Part shown: piece after piece, positions 1 to 64,000 of the stretch
How the letters are laid out: each line of letters starts with the position of its first letter
How positions within the stretch are numbered: the first letter of the stretch is position 1
From: Sulfolobales archaeon
GTDB taxonomy: Archaea; Thermoproteota; Thermoprotei_A; Sulfolobales; NBVN01
Assembly (NCBI GenBank): GCA_025058345.1
Contig: JANXEN010000003.1
Span: 124,001 to 188,000, forward strand
DNA length: 64,000 nt
Direction of reading: 5' to 3'
Translations under genes and position numbers: made by a program
The notes under the pieces: generated by a model
Seen by the model: the letters and a program-made list of their open reading frames with translations, nothing else
What the model was told of the DNA's origin: nothing
Database searches by the model: none

Positions 1-288
1 ACTCACTACTCCAAACTCACCAACACCGCCGCACATCTTCTTTGCATTATCTACGAATCCCTGTGTGGCTTCGAGAGTGTAAGTAACTCCCGAAATCCTA
101 TTCTGCCACACCTTTATTAAAGCGGTTCCGAATTGATATCCGCCACCACCTGAAACTCCAGCCATGAATCGAACATGCGATATTTGAGGAGTTGATGGTG
201 TTGATGTCGCATAATATGCAGCTATTCCTACTACTATTACCACTAAGATGAGTGTTAAAGCTATGTATTTGCCTTTGGCGCTACTCAA
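1..288 (-). CDS. TAXI-family TRAP transporter solute receptor, N-terminal part (cut by window edge)
   Basis: The frame runs off the left edge, so only the first 96 codons are visible. It starts at a TTG; the ATG twelve bases upstream is followed at once by a stop. Residues 5-25 form a hydrophobic signal segment or membrane anchor (KYIALTLILVVIVVGIAAYY), followed by a Ser/Thr/Pro linker and then VRFMAGVSGGGGYQFGTAL. That glycine-rich start of the mature domain resembles TAXI-type periplasmic binding proteins of TRAP transporters. It would capture an organic solute outside the membrane for a permease encoded beyond the window. It is unrelated in sequence to the DctP receptor at 42 kb. The family call rests on about 70 mature residues. 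Confidence 0.7.
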   Translation of the reverse strand, partial: MSSAKGKYIALTLILVVIVVGIAAYYATSTPSTPQISHVRFMAGVSGGGGYQFGTALIKVWQNRISGVTYTLEATQGFVDNAKKMCGGVGEFGVVS

Positions 289-443
289 AATTTACCCCAT
301 ATCATAAACTATGAAGCGTTAATAAGTTTTATAGTTGGTTGATGCGGATTATTGCCTCAGAACGGTGATAATTTGTAGATTCAGTGATTATCTACTTCAT
401 CAGTGGATACGTTTGGATATTTAATTTAAGTGAGTATTACGGA

Positions 444-1292
444 TTATAAATTTAGCTCCTTCTTTATGTAAAGGTCTATGTCGTTACCTATTTCAAATGA
501 CCTCTTATATGCAGCCTCGATCGTCTCAATCAACGCTGACTTAATACCTCTTGACTCCATAACTGCTAGTCCTCGAATTGTGGTACCGCCGGGCGTGGTT
601 ACTTCATCCCTAACTTCAGCTGGATGTACGTCCCTATTCTTAAGAAGTATTGCAGTACCTTCGAGAACGTCTAATATTGCTTTATACGCTATATCCCTAG
701 GCATGCCAGATGCGACAGCTCCAAGGACTAATGCGTCGATGATTTCAGATATGAATGCTGGACCACTACCAGCTAATGCAGTCCATATATCGATGTATTC
801 TTCCGGGACCCAGTAGACGGTGCCCAAACATTTAAACATATCTCCAATTACTTCCTTCGCATACGTATCGTTATTTAATGTTGATATTGCGGTCGATGCC
901 TTCTTAACCGATGCATTGATGTTTGTCATAGCTCTAAATACCTTAGCATTCGTCAATACTGTCTCTAAAGTTCTCAGTTTAATGCCAGCCATCACTGACA
1001 CAATCTTTTTCCCATTCCATACATCCCTTCCAACTTCCCTAATTATAACAGGAAAGTGATGTGGCTTAACACTAAGTATTATTAGATCTGCCTTCGTTAC
1101 AGCCTCTTTGTTATTCCTAGTAGTATCTGCTCCTAACGATTTAGCGTTCTCTAAAGTGATATCCCTCCGCCCAGTAGCTATTAACTTAATGTCGGGGTAG
1201 CACTCCTTTATAGCCTTAATTATGGCTGAACCTATCTTACCAGCACCTATTACTGCAATAGTTCTAACATCCCGCGATAAACTCACCTTCAA
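444..1292 (-). CDS. proC: Pyrroline-5-carboxylate reductase
   Basis: Catalyses the last step of proline synthesis, NAD(P)H-dependent reduction of 1-pyrroline-5-carboxylate, in the cytoplasm. The 282 residues match the family length. An N-terminal Rossmann motif IAVIGAGKIGSA lies at about residues 12-23, LSVKPHH at about 73-79, and the P5C reductase signature VTTPGGTTIRGLAVME near residue 230. ALAGSGPAF, the conserved substrate and dimer region, is intact. The gene stands alone, between the TAXI receptor gene and the divergently oriented ABC transporter. Nothing odd is seen; proB or proA genes are not nearby. Confidence 0.93.
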   Translation of the reverse strand: MKVSLSRDVRTIAVIGAGKIGSAIIKAIKECYPDIKLIATGRRDITLENAKSLGADTTRNNKEAVTKADLIILSVKPHHFPVIIREVGRDVWNGKKIVSVMAGIKLRTLETVLTNAKVFRAMTNINASVKKASTAISTLNNDTYAKEVIGDMFKCLGTVYWVPEEYIDIWTALAGSGPAFISEIIDALVLGAVASGMPRDIAYKAILDVLEGTAILLKNRDVHPAEVRDEVTTPGGTTIRGLAVMESRGIKSALIETIEAAYKRSFEIGNDIDLYIKKELNL

Positions 1293-1660
1293 TACCTACA
1301 GTATTAAACGACTAGCACTTAAAAACGTGACTAAATGCGGTACGTAATGAATGGGTGTGGACGATATGGAAGTATTTAAGACGTATATACTCCTCTAGAA
1401 TATCACTATGGGGATACAGTGAGATGTCTATAGAATCAATTTACTTAGGACCTGAGTCTGATGCAGCCTATTTACCGCTAATGAGATCAACGTGTAAAGA
1501 ACATGTCCCTACCAGTATAAGGTCGTCAATCCATGGTGAAAATTTTAGAAAGTTCTTGTTATTTAGTAATTTATTGAATTCATTAAGCAATTATTGTATC
1601 ACGCTTAGAAGTGTGGAATGTTGTAGCGAACGTTGATTTACTATTAGTTGGTGGTATTTT
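1293..1660. other. Intergenic stretch between proC and the ABC transporter, no convincing gene
   Basis: These 368 bases lie between divergently transcribed genes and should hold both promoters. A TATA-like sequence (gtatttaaga) occurs near 1374. The 93-codon ORF at 1355 and its inner ATG at 1424 give a sequence with no recognisable motif and no archaeal composition, so I do not call them. A degraded gene cannot be excluded. No RNA motif was recognised. Confidence 0.4.
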
Positions 1661-2644
1661 ATGGTCGGAGAATCTATAATGGTAGAAAAGATTGTTAAGA
1701 GATTTAGGGATGTTACAGCAGTTGATGGAGTGTCCTTTTCCGTGAGGGAGGGTGAGGTCTATGGTTTGTTAGGCCCTAATGGTGCTGGTAAGACGACAAC
1801 AATTCATATCTTGACGACTTTATTAAGGCCTACCTCAGGTACTGCATACGTTGCTGGCTACGACGTCGTTAAGGAGTCCGATAAGGTTAGGAAGGAAATA
1901 GGTATAGTGTTTCAAGATCCCTCCTTAGATGATCAGTTGACCGCATACGATAACATGTATATTCACGGTAAGCTCTACGGTTTAAAAGGCGATGTTTTAA
2001 GGTCTAAGATCTTAGAGATGTTGGATTTCGTTGATTTAAAGGACTTTAAGTATAAGCAGGTGAAGTACTTTTCAGGAGGTATGCGTAGGAGATTAGAGAT
2101 AGCTAGGTCGTTACTGCATGAACCGCATGTTTTATTCTTAGATGAGCCTACGATCGGGTTAGACCCGCAGACGAGATTAAAGTTATGGGAATATGTTAGG
2201 AGAATTAAAAAGGAGAGAAACATTACGGTATTTTTAACAACGCATTACATGGATGAGGCGGAGGAGTTATGTGATAGGATTTCGATCATGGATAAAGGAA
2301 AGATAGTTGCTGAAGGTAGTGCGGATGAATTGAAGTCCTTAGTAGGTTCTGAAGTTATATACCTTAAATTTAAGAACGAATTTAATAAAGTGAGTGGGTG
2401 TTTAGAAGCAGACTTTATAATCAAATGTAATAGGGTTAAGGACAACTTAATGGAAATAGTTGTTAAGGATGCTACGACTGCTTTACCCCAACTCTTCGAA
2501 ATAATTAATAGGTTAAACATAGAAGTCACTGAAGTCAGCTATAAACGCCCGACGTTGAATGAGGTCTTCATAAGTTTAACTGGGAGGGAATTAAGGGATT
2601 CATTAGAGTATGAAACACTCCCTCAATTTATTAGGAGATGGTAG
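1661..2644 (+). CDS. ABC transporter ATP-binding protein, DrrA-like exporter family
   Basis: ATPase of an ABC-2 type exporter; it powers the permease encoded next to it. Walker A GPNGAGKTT is at residues 38-46, the Q-loop at GIVFQDPSLDD, the signature FSGGMRRRLEIARS near 137 and Walker B VLFLDEPTIGLD near 157, with the H-loop in LTTHYMDEAEE. A C-terminal extension of about 90 residues (KRPTLNEVFISLTGREL) is typical of DrrA-type drug or antibiotic exporters. The start at 1661 has GGTGGT about 7 bases upstream; an inner ATG at 1679 is an alternative. It overlaps the ORF-track start of the next gene, which indicates one operon. Substrate unknown. Confidence 0.9.
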   Translation: MVGESIMVEKIVKRFRDVTAVDGVSFSVREGEVYGLLGPNGAGKTTTIHILTTLLRPTSGTAYVAGYDVVKESDKVRKEIGIVFQDPSLDDQLTAYDNMYIHGKLYGLKGDVLRSKILEMLDFVDLKDFKYKQVKYFSGGMRRRLEIARSLLHEPHVLFLDEPTIGLDPQTRLKLWEYVRRIKKERNITVFLTTHYMDEAEELCDRISIMDKGKIVAEGSADELKSLVGSEVIYLKFKNEFNKVSGCLEADFIIKCNRVKDNLMEIVVKDATTALPQLFEIINRLNIEVTEVSYKRPTLNEVFISLTGRELRDSLEYETLPQFIRRW

Positions 2645-2646
2645 GT

Positions 2647-3414
2647 ATGGATGGATTCGTAACTATGATCTACAGGCAGATTAAAAGGTTCATCAACTCA
2701 AGATCTAGGTTCGTAATGTCTATAGTCAATCCCATCATCTGGATAATATTTTTCGGTTTAGGTTGGAGTAATGTCTTCAGATTCCCTGAAGCTAAGGTAA
2801 TATTTGGAGGACTTGATTACCTTACCTACTTAGCATCAGGCATGGTCGCTATGTCGATTATCATGAGTTCCTTCATGAGTGGAATGTCAGTAATATGGGA
2901 TAAAAGGTTTGGATTCCTTAAAGAGACCTTAGTAGCGCCAGCGTCAAGAGCGGAAGTTATTTTAGGTAGAGCTTTCGGTGACTCCATAATCAGCGTTTTT
3001 CAAGGACTTATCATCCTCATCTTTATGTACTTCATAACATCTAAAATCAATTTACTCGGGGTACTTCCAGCATTGACCTACGGGCTCATACTCGCAATGT
3101 GCTTCACATCTTTCGGGCTAGTGATAGCTTTAAAACTATCAAGCATGGAGGGATTTCAAATGATAATAAATTTAATGACTATGCCTTTACTATTCCTGGG
3201 CGGCATCTTCTACCCAATAGATAGTTTACCTGAGTGGATAAAGGTAATAGCTTACATTAATCCAGTAACCTATGCTGTTGATGGTATGAGATATAGTTTA
3301 ACTAGGGTGTCGAAGTTCGAACCCATTGTTGACGTTTTCATACTATCCTCTTTAGCGGCAATTATGTCGGTGCTAGCTGTACGGAGTTACAATAGCACAA
3401 CTATAGAGGATTAA
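2647..3414 (+). CDS. ABC-2 type transporter permease, DrrB-like
   Basis: Integral membrane partner of the preceding ATPase. About six hydrophobic segments are visible, including FVMSIVNPIIWIIFFGLGW near the N-terminus and TYLASGMVAMSIIMSSFMSG. The ABC-2 signature region appears as MTMPLLFLGGIFYPIDSLPEW followed by INPVTYAVDGMR. I choose the ATG at 2647 rather than 2638 because GGAG at 2634-2637 abuts 2638 but sits 9 bases before 2647. The two-gene layout suggests a complete exporter of hydrophobic or antibiotic-like molecules; the substrate cannot be read from sequence. Confidence 0.88.
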   Translation: MDGFVTMIYRQIKRFINSRSRFVMSIVNPIIWIIFFGLGWSNVFRFPEAKVIFGGLDYLTYLASGMVAMSIIMSSFMSGMSVIWDKRFGFLKETLVAPASRAEVILGRAFGDSIISVFQGLIILIFMYFITSKINLLGVLPALTYGLILAMCFTSFGLVIALKLSSMEGFQMIINLMTMPLLFLGGIFYPIDSLPEWIKVIAYINPVTYAVDGMRYSLTRVSKFEPIVDVFILSSLAAIMSVLAVRSYNSTTIED

Positions 3415-3484
3415 GGAATTAAAGAGCGACCTCATAATATACGAACTTAACCACTATTATTTCACGAGATTATGGCTGAATAAG

Positions 3485-3492
3485 TATATAAA
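3485..3492 (+). promoter_or_regulatory. TATA box of a leaderless promoter
   Basis: The sequence aagtatataaaagg carries a strong archaeal TATA element about 25 bases before the GTG at 3513. Transcription would start at or next to the start codon. No Shine-Dalgarno is present, which agrees with leaderless translation. Confidence 0.6.
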
Positions 3493-3512
3493 AGGTTATC
3501 AGTTACGTAATA

Positions 3513-4667
3513 GTGGCGACCTCTTTGAAAATTAAAGACTTTGAAATATTTGTGGTTGAGACTCTTCCCCCCTATAGAGGGGGACGTTACTGGACATTCC
3601 TAAAACTCATTACCGATGAAGAAGTTGAGGGAATCGGGGAACTCACATCGTTAGCTGCGGTTGGTAGAGAGGCATCTAACGTTAAGTTGTTAGAAGACCT
3701 CTGTAGACGTTACGTTTTAGGTCACGATCCTTTTAAGATTGAGGCTTTAATGCATCGTCTATATACTTACGACCACGACTTCAGGCACCCTGACCTGACT
3801 GTCATGTCAGCAATTAGTGCCATCGAAATAGCTTGCTGGGATATTATAGGGAAGTATTTAGGGCACCCCATATATAACCTCCTCGGCGGCACGTATAATG
3901 AGAAACTTAAAGCATATTCTTACATACCTGAGGGTGAGGGTTGGAGGAAGTTAACACCGGATGAAGTTGCTGAGAAATCGTTGAATGTGATTAAGAAGGG
4001 GTTTAGAGCCCTCAAACTTGACCCCTTCCCACCGATTTATCCAAGTCCACGAGATATCTCGATTGAGGAAATTAACTATGCTAGGAAAATCCTCAAAAGT
4101 ATTAGAGATACGGTGGGCGATGATGTTGAGATATGTGTAGGCACTCACGGCCAGTTAACCACATACAGTGCCATTAGAGTTGCTAAGATGTTAGAGGAAT
4201 TCAACCCATTGTGGTTTGAGGAACCCGTACCTCCTGAAAATGTTGATGAGATGGCTATAGTTGCAGCACATACGACCGTCCCTATAGCTGCTGGTGAAAG
4301 GAGGGTGACTAAATACGAATTCCTGGAGTTACTTCAGAAACGTGCTGCTCGTATCATTCAGATGGATGTTGGACGTTGTGGAGGAATTTTAGAATCTAAG
4401 AAAATAGCATCTATGGCTGAAGCATATTACGCATCAATAGCGCCTCACATGTATTTCGGACCCATAGTCTTAGCTGCAACGATCCAGTTAGATGTTTGCA
4501 GTCCCAACTTCTTAATGCAGGAATTGAATGTAATGGAGATGCATGACACTATACTGAAGGTGCCCATAAAACTGGAGAACGGATATATAATTCCTCCTAA
4601 AGGTCCTGGTTTGGGAGTAGAGTTAAGGGATGACATTGTATCTAAACATATTCGTAGCCGCGTTTAA
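3513..4667 (+). CDS. Enolase-superfamily sugar-acid dehydratase (mandelate racemase/galactonate dehydratase type)
   Basis: A 384-residue protein with the N-terminal capping domain and C-terminal barrel of the mandelate racemase subgroup, which dehydrates aldonic acids such as gluconate or galactonate with Mg2+. Visible barrel motifs are ALKLDPFPP, THGQL near residue 212, LWFEEPVPPENV near 235, AAGERRVTKYEF near 262, IIQMDVGRCGG and the catalytic His of IAPHMYFGPI. The usual first metal ligand, Asp in DFHGR of E. coli DgoD or Glu in the Sulfolobus gluconate dehydratase as I recall it, is Gly here (CVGTHGQ). It is a single gene with its own leaderless promoter. The exact substrate is open, and the Gly substitution makes even catalysis uncertain. 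Confidence 0.82.
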   Translation: MATSLKIKDFEIFVVETLPPYRGGRYWTFLKLITDEEVEGIGELTSLAAVGREASNVKLLEDLCRRYVLGHDPFKIEALMHRLYTYDHDFRHPDLTVMSAISAIEIACWDIIGKYLGHPIYNLLGGTYNEKLKAYSYIPEGEGWRKLTPDEVAEKSLNVIKKGFRALKLDPFPPIYPSPRDISIEEINYARKILKSIRDTVGDDVEICVGTHGQLTTYSAIRVAKMLEEFNPLWFEEPVPPENVDEMAIVAAHTTVPIAAGERRVTKYEFLELLQKRAARIIQMDVGRCGGILESKKIASMAEAYYASIAPHMYFGPIVLAATIQLDVCSPNFLMQELNVMEMHDTILKVPIKLENGYIIPPKGPGLGVELRDDIVSKHIRSRV

Positions 4668-4779
4668 ATTTTATAATCAGAGATGAAATTTCATTAAAAT
4701 ATTTTCAAATCTAATAATCGATATTACCTGAATGGATAGATTTTAATTATCGCTATAATAAATCATATGACATGAGTAT

Positions 4780-5151
4780 TTAAGGCACCTTTTTTACGAA
4801 CTTGTCTAGGGTAGTGCTTTTTCTTTCTGTAAGCTCTTTACCATATGAGAGAATTATTCTTCTTAATTCGTTGGTTAACTCATCCCATGTTATTTTCTCA
4901 TTTACTGCCCAATCAACTATGACTTCAGAATTCTTACTCAGTAATCTTAAGAAATCTTGCCAGGTGATGTTAAGCCTCCTTAAATCCTCACCCCACGCAT
5001 TCCATAAATACTGCGGTAATTTATTATATATTAAGACACCCTTTTGTTTATTCTTAATGTCTTCAGTCTTCATGAGTTTACTTAAGCTTTTTACCATTTC
5101 CTTTATCAATACCGGTTCTTCAACGCGTTTAAGTTCCAAAACATTACCCAT
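4780..5151 (-). CDS. Hypothetical protein, 123 residues
   Basis: I do not recognise a family. The protein is mostly helical and charged, with Lys/Glu-rich segments (MVKSLSKLMKTEDIKNKQK) and a Trp-containing middle (QYLWNAWGEDLRRLNITWQDFL). There is no signal peptide, membrane segment or metal motif. Its composition is that of a soluble archaeal protein, whereas the opposite-strand ORF over the same bases is Ser/Leu-rich in the way antisense frames usually are. A TATA-like TATTAATAA lies about 25-30 bases before the ATG on the minus strand, suggesting a leaderless single-gene transcript. Confidence 0.6.
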   Translation of the reverse strand: MGNVLELKRVEEPVLIKEMVKSLSKLMKTEDIKNKQKGVLIYNKLPQYLWNAWGEDLRRLNITWQDFLRLLSKNSEVIVDWAVNEKITWDELTNELRRIILSYGKELTERKSTTLDKFVKKVP

Positions 5152-5288
5152 TTATTTTATCTATTTGAAATTATTAATATTCCTAATTAACGTAACGTAA
5201 CTGTTTCAGAGGATTTCAGTGATTGCTTTAAGCCCTTATTGAGAAGTGTTTAAGAACATTTATTATACTCTAGTTGGTTAAATCCATA

Positions 5289-7211
5289 ATGGTACCTCAG
5301 ATGGACTCATCTACAATGTTTAATGAGTTTTTAATCCCTTTCTACTTACTCTTAATAGGATCTTTCTTAGCTCCTCTTTTTAAGAAGACTGCCACGCTCT
5401 ACGTATCGTCGTTATCTTCTTCTATAGCCTGCATAACTATGACATATCTATCACTTAGCTACCTAGGAGCCAACGGCTCAGGTAGTTTAACTAGGATTCA
5501 ATTACTCATAGGTAATTACCCACTAGTTGGAGGCGTTTTTAGCCTATCTATGGATGGTTTATCAGCTTATTTCATCATCATTTTAGGTATTTTAGGGACG
5601 GCCTCATCAATCTACGGTATCTCTTACGTTAGGCGTTACGCTGGATTCGAGAGTTTAAGCTTTTACTCATTCATATATCCATTGTTTATTATGTCAATGT
5701 ATTTAGTCTTAATAAGCGGTGATGTAATCCTCTTTATAATTTCATGGGAGTTGATGAGCATATCCGCCTTTTTCCTCATATCATTCGAGAGAGCTAGTGA
5801 GGTTGCTAGGAGAGCTGCACTTAAGTATTTGCTGATGTCGTATACAGGATCGGGGTTATTGATAGTTGCCTTAGTTAGTTTAAGCCTCTCAGCATCATCT
5901 ACTGAATTTACATCACTGAGGGGCCTTATTATAGGCACTCCTGCTCAGTACTTAATCACACTATTGTTCATTGTTGGGTTCGGCATAAAGGCTGCTTTAG
6001 TTCCTATGCATAGTTGGTTGCCTGACGCACATCCGGAAGCGCCCTCAAACATCTCTGCACTTCTAAGTGGTTTTATGATTAAGACAGCTGTGTACGGCAT
6101 TATGAGGTTTACGATCTATTTATTGAAGCTTGATCTCTATTTCTTAGGTTTTGCGCTTGCAACCTTGGGAGTACTTTCTGCAGTATACGGTACATTAATG
6201 GCAATAATTCAAGGGGACTCTAAGAAATTAATGGCTCATTCAAGTATCGCTCAGATAGGATATATATTCCTCGGTATTGGTGGTGGTTTAGTCCTATATC
6301 CGAATTACTTAGGTCTCATCGCATTAGTTTCTGCATTATTTCACACATTAAATCACGCGATATTTAAGGGTTTACTCTTCCTAACTGCTGGAAGTATCAT
6401 CTACAGAACTGAAAGCAGAGATCTAAATAGGTTAGGAGGTTTAGCTAGATATATGCCCATAACGTACGTTTCAGGATTAGTTGCTTCACTAGCTATTTCA
6501 GGTATACCTCCGCTAAACGGGTTTGTTAGCAAGTGGCTTATAATACTTCCATTGATTATTTCTGGGCATCCAGCACTTGCCTCATACTCAGCGCTTGCGA
6601 TATTTGCTAGTGCCTTAACAACAGCAGCTCTAACTAAATACGTATCTAGAGCCTTCCTATCCGGTTTAGGCGATCATGAGGTAAGTAAAGTTAAGGAGGT
6701 ACCTTCATTTATGGCGATACCTGAAGCATTTCTCGCAGCATTATGCGTTCTTCTAGGGTTCTTCTACTTCATACCTATCAATGTTATAACTTCTGCAGTG
6801 GTTAATGGTGTGTTGATGTTTGAGTTAAGTCAGAGTGACGTCATAATGTACAGTTTGACTTCATTGCTTAACATTTTCGGATTGATATTGGGTGTAGTAC
6901 TTATCTCAACGATCATTGGTATGTATCTATTAGTGCATAAGGCCAAAATAACTTCCGTATGGACTTTCGGGACTAAGGAATTACTACCTAAGAAACTTGG
7001 TTTAAACGCTGTTTCCTACTATACCGAATTTGAATACACGTATGGCTTCGGGTATAGGTTGCATGACTTCATCTATAAAACCTTAATAACACCGTTAACT
7101 AAATGCTTTATCTCATTGACTAGCAACTATAACAAGATTGATACTTACTTAGCTAACGCGTTGTTGGTTACGGCTATATTCCTCACATTATTAATGGTTT
7201 TAATTTTGTGA
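5289..7211 (+). CDS. hyfB: Group 4 hydrogenase antiporter-like membrane subunit (HyfB/NuoL-N type)
   Basis: Large polytopic subunit of the proton-conducting arm of an energy-converting hydrogenase, related to complex I NuoL/M/N and Mrp antiporters. About 14-16 hydrophobic segments are visible. Hallmarks of the ion channel are a TM5 Glu in ISWELMSISAFFLISFE and the Lys/His region GIKAALVPMHSWLPDAHPEAP followed by MIKTAVYGI. The ORF track starts at TTG 5274, but a TATA box (tttattata, 5259-5267) places the transcription start near 5289, where an in-frame ATG lies, so I start there. First gene of a five-gene operon. It would couple hydrogen evolution to H+ or Na+ translocation. Confidence 0.9.
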   Translation: MVPQMDSSTMFNEFLIPFYLLLIGSFLAPLFKKTATLYVSSLSSSIACITMTYLSLSYLGANGSGSLTRIQLLIGNYPLVGGVFSLSMDGLSAYFIIILGILGTASSIYGISYVRRYAGFESLSFYSFIYPLFIMSMYLVLISGDVILFIISWELMSISAFFLISFERASEVARRAALKYLLMSYTGSGLLIVALVSLSLSASSTEFTSLRGLIIGTPAQYLITLLFIVGFGIKAALVPMHSWLPDAHPEAPSNISALLSGFMIKTAVYGIMRFTIYLLKLDLYFLGFALATLGVLSAVYGTLMAIIQGDSKKLMAHSSIAQIGYIFLGIGGGLVLYPNYLGLIALVSALFHTLNHAIFKGLLFLTAGSIIYRTESRDLNRLGGLARYMPITYVSGLVASLAISGIPPLNGFVSKWLIILPLIISGHPALASYSALAIFASALTTAALTKYVSRAFLSGLGDHEVSKVKEVPSFMAIPEAFLAALCVLLGFFYFIPINVITSAVVNGVLMFELSQSDVIMYSLTSLLNIFGLILGVVLISTIIGMYLLVHKAKITSVWTFGTKELLPKKLGLNAVSYYTEFEYTYGFGYRLHDFIYKTLITPLTKCFISLTSNYNKIDTYLANALLVTAIFLTLLMVLIL

Positions 7212-7221
7212 GGGGTTTAGG

Positions 7222-8154
7222 ATGGTGGTTGAATACTTAACAACATTACTTATCGTGACGGTCTTAACTTTAATTACACCTCTCTTAGATGGTGTCGAAC
7301 GTAAATTCATTAGGGCGAAGATACATAGTAGGGTAGGTCCTCCTATACTGCAAACATATTATGACTTGATAAAGCTCTTTAAGAAAGAGTTGTTAGTTCC
7401 ATCAACTGCTACGAAATTGTTTTTAGTGGCCCCAGTTGTTAGCTTCACAGTAAGTATGGTAACCCTTTCATTACTTCCTTACTTCCCTAACAATCCATTT
7501 AATTTTGAAGGTGACTTAATTTTATTAATTTATCTACTTGTTTCATCTACGTTAGTGCTCTTACTGGGAGGCCTATCGTCAGGTAATCCGATGGCAGAGA
7601 TAAGTTCCAGTAGAGAAATATCGCTAATATTAACGACGGAATTACTTATCGGCTTATCCACCGCTTCAATAGCTTTAAAGTACGGTTCTTTAAGTGTGCA
7701 GAATATTTCGATGAAGTTAGTCTTTTCACCATCAATAATTCTGGCTTATTTAACGCTTCTATATTATGCTTTTATAAAGTCTGCTAGAACTCCTTACGAT
7801 ATAGCAGAAGCGGAGCCGGAAATAGCTTCAGGCTTTATGATTGAATATAGCGGTCCTTTACTAGCGTTCTCAATATTAAGTAATTTAATTAGAAGGTTTT
7901 TAGTGTCATCACTTTTCACCTCTATTGCCTTAGGTCCTCTCATATATGCATTTACCTCACTCGTAAATAACGTTGTGTTAAGGTTTACATTCCATTCCTT
8001 ACTGATCGTGACTTTAAGTATTCTTACCTATCTGATGCTTGGTGCTGCGTCTGCTATATATGGTAGGTATAGGGTTGTGCATGCATTAGAATCAGTTAAG
8101 AGATATTCGATTATACCTCTTATCTCATTGGCTTTAGCTGTAGTGGGTTTATAA
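7222..8154 (+). CDS. hyfC: Group 4 hydrogenase membrane subunit (HyfC/NuoH type)
   Basis: Homologue of complex I NuoH and of HycD/HyfC, the membrane subunit that docks the hydrophilic hydrogenase arm. The start has GAGGGG upstream, and the gene follows the antiporter subunit after ten bases. Typical features are the N-terminal ERKFIRAKIHSRVGPPILQTYYDLIKLF, the acidic loop MAEISSSREISLIL and ARTPYDIAEAEPEIASGF, which forms the quinone-chamber-like Glu/Asp region in this family. About eight membrane helices fit its 310 residues. It completes, with HyfB, a minimal membrane arm. Confidence 0.92.
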   Translation: MVVEYLTTLLIVTVLTLITPLLDGVERKFIRAKIHSRVGPPILQTYYDLIKLFKKELLVPSTATKLFLVAPVVSFTVSMVTLSLLPYFPNNPFNFEGDLILLIYLLVSSTLVLLLGGLSSGNPMAEISSSREISLILTTELLIGLSTASIALKYGSLSVQNISMKLVFSPSIILAYLTLLYYAFIKSARTPYDIAEAEPEIASGFMIEYSGPLLAFSILSNLIRRFLVSSLFTSIALGPLIYAFTSLVNNVVLRFTFHSLLIVTLSILTYLMLGAASAIYGRYRVVHALESVKRYSIIPLISLALAVVGL

Positions 8155-8158
8155 CTTA

Positions 8159-9841
8159 GTGAGGAGTAATATAATATTAGGTAGAGGGGATTTGGAAGTC
8201 ATAGAGATGCTGAATAAGTACTTGATTGATAAGATAGTAGGCATTAGAAATGTGGGTGATGGTAAACTTATTATCGATGTTAAACCTAATAACCTTGTCG
8301 ATGTTGTTAATGTCGTTACTGATAAATTAGGCGGTATATTCGTAACTATAGTCGGTAATGATGCACGCAGTATTGATAACTCGTTTCATAACATATACGT
8401 CTTCAGCCTTGATTCATTGAAGACGTACTTATTAATCAGGGTTAAATTAGATCCTGAAAGTCCTAAAATCAACTCAATAACACATATCGTTAAGGGAGCT
8501 GATTGGGGGGAGCGAGAGGTAAGGGACTTGCTGGGTATTAACATGGTAAACCATCCTGACCCTCGTAGGTTAATACTGCCTGATGGTTGGCCTGAAGGGA
8601 TAAATCCGCTTAAGAAGGAATTCGCTCACTCCATTAGGCCTGAGTTAAATAACTCTGAATGTTACGTTCCTTTAAGGTCTGATGACGTTGTAGCACTACC
8701 TTACGGACCTTACCATCCTCTACTCCACGAGCCGGAGTACTTTGAGTTGCATATTAAAGGTGAGACTGTAGTAGGTGTCGAATATAGGGGGTTCCACGTA
8801 CATAGAGGTATTGAGAAGTTAGGGGAATCTAGACTCACCTATAATCAAGTACCTTTTGTAGCAGAGAGGATATGCGGTATATGCGGATTTGTACATAACG
8901 TATGTTACTGTCAAGCCATAGAAAATGCTGCAAAGATCGAAGTACCAGAACGCGCGCATTACATAAGGTCTATAATACTAGAAATCGAAAGGCTGCATAG
9001 CCATTTACTATGGTTAGGTGTGGCATGCCACATATTAGGATTTGATACTGGGTTTATGCATGCTTGGAGGATTAGAGAACCGATAATGAATTTAGCTGAG
9101 GCTCTGACAGGCAATAGGAAAAACTACGGACTTAACTTAGTAGGTGGGGTTAGAAGGGATATCAATAAGGATTCATCAGCGAGGATTAGTAAATTGCTTA
9201 AGGATATTAAACATGAGTATGATAGGTTCATCAGTAGTTTGACTGCAGTGAAGGAAGTCATTAGGAGACTAGAGGGCAGTGGATTACTTCCAAAGCCTGA
9301 AGCGATAAGCTACGGCGTCGTTGGACCTGTGGCTAGGGGTTCAGCGCTGAAGCGGGACGTACGTGTAGACCATCCCTATGCTGCGTATAAGGACGTGTCT
9401 TTTAAAGTCCCTACCTACAGTGAGTGTGATAATATGTCTAGGCTTATGGTTAGGGTTGATGAGGTATATGAAAGCATCTCAATAATTGAGCAACTAATTG
9501 ATAGGTTACCAGGTGGTTCAATCCTGGCTGAGAACGCTGAAGTTCCTGAATATAGGGAGGGTTTCAGTGGAATTGAAGCTCCTAGAGGTGAAGATTTCCA
9601 CTACGTTTTAACCGGTAGATTTAGTAAGGTATATAGATGGAGGGTGAGAGCACCAACATATAATAACATACCTGCGTTGAAGGTGATGCTTCATGAAGTT
9701 CCTTTAAGCGATGCACCGTTAACGATCGCAAGTATAGATCCATGCTTCTCATGTACTGATAGATTGCTGGTGTTTGATGTAGATAAAGGTAAAAAGTTTA
9801 AGGTAAGTTATAAGGCGTTGGCCAGCGGGTGGAAGCCTTGA
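8159..9841 (+). CDS. hyfG: Group 4 [NiFe] hydrogenase large subunit fused to a NuoC-like domain (HyfG/HycE type)
   Basis: Catalytic subunit. Residues 1 to about 165 match the complex I 30 kDa subunit (HIVKGADWGEREVRDLLGI, HPDPRRLILPDGWPEG). The rest matches the 49 kDa/hydrogenase large subunit. Both Ni-binding Cys pairs are intact: ERICGICGFVHN near residue 238 and DPCFSCTDR near 527. This is a true hydrogenase, not a complex I NuoD, which lacks these cysteines. The protein continues about 27 residues past the second motif, so it probably needs C-terminal cleavage after the Arg, as HycE does. The GTG start at 8159 has no clear ribosome site; ATG 8207 is possible. It overlaps the next gene. 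Confidence 0.94.
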   Translation: MRSNIILGRGDLEVIEMLNKYLIDKIVGIRNVGDGKLIIDVKPNNLVDVVNVVTDKLGGIFVTIVGNDARSIDNSFHNIYVFSLDSLKTYLLIRVKLDPESPKINSITHIVKGADWGEREVRDLLGINMVNHPDPRRLILPDGWPEGINPLKKEFAHSIRPELNNSECYVPLRSDDVVALPYGPYHPLLHEPEYFELHIKGETVVGVEYRGFHVHRGIEKLGESRLTYNQVPFVAERICGICGFVHNVCYCQAIENAAKIEVPERAHYIRSIILEIERLHSHLLWLGVACHILGFDTGFMHAWRIREPIMNLAEALTGNRKNYGLNLVGGVRRDINKDSSARISKLLKDIKHEYDRFISSLTAVKEVIRRLEGSGLLPKPEAISYGVVGPVARGSALKRDVRVDHPYAAYKDVSFKVPTYSECDNMSRLMVRVDEVYESISIIEQLIDRLPGGSILAENAEVPEYREGFSGIEAPRGEDFHYVLTGRFSKVYRWRVRAPTYNNIPALKVMLHEVPLSDAPLTIASIDPCFSCTDRLLVFDVDKGKKFKVSYKALASGWKP

Positions 9842-10344
9842 GTAGGTTATCCTGGATTAAAACGGCGCTTGAAGTCGGTGTAGTTACTAAGAAATACCCG
9901 TTCGAACGTGTTGAAGTTCCTGATGGATTTAGGGGGCTACCTATATTTGACTCAGGAAAATGTATTGGATGTACCGCATGTGCAAACGTATGCACACCTG
10001 ACGCTATAAAGGTGGTTAATGACTTTACCAATGGGTTTAGAAGGATTGAGTACCGTCTAGGTAAGTGCATATTCTGTGGTAGATGTGCTGATGTATGTCC
10101 GGTGTCAGCTATTACAATTACGAAGGAGTTCGAACTTGCCTACACAGGTGACGTTATAAACGCTATAGAGATTAAATTTATTAAATGTGTTCAGTGCGGT
10201 CAATACTACACAGTTTCTAGACACTTGAAACACGTATCGAGTAAACTTAATGATGAAGCTTTAGAGGGTGTTGATATATGTCCCGATTGCAGAAGGCGCA
10301 GTAACATTAACTCATTAATACATGCATCAGGGGTGTTCAGATGA
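9829..10344 (+). CDS. hyfH: Hydrogenase ferredoxin-like subunit (HyfH/HycF/NuoI type)
   Basis: Electron-wire subunit with two [4Fe-4S] motifs: CIGCTACANVCTPDAI near residue 45 and CIFCGRCADVCPVSAI near residue 78. The C-terminal 60 residues add CVQCGQYY and ICPDCRRRS pairs, a probable metal site also found at the end of HycF-type subunits. Translation starts at GTG 9829 inside the end of hyfG and the gene overlaps hyfI by four bases, so expression is likely coupled. It would bring electrons from an external donor, probably ferredoxin because no formate dehydrogenase or NADH module is encoded here. Confidence 0.92.
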   Translation: MEALSRLSWIKTALEVGVVTKKYPFERVEVPDGFRGLPIFDSGKCIGCTACANVCTPDAIKVVNDFTNGFRRIEYRLGKCIFCGRCADVCPVSAITITKEFELAYTGDVINAIEIKFIKCVQCGQYYTVSRHLKHVSSKLNDEALEGVDICPDCRRRSNINSLIHASGVFR

Positions 10345-10811
10345 ATATATATAAGAAGAGTATTTGGGTGTTCCACCTAAATACCGGTGGTTGTAACTCA
10401 TGCGATATAGAGATTTTAGATGTACTGACTCCCTATCACGATGTCGAGAGATTCGGTATTAAATTAGTGGCATCCCCTAGGCATGCAGATGCACTCCTTT
10501 TAACAGGTCCTGTAACTAAAGAGATATTACCTAAGGTTATTGACGCGCTGTTAGCTGTACCAGAACCTAAGCTAGTTATAGCTATAGGCTCCTGCACAAC
10601 AGGTGGAGGCATTTGGTATGACACCTACTCAACCATTGGAGGTCTTAATGAACTGTATAAAGTTCTTAAGGAAGAGTATGGTGTTCCCGAACCTTCCACC
10701 GTTAAGATCCCGGGATGTCCTCCGAAGCCTGAATCCATAATATATGGAATTGCCTTAGCTTTAGGCGTAGTTCAGCAGAAAGTCACCACTACTACAGCAA
10801 GGGTTGAGTAG
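10341..10811 (+). CDS. hyfI: Hydrogenase small subunit (HyfI/NuoB type)
   Basis: Carries the proximal [4Fe-4S] cluster next to the Ni-Fe site. All four cysteine positions of the NuoB/hydrogenase small subunit fold are visible: GGCNSCDIEI near residue 18, GSCTTGGGIWYDTYS near 82 and IPGCPPKPESII near 127. Its 156 residues are the short group 4 form, without the extra ferredoxin domain of uptake hydrogenases. It ends the operon hyfB-hyfC-hyfG-hyfH-hyfI. No hyp maturation gene or large-subunit protease follows; those must be elsewhere. Confidence 0.94.
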   Translation: MNIYKKSIWVFHLNTGGCNSCDIEILDVLTPYHDVERFGIKLVASPRHADALLLTGPVTKEILPKVIDALLAVPEPKLVIAIGSCTTGGGIWYDTYSTIGGLNELYKVLKEEYGVPEPSTVKIPGCPPKPESIIYGIALALGVVQQKVTTTTARVE

Positions 10812-10863
10812 CGTTAATTCGTGTTTATATTTTTGATTTCATAACATTTATTGGGATTTACTT

Positions 10864-11844
10864 GTGTATAGAAATCCTTATTTAAGTTGGTATGAATTAG
10901 CTTTAAAGTCGTTGAATTACTCGGTTTTAGGTAAGGCAAGAACCAAGGATTTTAAGAAAGTGGTTTTGACGGGAATGGGTGGTTCAGGGATAATCTGCGA
11001 CGCTATTTACACAGTGTTATTCAGCAACTCAGAAGTGCCTGTATCTGTTGTTAAGGGCTTCCAACCTCCTAAATGGGTTGACTCTGAAACCCTAGTATGT
11101 GGGATCAGTTATTCGGGAAATACGGTGGAAACTATAAGTGTTGTTTTAAAGTCGATGGAGTTAGGGGCTGAGGTTTGTGCAGTTGCCTCCGGAGGTAAGT
11201 TATTAGAGATAGCTAGAAGTAAAAACTTACCACACGTTATCGTAGATGGCGGCTTACTACCTAGGGTTGCATTCCCTCAACTACTAATAGCAACTATTAA
11301 GATATTGGATGTCTATGGGATCAAAGTTTGTGATAACTTAGGGGAAATAATAGACGTTCTTAAGGAGAGAAGCATAGCAGACTACATATCTAAGGAATTA
11401 GCGGATTTTTTAAAGGAATCCTTACCAGTAATTATTTCTAACAATGAGATGTATCCTTTAGCACTTAGATTTAAGGACGAGCTCAACGAAAATGCTAAGA
11501 TGATAGCTAAAGTTGAGGTAATACCTGAATGGGCACATAACGACATTGTTGGATGGGAGTTACCTATTAATCTTGAGGTTCTGAGGGCATTAATTATTTG
11601 GAGTGACGATCCGATTATTGAGTTCGCTTCTAATTATTTAAGGGAAGTTGGTGTGAAGACATACATCTTTAAGTTGCTTGGCTACGGGGTACTTTCTAAG
11701 GTCCTTTATGGTTCTCTTGTTGCAGGGTTAACCACAACATACTTGGCTGAATTACGAGGTATAAAGGCTGATGAAACAAAGTCTATCGATGAGTATAAGA
11801 AATTCTTATCAAGCATTAAGGGTAGATTTAAAGTGTTCTATTAA
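10864..11844 (+). CDS. Bifunctional phosphoglucose/phosphomannose isomerase
   Basis: Archaeal PGI/PMI that interconverts fructose-6-P with glucose-6-P and mannose-6-P in upper glycolysis or gluconeogenesis and in sugar-nucleotide supply. Two SIS sugar-binding lobes are visible: VLTGMGGSGIICDAIY near residue 36 and CGISYSGNTVETISVV near 79, then VIPEWAHNDIVGWE with the conserved His near 222 and KADETKSIDEYKKFL near the C-terminus. The 326-residue length fits the Crenarchaeota/Thermoplasma family. GTG start; a TATA-like tttatatttt lies about 35 bases upstream. Its 3' end overlaps the convergent HMG-CoA reductase gene by four bases. Confidence 0.93.
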   Translation: MYRNPYLSWYELALKSLNYSVLGKARTKDFKKVVLTGMGGSGIICDAIYTVLFSNSEVPVSVVKGFQPPKWVDSETLVCGISYSGNTVETISVVLKSMELGAEVCAVASGGKLLEIARSKNLPHVIVDGGLLPRVAFPQLLIATIKILDVYGIKVCDNLGEIIDVLKERSIADYISKELADFLKESLPVIISNNEMYPLALRFKDELNENAKMIAKVEVIPEWAHNDIVGWELPINLEVLRALIIWSDDPIIEFASNYLREVGVKTYIFKLLGYGVLSKVLYGSLVAGLTTTYLAELRGIKADETKSIDEYKKFLSSIKGRFKVFY

Positions 11845-13103
11845 TTGCCTCTTAACTTACTTAGTATTTCCTTCGCCTTATCTATCCTTATCACACCACT
11901 CTTTACCATCTCACTAACCACTTTATCTACTTCATCACCCTGCGCTCCAACAGCAATTGCTATCTGCCTAGCATGGAGTTTCATATGGCCCTTCTGAATA
12001 CCTTCGCTTACAAGCGCCCTCAACGCAGCTAAGTTCTGAGCTAGACCTACGGAACCCATTACCTCAGCTAATTCTCTCGCTGTTTTAACACCTAATATCT
12101 TTAGAGATATTTTCGCTAAGGGATTAACTCTAGTAGCTCCACCAACTACACCAACAGCCATAGGCATCTCTAAATAACCTACTAGGTCTCCATCCTCGTT
12201 TTTCTCCCACGTAGACAATGTGGTGTACTTTCCTGATTTAGATGCATATGCGTGGGCACCAGCTTCCAAAGCCCTAGTGTCTTGTCCTGTCGCTAATCCA
12301 ACAGCTATAACCCCGTTCATTATCCCCTTATTATGAGTTGCTGCTCTATAGGGGTCTGAAGCTGCAAAGGCCCAAGCATATACTATCCCATCAACTATTT
12401 CAGGACCTCCAACAGCTTCTTTAGGTACCTTAGTCCAAACCTTAACTAGTCTTTTATCAGCTAGGTTAGAAATTATTCTAAGAAGTACTTTGCCACCGGT
12501 TATCTTCTCTATATACGGTGCCACAGCTTCGGCCATAGTGTTAACTGCATTAGCACCCATAGCATCCTTAACATCCACAATTAAATGAATTACAATCATA
12601 GTGCCTACAGAGCTATGTATCAGCCTGACCTCAAGGTCTTTAGCACCTCCTCCTAAACTGTAAAGTATAGGATCTTTCTCATTCGCAATCCTTAGAATTT
12701 CATCCTTATTCTGCAATATCCTCATCACTGACGTATGAGGTGATGTAACACCTACTACCTGTATTTGTGAGAACATTATTGATTCAGTACTCACTGCAAA
12801 TAGACCACCTCCTTCTCTACACATTCGCGCAGCGTTAGATGCTGCAGCAACGACGGAAGGTTCCTCAATCACCATAGGAATTAGGTAGTCCTTATTGTTG
12901 ATTAAGAAGTTCGTAGCCACCCCCAAGGGTAATTCGAAAGTGCCGATAACGTTTTCAATCATCTTATCAGCGATGCTTAAGCCAATTTTACTTGATTTAA
13001 GTATGTTTAATTCATCATCTGTTAGTCCAGTAAGTTCCTTAATAATTTTAGCCCTCTCATCCACGTTTAATCTATAAAAATTAGGGATCCTAGATGAGGA
13101 CAT
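11841..13103 (-). CDS. hmgA: Hydroxymethylglutaryl-CoA reductase, class II type
   Basis: Makes mevalonate for isoprenoid lipid chains. The 420-residue protein resembles the class II (Pseudomonas mevalonii/Archaeoglobus type) enzyme rather than the class I enzyme of most archaea: MIENVIGTFELPLGVATNF near residue 47 holds the catalytic Glu, THNKGIMNGV the Lys, GQDTRALEAGAHAYA the Asp and KGHMKLHARQIA the C-terminal His. GVVGGATRVNPLAK is the conserved C-terminal glycine motif. All four catalytic residues are present, so it should be active. The ATG is preceded by GGTGG. It supplies the same pathway as the lipid genes at 50-53 kb. Confidence 0.93.
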   Translation of the reverse strand: MSSSRIPNFYRLNVDERAKIIKELTGLTDDELNILKSSKIGLSIADKMIENVIGTFELPLGVATNFLINNKDYLIPMVIEEPSVVAAASNAARMCREGGGLFAVSTESIMFSQIQVVGVTSPHTSVMRILQNKDEILRIANEKDPILYSLGGGAKDLEVRLIHSSVGTMIVIHLIVDVKDAMGANAVNTMAEAVAPYIEKITGGKVLLRIISNLADKRLVKVWTKVPKEAVGGPEIVDGIVYAWAFAASDPYRAATHNKGIMNGVIAVGLATGQDTRALEAGAHAYASKSGKYTTLSTWEKNEDGDLVGYLEMPMAVGVVGGATRVNPLAKISLKILGVKTARELAEVMGSVGLAQNLAALRALVSEGIQKGHMKLHARQIAIAVGAQGDEVDKVVSEMVKSGVIRIDKAKEILSKLRGN

Positions 13104-13120
13104 ATGTAAGCCACCTAGGA

Positions 13121-14179
13121 TTAGTATTGAGTCTTCCTTAAATCAATTTCTGTTCCGGACCTCTCAATGGATATATCGAACACTATTTCAGCTATGTCTT
13201 CAAGCTTTTTACTTACTATATTTAATTTATCTATAACATCACGAACAACTACATAACTTTCATCTAAACCCAAAGACTTGAAAATTATTAGTTTATATTT
13301 GCTTAGATGAGTGTTGAACTCGTTAGTTAGGTTTAAAACACTGTTCGCTAGGTAAAGTTCAGGGTTTTCCAAAACCTTTAAAACCCTGTCAATTATCAGT
13401 GATAAAGTATCAATGCATTCCTTGAAAACATCTTTGTGGGGACTTATCTTACTTATTATTCCATCATTAACTTCAGATAATATAGAAGCTATCTGAGCTA
13501 AGGAATCTCCAATATCTTCTAAAGATTTAACTATAGATCTGTATTCCGTTACTAATGAGGGCCTAATCCCTAGATGCTTCACTATGTTCTTATCGTTCTG
13601 TGATAATACGAGTTGCCTAACAGCTAAACCGTAAAGCCTATCTAACTCACCCTCTAACTCTATTACCTCCTCCACTATGTTTAGCTGCTTACTAAGTATT
13701 GAATTAGCTATATGCTGAATCATAAGTTTAATTATATTTACCATCCTCTCAATGAGTAATAGAGCAGAATATTTAGATGGGTCTATGAGTATATGGATAG
13801 TTACACTTTCATGTGTGTGTTCAACAATCTCAGCACCTATGAAGTTCTTAACGATGCTTCTAATACTTTTAAGGTAATTGCTGGATAAGAAGCCCCCGAA
13901 AGATTTAACTACTATCTTATCGCAGCCAAGGAGGTAAAGCCCGTAAAGCGACCTTACAAGTAGGTTCTCATTACCTTCCTCCTGAAGATGTATTTCAACA
14001 GACCTTTCTTTCTTTCTACTCATAAGTTCTAAAGAAGCTATTCTTAGAGAACCATCCTCTAACGGTTCAATACCTATGACATCACCCGGCTTTAAACCTA
14101 TGGTTTTAGCCCATTCAGCAGGTAGGGAAATCATTAAGGTAGATTTACCGAACTTCTGGACTCTCCTTACTTCAGGCAA
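13121..14179 (-). CDS. AbrB-domain/PhoU-domain phosphate regulator
   Basis: The N-terminal 50 residues are a SpoVT/AbrB DNA-binding domain (VQKFGKSTLMISLPAEWAKTIGLKPGDVI). The remaining 300 form two PhoU-like helical bundles with long amphipathic helices. Archaeal proteins of this layout are annotated as phosphate uptake regulators, expected to bind DNA and respond to phosphate or metals. No pst transporter is nearby, so the target is unknown. TTG start; on the minus strand AGAGGT lies just before it and a TATA box (tttttatata) about 30 bases upstream. The gene lies 17 bases downstream of the start of hmgA on the same strand order, so the two may share transcripts. Confidence 0.85.
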   Translation of the reverse strand: MPEVRRVQKFGKSTLMISLPAEWAKTIGLKPGDVIGIEPLEDGSLRIASLELMSRKKERSVEIHLQEEGNENLLVRSLYGLYLLGCDKIVVKSFGGFLSSNYLKSIRSIVKNFIGAEIVEHTHESVTIHILIDPSKYSALLLIERMVNIIKLMIQHIANSILSKQLNIVEEVIELEGELDRLYGLAVRQLVLSQNDKNIVKHLGIRPSLVTEYRSIVKSLEDIGDSLAQIASILSEVNDGIISKISPHKDVFKECIDTLSLIIDRVLKVLENPELYLANSVLNLTNEFNTHLSKYKLIIFKSLGLDESYVVVRDVIDKLNIVSKKLEDIAEIVFDISIERSGTEIDLRKTQY

Positions 14180-14277
14180 ACCTCTTCCCAGATATACGTG
14201 TTGTTAAGTATATAAAAATTTTAAATCCACCATTTCCAAATTAAACTTTATAAACATTATATAACAGCTTAAAGAGA

Positions 14278-14880
14278 CTACCTGTAGGCTGTGTCCGCAA
14301 ATATACGTCCCTTACCTAAACCCATTAAAGTTAATGCTTCAATCCTGGAGATTTCGTCACTTAGAGTGCCTTTAGCCGAACGCGTGATCATGTACATAGG
14401 TTCTTTAACACCTCTAACAATCGTACATGTATGGTAGGCTTCCATTACTACCATAACTCCCTTAGGCGTGAGTTTACGATAGATGAAATCCGCTATGTTT
14501 TCTGTCAACCTTTCCTGAATTTGAAGTCTCCTAGAAAAAACGTCGACCAATCTAGCAAATTTGCTGAATCCAACAATCTTATCGTTAGGTACATAGGCTA
14601 TATGAACATACCCGAAGAAGGGCAGTAAGTGGTGTTCGCAGATACTTCTTAATGGGATGTCCTTAACGATGATGAGGTCACCATGTCTTTCATAGTCTTT
14701 ATCTGCTTGGAAGTACTTGAGCACATCATTTGGATCAACTCCATAGCCTGAGGTAAGTTCGTGGAGCCACATTCTTGCAACTCTATCTGGCGTATCAACT
14801 AAACCTTCCCTACTAGGATCTTCTCCGATGAGTTCCAATAACTCCCTCACTATTTCCTTAACTCGCTCAAATTTATCCAA
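14278..14880 (-). CDS. folE: GTP cyclohydrolase I, FolE (IA) type
   Basis: Converts GTP to 7,8-dihydroneopterin triphosphate, the entry to pterin and to 7-deazaguanine (archaeosine) synthesis. SICEHHLLPFFGYVHIAYVPN near residue 82 holds one Zn Cys and the catalytic histidines; YHTCTIVRGVKEP near 153 holds the second Zn Cys. RLQIQERLTENIADFI is the family helix. Length 200 fits. Many archaea use the unrelated FolE2/MptA enzyme instead, so the IA type is informative. TTG start behind GGTGGTTTGA. Its neighbour is a thioredoxin-reductase-like gene on the same strand; no other pterin gene is in the window. Confidence 0.93.
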   Translation of the reverse strand: MDKFERVKEIVRELLELIGEDPSREGLVDTPDRVARMWLHELTSGYGVDPNDVLKYFQADKDYERHGDLIIVKDIPLRSICEHHLLPFFGYVHIAYVPNDKIVGFSKFARLVDVFSRRLQIQERLTENIADFIYRKLTPKGVMVVMEAYHTCTIVRGVKEPMYMITRSAKGTLSDEISRIEALTLMGLGKGRIFADTAYR

Positions 14881-14908
14881 TCAAACCACCACGGCTTTTA
14901 TAAATGGG

Positions 14909-15892
14909 TTAGAGTCTGAACGACTTCTTCTTAGTTACTTGGGTTTTCTTCCCCCAGTCACCCCTTAAACTTTTAGTAACTCCCTTAACTTTGTTCACAT
15001 AATTAACAGCACTTAAAGCAGCAATCACCCCCGTAGAGGCAGCTATGACGGCCTGCTTATATGGCATATCTATGAGATCCCCAGCTGCGAATAGTCCCTC
15101 AACTTTTGTTTCACAGCTCTTCCCAACAACTACTTCACCTTTTTCATTAACCTCAACATACTTTCTAAGGAAATCTATCCTTGTCTCAAATCCTAGCTCC
15201 ACGAACACTCCATCAGCCTCTAACTCCTTAACGCTTCCATCAGGATCTATTAAATTCACTTTAAACACCCCACCATCTTTAGATAGCTTGGTAACACGGT
15301 ACCCTGGATATGTGTGGACGTTACTAAACTTCTTAGCTACTTCGACGCTCTCATCATATTTTGAAGTGGTGACGTAATGTACCTCAGATGCTAAGGGAGA
15401 TAAGATCTCAAGACCTTCAACACCCTTATTTCCAAAGCTAATTAAAACTACCTTCTTATTTCTGTAGAATGGGCCGTCACATATAACACAGTAACTCAGC
15501 CCTTTACCTATATGCCTCTCCTCATCCTCAACACCTAACCTTCTAGGTGCTTTACCGCATGCAGCTATGACTGAGATGGCTTTGAATATTCTACCTCCCT
15601 TCGTCTTAACTACGAATACCCCATCGTGTTTTGCTAAATCGATTACTTCATCTAAAATTATTTCAGCACCAAAAGATTTCGCTTGATTGCGAACTTTAAA
15701 CATTAAATCATAACCAGATAATGCTTCAATGCCTGGATAATTCTCAATGGAGCTTACGTATGTTAGTTGACCACCAACATCGACTGAAATGATGAGGGTC
15801 TTTAATCCAAGTCTAGAAGTATAAATGGCTGAAGATAAACCTGCAATACCTGCCCCTATAATTATAGTGTCATAGACCTCCTCTAAACTCAT
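14909..15892 (-). CDS. Thioredoxin-reductase-like FAD protein with degenerate NADPH site
   Basis: FAD domain with IIIGAGIAGLSSAIYTSRLG at residue 10 and AAGDLIDMPYKQAVIAASTG near residue 270, and a redox pair CVICDGPFY near residue 136, as in low-molecular-weight thioredoxin reductases. The second Rossmann motif is altered: the family's GGGDSAVEEA appears as ISFGNKGVEGLE, and the HRRxxxRA NADPH-phosphate motif is replaced by HYVTTSKYDESVEV. A Lys-rich tail of about 20 residues (KKTQVTKKKSFRL) is extra. It probably reduces a disulfide protein but perhaps not with NADPH. It lies next to folE on the same strand with 28 bases between. Confidence 0.85.
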   Translation of the reverse strand: MSLEEVYDTIIIGAGIAGLSSAIYTSRLGLKTLIISVDVGGQLTYVSSIENYPGIEALSGYDLMFKVRNQAKSFGAEIILDEVIDLAKHDGVFVVKTKGGRIFKAISVIAACGKAPRRLGVEDEERHIGKGLSYCVICDGPFYRNKKVVLISFGNKGVEGLEILSPLASEVHYVTTSKYDESVEVAKKFSNVHTYPGYRVTKLSKDGGVFKVNLIDPDGSVKELEADGVFVELGFETRIDFLRKYVEVNEKGEVVVGKSCETKVEGLFAAGDLIDMPYKQAVIAASTGVIAALSAVNYVNKVKGVTKSLRGDWGKKTQVTKKKSFRL

Positions 15893-16012
15893 ATACTCAC
15901 TTCACCTAAACAATAATTTAATACTTTAAATATAAGTGCAACCTAATGGATGAAGTTATGATACCATATAGTTATCTATAGTTCATTAAAGTCAGACATA
16001 TGTGTTGGAAAT

Positions 16013-17374
16013 TCATTTCTTTATTGAGCTTAAGTGCTCCACATATCTACTACCTATTTTAATTATTTTGTTGGCTACATCTAGGGCATTTATGCCTAAC
16101 ACAATGATTCTGGGTTCTTTACCCCAACTACCTTTGTCAATCAATACGTCGGGTGCGCTTTCCTTAACTCCCTTACCGTGTAGTAACGCTTTAGATGAGT
16201 CAGAAATTAAACCTTCGACACTCTCTAAGTAACTTACATTAAGTCCTAACTCCCTAATTACCTTATCCAATAATTCGTTATATGCTATGCTTGACGCCGA
16301 ACGCACCTCATCATATCTCTCCATAATTTTTATCAATAATTCAGACAACGCTGACTTAAGACCAAATTCAGGGGGTGAAGCAGCTTTGATTCTGTCCTTA
16401 ACCTTATTGAGTTTTCCTGGTACTCCAGCAACGTCGTTTATGCTTCTTACGTAAAATTTAGGAAGCGCCATAACGATTTCTGACTGGCTCTCAGGAATTA
16501 AATTAATTACATATTTGCTTGAGTTTTCAATTAGTTTTACGGCTTCATTTAGTTGTTGTAGAGTTTTATATTTTTCTGCAGGTATTAACTGCCATGCCGT
16601 AGGGTTTACAGGTCCGTGGCCTTTACCTACCGGAAGGCCATACATTATCGCTGTCGTTATAAATTCCTTAGCTATCTTCACAGCCTCTGGTATGGATTTC
16701 CCCTTCGCTAATTCCGCCGTTATTGCTGCTGAGAAGCTACATCCTGTACCGTGAGTACTCCTGCTTTCCAATCTCGGAGCTCTAAATTCATAGTACTTAC
16801 CGTCATAATACATTATATCGACGCTATCTTCATCACTCATATGTCCGCCTTTAATGACTGCAGCCATAGCACCTAAATCATCGACTAATTGCTTAGCCAC
16901 TACCCTTGCATCGCTTAACTCCTTTATGCTCTTACCAGATAATTTCTCAGCCTCCGGCTTATTGGGTGTTATCACAGTAGCTAAGGGGATGAGTTTATTA
17001 ATTAACGTATTTACGGCATCTTCCCTAAGTAAGGGTGCACCGCTCTTCGCAACCATTACAGGATCGACGACTAAGGTTACGTTGTACTTCTTAACTAAAT
17101 CGGCTACAAGTTCTATAATGTCGGAGTTACTTAGCATTCCTGTCTTAGCGGCATCTACGCCTATGTCCTCAATCACCGCCTCAAATTGGGATTTAATGAC
17201 GTTCAGTGGAATATCATGGACGGCTCGGACTTCATAGGTGTTTTGAGCAGTAATTGAGGTGATGACGCTCATTCCATGAACCCCTAAAGCGGCAAAGGTT
17301 TTTAAATCGGCCTGAATACCGGCCCCACCACCTGAATCACTTCCAGCTATAGTTAATGCCTTCTTAACATCCAT
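16013..17374 (-). CDS. thiD: ThiD-ThiN fusion: HMP/HMP-phosphate kinase with degenerate thiamine-phosphate synthase domain
   Basis: Residues 1-265 are ThiD, phosphorylating hydroxymethylpyrimidine and its phosphate for thiamine synthesis: ALTIAGSDSGGGAGIQADLKTF, VVDPVMVAKSGAPLL and the anion-hole STHGTGCSFSAAITAEL. Residues 285-453 are a ThiN domain, normally the archaeal thiamine-phosphate synthase (NLIPESQSEIVMALP, RSASSIAYNELL, IDKGSWGKEPRIIVLG). The two catalytic positions of ThiN, an Arg in GRIV and the His of FGASSHIAR as I recall the family, read GKLNKV and FGLKSALSE here. The ThiN part may therefore be a sensor rather than an enzyme. ATG behind GGTGATTTC. Confidence 0.9.
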   Translation of the reverse strand: MDVKKALTIAGSDSGGGAGIQADLKTFAALGVHGMSVITSITAQNTYEVRAVHDIPLNVIKSQFEAVIEDIGVDAAKTGMLSNSDIIELVADLVKKYNVTLVVDPVMVAKSGAPLLREDAVNTLINKLIPLATVITPNKPEAEKLSGKSIKELSDARVVAKQLVDDLGAMAAVIKGGHMSDEDSVDIMYYDGKYYEFRAPRLESRSTHGTGCSFSAAITAELAKGKSIPEAVKIAKEFITTAIMYGLPVGKGHGPVNPTAWQLIPAEKYKTLQQLNEAVKLIENSSKYVINLIPESQSEIVMALPKFYVRSINDVAGVPGKLNKVKDRIKAASPPEFGLKSALSELLIKIMERYDEVRSASSIAYNELLDKVIRELGLNVSYLESVEGLISDSSKALLHGKGVKESAPDVLIDKGSWGKEPRIIVLGINALDVANKIIKIGSRYVEHLSSIKK

Positions 17375-17497
17375 GAAATCACCACTTGAAATTCGGCGAT
17401 TAAACTAATTAATTTTAGCGTGTTCCATGAAAAGGAAGGATCACCCATTACTAGAGATTTAAAAATCGAAACGTATAACACATTATAAGGTGTTTAC

Positions 17498-18508
17498 ATG
17501 GTTAAGGTACATTCAGCCATAGTGGGTAGCTTTCCAAGACCTAAAGGACTGGCTAGGCTTGTGAGTAGATTTAATTCCGGTAAGATCAGCAGTGAGAAGC
17601 TTGAGGCCGGATATGAAAACTACACACGAAAGTTATTTAAGCTGCTTACCTCATCTAAGATAAAGTACGTCACCGATGGGATGTTTCGATGGGACGATAT
17701 CTTAAATCCTCTAGCAAACTACATAAGCGGTGTTAAGGTCGACGGATTATATAGGTTTTATGAGAATAACTTCTTCTTTAGGGCGCCCCAAATCGAAGGA
17801 AGGATTAAGTTAAGGGATGATTGCCCAATACCTGTTTGGTATCAGAAATCCATGGAAATACTTAATGATGTTGCCGGAAATAACTCGCAATACGTTTTGA
17901 AACCAGTTCTTCCTGGTCCACTAACATTCACCTTCAACTCCATCAACAACCACTACAGTAGTGTAGAAGACTTGATGAGGGATTACGCCTACGATGTACT
18001 ACGGCCATTACTTAATGAGTTAAGACATCGTAACGCCAGCATTATCGAGATTCACGAACCTGAATTAACTTACGATAGGGCTGACCCGAAAATCAAGCTA
18101 TTAGGTGTTGAACTACTTTCGCAGGTTTTTAGGGAGGCTGGGGTTAAAATATGGCTTCAGACTTACTTCGGTAACGCATGCAAGAATTTAGACTTCCTAC
18201 TTTACCTATCTAAATACATAATTGGGATCGACTTGAAGGCAACCGAAGACTATACCAAGTGCTTTAATTACTTATCGGAGTTAAATTCTATTGCCGTCGG
18301 CATATACGATTCAAGGAGTACATTGATTGAGAGAAATAGAAGTGTTTATTGGTATGTCAATAAGTTCTCAAAACTTAACGTGAGTGAGTTATTCATTTCC
18401 AATAACTCCCCCATGGACTTCCTCCCTGAAATCATTGCTGTGAGGAAGATAAAGAAATTAGGTAGGTTTGTAGATCTATACAATAAAAACAGAGGTGATG
18501 TTAAATGA
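17498..18508 (+). CDS. MetE N-terminal-domain-like protein, partner of core methionine synthase
   Basis: A 336-residue barrel protein starting HSAIVGSFPRPKGLARLV, the same opening as the downstream core MetE. It lacks the zinc site: the HVC motif of the catalytic protein is replaced by LQTYFGNAC, and the PDCG motif by ISNNSPMDF. EIHEPELTYD near residue 184 is retained. It corresponds to the non-catalytic half of MetE, which Sulfolobales also encode as a separate gene beside core MetE. ATG start with AAGGTG about six bases before it, and a TATA box near 17470-17488. Overlaps the next gene by four bases. It may bind the methyl donor or stabilise the complex. Confidence 0.85.
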   Translation: MVKVHSAIVGSFPRPKGLARLVSRFNSGKISSEKLEAGYENYTRKLFKLLTSSKIKYVTDGMFRWDDILNPLANYISGVKVDGLYRFYENNFFFRAPQIEGRIKLRDDCPIPVWYQKSMEILNDVAGNNSQYVLKPVLPGPLTFTFNSINNHYSSVEDLMRDYAYDVLRPLLNELRHRNASIIEIHEPELTYDRADPKIKLLGVELLSQVFREAGVKIWLQTYFGNACKNLDFLLYLSKYIIGIDLKATEDYTKCFNYLSELNSIAVGIYDSRSTLIERNRSVYWYVNKFSKLNVSELFISNNSPMDFLPEIIAVRKIKKLGRFVDLYNKNRGDVK

Positions 18509-19512
18509 ATTTACCCATACTACCTACGACAGTTATAGGTTCGTATCCGAGGCCTAAGTGGTTTAGGGAGGTCATTAAAGGCTTTAAAGCTGGTAGGTAT
18601 GATGTAGAGGCACTTAATGAAGCTGCTGATGATGCCGTTGTTGCAGTTTTAAGGGAGCATGAAATAGTTGGGGTGGATATCCCATCTGATGGGGAGATGC
18701 GTAGAGACGAAATGGTTGAGTACTTCGCTGAGAGGATAGATGGCTTTAAGTTTTACGGTCCGGTGAGGGTTTGGGGGAATAATTTCTTTAGAAAGCCTGC
18801 AGTCGTTGGTAAGCTATCTTACGTGAAGCCTATGATAGTTGAGGAATTTCTTTTCGCTAGGAGGAATACGTCGAAGCAAATTATAAAGGTCACAATTACA
18901 GGGCCTTATACTATAGCTGACTGGAGTTTCAACGAATACTACGACAGTAAGGAGGAATTAACATTCGAGTTAGCGAAAATAATTAACACGGAAATCAAAA
19001 AGTTGGAGGAGGTTGGGGCATTATTTGTCCAGGTAGATGAACCCGCCTTAACCACCCATCCAGCTGAGATGGAGTGGGCTGTTCAAGCCATCAATAAATC
19101 TATCGAAGGTATCAACATTAAAGTCGGTTTACACGTATGCTACAGCAATTACGATATCCTTAAACCGTACTTTGATGTGTTGAAAGTTACACAGTATGCG
19201 CTGGAGTTCGCGAACAGAGGTTTCAGGGATTTAGAGATGGTTAAAGGTTTGACGAAGGAGTTAGGGCTGGGTGTGGTGGATGTCCATACTAGGAGGGTGG
19301 AGGATCCGGAGGAGGTTGCTAGAGCTATACTTAAGGCAATCTCATACATAGAACCTCAGTATTTATACATAAATCCTGACTGCGGTCTTAAATTACTTCC
19401 TAGAAGTGTGGCTAGAGCTAAACTTAATTCCATGGTTAAGGGAGTTAATATCGTTAGGAAGGAATTAGGTAAGAGAGGATTGTCTGAAATACCGTTTAGA
19501 ACTAACATTTAG
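18505..19512 (+). CDS. metE: Core methionine synthase, MetE C-terminal type
   Basis: Zinc enzyme that methylates homocysteine to methionine. The barrel opens with TTVIGSYPRPKWFREV; zinc ligands are visible as GLHVCYSNYD near residue 211 and INPDCGLKLLPR near 291, with the substrate motif VQVDEPALTTHP near 171. At 335 residues it is the short, folate-independent core form; archaeal core enzymes are thought to use a methyl-corrinoid protein rather than polyglutamyl methyl-folate. Translationally coupled to the preceding MetE-N-like gene (ATGA overlap), so the two proteins probably act together. The methyl donor cannot be deduced from this window. Confidence 0.9.
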   Translation: MNLPILPTTVIGSYPRPKWFREVIKGFKAGRYDVEALNEAADDAVVAVLREHEIVGVDIPSDGEMRRDEMVEYFAERIDGFKFYGPVRVWGNNFFRKPAVVGKLSYVKPMIVEEFLFARRNTSKQIIKVTITGPYTIADWSFNEYYDSKEELTFELAKIINTEIKKLEEVGALFVQVDEPALTTHPAEMEWAVQAINKSIEGINIKVGLHVCYSNYDILKPYFDVLKVTQYALEFANRGFRDLEMVKGLTKELGLGVVDVHTRRVEDPEEVARAILKAISYIEPQYLYINPDCGLKLLPRSVARAKLNSMVKGVNIVRKELGKRGLSEIPFRTNI

Positions 19513-19541
19513 AGTTAATTGATTGGTCGATGGTTTTTATT

Positions 19542-21005
19542 TTAATTAGTTGCTTTACTCCTCATATGTTTAGATATATATTCTTCGAAAGTACCGTTAT
19601 CTCTTAACCACTGCCCATACTTACATAGAGCCCACGCAGCTTTGGCAGCCCTCTCGACTGAGGGGTACATAGGTATTCCCTCGTTCTCGATAATCGTGGA
19701 TAGCTTAGCTGTATGTCTACCTCCTGTAGCTGCCCCCACAATCGGTATAGGTGTATCTAGCTCATTATTTATCGATTTAATTAATGTGATGAAGTTCTTT
19801 GCTAATTCTTTGCTAATTCCCGGAGCCATGAAGTACGGGATCCATATTATTATGTCTACCTCACCACTACGCGTTAATATCTCAACAGCTTGGAGTAAGT
19901 GTTCATCCCTAGCTGAGCCTGTTACATCCACTGGATTGTAAGGACTTGCTATCGGTAGTAGGACCTTTCTAAGCTTACTTACAGTTGTGTCTGAGAGTTT
20001 AGGTACTTTTAACCCTAAACTTACTGCTGCATCAGTAGCCATGACTCCTGAACCGCCACCAACTGTGAGTATTCCTACATTCATTCCTTTAGCAGGAGGT
20101 TGAAGTGATAATGAGAGTGCAATATCGAATAATTCATCCATACCCATGGCTCGAATAGCTCCAAACTGCCTGAACACTACATCATATACCACATCTGCTC
20201 CTGCTAGACTACCGGTATGTGAGGCAATGGCCCTAACCCCTTCCTCACTCCTACCTGCTTTGAGGATCACGACAGGTTTTACTGTAGTCACCGACCTAAG
20301 TGATTTAGCGAACTCCCTGCCCTTCTCAACCCCCTCAACATACATGGTAATGACTTGAGTGTCATCATCGCTAACTAGATAGTTAAGTAGGTCTGATTCA
20401 TCGACATCACACTTATTACCTAAGCTAACAAACTTGCTTATCCCTATGCCTCTCATAGCAGCCCAGTCAAGTACTGCAATTCCGAAAGCACCACTCTGTG
20501 AAATAAACGCTATGTTTCCATGATTAGGGAAATCCATTCGTTCAGGGTTCAAGAAAGTGGTGTTTAAACCTACCTTAGGTACATAAACACCCATGCAGTT
20601 AGGGCCTATCACTCTTATCCCAAACCTTTTCGCAGTACTTACTATCCTCTTTTCAAACTCAATACCTTCTGAAGTACCTAATTCCTTAAATCCTGCACTA
20701 ATTATTATTACGCTCTTAACACCTTTCAAACCACATTCCTCAACTACAGTAGGAACTGCAGGGGCTGGAACTGAAATCACTGCAAGGTCAATAGTTCCTG
20801 GAACGGAATTTACGTTGGGGTAAGCTTTAATTCCCAATATCTCGTCAACCTTCGGGTTTATGGGATAGACCTTACCCCTATACTTAGCTATTAAGTTATG
20901 AAGTAGTTGATACCCAACTTTACTAGGTTCTCTGGACGCTCCTACGACCGCTACTGAACTGGGGTAAAAGAACTTCTCAATTACTTCATTATTACTCATC
21001 ATCAC
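19542..21005 (-). CDS. ADP-forming acyl-CoA synthetase, alpha subunit
   Basis: Alpha subunit of the NDP-forming acetyl/acyl-CoA synthetase, which makes ATP from acyl-CoA in archaeal peptide and sugar fermentation. Domains in order: CoA-binding Rossmann domain (SVAVVGASREPSKVGYQL), two succinyl-CoA-ligase-like domains with GNIAFISQSGAFGIAVLDWA near residue 160 and the phosphorylated His in AIASHTGSLAGAD near 260. At 487 residues it is alpha only; the ATP-grasp beta subunit is not adjacent. Several in-frame ATG codons (MMMSNNE) follow AGGTAGTG, so the exact start is uncertain by a few codons. Confidence 0.9.
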   Translation of the reverse strand: MMMSNNEVIEKFFYPSSVAVVGASREPSKVGYQLLHNLIAKYRGKVYPINPKVDEILGIKAYPNVNSVPGTIDLAVISVPAPAVPTVVEECGLKGVKSVIIISAGFKELGTSEGIEFEKRIVSTAKRFGIRVIGPNCMGVYVPKVGLNTTFLNPERMDFPNHGNIAFISQSGAFGIAVLDWAAMRGIGISKFVSLGNKCDVDESDLLNYLVSDDDTQVITMYVEGVEKGREFAKSLRSVTTVKPVVILKAGRSEEGVRAIASHTGSLAGADVVYDVVFRQFGAIRAMGMDELFDIALSLSLQPPAKGMNVGILTVGGGSGVMATDAAVSLGLKVPKLSDTTVSKLRKVLLPIASPYNPVDVTGSARDEHLLQAVEILTRSGEVDIIIWIPYFMAPGISKELAKNFITLIKSINNELDTPIPIVGAATGGRHTAKLSTIIENEGIPMYPSVERAAKAAWALCKYGQWLRDNGTFEEYISKHMRSKATN

Positions 21006-21046
21006 TACCTATAATACATCATTATAAATCCTTTAATAAAATTGAG

Positions 21047-21790
21047 TTACTGAGTATTTGGATTTAACGTATTGCTTGATTTCACTCTCGTATTTGAGGA
21101 AATCTCAACATAATTTAAGCCACTCTTAATCAGTAATTTATATGCGTTGGGAGTTATGGATTGAGAGGCTATATAACCCTTAACGTTAAGTCCTAGGCCT
21201 CTATAGTAATCGACGTACCTAATTAACTGGTGCACAGCATCTAAATCAGCTTCAGCCCTCTTACATTCAACTAATATTAACTCATCTTTAGAGTTTCTTA
21301 GAATTAAGTCGATCCTACCGTGAGGTGTTATGAATTCCTTAGCTATTAATTTAGCATCGCTTTCAATTATCGACGGATTGGAAGCTATGTAGTCTACCAT
21401 ATCATCCTCCGTACCTTTAAGTATAATTAAACCCTTTCGAAGTTTAAGCAGCATTAAATGCGGTTTATCTTTAATATATACCTTAACCACCTCTTTAGGT
21501 CTACTTCTCATGGCCTTAATCTCAAATGACTCTTCATTTACCTTTGTAGTTATTACGGCGTTAGGCTGCCAGTTAATGGGGTCTATACCCTTCCCTTCAT
21601 GAATTATTAAAGAGCCATCTTCTTTTATAACAATTAGTCTTCGCGCCTCTGATGCTTTACTTGATGCTCTTCCCTCATAGAAAACCTCGCAATTCCCAAC
21701 TAATACAATGGTGTTTAATTTATAGTTCTTCCTAATGAGTTCATGAAGTACATCCCATTCTACATTAGGTAGTAGTACCTCTTCTGACGT
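21047..21790 (-). CDS. nucS: Endonuclease NucS (EndoMS), apparent ACG start
   Basis: Mismatch- and flap-specific endonuclease. The ORF track shows only 154 residues from ATG 21511, but the frame is open upstream to a stop at 21797-21799 and encodes the missing N-terminal DNA-binding domain, including TIVLVGNCEVFYEGRASS and IHEGKGIDPINWQPNAV. The C-terminal RecB-like nuclease core has GRIDLILRNS and LILVECKRAEADL, giving the D-E-K site. No ATG, GTG or TTG exists in the upstream frame. A perfect GGAGGTGA (21804-21797) is followed after six bases by ACG, giving a 247-residue protein, close to the about 250 of known NucS. It overlaps the end of the DHH gene by 26 bases. Confidence 0.85.
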   Translation of the reverse strand, partial: TSEEVLLPNVEWDVLHELIRKNYKLNTIVLVGNCEVFYEGRASSKASEARRLIVIKEDGSLIIHEGKGIDPINWQPNAVITTKVNEESFEIKAMRSRPKEVVKVYIKDKPHLMLLKLRKGLIILKGTEDDMVDYIASNPSIIESDAKLIAKEFITPHGRIDLILRNSKDELILVECKRAEADLDAVHQLIRYVDYYRGLGLNVKGYIASQSITPNAYKLLIKSGLNYVEISSNTRVKSSNTLNPNTQ

Positions 21791-22724
21791 TTTTAATCAC
21801 CTCCAAAACGCCTAGCTGTGCCTTTTCTAAAGGTGTATTATTTAGGGTTGCTGAGGCTGCCTCAACGTGTCCGCCGAACTTACCTCCCAATCTTTCAGCA
21901 ATAACTTTACATAAAGTTAGGGCATTCTTTCTTGAAGACCTAATGGTTATTACTACTTTCCCCTCCTCCTCACGTATGAGGATAGCATCCTTCTTCATTT
22001 CCTTAGTAAATTCGGTGGAGGCTATACCTAACAACCCGGCATAGATCCTGGATTCAGAAGAGGTTAGGGTGGTTATAAGGTAGTCCCCCACCAATATCGC
22101 TCTATCTCTCATAAGCTTTAGCAACTTATTAAGCAACCATTTCGCAGTAGCTGCACGTTTAGTCACCTCCTCAAGGTTTATGATGTTATTACCTCTTAAC
22201 ATAGATCTTATTAGGAAGTGAAGGAATTCTGTATCACCTGGATCTCTAGCTATTGATAGTTTAATTAAATCAGCCATTTTACTAAGCTCATCCTGAGCCT
22301 CAACTCCTTCGCATATATCCGCAACTCTAATTAGTATAGCTTCGTAGGGATTAGTGTTGAGTTTCAGTGTTTCATTCATGAGTTTTGGGGTGGATGTAGC
22401 TTTACTCCATATTACCTTAGCTCCAATTCTAGTTAATTCGGCTACGAATTCTTCACTGCTTATGTGGTGATCTATTACAACGATTTTAGCTTTAGAAGCT
22501 AAGGGGATCATGGTGCTGATTATGTCTTTACTCAAAGCTATGTCAAGCATAACTAATTCACTAATTTCTTTAGGGACTTTCTTAATGTCTAGGTGAGCTC
22601 TCCAAGGTTGTGTAAATATTAACTCCGTTTTACTGGGGTAGGCGTCTCTCAAAAAATGCTTTATGTAGAGAAAAGCGCTTATAACACCGTCGCAGTCGCC
22701 ATGACATATAACTGCGGACTTCAT
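21765..22724 (-). CDS. DHH/DHHA1-family phosphoesterase (RecJ/nanoRNase-like)
   Basis: Predicted Mn2+-dependent phosphoesterase acting on single-stranded nucleic acid or short oligonucleotides. DHH-domain motifs are visible in order: ICHGDCDGVISAFLY at residue 6, VMLDIALS near 58, KIVVIDHHIS near 81; the C-terminal DHHA1 motif is GGKFGGHVEAASATL near 277. Length 319. It is upstream of, and overlaps, nucS, which suggests coupled expression in DNA repair or recombination. Whether it is a RecJ-like exonuclease, as in the archaeal replisome, or a nanoRNase cannot be told from these motifs. Confidence 0.87.
   Translation of the reverse strand: MKSAVICHGDCDGVISAFLYIKHFLRDAYPSKTELIFTQPWRAHLDIKKVPKEISELVMLDIALSKDIISTMIPLASKAKIVVIDHHISSEEFVAELTRIGAKVIWSKATSTPKLMNETLKLNTNPYEAILIRVADICEGVEAQDELSKMADLIKLSIARDPGDTEFLHFLIRSMLRGNNIINLEEVTKRAATAKWLLNKLLKLMRDRAILVGDYLITTLTSSESRIYAGLLGIASTEFTKEMKKDAILIREEEGKVVITIRSSRKNALTLCKVIAERLGGKFGGHVEAASATLNNTPLEKAQLGVLEVIKNVRRGTTT
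21797..21804 (-). promoter_or_regulatory. Perfect Shine-Dalgarno for nucS
   Basis: GGAGGTGA on the minus strand is the full complement of the archaeal 16S rRNA tail and lies inside the last codons of the DHH gene. It is six bases before an in-frame ACG that begins the nucS frame. There is no other gene start it could serve, so it decides the start. Confidence 0.75.
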
Positions 22725-22795
22725 TAAATGACAACCAAATAAATTAACTATTCTTTAACTTATAAACCTGGTACCGCATCCATTAAACGGTAGCA

Positions 22796-23845
22796 ATGCA
22801 ATTAACTGCTGACGTATATACCGAATGTGTAGAGAGGTTGAAGGGGCAGAAATACCATATTATAGGCATGCATAGTGCAGTTAAGAAGTGTTTATGGGTT
22901 CACAACGCACTCGTATACGGTAGATTTTGCTATAAATGTAGGTTCTACGGTATTGAGTCCCATAGATGCGTTCAAATGTCTCCATCCGTTCTATGGTGTT
23001 GGAATTCATGCCTTCATTGCTGGAGGATGAGACCTCAGGATGTAGGTACAGGTAGTGATGACCTTACCAAGTTACCTGGCGTTGATGACCCTGAGTTTAT
23101 TGCAGATATGGCTATACTTGAGCATAGAAGGACTGTTAGCGGGTATAAGAACAGGACTTCTAAGGAAATGTTCAGGGAGGCAATGAATCCTAAACATGTG
23201 GCTATTAGCCTAACTGGTGAGCCTACACTCTATCCGAGGTTATCGGAGCTCATAGCTGAGTTTCACAAAAGAGGACTATCTACTTTCTTAGTGACTAGGG
23301 GGGTAAGGCCAGATGTGTTGGCTAGTTTAAGAGAGGAGCCTAGTCAGCTATATATATCTTTAGAGGCATATGATGAGGGAACATACGCTCACTTCAATAG
23401 ACCTCTAATCCCAAAAGCGTGGGATCTCACCCTTAAGACGTTAGAAATATTACCAAGTTTCACATCACCTACAGTTATCAGAATTACACTAGTTAAAGGA
23501 TTCAACATGGATGATAAGGCTGTGAAGAGTTTTAAGAAACTTATAGAGGTTTCTCAACCCACCTACATAGAGACGAAGGCTTACATGCATGTCGGCAGGT
23601 CTATCAATAGATTAGGTAGGAGCAGTATGCCGTCGTTTAATGAGGTTATGGAGTTCGCGAAAAGTTTATCAAATGAAGTCGGGTACAACATAGTTTCATA
23701 TAGTTTGGCGTCTAGGGTTGTACTTCTGACAAGGCTTGAAAAGTCCATTATTAGATTCGGTAACGGATGTACTAAGGGATGGGAAGAAGCTGAGGAATGT
23801 GAAGAGGGGTTAGGCGAGTATGAAAAACCAGACGAGGTAATTTAA
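22796..23845 (+). CDS. taw1: tRNA 4-demethylwyosine synthase (archaeal TYW1)
   Basis: Radical SAM enzyme that builds the tricyclic imidazopurine on G37 of tRNA-Phe using pyruvate, on N1-methylguanosine. The radical SAM triad is CWNSCLHCWR near residue 67, and an N-terminal cysteine set (KKCLWVHN, FCYKCRFY, HRCVQMSPS) supplies the second Fe-S cluster typical of TYW1. AISLTGEPTLYP matches the GGE-like SAM motif. Length 349 fits the archaeal form, without the flavodoxin domain of eukaryotes. A TATA-like cttataaacc sits about 30 bases before the ATG, so the leader is very short. Its end overlaps tldE by four bases, tail to tail. Confidence 0.95.
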   Translation: MQLTADVYTECVERLKGQKYHIIGMHSAVKKCLWVHNALVYGRFCYKCRFYGIESHRCVQMSPSVLWCWNSCLHCWRMRPQDVGTGSDDLTKLPGVDDPEFIADMAILEHRRTVSGYKNRTSKEMFREAMNPKHVAISLTGEPTLYPRLSELIAEFHKRGLSTFLVTRGVRPDVLASLREEPSQLYISLEAYDEGTYAHFNRPLIPKAWDLTLKTLEILPSFTSPTVIRITLVKGFNMDDKAVKSFKKLIEVSQPTYIETKAYMHVGRSINRLGRSSMPSFNEVMEFAKSLSNEVGYNIVSYSLASRVVLLTRLEKSIIRFGNGCTKGWEEAEECEEGLGEYEKPDEVI

Positions 23846-25176
23846 TCGAAAGGCTTAGTTATGTTTACGTCTTTAACCATTACGTAAGGAACTTTCGAAG
23901 GTACCGTAACTTCCCACCACTTAATTAGATACTGTTTTTTACCGATGAACGATACGTTCCTTAAAAGTTTATTGAGGTTGTCTGCTATTCTAACCCTTCT
24001 AGTGGTTCCAACTATCTCACCGTTACGTACGTAGAAGACAGCATCTCTACTTACCGTCGAGAAGGTTCCTTCAACGTAGTTTTGAAGTCTTGTATACCAG
24101 TTATTGGTTATTAGTAAACCTTCTTTAGTTTCTTCAACCATTTCATCTTCACTGGAATCACCTGGCATCAGAGATATGTTCCAAGGCTTAGGTGATATCA
24201 AACCTGCGTTGCCTGTGGAGGTGGTGCTGAATTTAGCCGCTGTTTTTGAGTTATGCAGTAAGGACTTCAACACACCTCCCCCTATTATCTCCTTGTCATA
24301 TGTTTCAACACCCTCATCATCGAAGGCTGTTGAATTACTGAGTTCAACGTCTCTAGGTACGTCTGCCAGTGTTAGGTTCTCAGATGCGACGACATCACCA
24401 ACTTTTTTGTTCATGAAGATTGAGAAGCCGGATAATACGTAGAAAGATGAAGCCATAGTTGCGACTAACTCCATGAGATTACCAACAACTAGTGGTGAGA
24501 GTATTACTTCATATTTCTTTGGAGGGACTTCAACAACTTCCTTAGTAAATGCTGCGTATTGAGCGGCTTTCTTTCCAACGTACTCAATCGAATTTAAGTC
24601 AACGAACCTCCCTCCATACGCCCAATGGCCTGAGGACTCGTTTTTAAAAGCTCTTAAATACGAGACTACCTCACTACCTCTCTCAAATCCTTCGAAACCC
24701 TTACTAGTCGTTAAAGCTTTTGACACTATACTCAGCTTTAACGTACCTGAGACTCTCTGCGCCCCTTCATTAATAGCTGAGTTTATCATCAACTCGCATA
24801 ACTGTGCTGAATTATCGATGTAGTTAAGAACTTTGTTATCAAATAGGTTGCTTAGTGCTTTATATGGTTTAGGTTCTGGCAGGGGTGCGTATAACTCGGA
24901 TTCTTGAACTAATTCCGCATAGCTTCCAATCCTCTCTACCAAACTAGTAAGTTCGCTAATGTTTGAAGTCGAGGACTCAAGCATGAATAACCTCCCTTTC
25001 TTCACTAGGTATAAGCTGATGTTATACAGTGTTTGAGAATGCTTGAGCGAGATCTCGTTATTAACTATCTTAATCATAACGTTGTTGACTTCATTAATTT
25101 GGACCGCAGATTCATCATATGAGTTACGTAGCTTACCCAGTATAGATTCATTTATCGACAATAAGTCAGCGTTCAT
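23842..25176 (-). CDS. tldE: TldE/PmbA-family subunit of TldD-TldE protease
   Basis: Partner of the TldD metallopeptidase; the pair degrades unfolded or natively unstructured peptides and matures some peptide natural products. Family features: long N-terminal alpha/beta domain, then EVILSPLVVGNLMELVAT in place of the protease helix and GNAGLISPKPWNISLMPGDSS near residue 325. The zinc-binding HExxxH is absent, as in PmbA/TldE. Start ATGA overlaps the tldD stop by four bases with GGTGTTGGAG upstream, so the genes are an operon. Size (444) is normal. Confidence 0.92.
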   Translation of the reverse strand: MNADLLSINESILGKLRNSYDESAVQINEVNNVMIKIVNNEISLKHSQTLYNISLYLVKKGRLFMLESSTSNISELTSLVERIGSYAELVQESELYAPLPEPKPYKALSNLFDNKVLNYIDNSAQLCELMINSAINEGAQRVSGTLKLSIVSKALTTSKGFEGFERGSEVVSYLRAFKNESSGHWAYGGRFVDLNSIEYVGKKAAQYAAFTKEVVEVPPKKYEVILSPLVVGNLMELVATMASSFYVLSGFSIFMNKKVGDVVASENLTLADVPRDVELSNSTAFDDEGVETYDKEIIGGGVLKSLLHNSKTAAKFSTTSTGNAGLISPKPWNISLMPGDSSEDEMVEETKEGLLITNNWYTRLQNYVEGTFSTVSRDAVFYVRNGEIVGTTRRVRIADNLNKLLRNVSFIGKKQYLIKWWEVTVPSKVPYVMVKDVNITKPFD

Positions 25177-26612
25177 GCTCCAACACCCCCTAGTTTAATC
25201 TTCGATAGCTTAACGTTTGGACCTCCAAACCATACTGGCATACCCTGCGGAGGTTCACCCTTCCCGCAGGTACCTGGGTAAAACCTCAACTCCCTATCAG
25301 CTCCTGTTATTTTACTGTAGAAGGATGATGTAGATATTTCCAAGACTGGATTCCTAATCATATCCTTTAGCTCCCCATTAATAATTAGATATGATTCAAG
25401 TCCGACATACCTTTGGTTCCACCTAATATCATCTATATTCCACTCCATGTATGACTTGATGTATACGCCGTGATTTATATCCTCAATTAGTTCATCGAAG
25501 CCCATATCGCCGGGTTTTAAGTACGTGTTAGACATCCTTATTATTGGTTCGCTTGCGTAGTCCATCGACCTCGAAGATCCGTTGCTTGTAGTTCTTAAGA
25601 TGTAGGCTGTAGACCTATTATGCAATGGCTCATTGATTACCCCCTCCTTATATAGATATCTAGGACGTGCCTTAACGCATTCATCATCATATTCGTAAAA
25701 GCCGTAACTTCCTGGAATGGTCGGGTCCTCGATCACAGTTGCGTACTTACTACCTATCCTATAATTCCCGAAGTAATCAGGCTTGACGTAGGATTCCCCA
25801 GCTTGAGCTGCCTCCCTACCTAAGATTCTGTCAGCCTCCATAGGATGTCCTGCAGATTCATGAACAATCAGCCCCACTATCTCAGACCCAACTATTACAT
25901 CGATTGGTTCTTTCGGAGGTTCGATACCGTGTAGAAGGACTTTCTCTAGACTAGTTACCTCACTCTCCAGGGACCTGATCGGATCCCAATTCTGAAGAAG
26001 TTCTAAACCTCCAGAAGCTCCCCACTGCATCAACCTCTGAAGAGTTCCTTTACTGCCGTGATGAAGTACCAAGTTAAAGGTGATTGATAGTCTGGGGACC
26101 TCACTCCTTACGAATCCACCGTCACTATTGAGGATTAATTTCTTCTGAATATGTTCAACATATTCACAGTATGTCGTAGGTACCTTAACTTCTTTAGCTG
26201 TATTTACTGCGGTTTTATGTAGATCCTCTAGGAATTTAATCTTTTCATCAACAGCTGTTGAGTGAAAGTCCTTCAACATGTAGGCCCTATATGATCCCTT
26301 CCCGACAGCATCACCGCTAAATTTAGCAGGTTGCCTAATTAGGTGGGTGAGTGCTTTAGCTCTATCAACGGATTTCTTCACGACATCAATCAAGTTGCTC
26401 TTATCTAACTTATTAGTTGCTGAGAACGTTAAAACACCTTTATATATTAATCTAATGCCTACACCATCGCTAACGCTTTTACCTAAGGTTATTAATCTAC
26501 CATTCCTCGAAATCATTGCTGATGTTTCATCAACTTGATGTCTAGCTTCAGCATATTCAGCTCCAAGTGATAACGCATAATCAACTACGTAACGAAGCAT
26601 ATCTTCGTTCAA
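25173..26612 (-). CDS. tldD: TldD zinc metallopeptidase
   Basis: Catalytic subunit of the TldD-TldE heterodimer. The active-site motif HESAGHPMEAD (HExxxH with the Glu of the metal site) is near residue 244, and the C-terminal FYPGTCGKGEPPQGMPVWFGGP is a family signature with the conserved Cys. Length 479. TTG start with GGTGGTTGA just upstream; first gene of the tldD-tldE pair. It would act in the cytoplasm on unfolded peptides threaded into the dimer cavity. No peptide-precursor gene is seen next to it, so a general role is likely. Confidence 0.94.
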   Translation of the reverse strand: MNEDMLRYVVDYALSLGAEYAEARHQVDETSAMISRNGRLITLGKSVSDGVGIRLIYKGVLTFSATNKLDKSNLIDVVKKSVDRAKALTHLIRQPAKFSGDAVGKGSYRAYMLKDFHSTAVDEKIKFLEDLHKTAVNTAKEVKVPTTYCEYVEHIQKKLILNSDGGFVRSEVPRLSITFNLVLHHGSKGTLQRLMQWGASGGLELLQNWDPIRSLESEVTSLEKVLLHGIEPPKEPIDVIVGSEIVGLIVHESAGHPMEADRILGREAAQAGESYVKPDYFGNYRIGSKYATVIEDPTIPGSYGFYEYDDECVKARPRYLYKEGVINEPLHNRSTAYILRTTSNGSSRSMDYASEPIIRMSNTYLKPGDMGFDELIEDINHGVYIKSYMEWNIDDIRWNQRYVGLESYLIINGELKDMIRNPVLEISTSSFYSKITGADRELRFYPGTCGKGEPPQGMPVWFGGPNVKLSKIKLGGVGA

Positions 26613-26674
26613 TCAACCACCGATATTTACGTAACCCTAAATAAGAAAAATATTTTCTCTTTTACTTAATTCAT

Positions 26675-26956
26675 TCAAATCATTTCCTTTTCAGTGTCCC
26701 TTTTCTTAATGTACTTATCGAATACTATCCACGCTCTATACCACTCCTCACCGGATTTCCTGAGAAGTTCTAGAATCCATTTAGTTAATTCCTTAGCCTC
26801 AACTACCTGCAGGTCTTTCTCGTAAATTCTACCCTCGATGATTTTAGCTATCTTTCTAGCTACGTCGACCGGCGCCCCAGTCTTCAAGACGCTTATAACG
26901 ACTTTCTCTGGTATAAACTCCTCTTCTAAGCCATTCCTCTTAATAACTTTAACCAA
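26675..26956 (-). CDS. Stand-alone ATP-cone domain protein
   Basis: About 93 residues, almost entirely an ATP-cone: VKVIKRNGLEEEFIPEKVVISVLKTGAPVDVARKIAKII followed by the helical second half. ATP-cones bind ATP/dATP and normally regulate ribonucleotide reductase or NrdR; here there is no Zn ribbon and no reductase. The ORF track starts at 27076, but that overlaps the 5' end of the opposite tatD gene and adds a non-family tail. TTG 26956 with TGGGGGAAT seven bases upstream fits better. It may act as a nucleotide-responsive partner or repressor; the partner is not encoded nearby. Confidence 0.8.
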   Translation of the reverse strand: MVKVIKRNGLEEEFIPEKVVISVLKTGAPVDVARKIAKIIEGRIYEKDLQVVEAKELTKWILELLRKSGEEWYRAWIVFDKYIKKRDTEKEMI

Positions 26957-27029
26957 GAATATTCCCCCATAAGAAAATGCGTTATTATCATTAAAAACAT
27001 TTAGTTCTGATATATTTGGTGGGACCTTA

Positions 27030-27761
27030 ATGTATCTGGTTGACGCCCATTGCCATCTGCATGAATTCAACGACATGGAAGTACTAAATTACTGCGGTAA
27101 CCCTTCTTTAGGGATTTTAGCTGTTTCAGATAATTATACCAGCTCTTTAGAAACGTTGAAAATTTCGAGTAAATGCCTGAACGTAGTTCCGTCAGTAGGT
27201 ATACATCCTTGGAACGTTGGGAAGGTAAACTTAGGTGAGGTAGAGGCAGTGTTAGAGTCTGCCCGTAATGTGAGGTTCTTAGGTGAGGTTGGGATCGACA
27301 AGAGATTCGTTCCTGAAAGTTATGAAAAGCAGGTAGAGGTACTTAGGAGGTTCCTGGAATACGCCTCTACAAACGGTTTAGGTGTTAACTTACATGCGGC
27401 AGGTGCTTGGAGTGATGCGTTGAAAATGTTATTTAAGTATGACGTTAAGGTCGCCATCATCCATTGGTATACAGGCCCTCCAGAGTTACTTAACGATATC
27501 CACTCCGTTGGCTATTACATAACCGTTAATCCCGCAGTGAGTTTACAGCCAAAGTTACGGGATATAGTCTCTAAAGCCTCATTAGATATGATCTTAACTG
27601 AAAGCGACGGGCCTTACGTATATAGGGGGATTAGGATGACTCCTGAGAAGGTGTTAGATGTAGTACATGAAATATCTTTAATAAAGGGTGTTGAAGCTCA
27701 GGAAGTTTTTAGTACAATACTTAGAAATTATCGTGATGCTTTACGTGCTGTAGGGCTGTAA
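27030..27761 (+). CDS. TatD-family metal-dependent hydrolase
   Basis: TIM-barrel amidohydrolase of the TatD DNase family. Metal ligands are visible as DAHCHLHEF at residue 5, the bridging Glu in FLGEVGIDKRF near residue 92, His in VNLHAAGAWSD near 129, His in AIIHWYTG near 152 and Asp in TESDGPYVYRG near 195. Length 243 is slightly short for TatD. It is divergent to the ATP-cone gene with about 75 bases between starts. A role in DNA repair or quality control is only a family-based guess. Confidence 0.87.
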   Translation: MYLVDAHCHLHEFNDMEVLNYCGNPSLGILAVSDNYTSSLETLKISSKCLNVVPSVGIHPWNVGKVNLGEVEAVLESARNVRFLGEVGIDKRFVPESYEKQVEVLRRFLEYASTNGLGVNLHAAGAWSDALKMLFKYDVKVAIIHWYTGPPELLNDIHSVGYYITVNPAVSLQPKLRDIVSKASLDMILTESDGPYVYRGIRMTPEKVLDVVHEISLIKGVEAQEVFSTILRNYRDALRAVGL

Positions 27762-27814
27762 GTGTCTCAACCTTTAAATTAAATTACGCATTTACTTCAA
27801 TCATAGGGGGATGT

Positions 27815-28729
27815 TTGACTAGGTATGAATTACCGCCACCGCCTGAAGGCATTTCAGAACTCAGCGTTTGGGATGCTTTAGAAGAATTCTTACTGAGTCT
27901 TAGGTCTTCAGGCATTTCCGAAAAGACCATCAAGTCATACAGGATTGGGATATCTGACTTCCTTAAATTTTGCGATAAGCATTATGTTAAGGAGTTAAGT
28001 GTAAATGACGTCATTAAGTGGAGGTTGACTAGGTTAAAGAGCGGGTTTAGTAAGAGTGTAAGGAAGGACTCCAAAGCCACACAACTCACTCTACATTACT
28101 ACTCCCTGTATGTGAGGGCTTTCCTTAAGTGGTTGGGTTTTAAGGAGGAGGTCAGCGTAGTTAAGGCACCAAGAAGGAGGGTCGTAGCTACTTTATCAGA
28201 AGGCGAGGTCGCTAAGTTAATTAATTCGTCTAGAGATATAGTTGATTTACTCATAATTTGCTTGTTGATTGAGACAGGCTTGCGTGCTCAGGAACTCCTC
28301 TCATTAACTATCAACGATATTGACCTAACTAATAAGGAGATCTACGTTAGGTTAGGTAAGTATGGTGAGGAGAGAGTAGTGTTCATAGGGCCTCTAACTG
28401 AGGAAGTGCTTAGAAAGTATTTAGAGGTTCATTATGAGGATAAACTCATACCCCTTACGTATTCAGGTCTATATAAACGACTTAAAACTTTGGCTAAACG
28501 AGCTGGTGTAGACCCGAGAAAGGTAAGACCCCACATCCTCCGCCACACATTTGCTACTGAAGCCTTAAAACGTGGGTTAGCGTTACCGGCACTGCAAAGA
28601 ATATTGGGGCATAGAGACATTAAGACAACTCAGATATATCTACATCTACTTAAGGAGGATGTAAAGAGACTCTACATGAACGTATTTTCAAAACAATCTA
28701 ATGGGAATTTAAACGCTGATTCCGTTTAG
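27815..28729 (+). CDS. xerA: XerA tyrosine recombinase
   Basis: Archaeal XerC/D homologue that resolves chromosome dimers at dif. Residues 16-110 are the SAM-like core-binding domain; the catalytic domain has Arg in ETGLRAQELLSL near residue 158, HILRHTFATEALKRG near 239, the His of ILGHRDIKTT near 262 and the nucleophile Tyr in TQIYLHLL near 272. The TTG at 27815 is used because the ATG four bases before it runs into a stop; AGGGGGAT precedes it. No flanking repeats or mobile-element genes are seen, so this is a housekeeping recombinase, not an integrase. Confidence 0.92.
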   Translation: MTRYELPPPPEGISELSVWDALEEFLLSLRSSGISEKTIKSYRIGISDFLKFCDKHYVKELSVNDVIKWRLTRLKSGFSKSVRKDSKATQLTLHYYSLYVRAFLKWLGFKEEVSVVKAPRRRVVATLSEGEVAKLINSSRDIVDLLIICLLIETGLRAQELLSLTINDIDLTNKEIYVRLGKYGEERVVFIGPLTEEVLRKYLEVHYEDKLIPLTYSGLYKRLKTLAKRAGVDPRKVRPHILRHTFATEALKRGLALPALQRILGHRDIKTTQIYLHLLKEDVKRLYMNVFSKQSNGNLNADSV

Positions 28730-29455
28730 CTGAGCCATTACCGATGTTAAGGATGTTAAGATATCTTGGAAAGAATCTCTGCAGCCCGATTTGTATTTCT
28801 TAAGCATTACTTCCATGTTAGATTGCTTGCTGATACGTAGTAAGTTCGTTAGATATGAGACTATCCTACATAGATTGCATGGATTTTCCGAAACCTTAGC
28901 GCTTTCGAAGTCGATGATCTTGACTTCCATATCTTTTAAAATGAAAATATGTTTATACGGATTCGCAAGCTCTAAGTGATCTATTAAGTTTAGGTCTAAT
29001 TTATATGCCGCAGTAAGTACGTTCATGATAAGTTTTAACAATGTAGCGCCCTTTACATCATTAGTTCTTAAGTACTTCCCTAACGTTACACCATCTATAA
29101 ACTCCATAATTATTAAATCGTCATCAAAATAATGAACCTTAGGCATAACACCAAATCTATCTAACGTCATCAAATAACCTTCTCTAAATAGTGAATCCTT
29201 CTTCGAGTCCGTCCTCCTAATCTTCACAGCAACATCGCCTATAGACTCATGCTTAGCCAACAGAACTATTGACGAATGTCCCTTACCCAAGACCCTTAAT
29301 CCTTCAACAAATAAAGGACCGTAATCGTAAATTCCTTTAATCCCCAGTTCAGTGAGTTTCTTACTCCTCGCTACGCCTATTTCAGCTACATTTTTAGGGT
29401 ATGTAATGATATGTAAAACTTCATTTATTTCTACTAGTTTTTTCGGTGGAGTCAT
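28709..29455 (-). CDS. RIO/Bud32-like protein kinase, atypical
   Basis: A 248-residue protein with kinase-fold motifs: VLGKGHSSIVLLAKH (P-loop) near residue 55, VAVKIRR with the ATP Lys, EG in FREGYLM, hinge IIMEFIDGVTLG, and KIIDFESAK in place of the DFG. The catalytic loop reads LIDHLELANPYKHI, so the HRD-type Asp is Glu or shifted. An N-terminal 45-residue segment precedes the kinase. Archaeal paralogues of RIO and Bud32 kinases look like this. Possible phosphotransfer to proteins or small molecules; activity is uncertain. Convergent with xerA (21 bp overlap) and three bases downstream of pyrI, so it may be co-transcribed with pyrBI. Confidence 0.75.
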   Translation of the reverse strand: MTPPKKLVEINEVLHIITYPKNVAEIGVARSKKLTELGIKGIYDYGPLFVEGLRVLGKGHSSIVLLAKHESIGDVAVKIRRTDSKKDSLFREGYLMTLDRFGVMPKVHYFDDDLIIMEFIDGVTLGKYLRTNDVKGATLLKLIMNVLTAAYKLDLNLIDHLELANPYKHIFILKDMEVKIIDFESAKVSENPCNLCRIVSYLTNLLRISKQSNMEVMLKKYKSGCRDSFQDILTSLTSVMAQLNGISV

Positions 29456-29457
29456 AG

Positions 29458-29940
29458 TTACTTCTTAGGCCCTAATTGTTTGAGTATTAACTCAACGAAT
29501 TCAGGATATGAAAGTTCGGTATTGCAGTATATGCAGCGGGCCCGTAGACCGGCACTCAAAACCTCAAACGTCGTCTCTATACCTTCATGCTTAGTTATAC
29601 ATGTGACGTTAGGGCATTTAATTAATCCCGATATAACTCGTGGGGTAGAGACCTTACGCTTCTCAACCACCTCAAAATTCTTAATTATATTTATGGTTGC
29701 TGTAGGCGCTATCAACGCAATTATGTCCGTCTCATCCTTACTTAAGAACCTACCCTCAATCTTAACGATATCTTTCTTATTCAATTTCGATGATTCTACG
29801 TTCATCACTATCGCGATTCTAAAGTTCTCTGAACCGGAAATCCTCAGTACTTTAAGGACATCTAAAGCCCTACCCGACGGTATGTGGTCTATTACTGTAC
29901 CATCCTTTATCTTACTAACTATTAATTCTCTTACAGACAT
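29458..29940 (-). CDS. pyrI: Aspartate carbamoyltransferase regulatory chain
   Basis: Nucleotide-binding regulatory subunit of aspartate transcarbamoylase. N-terminal allosteric domain ([22 protein letters not shown]) and C-terminal zinc domain with four cysteines: CPNVTC near residue 109 and ARCIYC near 134. Length 160 fits. Start ATG after GGAGGTTATTGAC, a strong ribosome site inside the end of pyrB. The stop and start of pyrB and pyrI practically abut, so they are one operon. It should confer inhibition or activation by CTP/ATP on PyrB. Confidence 0.95.
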
Positions 29941-29941
29941 G

Positions 29942-30874
29942 TCAATAACCTCCCAGTATTAAGGTTAGTAAAGCAGCCCTTAAAGGAACACCTAGGGACG
30001 CCTGCTTGAAGTATGCAGCATGTTTAGTGCTATCTACAGACCTTTCAAGTTCATCAACCCTTGGGAGAGGGTGTAATATGATGAGGTCTTCCTTACATTT
30101 CCTGAGGACGTCTGCAGTGAGCTTATATGCATTCTTAACTTTTTCGTACTCGATGGGGTCTGGGAACCTCTCCTTCTGCACTCTAGTTACATAAAGTACG
30201 TCTAACTCATTAAGGACTAGGTTTATATCACTTACTTCTTCGAAGTTCAATCCTTGGGATGCGATGAACTTCTTGGCCTCATCTCTAAGCTTAAGTAGCG
30301 GATGCGATATCAAATACACTTTCTTAGGTTTAAATATCGTAAATGCGTAGAGGAGCGAGTTCACGACCCTCGCATACTTTAGGTCACCCATAACTCCAAT
30401 AATTAAGTTGCTTACATTAGACTTAAGCTTTAGAATTGTGTAGATATCTATCATAGCCTGAGTCGGGTGTTCGTTCCTACCGTCCCCCGCATTTATTACT
30501 GGGTGTTCAGCAACTTCAGCAGCTAACTTTGCAGCGCCTTCGAACTTATGCCTAATAACTATTACATCTGAGTAGGAATCAAGCATCCTGACAGTATCTA
30601 TGAATTTCTCACCCTTAGCCACAGAAGTAGCTTCCTCGCTAGAGAATCCTATTACTGAACCGCCTAACCTATGCATGGCTGACTCGAAGGACAGTCTAGT
30701 ACGGGTACTAGGTTCGAAAAACGCGACGGATAGCACTCTCCCACGCAATACATCTCTGTAACCATTCACGCGGTACTCATCAGCTAACTTAAAGATGTTT
30801 TCAAAATCTTCCTTACTTAAGTCCAATACGGATATAATGTCCTTACCGCTTAATCCCTTAAATCCGTCACTCAT
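29942..30874 (-). CDS. pyrB: Aspartate carbamoyltransferase catalytic chain
   Basis: Condenses carbamoyl phosphate and aspartate, the first committed step of pyrimidine synthesis. Carbamoyl-phosphate motif [16 protein letters not shown] is near residue 52 of the chosen start; [12 protein letters not shown] and [10 protein letters not shown] are also present. The ORF track begins at 30931, but the ATG at 30874 has GGAAGGTG upstream and gives 310 residues, the normal PyrB size; the longer start would consume the shared promoter with pyrF. First gene of pyrB-pyrI, divergent from pyrF-E-K-C-D. Confidence 0.96.
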
Positions 30875-30951
30875 AATAACACCTTCCAACCCCAATATTT
30901 CGTTAATGGAAATTTTTATAAGTTTAAACACATCTTAACGAGGCGGGCTCG
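30875..30951. promoter_or_regulatory. Divergent pyrB/pyrF promoter region
   Basis: These 77 bases separate pyrB from pyrF. A run aatttttataagtttaaac (30911-30929) contains TATA-like elements readable on both strands, about 27-35 bases before each start codon. The two promoters therefore overlap and a single bound factor could control both operons. A divergent pyr control region is also known in Sulfolobus. Confidence 0.6.
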
Positions 30952-31680
30952 TTGAATAAACTACTTAATAGGGTGTTAGAAGGCAGGGGGAGGGTTTTAA
31001 TAGCTATCGATGACCCTTCGTTGAGTGTAGAGAAATTTAAGTCAATAGTTCTTAGAACTAAGGACGTAGTCGCTGGATATAAGATAGGTATCCCTTATAT
31101 CTTAAGTCATGGTTTAAGCGTTACCGCCTCAGTGATTAGGGAATTTAGTGATGCATACTTCATTGCTGACTTAAAGTTGGCTGACATTGATGCCGTAATG
31201 AGTTTGACTGCCAAGATAACTAAGGCAGCAGGTTTTGATGGCGTTATAGCCCACGGATTCGTAGGATTTGACGGAGGTCTAGATGGTTTAGTTAAGACCT
31301 GCAATGAAATAAACGTCGATCTATATGTATTAGTTTCGATGTCGCATCCCGGAAGTACCGAAATTTACGACAGCGTCATTGATAAGGTTTTAAAGATCGT
31401 AGATTTTCTAAAACCTAAAGGAGTTGTTGCACCCGCTACTAGACCAGAAATCATTAAATACGTTAGAACTAGATTAGGTAGTTCCTACATACTAATATCT
31501 CCCGGTGTGGGTGTACAGGGCGCTGAATTCGGTTCAGCCCTATGTTTTGGGGCGGATTTCGAGATAGTGGGGAGAGCTATTACTAAGGCTGAAGACCCGG
31601 TAAAAGCAGCAGAGTCAGTAATTAAAGCTCAATCCCAATATTTAAGCAGCCATAAGTGTTTAATTGGTGGTCATGCGTGA
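30952..31680 (+). CDS. pyrF: Orotidine 5'-phosphate decarboxylase
   Basis: Last step to UMP. N-terminal IAIDDPSLSVEKF with the substrate Asp, and the catalytic DxKxxD motif as ADLKLADID near residue 69; the phosphate loop is SPGVGVQGAE near 182. Length 242. TTG start (30952) with the TATA box about 27-34 bases upstream, so a short or absent leader. The stop TGA overlaps the pyrE ATG (TGATG). First gene of the pyrF-pyrE-pyrK-pyrC-pyrD run. Confidence 0.95.
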   Translation: MNKLLNRVLEGRGRVLIAIDDPSLSVEKFKSIVLRTKDVVAGYKIGIPYILSHGLSVTASVIREFSDAYFIADLKLADIDAVMSLTAKITKAAGFDGVIAHGFVGFDGGLDGLVKTCNEINVDLYVLVSMSHPGSTEIYDSVIDKVLKIVDFLKPKGVVAPATRPEIIKYVRTRLGSSYILISPGVGVQGAEFGSALCFGADFEIVGRAITKAEDPVKAAESVIKAQSQYLSSHKCLIGGHA

Positions 31681-32276
31681 TGTTGGATAATTTAATCTTA
31701 AATCTATATAAAGTAAAGGTTATTAAGTTCGGGGACTTCACCCTATCTTCCGGTAAAAGAAGTCCCTACTATTTTGACTTTAGGATCTTGCCGTCGTTCC
31801 CTGACACTTATGCCGAGGTAATTAACCTATGGTTGCAGAAACTTAAAGACATTGGAATAAAGTTCGACGGTGTAGTAGGTATAGCTTCTGCCGGGATAGT
31901 ACATGCATCAGTTCTAGGGTTCATGCTTAAGAAGCCTATAGGGTATGTTAGAGCTGAGAAGAAGGACCACGGCACAGGAAAATTAGTTGAGGGTTCTCTT
32001 AAAGACCTTAAAGTCCTATTGGTGGATGATGTCGCAACCACTGGAGGCACTTTGATTAGAGCCTATAACCAATTAATTGAGGAAGGGGTTAAGGTTGTAG
32101 CTTTCTCAGTCATTCTAGACCGTGAAGAAGGAGCTGAATCTGCGGTTGAGAAGTTAGGCATCCCATTAATATCTCTGATTAAGACATCCCAGATATTCGT
32201 AACTTTAAGGAGGCTTAACATCATTGATGAGCCCACATATCAATCAATCCTTAATTATATGAGAGAGTCGCAATGA
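31680..32276 (+). CDS. pyrE: Orotate phosphoribosyltransferase
   Basis: Transfers ribose-5-phosphate from PRPP to orotate. The PRPP motif VLLVDDVATTGGTLI is near residue 110 and the orotate region IASAGIVHASVLG near 66; RAEKKDHGTGK is the flexible loop. The ORF track begins at 31656, but the ATG at 31680 (overlapping the pyrF stop as TGATG, behind GGTGGTC) yields a 198-residue protein of normal size. Overlaps pyrK by four bases. Confidence 0.95.
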   Translation: MLDNLILNLYKVKVIKFGDFTLSSGKRSPYYFDFRILPSFPDTYAEVINLWLQKLKDIGIKFDGVVGIASAGIVHASVLGFMLKKPIGYVRAEKKDHGTGKLVEGSLKDLKVLLVDDVATTGGTLIRAYNQLIEEGVKVVAFSVILDREEGAESAVEKLGIPLISLIKTSQIFVTLRRLNIIDEPTYQSILNYMRESQ

Positions 32277-33007
32277 TCCCATCAAAAGTTATTAAGAAGG
32301 AGTTAGTGTCTAGAGGTATCGCGCACCTATTCTTAAGACCTTTAAAGGAATTTAAAAAACCGACTCCAGGACAGTTCGTAATGCTGTGGGTGCCGGGTCA
32401 TGAGGAAATACCTATGAGCATTAGCGACTATAGCGATGGAGTTATTAGAATTACAGTGAAAGATAGAGGACCTACCACTAATTACCTCATTTATGATTTG
32501 CCTGTGGGTAGTTACTTAGGGGTTAGGGGACCGCTAGGTATAGGTATTACTAACGATATGATTATGGGTAGAGGTCTATTCATAGTTGGTGGGGTAGGTA
32601 TCGCCCCAATAGCTTACCTAATTAAGTCTTACCATCCGTTAGTTAGGGAGTGTAAGTTACTTGCGGGGTTTGTATCAAGGGATGAAGCTTCGGTTGTGGA
32701 TGAGTTGAGGAGTTACTTAAGTGTTGAGGTAGTCAACGAGGAATTAGACTGGATGACTGTAATTGATTTGCTTAAGAAGGAGTTAAGTAATAAAGCCAGA
32801 TATGATTACTACATAGCTTCCGGTCCTAAAGCAGTATTAGATCATACAGTGGTTATGATGCCTAAGAATGTAATAGGCTATTTGCTGACCGAGTCCTTTA
32901 TGAAGTGTGGAATAGGTTTCTGCGGTTCATGTGCTATGAAGGGATTTTTAGTATGTAAGGATGGTACGTTAATACGTGCAGATAAATACGTAGACTTAAT
33001 ATCCTAA
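32273..33007 (+). CDS. pyrK: Dihydroorotate dehydrogenase electron-transfer subunit
   Basis: Ferredoxin-reductase-like FAD and [2Fe-2S] protein that passes electrons from class 1B dihydroorotate dehydrogenase to a carrier, classically NAD+. FAD-side motifs FVMLWVPGHEEIPMSI, RGPTTNYLI and the nucleotide-side GRGLFIVGGVGIAPIAYL near residue 102 are visible. The C-terminal cluster motif is KCGIGFCGSCAMKGFLVCKDG near residue 212. The start overlaps pyrE by four bases. Its presence with pyrD defines the 1B-type system. Confidence 0.93.
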   Translation: MIPSKVIKKELVSRGIAHLFLRPLKEFKKPTPGQFVMLWVPGHEEIPMSISDYSDGVIRITVKDRGPTTNYLIYDLPVGSYLGVRGPLGIGITNDMIMGRGLFIVGGVGIAPIAYLIKSYHPLVRECKLLAGFVSRDEASVVDELRSYLSVEVVNEELDWMTVIDLLKKELSNKARYDYYIASGPKAVLDHTVVMMPKNVIGYLLTESFMKCGIGFCGSCAMKGFLVCKDGTLIRADKYVDLIS

Positions 33008-33020
33008 GCTCACCATACAG

Positions 33021-33032
33021 TGTTTATTAATC
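33021..33032 (+). promoter_or_regulatory. Internal TATA box before pyrC
   Basis: tgtttattaatc lies about 27-30 bases before the GTG of pyrC in the only real gap (47 bases) of the pyr operon. This spacing predicts a leaderless pyrC-pyrD transcript in addition to read-through from pyrF. Confidence 0.45.
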
Positions 33033-33054
33033 CATACTGCGTAACTCAGTATAG

Positions 33055-34341
33055 GTGTTTGAATACTTGATTAAGTACGGGAAGGTGTTCTACGTTAAGA
33101 CGTTTTTAGACAATTCTCTTAAGGACTTAACGATCTACGTAGATGACCACGGCTACATAGGTAAGGTATCTGTCGGTAAGGAATCGGTGGAATTTGGTTG
33201 CGAATTGGTTGATTTAACTGGAGGTAATTTAGTAACTCTTCCCGGATTCATAGATCTTCACGTTCATTTAAGGGACTTCAACTACAGCTATAAGGAAACA
33301 TTAGAAAGTGGGAGCTTAGCTGCCGTTTCATCCGGATATGTTCTTGTTGGAGATATGCCTAATACTAGCCCCTATATCGATAGTGTTGACCTCCTCATGA
33401 AAAGGGTTGAGCTTGCAAGGATTAAGTCATATGTGGACTACGGCGTATATTGTGGGATCCCTAAAAGATTGGAGGATGTTGATGATTTACTTAAGAGTAA
33501 GCAACTTTATGTAGGTTTTAAGATATATCCTGAAGACCTTAAGGATAAGTTAGATGTAATTGGATATATTCTTAAGAAATATGAAGGTTTGGTAGTAGTT
33601 CATTCAGAACTTCCTGAGTACGCTTTACGTGGTTCGACACGTGAGTTACCTCTTAGATACTTAGATAGACCATCATGGAATGAGTTAACTGTTGCGTCGC
33701 TAATTCGAGATATGAATAGAGCTGCTAAGATACATATCACTCACTCAGCACACCCATCAACTCCTTTAAGGTGTAGAGATCTTGGGTTTACGGTTGATAC
33801 TACTCCATACTACTTCATGCTGAGTAGCGAAGATGTTAGGGATTGTTGGTGTAAGGTTAACCCACCAATTAATGATTTGATAAGTAAGTCGTTAATATTT
33901 ACTAACTTAATTAATGGCTTTTATGATGCTGTTGTTAGCGATCATGCCCCCCATTACTATGAGGAGAAACTATATGATTGGAGATTATGTCCATCGGGTT
34001 TCGCCGATATAGAAGTTAGTAGTAGGATTATGATAACGATGTTTGTTAAGGGATTCATGTCCCATCATTTGCTGATTAAGTACTTGTGTGAAGGTCCCGC
34101 GAAAGTGTTGGGTGTAGATGATCGCTACGGTAAGTTAGCACCTGGTTATAGAGCTTCCTTCACTATACTAGATTTAAGTAGGGGAGGTATTGCAGGTATC
34201 AAGTATTCGAAGGCCCGTAAGTCAGGGTTGGATGGGTTTAGGTATGTTGGTGAGGTGGTTAAGACTGTTGTTGGTGGTGAGGTCGTCTACGATTCAGGTG
34301 AGGTAATCGGTAAGCCTAAGGTGGTAGTTATTGGTGGATGA
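33055..34341 (+). CDS. pyrC: Dihydroorotase
   Basis: Zinc amidohydrolase that closes carbamoyl-aspartate to dihydroorotate. Metal-binding HxH in FIDLHVHLRDF near residue 69, substrate region VGDMPNTSPY near 97, HSELPEY near 182, ITHSAHPS and the Asp of VSDHAPHYYEEK near 295. Length 428, the larger archaeal/allantoinase-like type. GTG start. It overlaps the pyrD start by 11 bases, so translation is coupled downstream. Confidence 0.94.
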   Translation: MFEYLIKYGKVFYVKTFLDNSLKDLTIYVDDHGYIGKVSVGKESVEFGCELVDLTGGNLVTLPGFIDLHVHLRDFNYSYKETLESGSLAAVSSGYVLVGDMPNTSPYIDSVDLLMKRVELARIKSYVDYGVYCGIPKRLEDVDDLLKSKQLYVGFKIYPEDLKDKLDVIGYILKKYEGLVVVHSELPEYALRGSTRELPLRYLDRPSWNELTVASLIRDMNRAAKIHITHSAHPSTPLRCRDLGFTVDTTPYYFMLSSEDVRDCWCKVNPPINDLISKSLIFTNLINGFYDAVVSDHAPHYYEEKLYDWRLCPSGFADIEVSSRIMITMFVKGFMSHHLLIKYLCEGPAKVLGVDDRYGKLAPGYRASFTILDLSRGGIAGIKYSKARKSGLDGFRYVGEVVKTVVGGEVVYDSGEVIGKPKVVVIGG

Positions 34342-35254
34342 GTTGGTGTTAGAGACATCTGTTAGTGGTGTAAGGCTCAAGCACCCGGTTATGGTAGGTT
34401 CTGGGGTACTGGGTGATAAGCCTGAGTTAATTATCAGACTTATTGAGGAAGGCAGTCCTGCAGCAGTGGTTACTAAGACGTTAACTAAAAAGCCTCGCGA
34501 GGGTTACTTACCTCCAGTAATTGTGGAGTTAGGTTACGACAGTTATTTAAATGCTGTTGGGTTGGCTAATCCAGGTATTGAAGTAGTTAAGGACTTAGTT
34601 AATGCTGGAATTAAGTTGAGTACACCGGTTATAGTTAGCATAGCTGGAAGCAGTATTAAGGAGTTTGCGGAATTAGCCGTAATTGCAGATGAGGCTAAAG
34701 CATCTGCTGTTGAGTTGAATCTAAGTTGCCCTCACGTGAGGGGGTTGGGGGCTGAGTTAGGTAAAGACGCTCAAACAACTTACGAGGTTGTAAGGAATGT
34801 AAGCTCCTCCATAAAGATACCTACATGGGTTAAGTTAGGACCGTGGGACAACTTAATTAATGTAGCAGGGAAGTCGTTGGAGGGAGGAGCAGACGCCTTA
34901 GTATTGATAAATACATTAAGAGGGATGAAAATAGATATCTACTCATTCAGGCCTATACTTACTGCCCGTATAGGAGGTCTTTCGGGAAGGGCTTTACATC
35001 CAGTAGCTGTAAGAGCTGTTTATGAAGTGTATAGGGAATTTAAATGCGATATTGTCGGAGTTGGTGGTGTATTCGATCATGAAACCGCCTTAGAGTTAAT
35101 ATTAGCTGGTGCTAAGGCGGTTCAAGTGGTTTCTGCAGTAATAAGTTATTCTCCTTCAGTTATTGTCAGCATAGTTGAATCTATTAAGAATTACATGACT
35201 GACGTGAACGTTAAGAGTATTACCGAATTGGTAGGCCTTTCGCATAAGATCTAG
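34331..35254 (+). CDS. pyrD: Dihydroorotate dehydrogenase, class 1B catalytic subunit
   Basis: FMN enzyme oxidising dihydroorotate to orotate, partnered by PyrK. Motifs: VMVGSGVLGDKPEL near residue 22, VVTKTLTKKPREGY near 50, ELNLSCPHVRG near 133 with the catalytic-loop Cys, and the FMN phosphate region GVGGVFDHETALELILAGA near 247. Length 307. Start TTG 34331 or GTG 34334, both inside the end of pyrC. Last gene of the pyrimidine operon; a minus-strand C/D sRNA follows. Confidence 0.94.
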   Translation: MVDELVLETSVSGVRLKHPVMVGSGVLGDKPELIIRLIEEGSPAAVVTKTLTKKPREGYLPPVIVELGYDSYLNAVGLANPGIEVVKDLVNAGIKLSTPVIVSIAGSSIKEFAELAVIADEAKASAVELNLSCPHVRGLGAELGKDAQTTYEVVRNVSSSIKIPTWVKLGPWDNLINVAGKSLEGGADALVLINTLRGMKIDIYSFRPILTARIGGLSGRALHPVAVRAVYEVYREFKCDIVGVGGVFDHETALELILAGAKAVQVVSAVISYSPSVIVSIVESIKNYMTDVNVKSITELVGLSHKI

Positions 35255-35286
35255 GCACTATATCCTCACGTTATTCTAATAGTGTG

Positions 35287-35343
35287 TATTTCAGTCCCGA
35301 AACCGTACATCACTACTCAGATAATCTAACCATCATCACGCTA
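35287..35343 (-). ncRNA. C/D-box guide sRNA (2'-O-methylation guide)
   Basis: On the minus strand all four boxes occur with ideal spacing: box C GTGATGA (35339-35333), a 12-nt guide, box D' CTGA (35320-35317), a 3-nt spacer, box C' GTGATGT (35313-35307), a 12-nt guide, and box D CTGA (35294-35291). A TATA-like agatatataagg lies about 25 bases upstream on the same strand. Such RNAs assemble with L7Ae, Nop5 and fibrillarin. The second guide is complementary to UCCCGAAACCGU, similar to a conserved CCCGAAACC in domain II of 23S rRNA, with the methylated base predicted to be the G. The target of the first guide was not recognised. Confidence 0.9.
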
Positions 35344-35460
35344 GACTATCCTCGACCTTATATATCTTATAACGTTTAATACCTATTTTAACATACCTCT
35401 ACACAGCATCGCTATCTATATTAACTCCCTAGTTTAAAAACAATTTTAGGTTAGGGAGCG

Positions 35461-36627
35461 ATGAAGGTCTTCACTGATAGATTTATACTAACTCCAGGAC
35501 CTACGGAGATCCCTCATAGAGTCAGGGTATCATTGCTTAGGGAAACTACTAACCCCGACCTCGACGAAGATTTCCTAACAACTTACAATGAAACTAGAGA
35601 CCTCCTAAAGAAGTTGATCGGAGTTAGTAATTCCTCCCTATATATAATTTCCGGTGAGGCAATACTTGGTTTGGAAGCTGCTATAGCAAATACGGTTAGA
35701 AATAATGATAAAGTTGTAGTAATATCTAACGGGGTTTACGGGGAGGGCTTCGCTGACTTCATTAGATTTTGTGGGGGAGTGCCAGTAGGCGTTGGACATT
35801 CGAATTGGAGGAAGAGCATTGATGTTAATGAGTTAGATACGACTTTGCAGAGAAATAAAGATGCTGTAGCTGTTACTTTAGTTCATTGCGATACGCCTTC
35901 AGCACTTATTAACGACCTCAACGAAGTTAGTAAGGTTGTTAAGAGCTACGGTCCTTTACTCATTGTGGACGCTGTTTCCAGCATTGGTGGGGTACCAATA
36001 AACTTCGATGCCTGTGGCTTAGATATAGTTATTGGAGGTTCTCAGAAAGTTCTAAATACGCCGCCTGGATTAACTATTATGGCTGTAAGTAACAAGGCTT
36101 GGGAACGAATAGAAGAAGTTAAGTATCGAGGATATTACATGAATTTGAAATTGTGGAGGGATATGCTTGATGAACGTGGTATATTCCCACACACCATGAG
36201 TGATGTCTTAGTCTATGCCCTTAATGAGTCTTTAAAGATGATTTTTGAAGAAGGTGTGGAAAACGTCTTTAAGAGACATGAAGTAGTCAGAGCCGCTTCT
36301 TGGAAGGCTTTAGAAATTATGAATTTGGAAGCGTATCCAATGGAAATTAATTCGTCATCACCTACGGTGACGGCATTCCTAACACCTAAAGGTATTAACG
36401 AGACTGAGTTAAGGAATCGGCTATGGAGAAAGTATGGTGTAATGATTGCAGGTAGTTGGGGGAAACTTCAAGGGAAAGTAGTTAGGATAGGTCATATGGG
36501 TGTTCAAGCCTCTAGGAATCATTTATTATTGGCATACACTTCGTTAGGGAGGGCATTAAGTGAGTTAGGCTTTGACGTTAACGTAGGTAAGGTTGTGGAG
36601 GCGATTGAGGAATCATTCACTTTCTAA
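35461..36627 (+). CDS. Class V aminotransferase (alanine-glyoxylate/serine-pyruvate type)
   Basis: PLP enzyme of 388 residues opening with FILTPGPTEIPHRVRVSL, the signature of the AGT/serine-glyoxylate group. ISGEAILGLEAAIAN binds the phosphate, VDAVSSIGGVPI holds the PLP Asp near residue 160, and the Schiff-base Lys is in GGSQKVLNTPPG near 190. The conserved substrate Arg is probably in KVVRIGHMG near 346. It may move amino groups between alanine, serine or aspartate and glyoxylate or pyruvate; the exact pair cannot be set. TATA-like gtttaaaaac is about 25 bases upstream. The gene ends overlapping a convergent YbjQ gene. Confidence 0.9.
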   Translation: MKVFTDRFILTPGPTEIPHRVRVSLLRETTNPDLDEDFLTTYNETRDLLKKLIGVSNSSLYIISGEAILGLEAAIANTVRNNDKVVVISNGVYGEGFADFIRFCGGVPVGVGHSNWRKSIDVNELDTTLQRNKDAVAVTLVHCDTPSALINDLNEVSKVVKSYGPLLIVDAVSSIGGVPINFDACGLDIVIGGSQKVLNTPPGLTIMAVSNKAWERIEEVKYRGYYMNLKLWRDMLDERGIFPHTMSDVLVYALNESLKMIFEEGVENVFKRHEVVRAASWKALEIMNLEAYPMEINSSSPTVTAFLTPKGINETELRNRLWRKYGVMIAGSWGKLQGKVVRIGHMGVQASRNHLLLAYTSLGRALSELGFDVNVGKVVEAIEESFTF

Positions 36628-36948
36628 TATGACTGCAGTACCGTAGGCCACTGTTTCTGCAGCACCACTCATAATGCTGGCTGATGTCAGTCTTACACCA
36701 ATGACCGCATTTGCCCCTAAAGCTCTAGCCTTTTCAACCATTCTCTTAATAGCCTCATCCCTTGACTGCGCTAATAGTTCCGTATACTCAACGATCTCAC
36801 CGCCTGCAATGTTCCTAAGAAATGCCGTAAAATCTCTGCCTATATTCCTCGCCCTAACTACACTGCCGCTAACTATCCCTAAAATTTTCTTAACTCTAAA
36901 ACCTGGAACGTACTCAAGAGTAGTAATGAGGATATCCTCACCCATCAC
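36613..36948 (-). CDS. YbjQ/UPF0145 family protein
   Basis: A 111-residue protein starting ILITTLEYVPGFRVKKILGIVSGSVVRARNIGRDF, then ARALGANAVIGVRL and AYGTAVILE, the complete YbjQ (putative heavy-metal-binding) domain known to form pentamers. Biological role unknown in the family. Convergent overlap of 15 bases with the aminotransferase. No metal-transport gene is next to it. Confidence 0.9.
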   Translation of the reverse strand: MMGEDILITTLEYVPGFRVKKILGIVSGSVVRARNIGRDFTAFLRNIAGGEIVEYTELLAQSRDEAIKRMVEKARALGANAVIGVRLTSASIMSGAAETVAYGTAVILESE

Positions 36949-37017
36949 GTATTACCTAACAAAATATATGTGAACCTTGTTTAAAAGGATATAAAGTTAT
37001 TTATTTATTGAACATCT

Positions 37018-37084
37018 CTTTAACCACTTCGATGTGATGGACTCTGCCGTGGGTGCAGAGCTGGTAGGGTTGAATGAGTTAAAG
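37018..37084 (+). ncRNA. Candidate structured RNA (nested stem-loop), family unknown
   Basis: CTTTAAC (37018-37024) pairs perfectly with GTTAAAG (37078-37084), and the helix continues with C25-A26, T28-T29-C30 against GAATG to about 12 base pairs with single-base bulges. Inside lies a second perfect hairpin, CTCTGC (37042-37047) with GCAGAG (37055-37060). An internal loop between them contains GTGATGG facing CTGG, reminiscent of a kink-turn. A TATA-like ggatataaag is about 25 bases upstream of 37015. It could be a free sRNA or a leader of the gene at 37224. The strand follows that promoter. Confidence 0.4.
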
Positions 37085-37223
37085 CTATTCACAATATACA
37101 TCACATCATTCCTATTGTTAATAATCTAGGGATTCATTCCGTGGCAAAAACCTCAAGTTTTAGAGAGTTTAATGTTTCTAAACATATAATTTCTTAAAAA
37201 ATCAATCGTTTAGGGGTATACTT

Positions 37224-38177
37224 GTGGATTTAATAGGTCTCAACAGTGCTGTCATTGAAGATGTTACCAAAGCTCTTAAGGGCAATCTCTACACTCTTTC
37301 AAACCTAGATGTTTATGATACAAGGTTTTACCCGCCTAGGAACGACGATCCTGAAAGAGTTTTGCGTTACTTCATGACAATGGTTGCTATAGATCATAGA
37401 GTCAGTCGACCTGGTAAACCGTATTACTTTTGCTTTGATGACGGCTGTTATAGCGGAGCTGATCTTCTCTACAGGCTTGGAATGATGAGATATTTAGATG
37501 ATGCGGATTTCTTCTCTCCAGATCGGCTGTCCAGGATCTCGGTTTCGGAAGTTTTAAGAACGTTTAGTGTTGATGGAACATCTCTCCCAGACCCTGAAGT
37601 CAGAACTATGTTGCTTAGAGATCTCGGGTTGAAACTAGTCAAACTTTACGGATCAAGTGTGTCTTCAATAATAGAAAGTTCGAATAATAGGATTAGGGGT
37701 TCTTTAAGTTCTGCAGGATTGGCTGAAAATTTACGTGTCTTCAGAGCTTATGAAGACCCAGTTGATAAGAAAACTATGTTACTAGCTAAGTTCCTTACAG
37801 CTCGCGGATTCCTTAATCCATTGGATGAGATCGATGTTGCGGTAGATAATCACTTAGTGAGGATTGCGTATAGGTTAGGGTTAGTTTTTGTTTCCGGCTC
37901 ACTGTGGAGGAAGATTAAGGACGGTATTGAGGTAAGTTATGAGGAGGACATTCTGTTGAGGTTGGTTATTAGAGCAGCATATAAGCAATTAGCGATTAAG
38001 TCCGGTATTAAGTCAGCGATAATAGATGACCATTTCTGGATTACGGGTAGGGGCATTTGCCTTAGGGATAGGCAACCGCTCTGCCATAAATGCATGTTTA
38101 ACATTTGCTGTAGAGCTAGGGAGCATCCAATATTTATGGTAAACGAACATATCTACTATGATACATGGTATTACTGA
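37224..38177 (+). CDS. Predicted glycosylase-like protein with C-terminal Cys cluster
   Basis: A 317-residue protein I cannot assign firmly. Middle elements FCFDDGCYSGADLLYRLG and VDNHLVRIAYRLGL recall the helical DNA-glycosylase/queuosine-salvage (DUF2419) fold, with Asp in DNHLVR in the place of a catalytic Asp. The C-terminus carries CLRDRQPLCHKCMFNICC, spacing close to the [4Fe-4S] loop of endonuclease III relatives. WITGRGICLRDRQPLC just before it fits the same idea. Start: GTG 37224. A base-excision, RNA-base or Fe-S role is inference only. Confidence 0.6.
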   Translation: MDLIGLNSAVIEDVTKALKGNLYTLSNLDVYDTRFYPPRNDDPERVLRYFMTMVAIDHRVSRPGKPYYFCFDDGCYSGADLLYRLGMMRYLDDADFFSPDRLSRISVSEVLRTFSVDGTSLPDPEVRTMLLRDLGLKLVKLYGSSVSSIIESSNNRIRGSLSSAGLAENLRVFRAYEDPVDKKTMLLAKFLTARGFLNPLDEIDVAVDNHLVRIAYRLGLVFVSGSLWRKIKDGIEVSYEEDILLRLVIRAAYKQLAIKSGIKSAIIDDHFWITGRGICLRDRQPLCHKCMFNICCRAREHPIFMVNEHIYYDTWYY

Positions 38178-38282
38178 AACTTAGTTACGTATTTATTGTA
38201 GAGGCTGTACGGCCGCTGTTTAAATCACTCAAACTTCTTACCTCAACGATCGACTATTAAGGATGTATAACTAACCTTTAAG

Positions 38283-38335
38283 TGGTGATGAAGTGTACCT
38301 CGGCAGATAGATGAAGATGCTGACCTGAACTGAGA
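38283..38335 (+). ncRNA. Possible C/D-box sRNA, weaker candidate
   Basis: Perfect box C GTGATGA (38285-38291) is followed by 12 nt and CAGA (38304-38307, one mismatch to D'), then TAGATGA (38308-38314, C'-like), and CTGA at 38325 and 38330 as possible box D. The spacer between D' and C' is missing and the second guide is 10 or 15 nt, so this is less convincing than the one at 35.3 kb. It lies between two convergent gene ends. Confidence 0.35.
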
Positions 38336-38358
38336 TGGTGATTCAATCATTGAATTAA

Positions 38359-38991
38359 TTATTTGTGTTTGGATTTCGCTACAGTTAACATTATGGAGAG
38401 ATATACCGATAAGACTGTTAGCGCTATTATCGCTTCAACTAACCACACATCCCTCAACATCATTAGTGAAAGTATACCAACGATGTTAACTAATGTATGA
38501 GTTAATATTGATGCGATCAGCAACCGTATATCATTTGGGTTTACACTAAGTAGTATAGACAGAGATACATGTAGGAGTACTGCGCTATTCCTCTCTATAG
38601 CTCCGGGTAATAGGTCCACCCAGTTATAGCCTACCATAATTGATGTAAAATATACTGGTATTGCGTAAATATTAAGCGCCTCGCTAAACCCCCAACCAAG
38701 CCCTAGGGAAACAGCTCCCTTACGAGATAATTCCCTTATAAACTTAATTCGCAGTAAAGTAAGTCTGAAACCCTCTTCGAATAGTCCAGCAAGAAATGAG
38801 GCTATGTATGGGTAGAGATTACCTAATCCCATAAGGAGAAGTAGTAGTGGCTGCCTTAATAATAAGGCAATCAACCAACCACCACCACCTACGAGTGCTG
38901 TTAGCCACAGTTTAAGACTTCTTCGTGATATATATGTTAACGCTATCAATGCGGGAGTCGATGAAATTAAGATTGGGATTAATATGCTCAA
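38359..38991 (-). CDS. Predicted intramembrane metalloprotease, YhfC/CPBP-like
   Basis: A 210-residue protein with about seven hydrophobic helices. Conserved polar residues inside the membrane are arranged as in YhfC/CPBP proteases: LFEEGFRLTLLR near residue 90 (EExxR), WGFSEALNIY near 120, an in-membrane His in SAVLLHVSLSILL near 140 and ILTHTLVNIVG near 165 (HxxxN). Substrate unknown; relatives act in prenyl-protein processing or bacteriocin immunity. Single gene, divergent from the membrane protein at 39054. Confidence 0.7.
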   Translation of the reverse strand: MSILIPILISSTPALIALTYISRRSLKLWLTALVGGGGWLIALLLRQPLLLLLMGLGNLYPYIASFLAGLFEEGFRLTLLRIKFIRELSRKGAVSLGLGWGFSEALNIYAIPVYFTSIMVGYNWVDLLPGAIERNSAVLLHVSLSILLSVNPNDIRLLIASILTHTLVNIVGILSLMMLRDVWLVEAIIALTVLSVYLSIMLTVAKSKHK

Positions 38992-39053
38992 ACACTCACC
39001 ACAATCTATGGATATTGAAAGGATTTATTTTTTAATTTATTGAGTTGTAATCG

Positions 39054-39605
39054 ATGTTCATGATAGGTGACTATAGTAAGTATGCATTACGTGGAGTAAT
39101 TGCAGGTATTATGACAGGTATTTCATTATGTTTTATCTTAATGTTAACGTTACCTGCTGTGGGGGACTTAGTTAATTATTTACTGAAGTATCAGCTTTCA
39201 AAGCAGCTCCCTCCAGATAAGATAGAGGAAATATTGAAAACCGTTAAGCCAACCATAGATACGGTTTTAATGATAGCACCTATTGCTCAAATCTTCGAGT
39301 ACTTAGTGTTCGGTTCGATATTTGGCATCTTACAGGGTTTTTACAGGTTGAGGCTTAAGTTAGGTGAGCTTGGTTCAGCTTTGGCTTCAGGAATTACTTT
39401 CATGCTGACATTAGGTGTGTTGCCCTTAATTACTATGGTGTTGGTTTTTCAGGACGTATTCGATATGCTTGCTGCACGTAGCGAATACTTACTAATCATT
39501 CTCCCTTTAGGCCAAGGAATAATGTTTACAGCTTTCCTAGTTTTAATGAGTTTTAACATTAAGGTATTTAATAGGTTTGTGGATGCTAAACCTAAAGAGA
39601 CTTAA
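39054..39605 (+). CDS. Hypothetical membrane protein, 183 residues
   Basis: I recognise no family. Four hydrophobic helices are visible: near residues 13-37 (GVIAGIMTGISLCFILMLTL), 70-95, 105-130 and 142-165, with a charged loop LSKQLPPDKIEEILKTVKPT between the first two. The start could be ATG 39054 or the in-frame ATG 39060. It is divergent to the YhfC-like protease gene with 62 bases between, so a functional pair is possible but unproven. Confidence 0.6.
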   Translation: MFMIGDYSKYALRGVIAGIMTGISLCFILMLTLPAVGDLVNYLLKYQLSKQLPPDKIEEILKTVKPTIDTVLMIAPIAQIFEYLVFGSIFGILQGFYRLRLKLGELGSALASGITFMLTLGVLPLITMVLVFQDVFDMLAARSEYLLIILPLGQGIMFTAFLVLMSFNIKVFNRFVDAKPKET

Positions 39606-39670
39606 CAGTTTAACAACTTAATGTATATAGTGCTTATTATTTTAGCGATTCACTATTTTTTGGTGATCAT

Positions 39671-40771
39671 ATGGGGGATGTACTGTTTTTAGGACTTGGT
39701 AGGGTTGGTCTTAGGACGTTATACTTGTTTAGAGAATTAGCAAGAAATTCACACATATATGCTTTAGATAAAGACCCGTCGTTAAGTAGCGTTATTAGAA
39801 ATGTTGATGGTGTTGAATTCCGTACTTACAGTGAAGATGTTGTTGATGAGTTAGCCTCTAAGGTAGATTTAGCAGTTACTGCCTTACCTTCAGCTGTCGC
39901 ATTTAGAGTTGTGGAGAGGCTCGTAAATAAGTGTATTGACGTAGTAGATGTTTCCTTCTTTCCTGAGGATCCTTATATCTTGAATAAAGCTGTAGAGGAC
40001 TGTAACTCCGTTTTCATACCTGACGCTGGATTTGCGCCAGGATATAGTAATTTGGTAGTTGGTTACATTGTTAAGAAATATAGGAATGTTGAAAGCATTG
40101 ATATTATGGTTGGAGGTATTCCTAAAAGGCCTATACCTCCTTTAGGATATGTTGTTACGTGGAATCCGTCAGACCTTATTGAGGAGTACATTAGGAGTGC
40201 TAGGATCGTTGAAAACGGTGTTCTGAGGTATGTGGATCCGTTTGACGTTGTTGTTGAACTTAATTTGGAGGGTATAGGTTTGTTAGAGGGGTTTGTAAGC
40301 GATGGTTTGAGGACATTGATTAGAAACATAGATGTAAGGAATATGAGGGAAATCACTTTGAGGTGGCCCGGACATATAGAGAGTATGAAGTTGCTGAGGG
40401 ATTTAGGACTCATGAGTAAGGACTTGATTAGAGTTGGTGACTCATACGTCCGTCCATCGGAGTTGCTAGCTAAGCTTCTCGAAGATAAACTATCTATGAA
40501 AATCAATGATATCGCGGTAATATACGTAGTAGCTAAATCAAGTAATGGTAGAAGGCATTCAGAGTTGTCTGTTCTGGAAGGAACTCCTGAAAGTCCTGCA
40601 ACCTCAACATTCACTGCATTAGTGCATGCATTTACTGCAGGCTTAGCGCATAGTCGTAAAGTACCTCAAGGAGTTCAGCCCTTAGAGAATTTAAGCATGT
40701 TTAAGGATGAATATGATGCTTACTTAAAGGGTAAAGGTGCTATAATAAAGATAGAGAGCGATCTTGAGTAG
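39671..40771 (+). CDS. Saccharopine-dehydrogenase-like NAD(P) oxidoreductase
   Basis: N-terminal Rossmann domain VLFLGLGRVGLRTLYLF at residue 4 and DKDPSL at the second strand, then AVTALPSAVAFRVVE, DVSFFPEDPY and DAGFAPGYSNLVVGY near residue 120. This is the pattern of saccharopine dehydrogenase and lysine-6-dehydrogenase relatives, which act on C-alpha or C-epsilon amines in lysine metabolism. Length 366. ATG start behind GGTGATCAT. No lysine gene is next to it, so the substrate is open. Confidence 0.83.
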   Translation: MGDVLFLGLGRVGLRTLYLFRELARNSHIYALDKDPSLSSVIRNVDGVEFRTYSEDVVDELASKVDLAVTALPSAVAFRVVERLVNKCIDVVDVSFFPEDPYILNKAVEDCNSVFIPDAGFAPGYSNLVVGYIVKKYRNVESIDIMVGGIPKRPIPPLGYVVTWNPSDLIEEYIRSARIVENGVLRYVDPFDVVVELNLEGIGLLEGFVSDGLRTLIRNIDVRNMREITLRWPGHIESMKLLRDLGLMSKDLIRVGDSYVRPSELLAKLLEDKLSMKINDIAVIYVVAKSSNGRRHSELSVLEGTPESPATSTFTALVHAFTAGLAHSRKVPQGVQPLENLSMFKDEYDAYLKGKGAIIKIESDLE

Positions 40772-40867
40772 TTTAAAGTATCCACTAAGCTACTCCCAAT
40801 TACCGCATCCTACTTTACAAGCCTGTTTATTAACGTACTTTACGTAGAGGTTTGGGAGGTAGGGTCT

Positions 40868-41851
40868 GTGAATGACAGTGAAAGTAGAATCCTTATAGTT
40901 GCTGGATATGGAGGTCATTCCGGATATGCTTTCGCAGTAGTTCACGAACTATTTAGTCTTGGTTTTAGGAGGAACGTCATATTAGTTGCTGAGGGCTACG
41001 AGTTCCTTATAGATAAGTTCAGACCCTATGGTGAAGTGATAACTCAAGTACTCCCCAGGAGACCTGCTGAACCACTATATAAGGGCTTAATGAGGTGGTT
41101 TAAGGCCTTAATACAGTCTACTAAACTCACATCGAGGTATAGGATATATTCCGTATTTGCTGGTGGCTCAAATTTCTCTATATTACCTTCACTACTCTCT
41201 AAATTTCTAGGTGGTTCGAAGATATTTACGATTGAAGCTATTGAGCATTTTAAATCTCAATCAAGGGCCGTTAAAGTTCTTGAAGCGATTGGAGGAACAG
41301 TGTTTCTTCATTGGGAGGAGCAGTTGGAATTATATCCTAATGGTATCGTAGTAGGGCCTGTATATGAGCCGCCAATCTACGAAGTTAGGGATGAAGGTTA
41401 CGTATTAGTCACTACTGGCACTTTAGGGTATAAGGAGTTGTTTGATTCTGTTGAGAAGTTAGGTTTTGAGAATGTTGTACTTCAATCTGGTGACGTCGAC
41501 CCAAATCCATACATATCTAGAAAACCCTCATGGAAGGTTTTCAGATATACGAGCGATATTCATAGGTGGATAGCTAATGCGAGTCTAGTGATAACTCAGC
41601 AAGGAGTGACAGCATCTATTGCACGGTTAGCCTATAGGAAACCAACCATAATCGTTTGGAACCCTCGAGTAACTCTGGGGGCAAAGAAGGATGAGGTGAT
41701 GACCTATGCAGAGAAGCTTGAAATACCTTTAGTTGATGACTTAACTACTGCTAAGCTTAAATACGCTATTAATAACGTTAATCCAATAACTAAAGAATAT
41801 CCTAACGGAAGTAAGAAAATCGCAAGTATGATTGCACACTCCATTGGGTAG
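40868..41851 (+). CDS. Alg14-Alg13-like glycosyltransferase fusion
   Basis: GT28/MurG-type protein. Residues 1-165 resemble Alg14, the membrane-recruiting acceptor lobe (LIVAGYGGHSGYAFAVVHEL; FTIEAIEHFKSQS). Residues 170-327 resemble Alg13, the nucleotide-sugar lobe (YVLVTTGTLGYKELFDSV; ANASLVITQQGVTASIARL). In eukaryotes the two are separate and add the second GlcNAc to lipid-linked oligosaccharide; here they are one chain. Likely role: glycosylation of surface proteins or lipids. GTG start with GGGAGGT upstream. No oligosaccharyltransferase is nearby. Confidence 0.8.
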   Translation: MNDSESRILIVAGYGGHSGYAFAVVHELFSLGFRRNVILVAEGYEFLIDKFRPYGEVITQVLPRRPAEPLYKGLMRWFKALIQSTKLTSRYRIYSVFAGGSNFSILPSLLSKFLGGSKIFTIEAIEHFKSQSRAVKVLEAIGGTVFLHWEEQLELYPNGIVVGPVYEPPIYEVRDEGYVLVTTGTLGYKELFDSVEKLGFENVVLQSGDVDPNPYISRKPSWKVFRYTSDIHRWIANASLVITQQGVTASIARLAYRKPTIIVWNPRVTLGAKKDEVMTYAEKLEIPLVDDLTTAKLKYAINNVNPITKEYPNGSKKIASMIAHSIG

Positions 41852-41954
41852 TAAACTAAAAAATTTAAGTGGATCATCCATATACTTTAGGTTATTCATT
41901 TATAATTAAAAGTTTATAAAGCAGTACTGAAATTTGTTTACGAGGTCGTTTAAG

Positions 41955-43193
41955 TTGTATGGTCAAGGTCAGGCTAAAGTAGCTATACTAGTAGTTCTAA
42001 TAATCGTTGCAGGTGTTGGTGGTTACTTCGCAGGTTCATCATCAGCGCCTCCTAGGACAGTTACCCAAACAGTTACCCAAACAGCCGGTGCTCCCGGAAC
42101 AACTTTAACGGTCACTCAAACGGTTACTCGTACGACTGTCCAGACAGTCACTCAAACCGTTACCACAACTGCGGCACCTACTCAGCAAGTAATAAAGTGG
42201 CGTATGCCTACTCACGCTCCTCCGGCTGACCCTCTCACTAAGACAGCACAGCACTTCGCTGAATTAGTTAAGAATGCGTCGAACGGAAGATTAGTAATTG
42301 AGGTGTACTCATCTGGTGAATTGTTCCCTGTAGGGCAAACACTTGATATGGTGTCTAGAGGTGCTGTTGAAATCGCCGTTACCTACATAGCTTATTGGGT
42401 TGCTGAAGATCCTGTATTTGCGTTATTCAGCAGTAGGCCAGGACCACTGTCTAAACCTGATGAAGTGGTTTACTACTTCAATTCAGTTAGGGATATATTA
42501 AGTAAACGCCTTGAGACAAGAGGTGTTCAACTCATCGGTATGTTGAACATCAACCCACCTGAGACAGTTATGTCATCTAAAAAACCGTTGACATCCTTAT
42601 CAGACTTTAGAGGATTCGTTATAAGGTCTATAGGTCTGTCAGGTGAGTTCTATGCAGCTTTAGGTGCTCGTCCCATGACGATGCCTGGTCCTGAGCTCTA
42701 TCAAGCTCTGCAGTTGGGAACTATAGATGGTGCCGAGTGGGGTGGATGGCTAGACAACTACTTCTTAGGGCTTCATGAAGTAGTCAAATACATACTTGAG
42801 CCTGTAGCTGGATGTTCAATACATGCAGATGCGCATGTTGACGGTATAGTTATAGTTAATCCTAGTGCTTGGAGGTCCTTACCGGAAGACCTTAGACAGG
42901 TAGTCTTAACTTCGTTGAAGGGAGCTTTCGCGGACTCAATAATGATTGACTACTACGCAAATATGTTGGCTAAGCAGGAATTCGTTAAGAGAGGAATTAC
43001 GATTAATCCGATTCCCAGGGAAGATTGCGCTAAGGTTAAGGAAATCGGGATTAGCTTAATAGTAAGTCAGGCTAAGAAAAGCGCAGATGCTGTTGAATAC
43101 GCTAAGAGACTTATAAAGGTGTATAATGATTTAGGCTATAGTGACTGGGCAAGCGATCTTGAGAAAGCTTTGAAGTCTGGGGGATTAATTTAA
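41955..43193 (+). CDS. dctP: TRAP transporter solute receptor DctP
   Basis: Extracellular solute-binding protein of a tripartite TRAP importer for carboxylates or similar acids. A signal/anchor helix (VAILVVLIIVAGVGGYFAG) is followed by a Thr-rich TVTQTVTQT linker typical of archaeal surface proteins and then the DctP domain (SSGELFPVGQTLDMVSRGAVE; FRGFVIRSIGLSGEFYAALGA with the substrate Arg; LQLGTIDGAEWGG). The ORF track starts at TTG 41934, but a TATA box at 41912-41920 places transcription start after it, and TTG 41955 has GAGGT six bases upstream. The stop overlaps dctQ (TAATG). Confidence 0.93.
   Translation: MYGQGQAKVAILVVLIIVAGVGGYFAGSSSAPPRTVTQTVTQTAGAPGTTLTVTQTVTRTTVQTVTQTVTTTAAPTQQVIKWRMPTHAPPADPLTKTAQHFAELVKNASNGRLVIEVYSSGELFPVGQTLDMVSRGAVEIAVTYIAYWVAEDPVFALFSSRPGPLSKPDEVVYYFNSVRDILSKRLETRGVQLIGMLNINPPETVMSSKKPLTSLSDFRGFVIRSIGLSGEFYAALGARPMTMPGPELYQALQLGTIDGAEWGGWLDNYFLGLHEVVKYILEPVAGCSIHADAHVDGIVIVNPSAWRSLPEDLRQVVLTSLKGAFADSIMIDYYANMLAKQEFVKRGITINPIPREDCAKVKEIGISLIVSQAKKSADAVEYAKRLIKVYNDLGYSDWASDLEKALKSGGLI
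42058..42172 (+). repeat. Imperfect repeats coding for the TVTQTVT linker
   Basis: Recurring acagttacccaa / acggtcactcaa units encode Thr-Val-Thr-Gln repeats between the membrane anchor and the binding domain of the TRAP receptor. They form a flexible, potentially O-glycosylated stalk. The copies differ at third positions, so it is an old repeat. Confidence 0.6.
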
Positions 43194-43678
43194 TGATAGG
43201 GAAGATTTGTGTAAAAATGATTGTTTTTTTATCCATCCTCACCTTACTAGATATATTGGCAGTAGTTGTTTACGTCCTCTCTCGATACTTTTTTAAAGAA
43301 CCTTTAATGCCTGCATTTGCTGTCTCAACATGGTTCTTCGGTCTGCTGTTCTTACTGGGTTACGGTTACACAGCCGAGATGAAAGGGCATATCAGTGTTG
43401 ATCTGCTGTACAAACGTCTTAAGCCTAGGTTGAAGTACGTGATTACAGTTATTAACATAGTGATAGTTATTGCCTCCCTATCTCTCTTAGTTCCAAATAC
43501 GTATGCCTTAGCTATGAGGTCATATCTAATTGGTGAGAGAGATTCTACGATACCTCTATTCTCGCCATATATTTGGTGGTATAAGTGGATTCTCCTAATA
43601 TCAATCGTTTTAGCGATCCTCTATAACGGTGAACAACTCATTCGCTTATTAAGACGAAGGAAACTAGATGAAAATTAG
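43193..43678 (+). CDS. dctQ: TRAP transporter small permease DctQ
   Basis: Four-helix membrane subunit (161 residues) of the TRAP importer. Hydrophobic segments run about 8-29, 45-62, 82-105 and 128-148; the loop motif GYTAEMKGHISVDLLYKRL between helices 2 and 3 is the DctQ hallmark. ATG overlaps the dctP stop as TAATG. It links the receptor to the large permease. Confidence 0.92.
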   Translation: MIGKICVKMIVFLSILTLLDILAVVVYVLSRYFFKEPLMPAFAVSTWFFGLLFLLGYGYTAEMKGHISVDLLYKRLKPRLKYVITVINIVIVIASLSLLVPNTYALAMRSYLIGERDSTIPLFSPYIWWYKWILLISIVLAILYNGEQLIRLLRRRKLDEN

Positions 43679-43694
43679 AGTGTAGGTGATTTAG

Positions 43695-45005
43695 ATGAGT
43701 ATACCGATATCTATCCTAATGTTCCCCATGCTCGCAGTTCTACTCGCCCTAAATATTCCAGTAGCGTTCGCATTATTAATGACCGCGGTGACCTTCTCAT
43801 TAATTCTGTGGGGATGGTTCGGTTTAGACATAATATTCAATGCATTCTGGAACGTTATGAATAACTTCGCATTGACTTCATTAGTTCCATTCGTCTTCAT
43901 GGCAGCTCTCCTACAGGAGTGTGGGATTGTTGAAGATATGTATAAAACCTTAAACATATGGATCGGTAGGTATAAGGGTTCATTATTGATTATATCCTTA
44001 CTTCTAGGATACGCTATAGGTGCTATGTCTGGTGTAGTAGCTGCCGGTGTAGTGACTTTGGGATTACTTATATATCCGATGATGAGGAAATATGGCTACC
44101 CGCAATTTATCTCTTTATCTACCATAATTTTCGCTGGTTCGCTACCTCAAATAGTACCTCCAAGCCTTAACATGATTATCTACGGTGTTACAACCGGTGT
44201 ATCGATAGGTAAGTTATTTGCTGGTGGTATAGCAGTAGGTGCTTTAATGACTCTCATTTATATGGTATACACGGTCATATGGACTTACTTCAATAGAGAT
44301 AAGATACAGGTCATACCAGCAGAAAAAATTCCCCTGAAGGAAAAAATACTTGTACTGAGGTACTTTATAGGCCCCATTCTAATAATTTTAAGTGCTTTAG
44401 GTACGATATTCGCTGGCATAGCAACGCCTACTGAAGCGGCTGGTATGGCTGCCTTCGTCACACTACTATATACAATAGCGTTAAAGAGATTAAACAGGGA
44501 AAGGCTGAAGAAGGCATTAGCTTTTACAGTTAAGGTTGTGGTCATGGTTGAGTGGATTGTTGCGAGTGCTTATGCGTTCACAGCGATATTTACAGGTGGA
44601 GGTGGTAGGACGTACTTAACGAATGTGATGTTGTCTTTACCGAACGCTCATTTAGCAGTTCTGATTCTTTCGTTAGGGCTGGTCGCATTTCTGGGTTGCT
44701 TCCTAGATACTGCAGCCATAATTACTATAATTGCCCCGCTAATGGATCCGGTCATTAGACTACTCGGATATAATGCAACATGGTATGGGATAATCTTTAA
44801 CACAGTCCTATTGACAGGGTTCCTTACCCCTCCAGTAGGATTGGCACTCTACTACATAAAGGGAATGTACCCTGACCTACCTTGGGAGGATGTGATGAAG
44901 TCATCGGTACCAGGGGTTATTGCAGTCCTACTATCTGCATTACTAAGTGTTATATTTCCAGAAATACCGATGTCAGTGGTAAGGCTACTGACAGGAAGTG
45001 CATGA
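43695..45005 (+). CDS. dctM: TRAP transporter large permease DctM
   Basis: Ion-coupled transport subunit, 436 residues with about 12 helices. Typical motifs: ALNIPVAFALLMTAV near the start, LTSLVPFVFMAALLQECGI, GAMSGVVAAGVVTLGLLIYPMM near 115, AGSLPQIVPPSLNMIIYGV near 150, PTEAAGMAAF and LTGFLTPPVGLALYYIKGM near 375. ATG start behind GTAGGTGAT. It completes dctP-dctQ-dctM; import is driven by a Na+ or H+ gradient. Substrate not deducible; the nearby genes are not catabolic. Confidence 0.93.
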   Translation: MSIPISILMFPMLAVLLALNIPVAFALLMTAVTFSLILWGWFGLDIIFNAFWNVMNNFALTSLVPFVFMAALLQECGIVEDMYKTLNIWIGRYKGSLLIISLLLGYAIGAMSGVVAAGVVTLGLLIYPMMRKYGYPQFISLSTIIFAGSLPQIVPPSLNMIIYGVTTGVSIGKLFAGGIAVGALMTLIYMVYTVIWTYFNRDKIQVIPAEKIPLKEKILVLRYFIGPILIILSALGTIFAGIATPTEAAGMAAFVTLLYTIALKRLNRERLKKALAFTVKVVVMVEWIVASAYAFTAIFTGGGGRTYLTNVMLSLPNAHLAVLILSLGLVAFLGCFLDTAAIITIIAPLMDPVIRLLGYNATWYGIIFNTVLLTGFLTPPVGLALYYIKGMYPDLPWEDVMKSSVPGVIAVLLSALLSVIFPEIPMSVVRLLTGSA

Positions 45006-45423
45006 CTCTAAAGTCATCAATATCCAAAGGCCTCAACTCAATCTTTTTAATTTCAAACCATTTACAACTCAATAAATAGAAAAACTACGAATTACTTTTT
45101 AAATAGACAAAATAGATACATTACGAGCACTCCAAGCATGATTGCCTTCATTGTTTTGAAGCATCAGCACATAGTGATTATTGTTTTACAGAGCGATAGG
45201 TTATCGCTTCACTTATATTCCTTCCACATAGTGAGGACCTCTCCTTAAATACCCTATCTAGGAGTTACGCCGACCTACCATGTTTGCATCAGAAACTAGG
45301 CTACTGATCATCGTAAAAGGTTTTCCATAATTCTATACTATCGCGCACAATATGTTCGATTTAACGTTTATGTCGAATTCTTATGTTGTTAATTTAGAAG
45401 TCATTGACATTATTATGTGGTAG
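45006..45423. other. Gene-poor gap between dctM and tRNA-Thr
   Basis: Contains T-rich runs just after dctM (atcttttta, near 45043) that may end its transcript, and a small perfect hairpin AGCGATA-GGT-TATCGCT at 45192-45208 with no T-run behind it. I see no ORF with coding character and no full C/D or H/ACA RNA. The short ORF 44882-45079 is an out-of-frame shadow of dctM. Confidence 0.4.
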
Positions 45424-45496
<73 letters not shown>

Positions 45497-45654
45497 TCTA
45501 TATGATTTTTATTTAGTAACATAAATATCTTTTGGGATTTTCTTACATTAGTTTATGTCTCCATCAATGTATTATGCGGTTGGACACATTTTTGGCCTAG
45601 AATTATGGAACGTTCAGTAAAAAATATATCATAATTCCAAAGGATAATCAGGAG

Positions 45655-46668
45655 ATGGGTTTGAGGCTAATAGATTCTTATGTCTACATTGAGAAGCTCC
45701 GCAATCTGATTTACCAGCTTCTAGAGATTAGAGATGAAATGGTTAGTGAAGGTGTGGAAAGGCATTCAATTAAAGTTGGTATACCCATAGTTAAGCTTGG
45801 TTTTATTTCGATGTTTAAGGGCGGTGTGATTATGGATGTTACTAATGAAGTTCAGGCAGGTATTGCTGAAGATGCTGGTGCTGTTGGAGTCATGGTTTTA
45901 GATAAGTTACCGTATGATGTTAGGATGGCTGGCGGAGTGGCTAGAACGGCTGATTTAAACGTAATCGAAAGAGTCATGAACTCCATCACTATTCCAGTTT
46001 CCGCTAAATGTAGGATTGGGCATGAGTGGGAGGCTAAATTATTAGAGGAGGTAGGAGTTGATTTGATAGACGAGAGTGAAGTACTAACTCCAGTTGACGA
46101 GAAAAGTCACATTAACAAGTGGAATTTTAGGGTACCGTTCGTTAACGGCGCTAAGAGCCTGCCTGAAGCGCTTAGGAGAATATATGAGGGTGCATCAATG
46201 ATACGGACTAAGGGGGAGCCCGGTACCGGTAATGTTGCGGAGGCGGTTAAGCACTTTAAGCTAGTTACTAGGGATATATCAATGCTTCGCGGTTATTACG
46301 CTTCTAAGGATTTTGAAGCGATATGGATTTACTGTAAAGAGAATAATGTACCTTACGAATTAGCTTTATTGACCGCAAAGTTAGGTAGGCTACCAGTAGT
46401 GAATTTCGCAGCCGGTGGAATAGCTACACCTGCTGATGCTGCTTTGATGATGTGGTTAGGTTCTGATGGTGTTTTCGTGGGGTCTGGCATATTTAAGAGT
46501 GGGGATGCGGAGGTTAGGGCTAAGGCAATAGTACTAGCTACATCCTACTATGATGACCCTGAGACTGTTGCGGAAGCTCAGAAAATGGTTTCTGAAAACG
46601 TATCTATGGTCGGGATCGATATTAGGAGGATTAAGCCAGAGGAGTTAATGCAGTCGAGAGGTGTTTAA
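45655..46668 (+). CDS. pdxS: Pyridoxal 5'-phosphate synthase, lyase subunit
   Basis: Builds PLP from ribose-5-phosphate, glyceraldehyde-3-phosphate and ammonia from Pdx[23 protein letters not shown] near residue 59 holds the active-site Asp, [13 protein letters not shown] near 120 the first catalytic Lys and [12 protein letters not shown] near 182 the second. It has an N-terminal extension of about 30 residues before the usual start of homology. A TATA-like aaaaatatatc is about 28 bases upstream of the ATG. Followed after two bases by pdxT. Confidence 0.96.
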
Positions 46669-46670
46669 TT

Positions 46671-47267
46671 ATGGTATCTGTGGGAGTTCTCGCTTTACAG
46701 GGAGATTTCTTAGAACATATTCAACTACTTAATAGTATTCCTGGAGTAGGTAGCTTTGCGGTTAAGTTCAAGAACGACTTAGATAAATTAGATGCTTTAA
46801 TAATCCCGGGAGGTGAGTCGACGACTATAGGAAGGTTACTCACTATTAAAGGTTTGGATGTAGGGATTAGGGAATTCGTAAATTCTGGGAGGCCTGTAAT
46901 GGGGGTATGTGCTGGTGCTATACTCCTAGCTAAAAACGTTGTGGATAGGTTCGTTGGTGAGACAGGGCAGTTTACTCTTAGGTTGATGAACATTAAAGTA
47001 CTTAGGAACGCTTTCGGAAGGGAGAAGGATTCCTTTGAATCGGAAGTCTTTGTGGACATACTTGGAAATATGAAGGCAGTCTTCATTAGGGGACCTGCGA
47101 TCGTTGAGGCATGGGGGGATGCGAAAATCATCGGATTTATCGATCACCCGCTCGGTAGGTTTGGGGCTGTAGCTATTGAAAGGAATTTAATTGCTGTAGC
47201 TTTTCATCCAGAACTCACTGGAGATATTCGGCTCTATAAATACCTAATTAGTGAGGCGAGAAGGTAG
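46671..47267 (+). CDS. pdxT: Pyridoxal 5'-phosphate synthase, glutaminase subunit
   Basis: Class I glutaminase that feeds ammonia to PdxS. GVLALQGDFLEHIQ at residue 4, the substrate loop IIPGGESTTIGRL near 45, nucleophile Cys in MGVCAGAILLAKN near 80 and the His-Glu pair in AFHPELTGDIR near 178. Length 198. Cotranscribed with pdxS, and its 3' end reaches into the start region of the pseudo-threonine-synthase gene downstream. Confidence 0.96.
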   Translation: MVSVGVLALQGDFLEHIQLLNSIPGVGSFAVKFKNDLDKLDALIIPGGESTTIGRLLTIKGLDVGIREFVNSGRPVMGVCAGAILLAKNVVDRFVGETGQFTLRLMNIKVLRNAFGREKDSFESEVFVDILGNMKAVFIRGPAIVEAWGDAKIIGFIDHPLGRFGAVAIERNLIAVAFHPELTGDIRLYKYLISEARR

Positions 47268-47295
47268 TAAAACCATATGTGAGGACTTACAGGTC

Positions 47296-48414
47296 ATGAA
47301 TACCTACTACCTGGAATGCATTTCATGCGGATCAATATTCAATGGAGTGGTTTTTAAATGCCCTAGATGTGGTGGCTTACCAGTATTTAGGTACTTGACT
47401 AGGAAGTTCGAAATATGTGTTAAGAAACCTGGGATATGGAGGTATTCAAGTCATTTACCTCCTGTACGTGATGTAGTGTCTCGAGGTGAAGGATTAACGC
47501 CTATTAGTAAATTAGGTGGGGTCCTGGCTAAGAATGAGAAGTTTAACCCAACGGGGACTTACTCTGATAGGGCATCTTCAGTTATCGCTAGTTACTTCCT
47601 TACTAACAGAGTTTCCAGGGTTGCAACTTACTTCGAGGAAGACTTCACACATTCATTAGCTTATTACTTAAGCGGTATTTCAGAGCTTGAAGTTTTAGTT
47701 AGGGAGGTCTTATCTCTAAACGTGGCTGAATTAGGAGCAATCCTCAATATGGGAGGTTCATTAACTACTGTACCTAATGAAAACATCACTAAATACCTGG
47801 ATTATGTGAATCCCCTTACTGTTGAGGGCTTAAAAACGATCGCTTTTGAAATAGTTGAGAAGAAGATTAAGGTTGAGAGGATTGTAGTACCTGTAAGGAG
47901 CGGGGTTTTAGCCTACTCCGTATATAAGGGTGTGAGGGAACTGGTCGATGCCGGAGTAGGAATACCATATGAAGTAGTTGCTGCTATGGTGAAGGGAGAG
48001 AGTGTTCCATATATTACGAAGTTAATTAAAGGAATTAAATTTATTGAAGTGGGTGAGGAAGATGTACTTGAATCTATTGTTAAGTTAGATAGAAAGGGTA
48101 TTAAAACTAAGCCCATATCAGCTTTAGCTTATGCTGTTGCTGAAAACCTAGGTAAGGCCGTAGTGGTGATGACGATGGGATTTAAAACAACATCTTACTA
48201 CGGTCAACGGAACGCAAACGTGCGGGGTGAGGTGTATAGGATTGTTAAGGAAGCTGGTGAAGTCACAGCCTACGGTGTATGGAAGAAAGCTCCAGTATAT
48301 ACGCTTAGAGGTATTTATAAGTTGCTTCACTCGATGGAGAGGCGAGGGGAGGTATGTAGTGAGGTAATGTATGAGGGTAGCCGTAAAGTCAAGTACTACA
48401 GGTTATGTAAGTAG
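47296..48414 (+). CDS. Threonine-synthase-like protein without PLP lysine, fused to a winged helix
   Basis: N-terminal zinc ribbon (LECISCGSIF...CPRCGG) and beta-family PLP fold as in threonine synthase (GEGLTPISKLGG; VPVRSGVLAYSVYKGV; VVVMTMGFKTT). The Schiff-base motif NPTGSFKDR reads NPTGTYSDR near residue 91, so the PLP Lys is Ser, and the substrate loop STGNTSAS is replaced by YFEEDFTHSLAYY. After the enzyme fold come about 65 residues that look like a winged helix: GEVYRIVKEAGEVTAYGVW, then LRGIYKLLHSMERRGEV and a KVKYYRL wing. Probably a DNA-binding sensor rather than an enzyme. ATG 47296 is preferred to the track's 47251, which lies inside pdxT. Likely in the pdxST operon. Confidence 0.8.
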   Translation: MNTYYLECISCGSIFNGVVFKCPRCGGLPVFRYLTRKFEICVKKPGIWRYSSHLPPVRDVVSRGEGLTPISKLGGVLAKNEKFNPTGTYSDRASSVIASYFLTNRVSRVATYFEEDFTHSLAYYLSGISELEVLVREVLSLNVAELGAILNMGGSLTTVPNENITKYLDYVNPLTVEGLKTIAFEIVEKKIKVERIVVPVRSGVLAYSVYKGVRELVDAGVGIPYEVVAAMVKGESVPYITKLIKGIKFIEVGEEDVLESIVKLDRKGIKTKPISALAYAVAENLGKAVVVMTMGFKTTSYYGQRNANVRGEVYRIVKEAGEVTAYGVWKKAPVYTLRGIYKLLHSMERRGEVCSEVMYEGSRKVKYYRLCK

Positions 48415-48437
48415 TGCTTACGATATGCCCAATTATC

Positions 48438-49190
48438 TTATAGATGGTTCACGTAGCAATTCTGCTTAAACCTTAAAGCATCTTGAGCCATATACACATT
48501 GTTAAACATAACGTATATTTCACTGCACTCCCTTGTAAGCTTCTCTACAACCGTACATAATTTCTTCAAATCATTGTCGTTGTATTTATATCTATAGTTT
48601 ACCTCACCTCCTAGACCATGAAGCCTAAAGTAGCTTACATCTTTATGGGGTGATGGCTTTTGTTTTAAGGGGTCCACCACATGAACTAAATTTCTAAACT
48701 TCCCAACTAATTCAGTGATTTTTTCTTGATTCTCTAGCCAGGTTCCTCTAGGTTCCCATCCAATTATAAAGTTAGATGAACTTACTGCTGAGAAGAAATT
48801 GAAGGCGTTTCTATAGTTATCTTCATTGTAGCTGAAGGAGGGAGGGGTTTGGACTATAATTGCTTTAGCATTTAACGTTTTAGCGGCTTCTATAGTTAAC
48901 TCCCACGATTCAAAAACTTCTTTAGTTGGTCTGAGGAAGCCGTATCGGTCTCTCAGCGATGTGTTTGGAATAAACCGTGACTTTCTCCAAGTTGGGGAGT
49001 CAAGCGGATGTGTAACTGCTTGCCAGCACTTCATCGTGAATACGAAGTTGGCAGGTGCCTCAGATTTCAAACCCCTTAATCTCTCAGGATTTGGTAGGTC
49101 GTAGAAAGTTTCTTGCAGTTCGACTACGTTAAATGTATTGTAGTATCTTCTTCTGGAAATGCTAAAACCGCAGCAACCGACGTAGATCAA
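48438..49190 (-). CDS. DUF72 family protein
   Basis: TIM-barrel protein of the DUF72 (YecE-like) family: YVGCCGFSISRRRYYNTFNVVELQETFYDLPNPERL at the start, FVFTMKCWQAVTHP near residue 50, WEPRGTW near 116 and SYFRLHGLGGEVNYRYKY near 170. The conserved central histidine and aromatic residues of the family are present. Function unknown; 250 residues, standalone gene, convergent to the preceding operon. Confidence 0.9.
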   Translation of the reverse strand: MIYVGCCGFSISRRRYYNTFNVVELQETFYDLPNPERLRGLKSEAPANFVFTMKCWQAVTHPLDSPTWRKSRFIPNTSLRDRYGFLRPTKEVFESWELTIEAAKTLNAKAIIVQTPPSFSYNEDNYRNAFNFFSAVSSSNFIIGWEPRGTWLENQEKITELVGKFRNLVHVVDPLKQKPSPHKDVSYFRLHGLGGEVNYRYKYNDNDLKKLCTVVEKLTRECSEIYVMFNNVYMAQDALRFKQNCYVNHL

Positions 49191-49257
49191 TTAATACCCT
49201 TATAACTATTTTCTTAAGCTTTTTTAACTTAATTTAAGATTATATGGGTGTCGGGAT

Positions 49258-50205
49258 ATGTTGGTTGATAATTTAATTTCCTTAATAGGTAGAACACCCA
49301 TTGTTAAATTAAGTAGGTTATCCCCTAAAGGTGTTAACATTTTTGTAAAGCTCGAGTACTTGAACCCAACAGGCAGCCATAAGGATAGAATCGCGCTGTA
49401 CATGGTGAGGGATGCGATTAATAAAGGACTCTTAAGTCCTGGAGGTAAATTAGTTGAAGCCTCAAGCGGTAACACAGCAATTTCAGTTGCCTGGATCTCC
49501 AGCTTATTGGGTTTTAAGCCTATTTTAGTTGTTAATGAGAACGTATCTCCGAACAAAATAAACGCTATTAAGGCACTAGGCGGTGAGGTAGTTTTAACCC
49601 CTTACGTTCCAGCTGAACATCCTCAGAGTAAGTACAGCGTCGCACGAAGGATTTCTGAGGAATTAGGTATTCCCTACCTAAATCAGATGGGTAATGAGGC
49701 TAACGTTAAAGCACATTATGAAACAACCGGCCCTGAAATTTTCGAAGATCTGAAAGGTGAGATAGACTACTTCGTTATGGGTGTGGGAACGTGTGGAACT
49801 TTGGCTGGTGTCGGTACCTATTTAAAGGATAGGTTAGGTAATAAGGTTAAAGTAATTGGAGTAGCTCCTAAAGGCTCTAGGGTAGTACATAAGGGAGGCG
49901 GTGAGGGTGCTGACTACATTGAGGGTTTAGTAAGTGAGTATATTCCAGAAATTTTTTCAAGATATGTTAACGTAATTGACTCCATTGTTGAGGTCAGTTA
50001 CAACGACGCTGTTGAAACCTTAGCCAGGATCGTTAAGTACGAAGGAATTTTGGGTGGGCCTTCAACGGGCGCTAATCTATGTGCTTCTATTAGGGTTGGG
50101 GAGGAATTAAGTCTTCAGGGAGTAAAAGCGAATATCGTAACAATAGCTGCAGACAGTATATTTAAGTATCCTCAACTTATCGACCATATAGTAAAATACT
50201 CTTAA
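49258..50205 (+). CDS. Cysteine synthase family enzyme
   Basis: Fold type II PLP enzyme, 315 residues. PLP Lys in LNPTGSHKDRIAL near residue 43, substrate loop EASSGNTAISVAW near 70, phosphate loop GVGTCGTLAGVGTYL near 178 and ILGGPSTGANLCAS near 265. It makes cysteine from O-acetylserine or O-phosphoserine and sulfide, or is a cystathionine beta-synthase; the Arg that marks phosphoserine enzymes cannot be assigned by eye. ATG start behind GGGTGTCGGG. Useful contrast to the Lys-less paralogue at 47.3 kb. Confidence 0.9.
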   Translation: MLVDNLISLIGRTPIVKLSRLSPKGVNIFVKLEYLNPTGSHKDRIALYMVRDAINKGLLSPGGKLVEASSGNTAISVAWISSLLGFKPILVVNENVSPNKINAIKALGGEVVLTPYVPAEHPQSKYSVARRISEELGIPYLNQMGNEANVKAHYETTGPEIFEDLKGEIDYFVMGVGTCGTLAGVGTYLKDRLGNKVKVIGVAPKGSRVVHKGGGEGADYIEGLVSEYIPEIFSRYVNVIDSIVEVSYNDAVETLARIVKYEGILGGPSTGANLCASIRVGEELSLQGVKANIVTIAADSIFKYPQLIDHIVKYS

Positions 50206-50279
50206 GCGCATTACTTTTATTTAGAGATAAATAGCTAATTTTTAATATTCATTTTCCAGGATTATAGAGGTGATGATCG

Positions 50280-52031
50280 TTGGAAGGTGGTAACGGAGCT
50301 GATGGCCTCATCCATCCATCTAGGTACGATGCAAATAGGAAAGTTATTTCAATAGGGGATAGGGAGGTGCATGTTGGTTCGAACCCACCGAAGGTTCTAC
50401 CACAAGAGAGTTTGTTAAGATATACTCAAAGCATATGTCCATACTGTTACGCATTACTTCCAGCCGTTTTAGTTGAGAGGGACAGTAAGGTATACATAAA
50501 GAAAGTATGTCCTGAACATGGGGAGATCGAGGAGCTTTATTCAGGGGATGCTGAGTTTTTTAAGAAGTTAGAGAGTTGGTACGTTGAGGGAAGGGGTCCT
50601 AGACACGTATATACGGATTTAAGTGCACCATGTCCATACAGTTGTGGTTTATGTTCAATACATAAGAGCCATACTGCTTTAGCTAACATGGTGTTAACTA
50701 ATAGGTGCGATTTGGATTGCTGGTATTGCTTCTTCTATGCTGAGAAGGTTGGCTTTGTATACGAACCTACTCTGAAGCAGATTGAGTTTATGGTTAAGAA
50801 CTTGCTTAAGCAGGGAGTTACTGCAGCAATACAACTGACTGGTGGTGAGCCATTAATTAGGGACGACATCGTTGAAATTATTAGGTTGCTTAAGTCTTTG
50901 GGTGTTAAGCACGTACAGCTCAACACTAATGGAATTAAGTTTGCAAGGTTGTACATGGAGGACCCCTCTAAGGCTATAGAATTCGCTAAGAGCATTAGAA
51001 GTGCTGGAGTAAATACCATATATTTAAGTTTTGATGGAGTTACTCCGAAAACTAACCCTAAGAACCATTGGGAAGTACCCTACATATTTGAAGTATTTAG
51101 GAAGTCAGGAATTACTAGCGTTGTATTAGTTCCCGTAATAATAAAGAATGTTAATGATGGTGAATTAGGTGAGATAATAAAGTTCGCAGCACTGAATATG
51201 GATGTGGTTAGAGCTGTTAATTTCCAACCTGTAAGCCTCACAGGTATGATTAAGAGAGCTGAAAGGGAGAGAATGAGAATTACGGTAGCTGATGCTGTTA
51301 AAAAAATTGAGGAGTTAACTAAAGGCTCTATAAGTCGGGAGGATTGGTTCACAGTACCTTCAACGGTGCCTATTTCAGAATTCGCAGAAGTTTTAGAGGG
51401 GAGATTTAAATTTGAGATGAGTAACCATCCACAATGCGGTGTCGGTACCTACGTTTATGTGAGAAAGGAAGGTGATGACGTTACTTACACACCGATTACG
51501 CGAATGATTGACGTGCCTGGATTCCTGGAGTACCTACGTGATAAAGCAGGTGAGTCAGCTGGCAAAGGTAAACTTATTTTAGGTTCTAAAGTATTGCTAA
51601 ATCTCATAGGTAAGTTCATTAAGTGGGGTGAAATACCTTCAGAGATTAAGACCGCATTACCTAAGATGCTTTACGACATATTCACTAAGAGGGATTACCA
51701 CGCCTTAGGTGTTTGGCACTATAAGTTCTTGTTTATCGGTATGATGCACTTTATGGATCTTTACAACTACGACGTTCAAAGAGTCATGAGGTGTAACATT
51801 CATTACTTAATGCCGGACGGTAGGTTAATACCTTTCTGCACCTTCAACGTTTTAAACGATGTTTATAGAGATTACGTGCAAAAGAAGTACATGTCAACGA
51901 TCGAGGATTGGGTTAGGGAGTCTGGGAAGGAATTAAGTGTTGAAAAGTATAGAAGGAATTTAAGCGTTATTGAGAAGTTGGAAAGCAGTGAGTTATATAA
52001 AGTAACTTACGGGCCTTTTATAAATAAGTGA
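50280..52031 (+). CDS. tes: Radical SAM protein, tetraether lipid synthase (Tes)-like
   Basis: A 583-residue radical SAM protein. Cysteine sites in order: ICPYCYALLP near residue 52 with VCPEHGEI (rubredoxin-like), CPYSCGLCSIHKSH near 117, and the radical SAM triad CDLDCWYCFFYAE near 142, followed by QLTGGEPLIRDD and HVQLNTNG. This cluster set matches the MJ0619 family, shown to join phytanyl chains into glycerol dialkyl glycerol tetraethers; the same family includes pterin C-methylases, so the call is not certain. TTG start with GAGGTGAT five bases upstream. Convergent with geranylgeranyl reductase, which supports a lipid role. Confidence 0.8.
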   Translation: MEGGNGADGLIHPSRYDANRKVISIGDREVHVGSNPPKVLPQESLLRYTQSICPYCYALLPAVLVERDSKVYIKKVCPEHGEIEELYSGDAEFFKKLESWYVEGRGPRHVYTDLSAPCPYSCGLCSIHKSHTALANMVLTNRCDLDCWYCFFYAEKVGFVYEPTLKQIEFMVKNLLKQGVTAAIQLTGGEPLIRDDIVEIIRLLKSLGVKHVQLNTNGIKFARLYMEDPSKAIEFAKSIRSAGVNTIYLSFDGVTPKTNPKNHWEVPYIFEVFRKSGITSVVLVPVIIKNVNDGELGEIIKFAALNMDVVRAVNFQPVSLTGMIKRAERERMRITVADAVKKIEELTKGSISREDWFTVPSTVPISEFAEVLEGRFKFEMSNHPQCGVGTYVYVRKEGDDVTYTPITRMIDVPGFLEYLRDKAGESAGKGKLILGSKVLLNLIGKFIKWGEIPSEIKTALPKMLYDIFTKRDYHALGVWHYKFLFIGMMHFMDLYNYDVQRVMRCNIHYLMPDGRLIPFCTFNVLNDVYRDYVQKKYMSTIEDWVRESGKELSVEKYRRNLSVIEKLESSELYKVTYGPFINK

Positions 52032-52034
52032 TTT

Positions 52035-53399
52035 TCACATTAACGAATCATGATAGTTCTTAAGGATTTTATTTAGGTCGTGTAACCATTTATTTAGGCC
52101 TTCGGGTGTGGATGGATATTTTAAGTAGTGTTCCTTGATTAGGTCCATATACTTCACTACTGTCCTTAATTTAAGGAGGAGTGACGGCCTCGAGAGTAGT
52201 GAAGATAGTTTTAATATCTTATCAACTAGACCCACCTCAAACTTACCTCTCAGAGATATTTCATTTAATTCGTTACCGTTAACTAACTTCTTACTTATAC
52301 TGAATTCTAAGTCATCGTTGCTTAATTTCTGGAGGAAATACCTAAAAATGTCTAAAGACCCTTGCTTCCCTCCGTACTTTATCATGTAGCAAGTATTCGC
52401 TTCCCATAGATCTTTAGCTGAAGTACTACCTACCTCTAATGCATTCTTTATTGCTTCTGAAACGCATTTGGCTGATATCATAGAAGACCCCTTACCACCC
52501 CCGTGGACCGGGTTAACTACATAAGCAGCATCACCTATGACTGCGATACCATTCCAAACTAGTGAGGGGATAGGTCTCCTAGTAGGTACTAAAGCACCCC
52601 CGGATTCAACTACCTTACTACCTTTAAACTCAGGGCGTGAGAAAACATGCTTGTACAGAAGTTCCTTAGGATGGAGTCCTCTCAAATCACCTCTAATTCC
52701 TAAACCAATGTTCACCGTCCTCTCCATTTTGCTATATGGGAAGTACCACCAATATCCTCCAGGAGCAACGTCGTTGTTGATGTATATTCGAAGGACCTCA
52801 GGGTTATCTATATGATTTTCTAAAACCCTAATCTCTCTATATGCAATGTTAGCATCACCTAAAACTAATTCCTCATTCACTGGCCATGACTTCGGTAGAA
52901 ATCTAACTACAGCTCTAGCATTGCCTGAGGCATCAATCACGACTTTAGAAAATATCTCCTTAGCACCGCCGGACCAAATTTTAACGCCGACCACATGATC
53001 GTCTTTGATTATTGGCTCCCTAAAATGCGTCCCTCCTAGAAATTCGACACCTCTTGAAATGGCGTCAGAGAGCAACCTCTGCGTGTATTTAATCCGATGA
53101 ATCTCGAAACCCTCACCTGAAACAAATACTTCATGCTGCTCACTAGGAGAGTAGATAGATATACCTTTAACTATCCCTTCTAATTCATCCCCCTTAGGAT
53201 AAGGCATACTTAACTCGTCGAAGTGGTGCTTCCCTACAGCATCACCACAAGGTTTGCTACCAACAAAATCCCAAGGTTTTAGATCGGCGATTAATGTCTT
53301 AACACCTAACCTACCTAAGAAATACGCAATTGAAGCTCCAGCGAAACCGGCACCAACTACTACTACGTCATAACTCATAGGAGGTCCGAAAGATATCAT
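52035..53399 (-). CDS. Geranylgeranyl reductase family protein
   Basis: FAD enzyme that saturates the isoprenoid chains of archaeal lipids. FAD motif VVVVGAGFAGASIAYFLG at residue 10, the GGR redox loop GSKPCGDAVG near 47, the YxWxFP-type signature GYWWYFPYSK near 216 and AVIGDAAYVVNPVHGGGKGSSM near 290. Length 454, somewhat longer than average with a C-terminal 90-residue tail. Its stop is four bases from the convergent tes stop. Could also act on quinone tails or dolichols. Confidence 0.9.
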   Translation of the reverse strand: MISFGPPMSYDVVVVGAGFAGASIAYFLGRLGVKTLIADLKPWDFVGSKPCGDAVGKHHFDELSMPYPKGDELEGIVKGISIYSPSEQHEVFVSGEGFEIHRIKYTQRLLSDAISRGVEFLGGTHFREPIIKDDHVVGVKIWSGGAKEIFSKVVIDASGNARAVVRFLPKSWPVNEELVLGDANIAYREIRVLENHIDNPEVLRIYINNDVAPGGYWWYFPYSKMERTVNIGLGIRGDLRGLHPKELLYKHVFSRPEFKGSKVVESGGALVPTRRPIPSLVWNGIAVIGDAAYVVNPVHGGGKGSSMISAKCVSEAIKNALEVGSTSAKDLWEANTCYMIKYGGKQGSLDIFRYFLQKLSNDDLEFSISKKLVNGNELNEISLRGKFEVGLVDKILKLSSLLSRPSLLLKLRTVVKYMDLIKEHYLKYPSTPEGLNKWLHDLNKILKNYHDSLM

Positions 53400-53450
53400 A
53401 CAATTTTAATCTTTTATGTCTTTCCAGAGACGTAAAGAAGGGTTTAAGGT

Positions 53451-55112
53451 TTAATGTGAGTCATAGATAAGGTTTATCGCTGAATCAACATATCTTATTA
53501 TGTCTTTAACCATAAAGGATTGGGTATTGGTGAGCCTTCCTCTCAGGTTTATAAGAATATTTAAGGCCTTATTTAAGGTGTTTATTGCGTCATTTAAGTT
53601 GCCTGAGTTAACATCATCTAGGCTTTCATTGAGAAGTAGTGAGACGTTGTTAATTAATTCCATTGTAAATAAGTTTCCCCTATATAGCTTTAAATCGTTT
53701 AATATTACTATACTCGTCCTTATGAGTTTCTTAACCTGACTTACCTTTTCATCTCTTATAGTCTTAGATATTTCGTTGAGTCTGCCTATATTTTCCAAAA
53801 CGTTGTTGAAGGAACCCTCAACTCTATCTATTAAGGGAGTCACTTCCTCAGAAATTTGAGTATAAGCACGTATCAATTCTCTAAAATCTCTACCTGTATG
53901 TTTCCCTTCCTTAGCCATTACTTCAAATCTACTTAAAACTTCGCTGAGGTTTCCAGCGCCAATTATTGCATACTTAGTTAATTCATCACTTAAATATGTG
54001 AGTTGGGAATTTATCTTCAGAACTTGATTTAATCTCTCTCTAACCGTAGGTGGTAATTTACCGTTATCACCTAGCCATCTAGCCACTCGAATAGATGTTT
54101 CATTTATCTCTAAAACTCTGCTGTAGATGGAGTCCAAAACCCTAGGTATGTACTTAACGGTTGTATTGAATTCAGCTATCTTTAAATTTAATACCTCCAC
54201 ATCTCTCTTAATTTGTGATGCAACCCTCACGTACTCAATTCCGCTTAAATTCCGTAATCCCTCAAGTCGCGTATTTACCTCATTTACGTCTTTAATTAAG
54301 TCTTCATATCGTTTGGTAATCAAATGCGATAAGTTAGGATTACTAAATTTACTTAATGAATTTAAGTCTTTTCTTAACTCAATAACGTTTTTATCTAAGA
54401 CCTTTAAGCGGTCATTCAACCTTATAATAAACCGTTCCTTAGACCTATCGAGCTGTATTTTAGTTAACTCGGTATCTAATGTCGCGATTATTTCTTTAAC
54501 GGTGTTTAGTTCTGTTAGGAAGTAAGTGTTGTTGAATGTACTTGAGTCATGCTGTTTGCCTTCTAGATATTGGTTAAGGGATTTAAGTTTGTCTAACGCG
54601 TTATCGGCTAAGGCGATGTAGTATTTAATCTTTGAATCAGCCACGGTTGTTGTTCCATTAAGAATTAATAATTTAGCCATAATGTTTCTTAGCGTATCGT
54701 TTAACGCATGTAGCTCTCGGCTTTTGGCCAAAAGATCCTTCATACTTACGAGTTGAGTACCTATGGTAGGTTCATTGGTGGTGACAAATAGTGCGTACTG
54801 TATAAGATTCATAGCATTTTCAAAAAGTCTCTTTGCCTGCTCCTTATCACTACGCTCTACTTGGGATATCTCATTGGAGATTTTAGTGACGTTCTCTAAG
54901 ACACTCCACACGTAATGTGTGCTAGGTACTTTCAACTTAGTAAGTACGTCCTTTACCATTTGTACGTTATAGTTTAGTACTTCAGAATAAGTGGTGTTTA
55001 TATTTCCAGCTTCTGCGTGTAATTCAACTAAGCTAATTGACGGGAATTTCATAAAGCTCGCTATAAATAAACCTAATAAAGCAACGACGACTAATTGCGT
55101 CGTTTTACTCAT
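53451..55112 (-). CDS. Secreted or surface coiled-coil protein
   Basis: I recognise no family. A signal sequence (TTQLVVVALLGLFIASFM) is followed by more than 500 residues of continuous heptad-like helix (for example ITKRYEDLIKDVNEVNTRLEGLRNLSG; INNVSLLLNESLDDVNSG), without cysteines or a C-terminal membrane anchor. Many Asn-X-Ser/Thr sites (NTT, NVT, NGT, NLS, NET) suggest N-glycosylation outside the cell. The length and helix are those of a stalk or fibre, or of a methyl-accepting-like sensor without its signalling tip. Single gene; function not inferable. Confidence 0.7.
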   Translation of the reverse strand: MSKTTQLVVVALLGLFIASFMKFPSISLVELHAEAGNINTTYSEVLNYNVQMVKDVLTKLKVPSTHYVWSVLENVTKISNEISQVERSDKEQAKRLFENAMNLIQYALFVTTNEPTIGTQLVSMKDLLAKSRELHALNDTLRNIMAKLLILNGTTTVADSKIKYYIALADNALDKLKSLNQYLEGKQHDSSTFNNTYFLTELNTVKEIIATLDTELTKIQLDRSKERFIIRLNDRLKVLDKNVIELRKDLNSLSKFSNPNLSHLITKRYEDLIKDVNEVNTRLEGLRNLSGIEYVRVASQIKRDVEVLNLKIAEFNTTVKYIPRVLDSIYSRVLEINETSIRVARWLGDNGKLPPTVRERLNQVLKINSQLTYLSDELTKYAIIGAGNLSEVLSRFEVMAKEGKHTGRDFRELIRAYTQISEEVTPLIDRVEGSFNNVLENIGRLNEISKTIRDEKVSQVKKLIRTSIVILNDLKLYRGNLFTMELINNVSLLLNESLDDVNSGNLNDAINTLNKALNILINLRGRLTNTQSFMVKDIIRYVDSAINLIYDSH

Positions 55113-55256
55113 TAGCCCTACCCAATAAGTTATTTCCTCAAGTTCTAAATTAAGTACTTCGTTCTTCGGGTTTAGAACTCTGAAGGAACTACTTTAACTG
55201 ACTGGTAGATAAATTTATATATCATGTGTGGTAAAAAATAGTGAGAGGTTCATTGT

Positions 55257-56714
55257 ATGAGTGAATTAGACTTTAAGAAATACCTAGACCAAATAGAAAA
55301 GCCTCCTAAGTTAGAGCTTAAGTGGATATGGACTGTTGCCGGTCCAGGAGCCATAATTGCTTCCTTGACCGTAGGAAGCGGTGAGCTTGTTTGGACGCCT
55401 AGAGCTGCTGCAGCTTTCGGCTACGCTATGGTTTGGGCCTTCCTATACGGCATCTGGATTAAGGGTATAGTTCAATATTTAGCTAATAGATGGCATACAT
55501 TGACAGGTATCCCAGCTTCGATAGCGACTGGCAAGGTCCTAACGAAGTGGTTTAACTTATTCCTTGCTGGCACAATATTGTCAGTTATGCCTATGTGGTT
55601 TGTTACACTGAGCTCCTTATCAGCGCAAGTGCTTTGGATTTCTACAGGTAGGCGTATGGATTTACTGTACTTCTGGATATTAGTAGTGGTAGCTACGGAG
55701 TTATTGGTAATATTTGCGGCTAGGTTAGGTAAGGCATATAAGGCTATAGAGAAAATTAGCTTAGTAGTTCTTTGGAGCATGTTTATAGGCTTCTGGGCGG
55801 GGGTCCTCCTAGGAACTAGGCCTGATTGGGGTGCGTTCTTCTCGAACCTATTTATACCTAAACCAATTCCACCATATGAGAGTTGGATCAGAACAGCAGC
55901 TCCCGATATATGGGCTTTAACACCTTTAATGCTGTTGGGAACCGCCTTAGGTTCTTTAGGTGGAGGTATTCAGGACTACGTTGGTTATCAAGCAATGCTG
56001 AGGGAGAAGGGCTGGGGCTTCCTTAAATTCTCTGACGATATGTTGAAGAAAGTCCATGAAATGGGTTTAAGTAAGATATCCTTACCGGAGGATGAGGAAT
56101 CTCAGAAGAAGATAAAGGGTTGGTTACTACCAACTAAGTTTGATTGCGGTTTATCGTTCTTCATGGTCTTCATCACCACAATACCTGCTGTAATATTAAC
56201 TATTGAGGTGTTACGTCCAAGGCAAATCGCGCCATCAGGACTTAGACTAGCTGAAGTGCAGGTAGCGTGGCTTACTGAAACCTTAGGTCCCTGGGCAGGA
56301 TTATTATGGTGGTTGGGTTCGTTCTTCGCTTTCTGGGGAACCTTCTACGGCCTTCATGAGGTGTATATGTGGACAATATATGATATGGTTAGAGGTACTT
56401 TCAAGAAATTTGCTGATATAACCCCCAATAAAGTCAGGATGTACCTATGGCCATATTTAATTATCATAGGCTCTATCTTCTTCCTAACTAACTTTTCACT
56501 ACCTATACTGACGGCATTTGCATCTGCTGCAACGCACCTATTTGCTTTAGCGATATGGGGGATAGCGCTTCTCTACCTAAACATGAAGTACTTACCTAAG
56601 AGTTATAGACCACACATAATATTGGTGATTCTAGCCATAATCGGTATATGTGTGTACTTGCCATATGGATTGATACAGCTCATACAAGTATTCGTCCCAA
56701 CATTCAGAATATAA
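55257..56714 (+). CDS. Nramp-related transporter lacking the metal motif
   Basis: LeuT-fold membrane protein of 485 residues with about 11 helices. The start of helix 1, GPGAIIASLTVGSGELVW near residue 30, aligns with the Nramp GPGFLASVAYIDPGN, but the metal-binding DPGN is VGSGE here. The helix 6 MPH motif is likewise missing; the region reads GSLGGGIQDYVGYQAM near 237. An extra cytoplasmic loop (residues about 255-290, KKVHEMGLSKISLPEDEESQKK) is charged. It is probably a carrier for something other than Mn2+/Fe2+, perhaps an organic acid. A TATA box (aaatttatatatc) precedes it; a T-run follows. Confidence 0.8.
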   Translation: MSELDFKKYLDQIEKPPKLELKWIWTVAGPGAIIASLTVGSGELVWTPRAAAAFGYAMVWAFLYGIWIKGIVQYLANRWHTLTGIPASIATGKVLTKWFNLFLAGTILSVMPMWFVTLSSLSAQVLWISTGRRMDLLYFWILVVVATELLVIFAARLGKAYKAIEKISLVVLWSMFIGFWAGVLLGTRPDWGAFFSNLFIPKPIPPYESWIRTAAPDIWALTPLMLLGTALGSLGGGIQDYVGYQAMLREKGWGFLKFSDDMLKKVHEMGLSKISLPEDEESQKKIKGWLLPTKFDCGLSFFMVFITTIPAVILTIEVLRPRQIAPSGLRLAEVQVAWLTETLGPWAGLLWWLGSFFAFWGTFYGLHEVYMWTIYDMVRGTFKKFADITPNKVRMYLWPYLIIIGSIFFLTNFSLPILTAFASAATHLFALAIWGIALLYLNMKYLPKSYRPHIILVILAIIGICVYLPYGLIQLIQVFVPTFRI

Positions 56715-56727
56715 GGCTAAACTAAAC

Positions 56728-56734
56728 TTTTTTT
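56728..56734 (+). terminator. Oligo-T terminator of the Nramp-like gene
   Basis: Seven T in a row, fourteen bases after the stop codon, without a hairpin. Oligo-T runs of this kind end archaeal transcripts. Confidence 0.5.
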
Positions 56735-56796
56735 AATCCACAATCAATTTCCAATTTACTTATTTACAATACCTGAGATTATTACTTAATTTGTGG

Positions 56797-56852
56797 TCCC
56801 AGTCGCTCCACCGACATCACTAAACTCAGAGATAGTCGTCAGGTCATCCCAA
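56797..56852 (-). ncRNA. Possible C/D-box sRNA, weak candidate
   Basis: Minus strand: GGGATGA (box C, one mismatch), 14 nt, CTGA (D'), 5-nt spacer, GTGATGT (same C' variant as the strong sRNA at 35.3 kb), 11 nt, CTGG (D with one mismatch). The geometry fits but three boxes are imperfect. It sits alone in the 183-base gap between two plus-strand genes. Confidence 0.3.
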
Positions 56853-56897
56853 TATGTAATTCTTAATCGGATTAATTAACCTTAGTTTCATGTATAT

Positions 56898-57218
56898 ATG
56901 GGCATGAACTTGCTCTGCGAAGTGTGTGAGGCCTCAAATGCTGTTGCAACATGTAGGTTATGCGGTAGGAATGCATGTGCTAACCATATAGATTCGGGAG
57001 GTTTATGCAGCATATGTAAGGAGACTTTATGTAAATTATGTAGTCAAAGACTCTCAGTGAGTAGCTGCACGATATGTGGGAGGATCATATGCAGGGAATG
57101 TTCAGTTGAGCTACAGCCAGCAATAAGGGTTTGCAAGGAGTGTTTCAGTAAGATTCTTTATAGCGAATCATATTCTAAGTATCGCAAGTACTTAAGGAGA
57201 TTCGCTAAAAATCTATAG
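56898..57218 (+). CDS. Small Cys-rich zinc-finger protein (B-box-like repeats)
   Basis: A 106-residue protein with about fifteen cysteines in CxxC pairs: CEVCEAS, CRLCGRNACANH, CSICKETLCKLC, CTICGRIICRECS, VCKECF. The spacing suggests three cross-braced zinc modules like B-box or RING fingers, followed by a basic helix SYSKYRKYLRRFAKN. Likely a protein- or nucleic-acid-binding adaptor. The start could be ATG 56898 or 56904. No conserved neighbour tells its role. Confidence 0.7.
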   Translation: MGMNLLCEVCEASNAVATCRLCGRNACANHIDSGGLCSICKETLCKLCSQRLSVSSCTICGRIICRECSVELQPAIRVCKECFSKILYSESYSKYRKYLRRFAKNL

Positions 57219-57237
57219 GGTGTTAATTCATTAAGAT

Positions 57238-57870
57238 TCAGTAATCAATTATATATATGGATTCACCGACTAATAACCATGTGACGTATCTATGACTTGG
57301 TTTTAACTCACTTACTTTCACTAATAGGCTTTGGATTATTTGCTGTACCTCCTTTAAACTTAGTTGTTCTGATGAAGATTTAATTAAACATCCCACTACT
57401 TCATAATCAGTCTTCACTGAACATATGTTAAAATTCGTTTCCTCTAAAATAAGATGTTTTTGCGGCTTATCTATTTTGAAGTACGTTAATGCATGACTTA
57501 ACGGAGTGATTAAATCTTTGAAGTAGAAGTCCCCAATGTATGCATCGGTAAGCGCTTCCTCATATATTGGTGTGTTAACTAACTCAAGTTCTGGGGAGTG
57601 AAAGCTTGGCTTAGTCAACTCCGTTAATAACTCTTTTATATGTTCTGACTTAATGATTTGATAAATGCGTTGATTGGTCCTAAACTCTTTTGTTATAAGT
57701 CTTGTTAGATCTAAGGACTCGTTCGCAGTCTTAATGCTTAGTCTGAAGTAAGTATGACTACCTTCTTTGATGGAGTGGGAGTAATTCTTTATCTCATTAA
57801 CTACTTCATCAACACCTTTGTTAAGTCTTATATTATGCCTGAATACCTTACATACCTCTAGACTATACAC
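57238..57870 (-). CDS. Hypothetical protein, 210 residues
   Basis: I recognise no family. Soluble, mixed alpha/beta pattern with a charged N-terminal half (VVNEIKNYSHSIKEGSHTYFRLSI) and a hydrophobic C-terminal strand (YVTWLLVGESIYIIDY). No metal motif, signal or membrane segment. Divergent from dtdA with 57 bases between, containing AT-rich promoter-like sequence; convergent to the zinc-finger gene. Codon use looks like its neighbours, so it is probably a real gene. Confidence 0.6.
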   Translation of the reverse strand: MYSLEVCKVFRHNIRLNKGVDEVVNEIKNYSHSIKEGSHTYFRLSIKTANESLDLTRLITKEFRTNQRIYQIIKSEHIKELLTELTKPSFHSPELELVNTPIYEEALTDAYIGDFYFKDLITPLSHALTYFKIDKPQKHLILEETNFNICSVKTDYEVVGCLIKSSSEQLSLKEVQQIIQSLLVKVSELKPSHRYVTWLLVGESIYIIDY

Positions 57871-57927
57871 ACGGATCTTTTAACTGAGGGACATTAAATT
57901 AATTATCTTATTTTTTAGTTAGATTGA

Positions 57928-58773
57928 ATGTATGAGGCGAAGACAGTGAAGTACGGATTAATATATAGTCTAAGAGATGTTGCAGGTGTTGGAATAGCTA
58001 AGGCTATAAAGTCTATGGTTTCTGGAAAGCAAGTATTTTTAAATGGGTTAAGCGAGTCCTACTTAATTGACGATTTGGATGCGTTTTTAATTGGTGTCGA
58101 TTGCGATATCACCGAATGCGAGTTTTTAGACAGTTTACTTGACATCGACTACTACGTGATGATCTCTAAACACTATTCTAATATGGGGGTTAAATCCTTC
58201 ACAACGCACCACGTCGGCATACCTATACATGACCTAAGTTTAACGAGGTCTATTAACCATTTCCCGCCCTCAAATCCAAATCTATCTAAATTATTTCTAA
58301 TGAATTTATCTAAGTTTTCGAAAGAAAGTGGGCTGAGCGATTTCGTAGTTTCTTATGAAGTAACCCATCACGGTCCGTTTACGTTGAGGAGACCATTAAC
58401 TTTCGTGGAATTGGGGAGTTCCCCTGATGAGTGGGTTTTTAAGGAGGCTCAGGAGGTAGTAGCTCATGCAGTTATTAATTCGCTTAACGCAGAAGTAGAG
58501 TGTGTAGCTACGGTAGGGTTTGGAGGAAATCACTATGCGAGCTTATTTACTTCACGAAGCTTAGGTAGTGATGAGTGTTACGGCCATATCGTACCGAATT
58601 ATGTGTTGAAGCATTTTAAGGAAGATGCTTATGTGTTAAATAAGCTCATCGATTTTGCTATTAAGTACTCATCAACCACTACATCTAGGGTAGTGCTTGA
58701 TGATAAGGTACCATCACTCGCTAAGAAGTTAGTTAAGGATTACTGCAGTAAAGTAGGTTTAAGTATTCATTAG
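57928..58773 (+). CDS. dtdA: D-aminoacyl-tRNA deacylase, archaeal/plant type
   Basis: Removes D-amino acids from tRNA. The family motifs are all visible: TTHHVGIPIHDLSLTR near residue 92, SYEVTHHGPFTLRRPLTFVELGSSPDEW near 150, and VGFGGNHYASLFTSR near 194, then ECYGHIVPNYVLKHF. The paired histidines of THHG and GNHY are zinc or catalytic residues in the GEK1/DtdA family. Length 281 is normal. It acts in the cytoplasm and is common in archaea without bacterial-type DTD. Confidence 0.94.
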   Translation: MYEAKTVKYGLIYSLRDVAGVGIAKAIKSMVSGKQVFLNGLSESYLIDDLDAFLIGVDCDITECEFLDSLLDIDYYVMISKHYSNMGVKSFTTHHVGIPIHDLSLTRSINHFPPSNPNLSKLFLMNLSKFSKESGLSDFVVSYEVTHHGPFTLRRPLTFVELGSSPDEWVFKEAQEVVAHAVINSLNAEVECVATVGFGGNHYASLFTSRSLGSDECYGHIVPNYVLKHFKEDAYVLNKLIDFAIKYSSTTTSRVVLDDKVPSLAKKLVKDYCSKVGLSIH

Positions 58774-58781
58774 AAAATGGT

Positions 58782-59942
58782 TTAGAAGGAGGTCTTAACT
58801 CTCCATATAGAGTATTCATTATGTTTTAGAATTTCTGAAGATGTCTGAGCACCTGACGCTACTTCAAGTACCTTAGCGAATAGTCTTTCACCAGCCTCAT
58901 TTAATGTTTCAGCACCCTCAACAACACCCCCTACGCATACGTCAATAACGCCTCTTAACTTGACGCACGTTTCCGGGTTTCCAGTAACTTTAATTACTGG
59001 GGATATTGGTGAACCAGTAGGAGTGCCTCGTCCAGTTGTAAATATCACTAATTGTGCTCCGCCTGCAACTAATCCAGTCACGGATTCAATATCGTATCCT
59101 GGGGTATTCATGAATATTACACCTTTTTTACGAGGTTTTTCAGCATAATCTATTACTTCAGTTATCGGTCTTGAACCGCTTTTAATGATAGCGCCCAGAG
59201 ATTTTTCCTCGATTGTAGTAAGGCCTCCCATTATGTTGCCTGGAGTTGGGTTAGTTCCTCTTATATCAAGTCCTGATTCAAGTATCTCCTTCTCAAACCA
59301 TTCTACGTACTTAAGTAGTTTTTCCTTATGATGTTCGTCTTTAATTCTCCTCAACAATAGGTGTTCAGCCCCAATTACTTCAGGGGTTTCAGCAAACATT
59401 ACAGCTGCCCCTAAATCAACTAGTTTATCACTTACGTAACCTACAGCTGGATTTGCTGCAATAGATGAAGTTGAGTCAGATCCGCCGCATTCAAGACCTA
59501 CGACTAAGTTCGATATATCGAACGTATGTCTCCGTAGCTTACTTACGTCATCAACGAATTTACGTAGAATGTTTATCCCTTTCTCTACTGCTTTTTCATA
59601 CCCTAGATCCTGAACCACTATTACTTCGACAGGCTTACCGCTTCCCGCAATCTCGTCACCGAGTTTATGGGGATCTACCTTCTCACATCCAAGACCTACA
59701 ACCAGTACCGAAAATACGTTAGGGTTAAGAGCTGTTCCCAGAAGAGTTCTGTAAGTTAGTTCGAAGTCGTATCCTAATTGAGTACAACCACAGGTGTGTA
59801 GAGCTACCGAAGTGTTGCTTATTAATGAGCTAAACTTATTAACGACATCATTAATGCATATAACTGTAGGTAATATTAAAACCTTATTTCTGACCCCAAC
59901 AGAACCATCTACATTCTCATAACCTAGGAATTCATAGCCCAT
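58782..59942 (-). CDS. UxaA-family hydrolyase large domain (altronate dehydratase/sulfolactate sulfo-lyase SuyB type)
   Basis: Catalytic C-terminal domain of the UxaA family: opening GYENVDGSVGVRNKVLILPTV, conserved cysteines HTCGCTQLG near residue 50, GLGCEKVDP near 84, GLECGGSDSTSSIAANPAVG near 150, and GRGTPTGSPISPVIKVTGN near 310. It dehydrates sugar acids (altronate, galactarate) or removes sulfite from sulfolactate, with Fe or Mn bound by the cysteines. The small SAF-domain partner normally fused or adjacent is not in the window. ATG behind GGTGCTTCA. It lies near Ldh2- and ThDP-enzyme genes on the same strand. Confidence 0.85.
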   Translation of the reverse strand: MGYEFLGYENVDGSVGVRNKVLILPTVICINDVVNKFSSLISNTSVALHTCGCTQLGYDFELTYRTLLGTALNPNVFSVLVVGLGCEKVDPHKLGDEIAGSGKPVEVIVVQDLGYEKAVEKGINILRKFVDDVSKLRRHTFDISNLVVGLECGGSDSTSSIAANPAVGYVSDKLVDLGAAVMFAETPEVIGAEHLLLRRIKDEHHKEKLLKYVEWFEKEILESGLDIRGTNPTPGNIMGGLTTIEEKSLGAIIKSGSRPITEVIDYAEKPRKKGVIFMNTPGYDIESVTGLVAGGAQLVIFTTGRGTPTGSPISPVIKVTGNPETCVKLRGVIDVCVGGVVEGAETLNEAGERLFAKVLEVASGAQTSSEILKHNEYSIWRVKTSF

Positions 59943-60032
59943 TGAAGCACCTAGTAACTATTACAAAATCAAATCTTTTAAATACTGAATGTTTGAGTAA
60001 GACGCAAATGATGTAATACCAATAAGTGAAAG

Positions 60033-60758
60033 CTACGGCGTATAAGTCAGTTCTCTATATACGTATTGATAAGCCCTTTCTAACTCCTTAACAACTACCT
60101 CTAGATCCTTGAGATTTCTTACGATAGCTGTCAAACACGTATAGCCATCTTCATTTAAGTCAAATCTCGCCGTCGTTGCCATCGCTTTGAGCTTGTTTTT
60201 AAATTTGAAGGTAGTTCTCACTCCTTCAAAGGAGTTGATGAAGTAGTAAAACGAGTCGCTCTCAATATACATTCCAAAGTCCTCCTTAATTGCTGTGAAC
60301 GCAACTCTTACATCACCGATATGTTTAGAGGCTACTGAAACCCTTTTCCCTCCCTCTAAGGGAGTTGCCACTAAATATCCTAGCTTACTAAAGATGTTGG
60401 ATATTTCAAGTAACTCTCCATCAATGATGTGATTAACAACTTTGATTTCTCCAGGAGGTATCATTCTGACACGGCTTAAGGGACCTACATAACTTCCAAT
60501 GAGGTAGATCTCTGAATACGGTTCACTAAAACCGTAAAATATGCAGAACGCCTTCTCAGGAGGCCAATAATACACCTTACCGGGGATGGCTTGAGCGCTA
60601 GCACTCAATGACTCTAGCTTAGCTGAGTAAGGTGTGCTAAAGTAGACCTCTTCCTTCCACTTCATTAGAACGCTTTTAAATGGTAATAATGCAGATACAT
60701 CATCCAGGACTTCCAGCACTAATGAATTATCATCATTACATATCACTTCTACTAACAT
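60033..60758 (-). CDS. Cyclophilin-like-fold protein with C-terminal extension
   Basis: Residues 1 to about 125 show the small cyclophilin-like (DUF369/TM1367-type) barrel: VYFSTPYSAKLES, the signature VYYWPPEKAFCIFYGFSEP near residue 62, then IGSYVGPLSRVRMIPPGEIKVVNHIIDG. The last 115 residues, ending LEVVVKELERAYQYVYRELTYTP, have no recognised fold. Divergent from a second cyclophilin-like gene (61 kb), 80 bases apart, so the two probably share a control region. Function of the family is unknown. Confidence 0.7.
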   Translation of the reverse strand: MLVEVICNDDNSLVLEVLDDVSALLPFKSVLMKWKEEVYFSTPYSAKLESLSASAQAIPGKVYYWPPEKAFCIFYGFSEPYSEIYLIGSYVGPLSRVRMIPPGEIKVVNHIIDGELLEISNIFSKLGYLVATPLEGGKRVSVASKHIGDVRVAFTAIKEDFGMYIESDSFYYFINSFEGVRTTFKFKNKLKAMATTARFDLNEDGYTCLTAIVRNLKDLEVVVKELERAYQYVYRELTYTP

Positions 60759-60838
60759 CGCATATTCACCTATACACTCTGTAATTCATGGGGTAAAAAC
60801 TTAATTTGATGTAAACTACTAATTAGTAAGGTGGTTGA

Positions 60839-61228
60839 TTGAAGGTTAGAATTAGAATTAAATCTAAATCAATCGGTGTAGTTCCGGCTGAATTTACGGA
60901 TGAGTTTAGCCCAAAAACATTTAATGAAATACTTAAGGCATTACCTATAGAGGGTGTGGCTAGCCTTTGGGGTTCTGAGATATACTTCCCAATCCCTGTT
61001 AACCTTCCTGAGGAAAATCCATTTGAGATCGTTGAGAAGGGTGTTATTGCCTACTGGCCTCCTGGGAATAGTTTATGTATTTTCTGGGGGCCTACCCCTG
61101 CTAGCAGGCGTAAGGATGAGATAAGACCAGCGAGTCCAGTAAATGTCGTAGGCAGAGTTATAGGTGATCCTGAAGTATTTACAAATGTGAGATATAAGGA
61201 AAAAATAGTTGTTGAGAGAGAAGATTAA
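60839..61228 (+). CDS. Cyclophilin-like-fold protein (DUF369/TM1367-type)
   Basis: A 129-residue single-domain protein. Conserved parts: FSPKTFNEILKALPIEG near residue 27, WGSEIYFPIPVNLPEENP near 44, the signature IAYWPPGNSLCIFWGPTPAS near 70 and PASPVNVVGRVIGDP near 97. The central IAYWPPGNSLCIFWG is shared with the divergent paralogue at 60 kb (VYYWPPEKAFCIFYG). TTG start after AAGGTGG. Overlaps the Ldh2 gene by four bases tail to tail. No isomerase activity can be assumed. Confidence 0.8.
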   Translation: MKVRIRIKSKSIGVVPAEFTDEFSPKTFNEILKALPIEGVASLWGSEIYFPIPVNLPEENPFEIVEKGVIAYWPPGNSLCIFWGPTPASRRKDEIRPASPVNVVGRVIGDPEVFTNVRYKEKIVVERED

Positions 61229-62259
61229 TTTGTAGGGAACTCAACACCATACTTAATAGATAATTCCTTTAATTCTTTAAGGGTTTCATCGTCGAGTGGG
61301 ATTCCTCTTTCAACCCTATTTAAGTAAGTCCTATGTTCAGGTTCTCCAGGCATTAATACTTCAAATCCGGGGGCTGTTGGGGTGGACTTAACTAAGTTTA
61401 TGTATTCTGTGATTTCTTCTATGTATTCATTATACGGCCTAAATGAGTTTATATCTACAGCACCTATGAATACCCCTCCCTGGCTGTAGAACATACCTCT
61501 CCTCATCTTTAAGCTGTATCCTCCTCCTAGGACTACCCCGCATAGGATATCGACAGCTACTGCTAGGCCGAAGCCTTTATACCCTCCGAAAGGTAGTAGA
61601 ATACCCTCGATCGCTTCCTTAGGGTCTGTAGTCATTAGACCTTCTTTATTCATTGCCCAGCCTTCAGGGATTTTCTCACCCTTATGTGCTGCTACTAATA
61701 TCTTACCTCTAGCAACAACACTCATAGCCATATCTAAGATTATAGGAGGTCTATCTTTAGTGGGGAATCCTATAGCTATGGGATTAGTGCCGGTAATAGG
61801 TTTCTTACAACCCAGTGGAGCTATATTAGGTGAGGCATTAGCACTTACGAAACCAACCATTCCATTATCAACGATCTTCATTACATAATATCCTAACATA
61901 CCTATATGCTTTAAGTTCTTAATACCTACAAAGGAAACCCCGAATCCTTTAGCCTTACCTACGGCTATCTCCGTAGCCTTCAAAGCAACCGGTTGACCAA
62001 TCCCGTTATCCCCATCAATAAGTGCGTAAGGACCGCCATCCTTAACCACTTTAACGTTTGGATTCGGGTTTATCTCTCCACGTACAATACCGCTAACATA
62101 GAACGGTAGGCGGATAATTCCATGGGAATCTACGCCCCTTAGATTAGCAAGCACTAACTGGTCTGTAACCACCTCGGCGTGGCCTTTAGGTACACCAACC
62201 TTTATTAATACTTCATTTGAAAATTGACGCAATTTTTCTTGAGGAATTATAAAGGTCAT
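61225..62259 (-). CDS. Ldh2-family NAD(P)-dependent 2-hydroxyacid dehydrogenase
   Basis: Member of the malate/L-lactate/ureidoglycolate/sulfolactate dehydrogenase family, whose fold differs from classical LDH. Motifs: LRGVDSHGIIRLPFYV near residue 40 with the catalytic His, DGDNGIGQPVALKA near 83, KNLKHIGMLGYYV near 112, GTNPIAIGFPTKDRPPIILDMA near 157 and LPFGGYKGFGLAVAVDILCGVVLGG near 220. Length 344. Substrate could be malate, lactate, sulfolactate (ComC-like) or a sugar-derived acid. ATG behind GGTGCTGAAC; 40 bases downstream of the ThDP enzyme, likely the same transcript. Confidence 0.88.
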   Translation of the reverse strand: MTFIIPQEKLRQFSNEVLIKVGVPKGHAEVVTDQLVLANLRGVDSHGIIRLPFYVSGIVRGEINPNPNVKVVKDGGPYALIDGDNGIGQPVALKATEIAVGKAKGFGVSFVGIKNLKHIGMLGYYVMKIVDNGMVGFVSANASPNIAPLGCKKPITGTNPIAIGFPTKDRPPIILDMAMSVVARGKILVAAHKGEKIPEGWAMNKEGLMTTDPKEAIEGILLPFGGYKGFGLAVAVDILCGVVLGGGYSLKMRRGMFYSQGGVFIGAVDINSFRPYNEYIEEITEYINLVKSTPTAPGFEVLMPGEPEHRTYLNRVERGIPLDDETLKELKELSIKYGVEFPTN

Positions 62260-62298
62260 TGTTCAGCACCAACATTATATGAGGTGTCATAATATATT

Positions 62299-63990
62299 TT
62301 AACGTTTACTAATTTCACTTATTCTGCTAGCCTTATACAGTCTCCTCATAGGGAGCGGTACTGAATTAGGGTCTATCACAACATCAACGACTACTGGTCT
62401 ATCCTTAGCTAAACTTAATGCTTTATCAACCCCTTCCTTAAGCTCATCCCTCTTCTCAATCCTAATGCCATGAGCGCCTAAGGACTTAGCTAATTCGCAG
62501 TAGTTTACTGAGGGTAGTTTATGCGTTAGGTCAGTGCCGTAGCTAGCTCTCTCATAGATCCTTACTACCCTATATGATGAGTCGTTAAATACGAAGATGA
62601 TTACTGGTAGGTTATATCTAACGCCTGTTACAACTTCTAAGCCTGTCATTAGGAATCCACCATCTCCTACAAGACCAACGACCTTAGCATCTCTTCTAGC
62701 TAATTTCGCTCCTATAGCGCTTGGAACACCCATACCCATCGATACGTAACTAGTGGTTATTACGTATGTTCTGGGTTTGTAAATAGGCATGGTGAATGTT
62801 TCAATTCTATGTGCCCCCACATCACATGTGAAGATAGTGTCTTCATCGAATGTATCCCTTATCAGTTTGACGACTTCCCAGGATTCGATTAACTCGCTAC
62901 TAGGTATTGGTTCGCTAGGATGTGATTTTTTAGCGGTTGCCCATAAATTGCTAAGGACTTCACTGCTGCCTCTAGAAATCTTTCCAACACACTCGTTCTT
63001 AGACTTAAGTAGTATTTTATTTAGGAATTCCTTAACGTCAGCTTCCACAGCTAGGGTAGGTTTAAAAACTCTACCGAATTCATCACTCGATATGTTTACA
63101 TGTATTAAATTACCGGATATCTTCATAGAGTATCTACCGGTACCCATTTGACTAAACCTAACTCCTAGAGCCAGTACGAGGTCCGCATTACTTAACAATT
63201 CCTCAGCTACTAAGTCACCTAGGTTTCCAGCAGCAACTCCCGCGTAGAGTGGGTGACTCGGATGTATGACTCCCTTACCCATCACTGTAGTACATACAGG
63301 TATGTCGAAGTATTCAGCAAAAGCAATTAGTTCTGACTCAGCCCCTGATATGGTGACCCCTCTTCCTGCTAGGATTACAGGTTTTTTAGAACTCCTAAGC
63401 ATCCTCAGAACCTCATTAATTACATCTTCATTAGGTGTAGGTCTGGATGCAGGTAATCTCAAGTAATGATAGCTGTCAATGTTTTCATCAAAGATATCTG
63501 CAGGCATTTCTAAATAAACAGGACCTGGTCGCCCTGAGACAGCTGTGTTGAATGCTTTCGAAATCACGTCAGGGATTTGATTGGGGGCAGTGATCTTGAA
63601 CTGCCTTTTAGTCACGGTTCTAAATACGTTTAGTTGGTCGGACTCGTTTGGAAATGCGTGAAGGCAATTCTTATATGCGATACTTCTTGGTGGTGTGGTT
63701 GCTATTACAACTAAAGGATCACCTTCGACATGAGCCATGGCTATAGGATTCACAGCTCCTAAGACGCCAGGACCACCAGTTAGTACACTTACACCAACTT
63801 TACCGCTAACTCTCGAATATGAGATGCCCATGAAACCTACTCCAGGTTCGTATGCGGCATTAATTGACTTAGGCTTACCTGCCTTTTCAATGCTGATGGA
63901 CAAGCCTAATGTGTGCTCAGCGAAGACCGTAAAGTAATACTCGACATCTTCCTTATTTAGTATATCTACTAATAATTCACTTACCTTCAT
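62299..63990 (-). CDS. Thiamine diphosphate-dependent enzyme, acetolactate synthase superfamily
   Basis: Three-domain ThDP enzyme of 563 residues. N-terminal PYR domain with the cofactor-activating Glu in NAAYEPGVGFMG near residue 47 and TGGPGVLGAVNPIAMAHVEGDPLVVI near 71; a central Rossmann-like domain (PVILAGRGVTISGAESEL near 204); C-terminal PP domain with the ThDP/Mg motif GDGGFLMTGLEVVTGVRYNLPVIIFVFND near 440. Activities in this superfamily include acetolactate synthase, benzoylformate-type decarboxylases and sulfoacetaldehyde acetyltransferase; I cannot choose. No ilvN, ilvC or ilvD is nearby, which argues against branched-chain synthesis. Start close to the window edge at ATG 63990. 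Confidence 0.85.
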   Translation of the reverse strand: MKVSELLVDILNKEDVEYYFTVFAEHTLGLSISIEKAGKPKSINAAYEPGVGFMGISYSRVSGKVGVSVLTGGPGVLGAVNPIAMAHVEGDPLVVIATTPPRSIAYKNCLHAFPNESDQLNVFRTVTKRQFKITAPNQIPDVISKAFNTAVSGRPGPVYLEMPADIFDENIDSYHYLRLPASRPTPNEDVINEVLRMLRSSKKPVILAGRGVTISGAESELIAFAEYFDIPVCTTVMGKGVIHPSHPLYAGVAAGNLGDLVAEELLSNADLVLALGVRFSQMGTGRYSMKISGNLIHVNISSDEFGRVFKPTLAVEADVKEFLNKILLKSKNECVGKISRGSSEVLSNLWATAKKSHPSEPIPSSELIESWEVVKLIRDTFDEDTIFTCDVGAHRIETFTMPIYKPRTYVITTSYVSMGMGVPSAIGAKLARRDAKVVGLVGDGGFLMTGLEVVTGVRYNLPVIIFVFNDSSYRVVRIYERASYGTDLTHKLPSVNYCELAKSLGAHGIRIEKRDELKEGVDKALSLAKDRPVVVDVVIDPNSVPLPMRRLYKASRISEISKR

Positions 63991-64000
63991 AATTAAATCC

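Follow-up and report, generated by a model that had tools for sequence, protein, structure and literature searches.

A nucS gene with a probable ACG start, and evidence for habitual Shine-Dalgarno-anchored initiation at near-cognate codons in an archaeal family

The DNA-repair gene nucS described here probably starts at ACG (probability about 0.83), as one case of habitual initiation at near-cognate codons, ACG foremost, that is anchored by Shine-Dalgarno (SD) sequences in an archaeal family. The window, i.e., the whole stretch of 64,000 nt analysed, corresponds to C33:124001-188000 of the 1.36-Mb MAG of a hot-spring archaeon (G000; 54 contigs, 82.6% complete). The relatives compared are mostly archaeal MAGs; the genus of G000 contains just one other genome, G001 (CALEDH01, uncultured Sulfolobales), and the references also include G004 (JAJHRE01 Bin S28, Desulfurococcaceae) and Zestosphaera tikiterensis NBVN01 (G002).

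The nucS frame lies on the minus strand, opens after an in-frame TGA, and continues for 249 open codons (translation from 21796) up to the stop at 21049-21047 (Table 1). No ATG, GTG, or TTG occurs in this frame before the ATG at 21511, which lies 93 codons past the ACG. A complete GGAGGTGA precedes the ACG by 6 nt (intervening TTAAAA; minus-strand sequence cgttttGGAGGTGAttaaaaACGtcagaagag), and the overlap between nucS and the DHH-DHHA1 gene amounts to 26 nt (21790-21765). A preliminary description of this DNA had proposed an ACG start with an SD six bases before it inside the end of the DHH gene, and the sequence and the orthologous start column bear this out; its account of an upstream frame devoid of ATG, GTG, and TTG, and of 247 residues as the size of a NucS, proved accurate in every checkable detail. 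The N-terminal domain is indeed missed by ORF callers, which return only 154 aa, with NucS_N present upstream.

Table 1. Features of the nucS locus (window coordinates) and other genes with candidate non-canonical starts (genome, contig, and position)
Feature	Position	Strand	Candidate start codon	Remark
Shine-Dalgarno GGAGGTGA	21797..21804	-		within DHH gene, codons L-E-V-I; same place in G001 (AGAGGTGA) and G004 (AGAAGTGA)
TGA opening the nucS frame	21797..21799	-		last three bases of SD; equivalent stop (TGA or TAG) in G001, G004, G008, G020, G024
Probable nucS start codon	21788..21790	-	ACG	6 nt past SD; gapless alignment to ATG (G004) and GTG (G001)
nucS (EndoMS/NucS mismatch endonuclease), 247 aa + stop	21047..21790	-	ACG	Pfam; 2VLD match
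N-terminal 93 codons without ATG/GTG/TTG, missed by ORF callers	21512..21790	-		sequence, orthologue identity, omega
ATG called by ORF finders, judged internal Met	21509..21511	-		relatives have A, V, L, or I in this column
DHH/DHHA1 phosphoesterase-family gene, upstream of nucS	21765..22724	-		Pfam DHHA1 39.4 bits, DHH 29.6 bits
Phosphoglucomutase/GlmM-like	G000 C11:104667		ACG	exactly at G001 start column
Endonuclease V	G000 C11:200757; G001 C1:42083		ACG	in both species
RpoL	G000 C22:8902		ACG	GGTGG-ACATCA-ACG
TFS	G000 C22:9543		ACG	masked by in-frame GTG of own SD
Radical-SAM protein, MetE-like protein, GatD	G001		ACG	
Dyskerin-domain protein (DKCLD) and two more	G002		ACG	
	G017 C2:330175		ACG	
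CDC48	G001		ATT	
	G000 C22:85527		ATT	
RIO kinase, diphthamide synthase	G000		ATA	
Pyruvate:ferredoxin oxidoreductase-beta-like	G000 C11:165513		ATA	
Second radical-SAM protein	G001		ATA	
ThermoDBP-like protein, ferredoxin-type subunit	G001		CTG	

Pfam scores the 249-aa read (from 21796) at 81.8 bits for NucS_N, with a cut-off of 23.9, and at 80.5 bits for NucS_C, with a cut-off of 24; both domains are in one chain, and the 247 aa from the ACG fall within the range of about 235-280 aa of two-domain NucS. Residues 19-233 of the 249-aa read match the Pyrococcus abyssi NucS structure 2VLD along both domains (E=7.7e-35), and the NCBIfam PRK04247 score is 201.5 bits, slightly below the cut-off of 216. 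The residues R41, W74, D161, E175, and K177 are invariant in the NucS alignment; on the basis of work in P. abyssi and Thermococcus kodakarensis, we take R41 and W74 to be the DNA-binding R/W of the N domain and D161, E175, and K177 to be the RecB-like catalytic D, E, and K. The protein is similar to NucS/EndoMS of these two organisms (2VLD, 5GKE) in both domains and in size, and the start codon is the only unusual feature. Elsewhere in the same order, a NucS_C match is absent in four nearly complete genomes (G029, G031, G034, and G039), and nucS seems to have been lost in some relatives.

The arrangement of an SD with an embedded stop, two codons, and the start is common to G000, G001, and G004, and alignment of the nucS starts places ATG (G004) and GTG (G001) in the ACG column, the comparison that the preliminary description had suggested. 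The same SD/stop layout precedes a GTG start of nucS in G008, G020, and G024, and other family members have GTG or TTG in a similar arrangement. An indel importing an ATG from another frame was rejected, as the stop-SD-start layout is conserved. The SD variants among orthologues (TTAGAAGTG, TTAGAGGTG, and TTGGAGGTG) differ synonymously in the DHH frame, and through such differences G000 has the strongest nucS SD among the three close orthologues. In the N domain, G000 shares 65.6% identity with G001 and 62.4% with G004, compared with 54.8% between G001 and G004. The omega of this domain, 0.228 (G000 vs G004), is near the 0.239 obtained for G001 and G004, with synonymous sites near or at saturation. 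Judged by these comparisons, the N domain of G000 NucS is intact, under purifying selection, and constrained as in relatives.

The perfect 8-base SD was rejected as evidence by itself: GGAGGTGA followed within 4-8 nt by ATG, GTG, or TTG is found 19 times in the genome vs 16 times for a reversed-pattern control. It is the position of the nucS SD, not its 8-base sequence, that carries weight, since the layout is common to orthologues and the spacing lies at the genome mode. Orthologue-supported canonical starts show a gap of 4-7 nt after GGTGN (mode 5-6), 103 of the 120 GGTG-led starts of G000 lie at 4-7 nt, and the 6 nt of nucS fall within this normal range. Among the seven GGAGGTGA-N4-8-ACG sites of the genome, only that of nucS heads a long frame in which no canonical start is close by; another heads a 141-codon frame but is preceded, two codons before it, by an ATG in frame, and one is located inside a longer frame.

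A homology scan of stop-to-stop frames covered 624 kb of G000, 458 kb of G001, 400 kb each of G002 and G017, and 80 kb of G004, i.e., about 1.96 Mb from the MAG and its relatives, in addition to 0.8 Mb belonging to two genomes that are more distant. A gene was flagged when homology extended at least 10 codons upstream of its first canonical codon and the orthologue had a canonical start. The flagged genes, some artefacts included, numbered 15 of 548 in G000, 19 of 362 in G001, 14 of 293 in G002, and 7 of 258 in G017. Flags were dropped for genes with an ATG or TTG 10-14 codons in (e.g., G000 C22:61654 and C11:52045), for rRNA/tRNA regions (G002, G040), and for gene fragments. Gene family names are from Pfam, and the naming of pyruvate:ferredoxin oxidoreductase was inferred from sequence. 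In nucS itself, the codon at the orthologous start column is SD-led and one base from ATG, with no canonical codon nearby, and the other candidates are listed in Table 1. We estimate that near-cognate starts may be present in some 1.5-4% of the conserved genes compared in G000 and its genus-mate, a figure whose underlying flags include artefacts and cases without a near-cognate and to which hidden cases with an SD-embedded GTG would add; some genes in other genera of the family may have them too. The codons appear to be used in the order of ACG most often, then ATA, ATT, and CTG, behind good SDs.

Several individual genes deserve description. Diphthamide synthase has no canonical start in G000 (C11:76774, minus strand) or in its G001 orthologue on C1; in both, the candidate codon lies 6 nt past an SD-like stretch and is ATA in G000 and, perhaps, GTA in the orthologue, although a GTA start would be unusual. 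In a pyruvate:ferredoxin oxidoreductase-like cluster (G000 C11 at about 165.5 and 167.5 kb; G001 C1:177801), several subunits have non-canonical starts (ATA for beta, CTG for the ferredoxin-type subunit, and an unclear start for gamma), which perhaps tunes subunit ratios. The GTG inside the SD is the only nearby "canonical" codon at G000 C22:9543 and C11:165513, at 234.9 kb of G001 C8, and at 354 kb of G002 C14, where ORF callers would wrongly place the start at this GTG, about three codons too far upstream. A creatininase-family gene located 2.7 kb before the window (G000 C33:120441-121301, minus strand) has no canonical start and an ATA 6 nt past AAGGTGA; an alternative ATG lies in another frame beyond an A-run (possible one-base indel), and the gene is 88% identical to its G001 orthologue, which starts with ATG TAT ATG. 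A threonine-synthase-like gene (G000 C33:93690 and its G001 C8 orthologue) lacks a canonical start, and the codon 7 nt past its SD (GCC/ACT) is not a near-cognate; the LeuRS-like gene of G001 was flagged, yet has no near-cognate at the SD position.

The excess of near-cognate codons was evaluated in two ways. In a codon-blind test, the start was set by SD match and spacing alone in 35 well-supported flagged genes, and the expectation came from 20,000 draws among the remaining codons of these stretches. Near-cognates were found in 18 of the 35 genes, where 6.1 were expected (P<5e-5), and 8 genes had ACG, where 1.4 were expected; the remaining 17 SD positions held other codons. When the start was placed by homology only, in the orthologue column, near-cognates occupied 10 of 22 columns vs 3.8 expected (P=0.0016), and ACG occupied 6 of 22 vs 0.35 expected (P<5e-5). 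In 10 of the 11 strongest (exact-column) cases, the SD matches over 4 or more contiguous bases, compared with 47-72% of canonical starts in G000 and G001. At SD-led columns common to these two genomes, the codon is non-canonical in 3 of 55 for G000 (ACG, ATA, and TGT) and in 5 of 57 for G001 (CTG, CTG, ATT, ACG, and TTT), and six of these eight codons are near-cognates. Random damage to ATG would yield AAG, ATC, and AGG about as often as other near-cognates; at the top SD positions of the flagged genes, AAG and ATC do not occur, and AGG occurs only once.

The preliminary description had left three options for nucS, namely initiation at a non-canonical codon, recent mutation of ATG to ACG, or an error in the base. 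The first is the most likely, but as a habit of the lineage rather than an isolated oddity, since many other conserved genes in G000, its genus-mate, and elsewhere in the family show the same feature. A single recent substitution at nucS, leaving a weak or failing start and no wider pattern, would need one transition from the ATG seen in this column in G004, and this T-to-C change falls on a synonymous third position of the DHH frame. However, the same state recurs in many more genes and in further species, endonuclease V has ACG in two species, and the N domain shows no decay, so that this explanation is quite unlikely. Likewise, a single wrong base at 21789 in base calling or assembly of the MAG would suffice, but no gene interrupted by a stop or frameshift was seen among the 548 of G000 that were compared (505,650 coding nt), and seven apparent gene splits in G000 are all antisense shadows of intact genes. 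This bounds the substitution error at an estimated value near 1e-4 per base, from which about 0.15 spurious start losses would be expected vs at least 8 seen, and the pattern recurs across independently assembled MAGs. A base error at nucS alone is a possible but less likely reading, the whole set is beyond its reach, and we regard this explanation as very unlikely.

Translation might instead begin at the ATG at 21511, the first canonical codon of the frame, and yield only the 154-aa C-terminal nuclease. We judge this ATG to encode an internal Met because relatives have A, V, L, or I in its column, neither Met nor a start; furthermore, no GGTG-type SD lies ahead of it, and the 93 codons upstream encode the conserved NucS_N domain under selection. 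The preliminary description had rightly considered a 154-aa product implausible, and we give this option next to no chance. We know of no C-to-U mRNA editing in archaea. Such editing of ACG to AUG, as in plant organelles, would allow canonical initiation, and it agrees with ACG as the commonest non-canonical start and with a genomic ACG at the start column, as in the organelles. Nevertheless, the starts are not limited to codons editable into AUG: these genomes repeatedly show ATA, ATT, and CTG as well, and C-to-U changes cannot convert ATA or ATT into AUG. Editing is highly improbable as the explanation.

For initiation at the ACG, the small ribosomal subunit would be positioned by pairing of the SD with 16S rRNA 6 nt upstream of the ACG, on an mRNA probably shared with the overlapping DHH cistron; the 16S gene is partial in the G000 assembly, and its 3' end (anti-SD) is missing. 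The ordinary initiator Met-tRNA(CAU) would pair imperfectly with ACG (C.A mismatch at the middle base), and NucS should therefore begin with Met. We infer ribosome initiation at the ACG, insertion of Met, and any level of expression from sequence. The pattern GGGYTCNTAACCC for the initiator anticodon stem-loop returned one site, GGGCTCATAACCC, with the normal CAT anticodon, and no version with another anticodon (e.g., CGT) was found in the 82.6%-complete assembly; an altered initiator tRNA (anticodon CGU) was rejected on this ground. Loss of aIF1 as the cause was also rejected, as the aIF1 gene is present in G000. The machinery seems to be ordinary but permissively used, with no recoded initiator. 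According to work cited in PMC8211752, the aIF1 of Sulfolobus helps to discriminate against starts that are non-canonical, so the efficiency of near-cognate starts may be low, and lineage-specific changes in aIF1 or aIF2 are worth testing. Coupling through the 26-nt DHH overlap is given little weight because published data on archaeal translational coupling favour very short overlaps (PMC10666635). Separately, the window contains a single tRNA, tRNA-Thr(CGT) (45423-45496, minus strand), an elongator reading ACG, probably by coincidence.

Candidate near-cognate starts were found in G000, in its genus-mate, and in other genera of the family (G002 and G017). The two more distant genomes, G040 and G025, are presumably Pyrolobus fumarii and Ignisphaera aggregans. 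With more remote references and lower power, no plausible near-cognate start was seen in G040 and one plausible case in G025 (a DUF2204 protein, ACG, C1:63235), and we do not claim confinement of the habit to the family of G000, given this lower power. In G025, a protein of about 526 aa (C1:86745-88325), presumably archaeosine tRNA-guanine transglycosylase by reading of the sequence, lacks any canonical start close to the N terminus, and a GTT lies 7 nt past GAGGTGG.

Near-cognate initiation in prokaryotes is exemplified by the AUU start of bacterial infC. Furthermore, Ribo-seq in Methanosarcina mazei indicated unannotated small ORFs that start with CTG (PMC11456600). The starts described here resemble both in their one-base difference from ATG and are presumably likewise read by the ordinary initiator tRNA, but they would concern about 1.5-4% of compared conserved genes, core ones included, with ACG the commonest, rather than unannotated small ORFs as in M. 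mazei. In yeast, initiation at UUG, ACG, and AUU occurs at a low level (PMC6898956). The eukaryotic codon set is similar, with ACG prominent, and factors of the eIF1/eIF1A/eIF2 type are common to eukaryotes and archaea, whereas eukaryotic cases involve scanning and upstream ORFs and those described here are SD-anchored main coding starts. Weaker start codons tend to be paired with stronger SDs (Belinky et al., 2017; PMC5622118); nucS fits this tendency, and the near-cognate set is likewise SD-rich, although that study covered switches among AUG, GUG, and UUG only. A literature search on ACG start codons in archaea, with most subscription journals outside its coverage, returned nothing relevant.

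Archaeal gene finders assume ATG, GTG, or TTG. If the proposed reading is true, annotation loses N-terminal domains as well as entire small genes (RpoL, ferredoxin subunits), and where genes of the lineage seem absent or truncated, this may be an artefact. The reading also bears on the aIF1/aIF2 balance of SD pairing vs codon-anticodon pairing, a process partly common to eukaryotes, for which the near-cognate-start genes would be natural test genes. In a broader sense, we lean towards the view that start choice is durably relaxed in a family of thermophilic Thermoproteota, Zestosphaera and its kin, perhaps more widely in Desulfurococcales/Sulfolobales: ACG would be an ordinary fourth start beside ATG, GTG, and TTG, with ATA, ATT, and CTG used too, in core genes such as RpoL as well; strong SDs would compensate for the weaker codons, and standard annotation would truncate or miss those genes.
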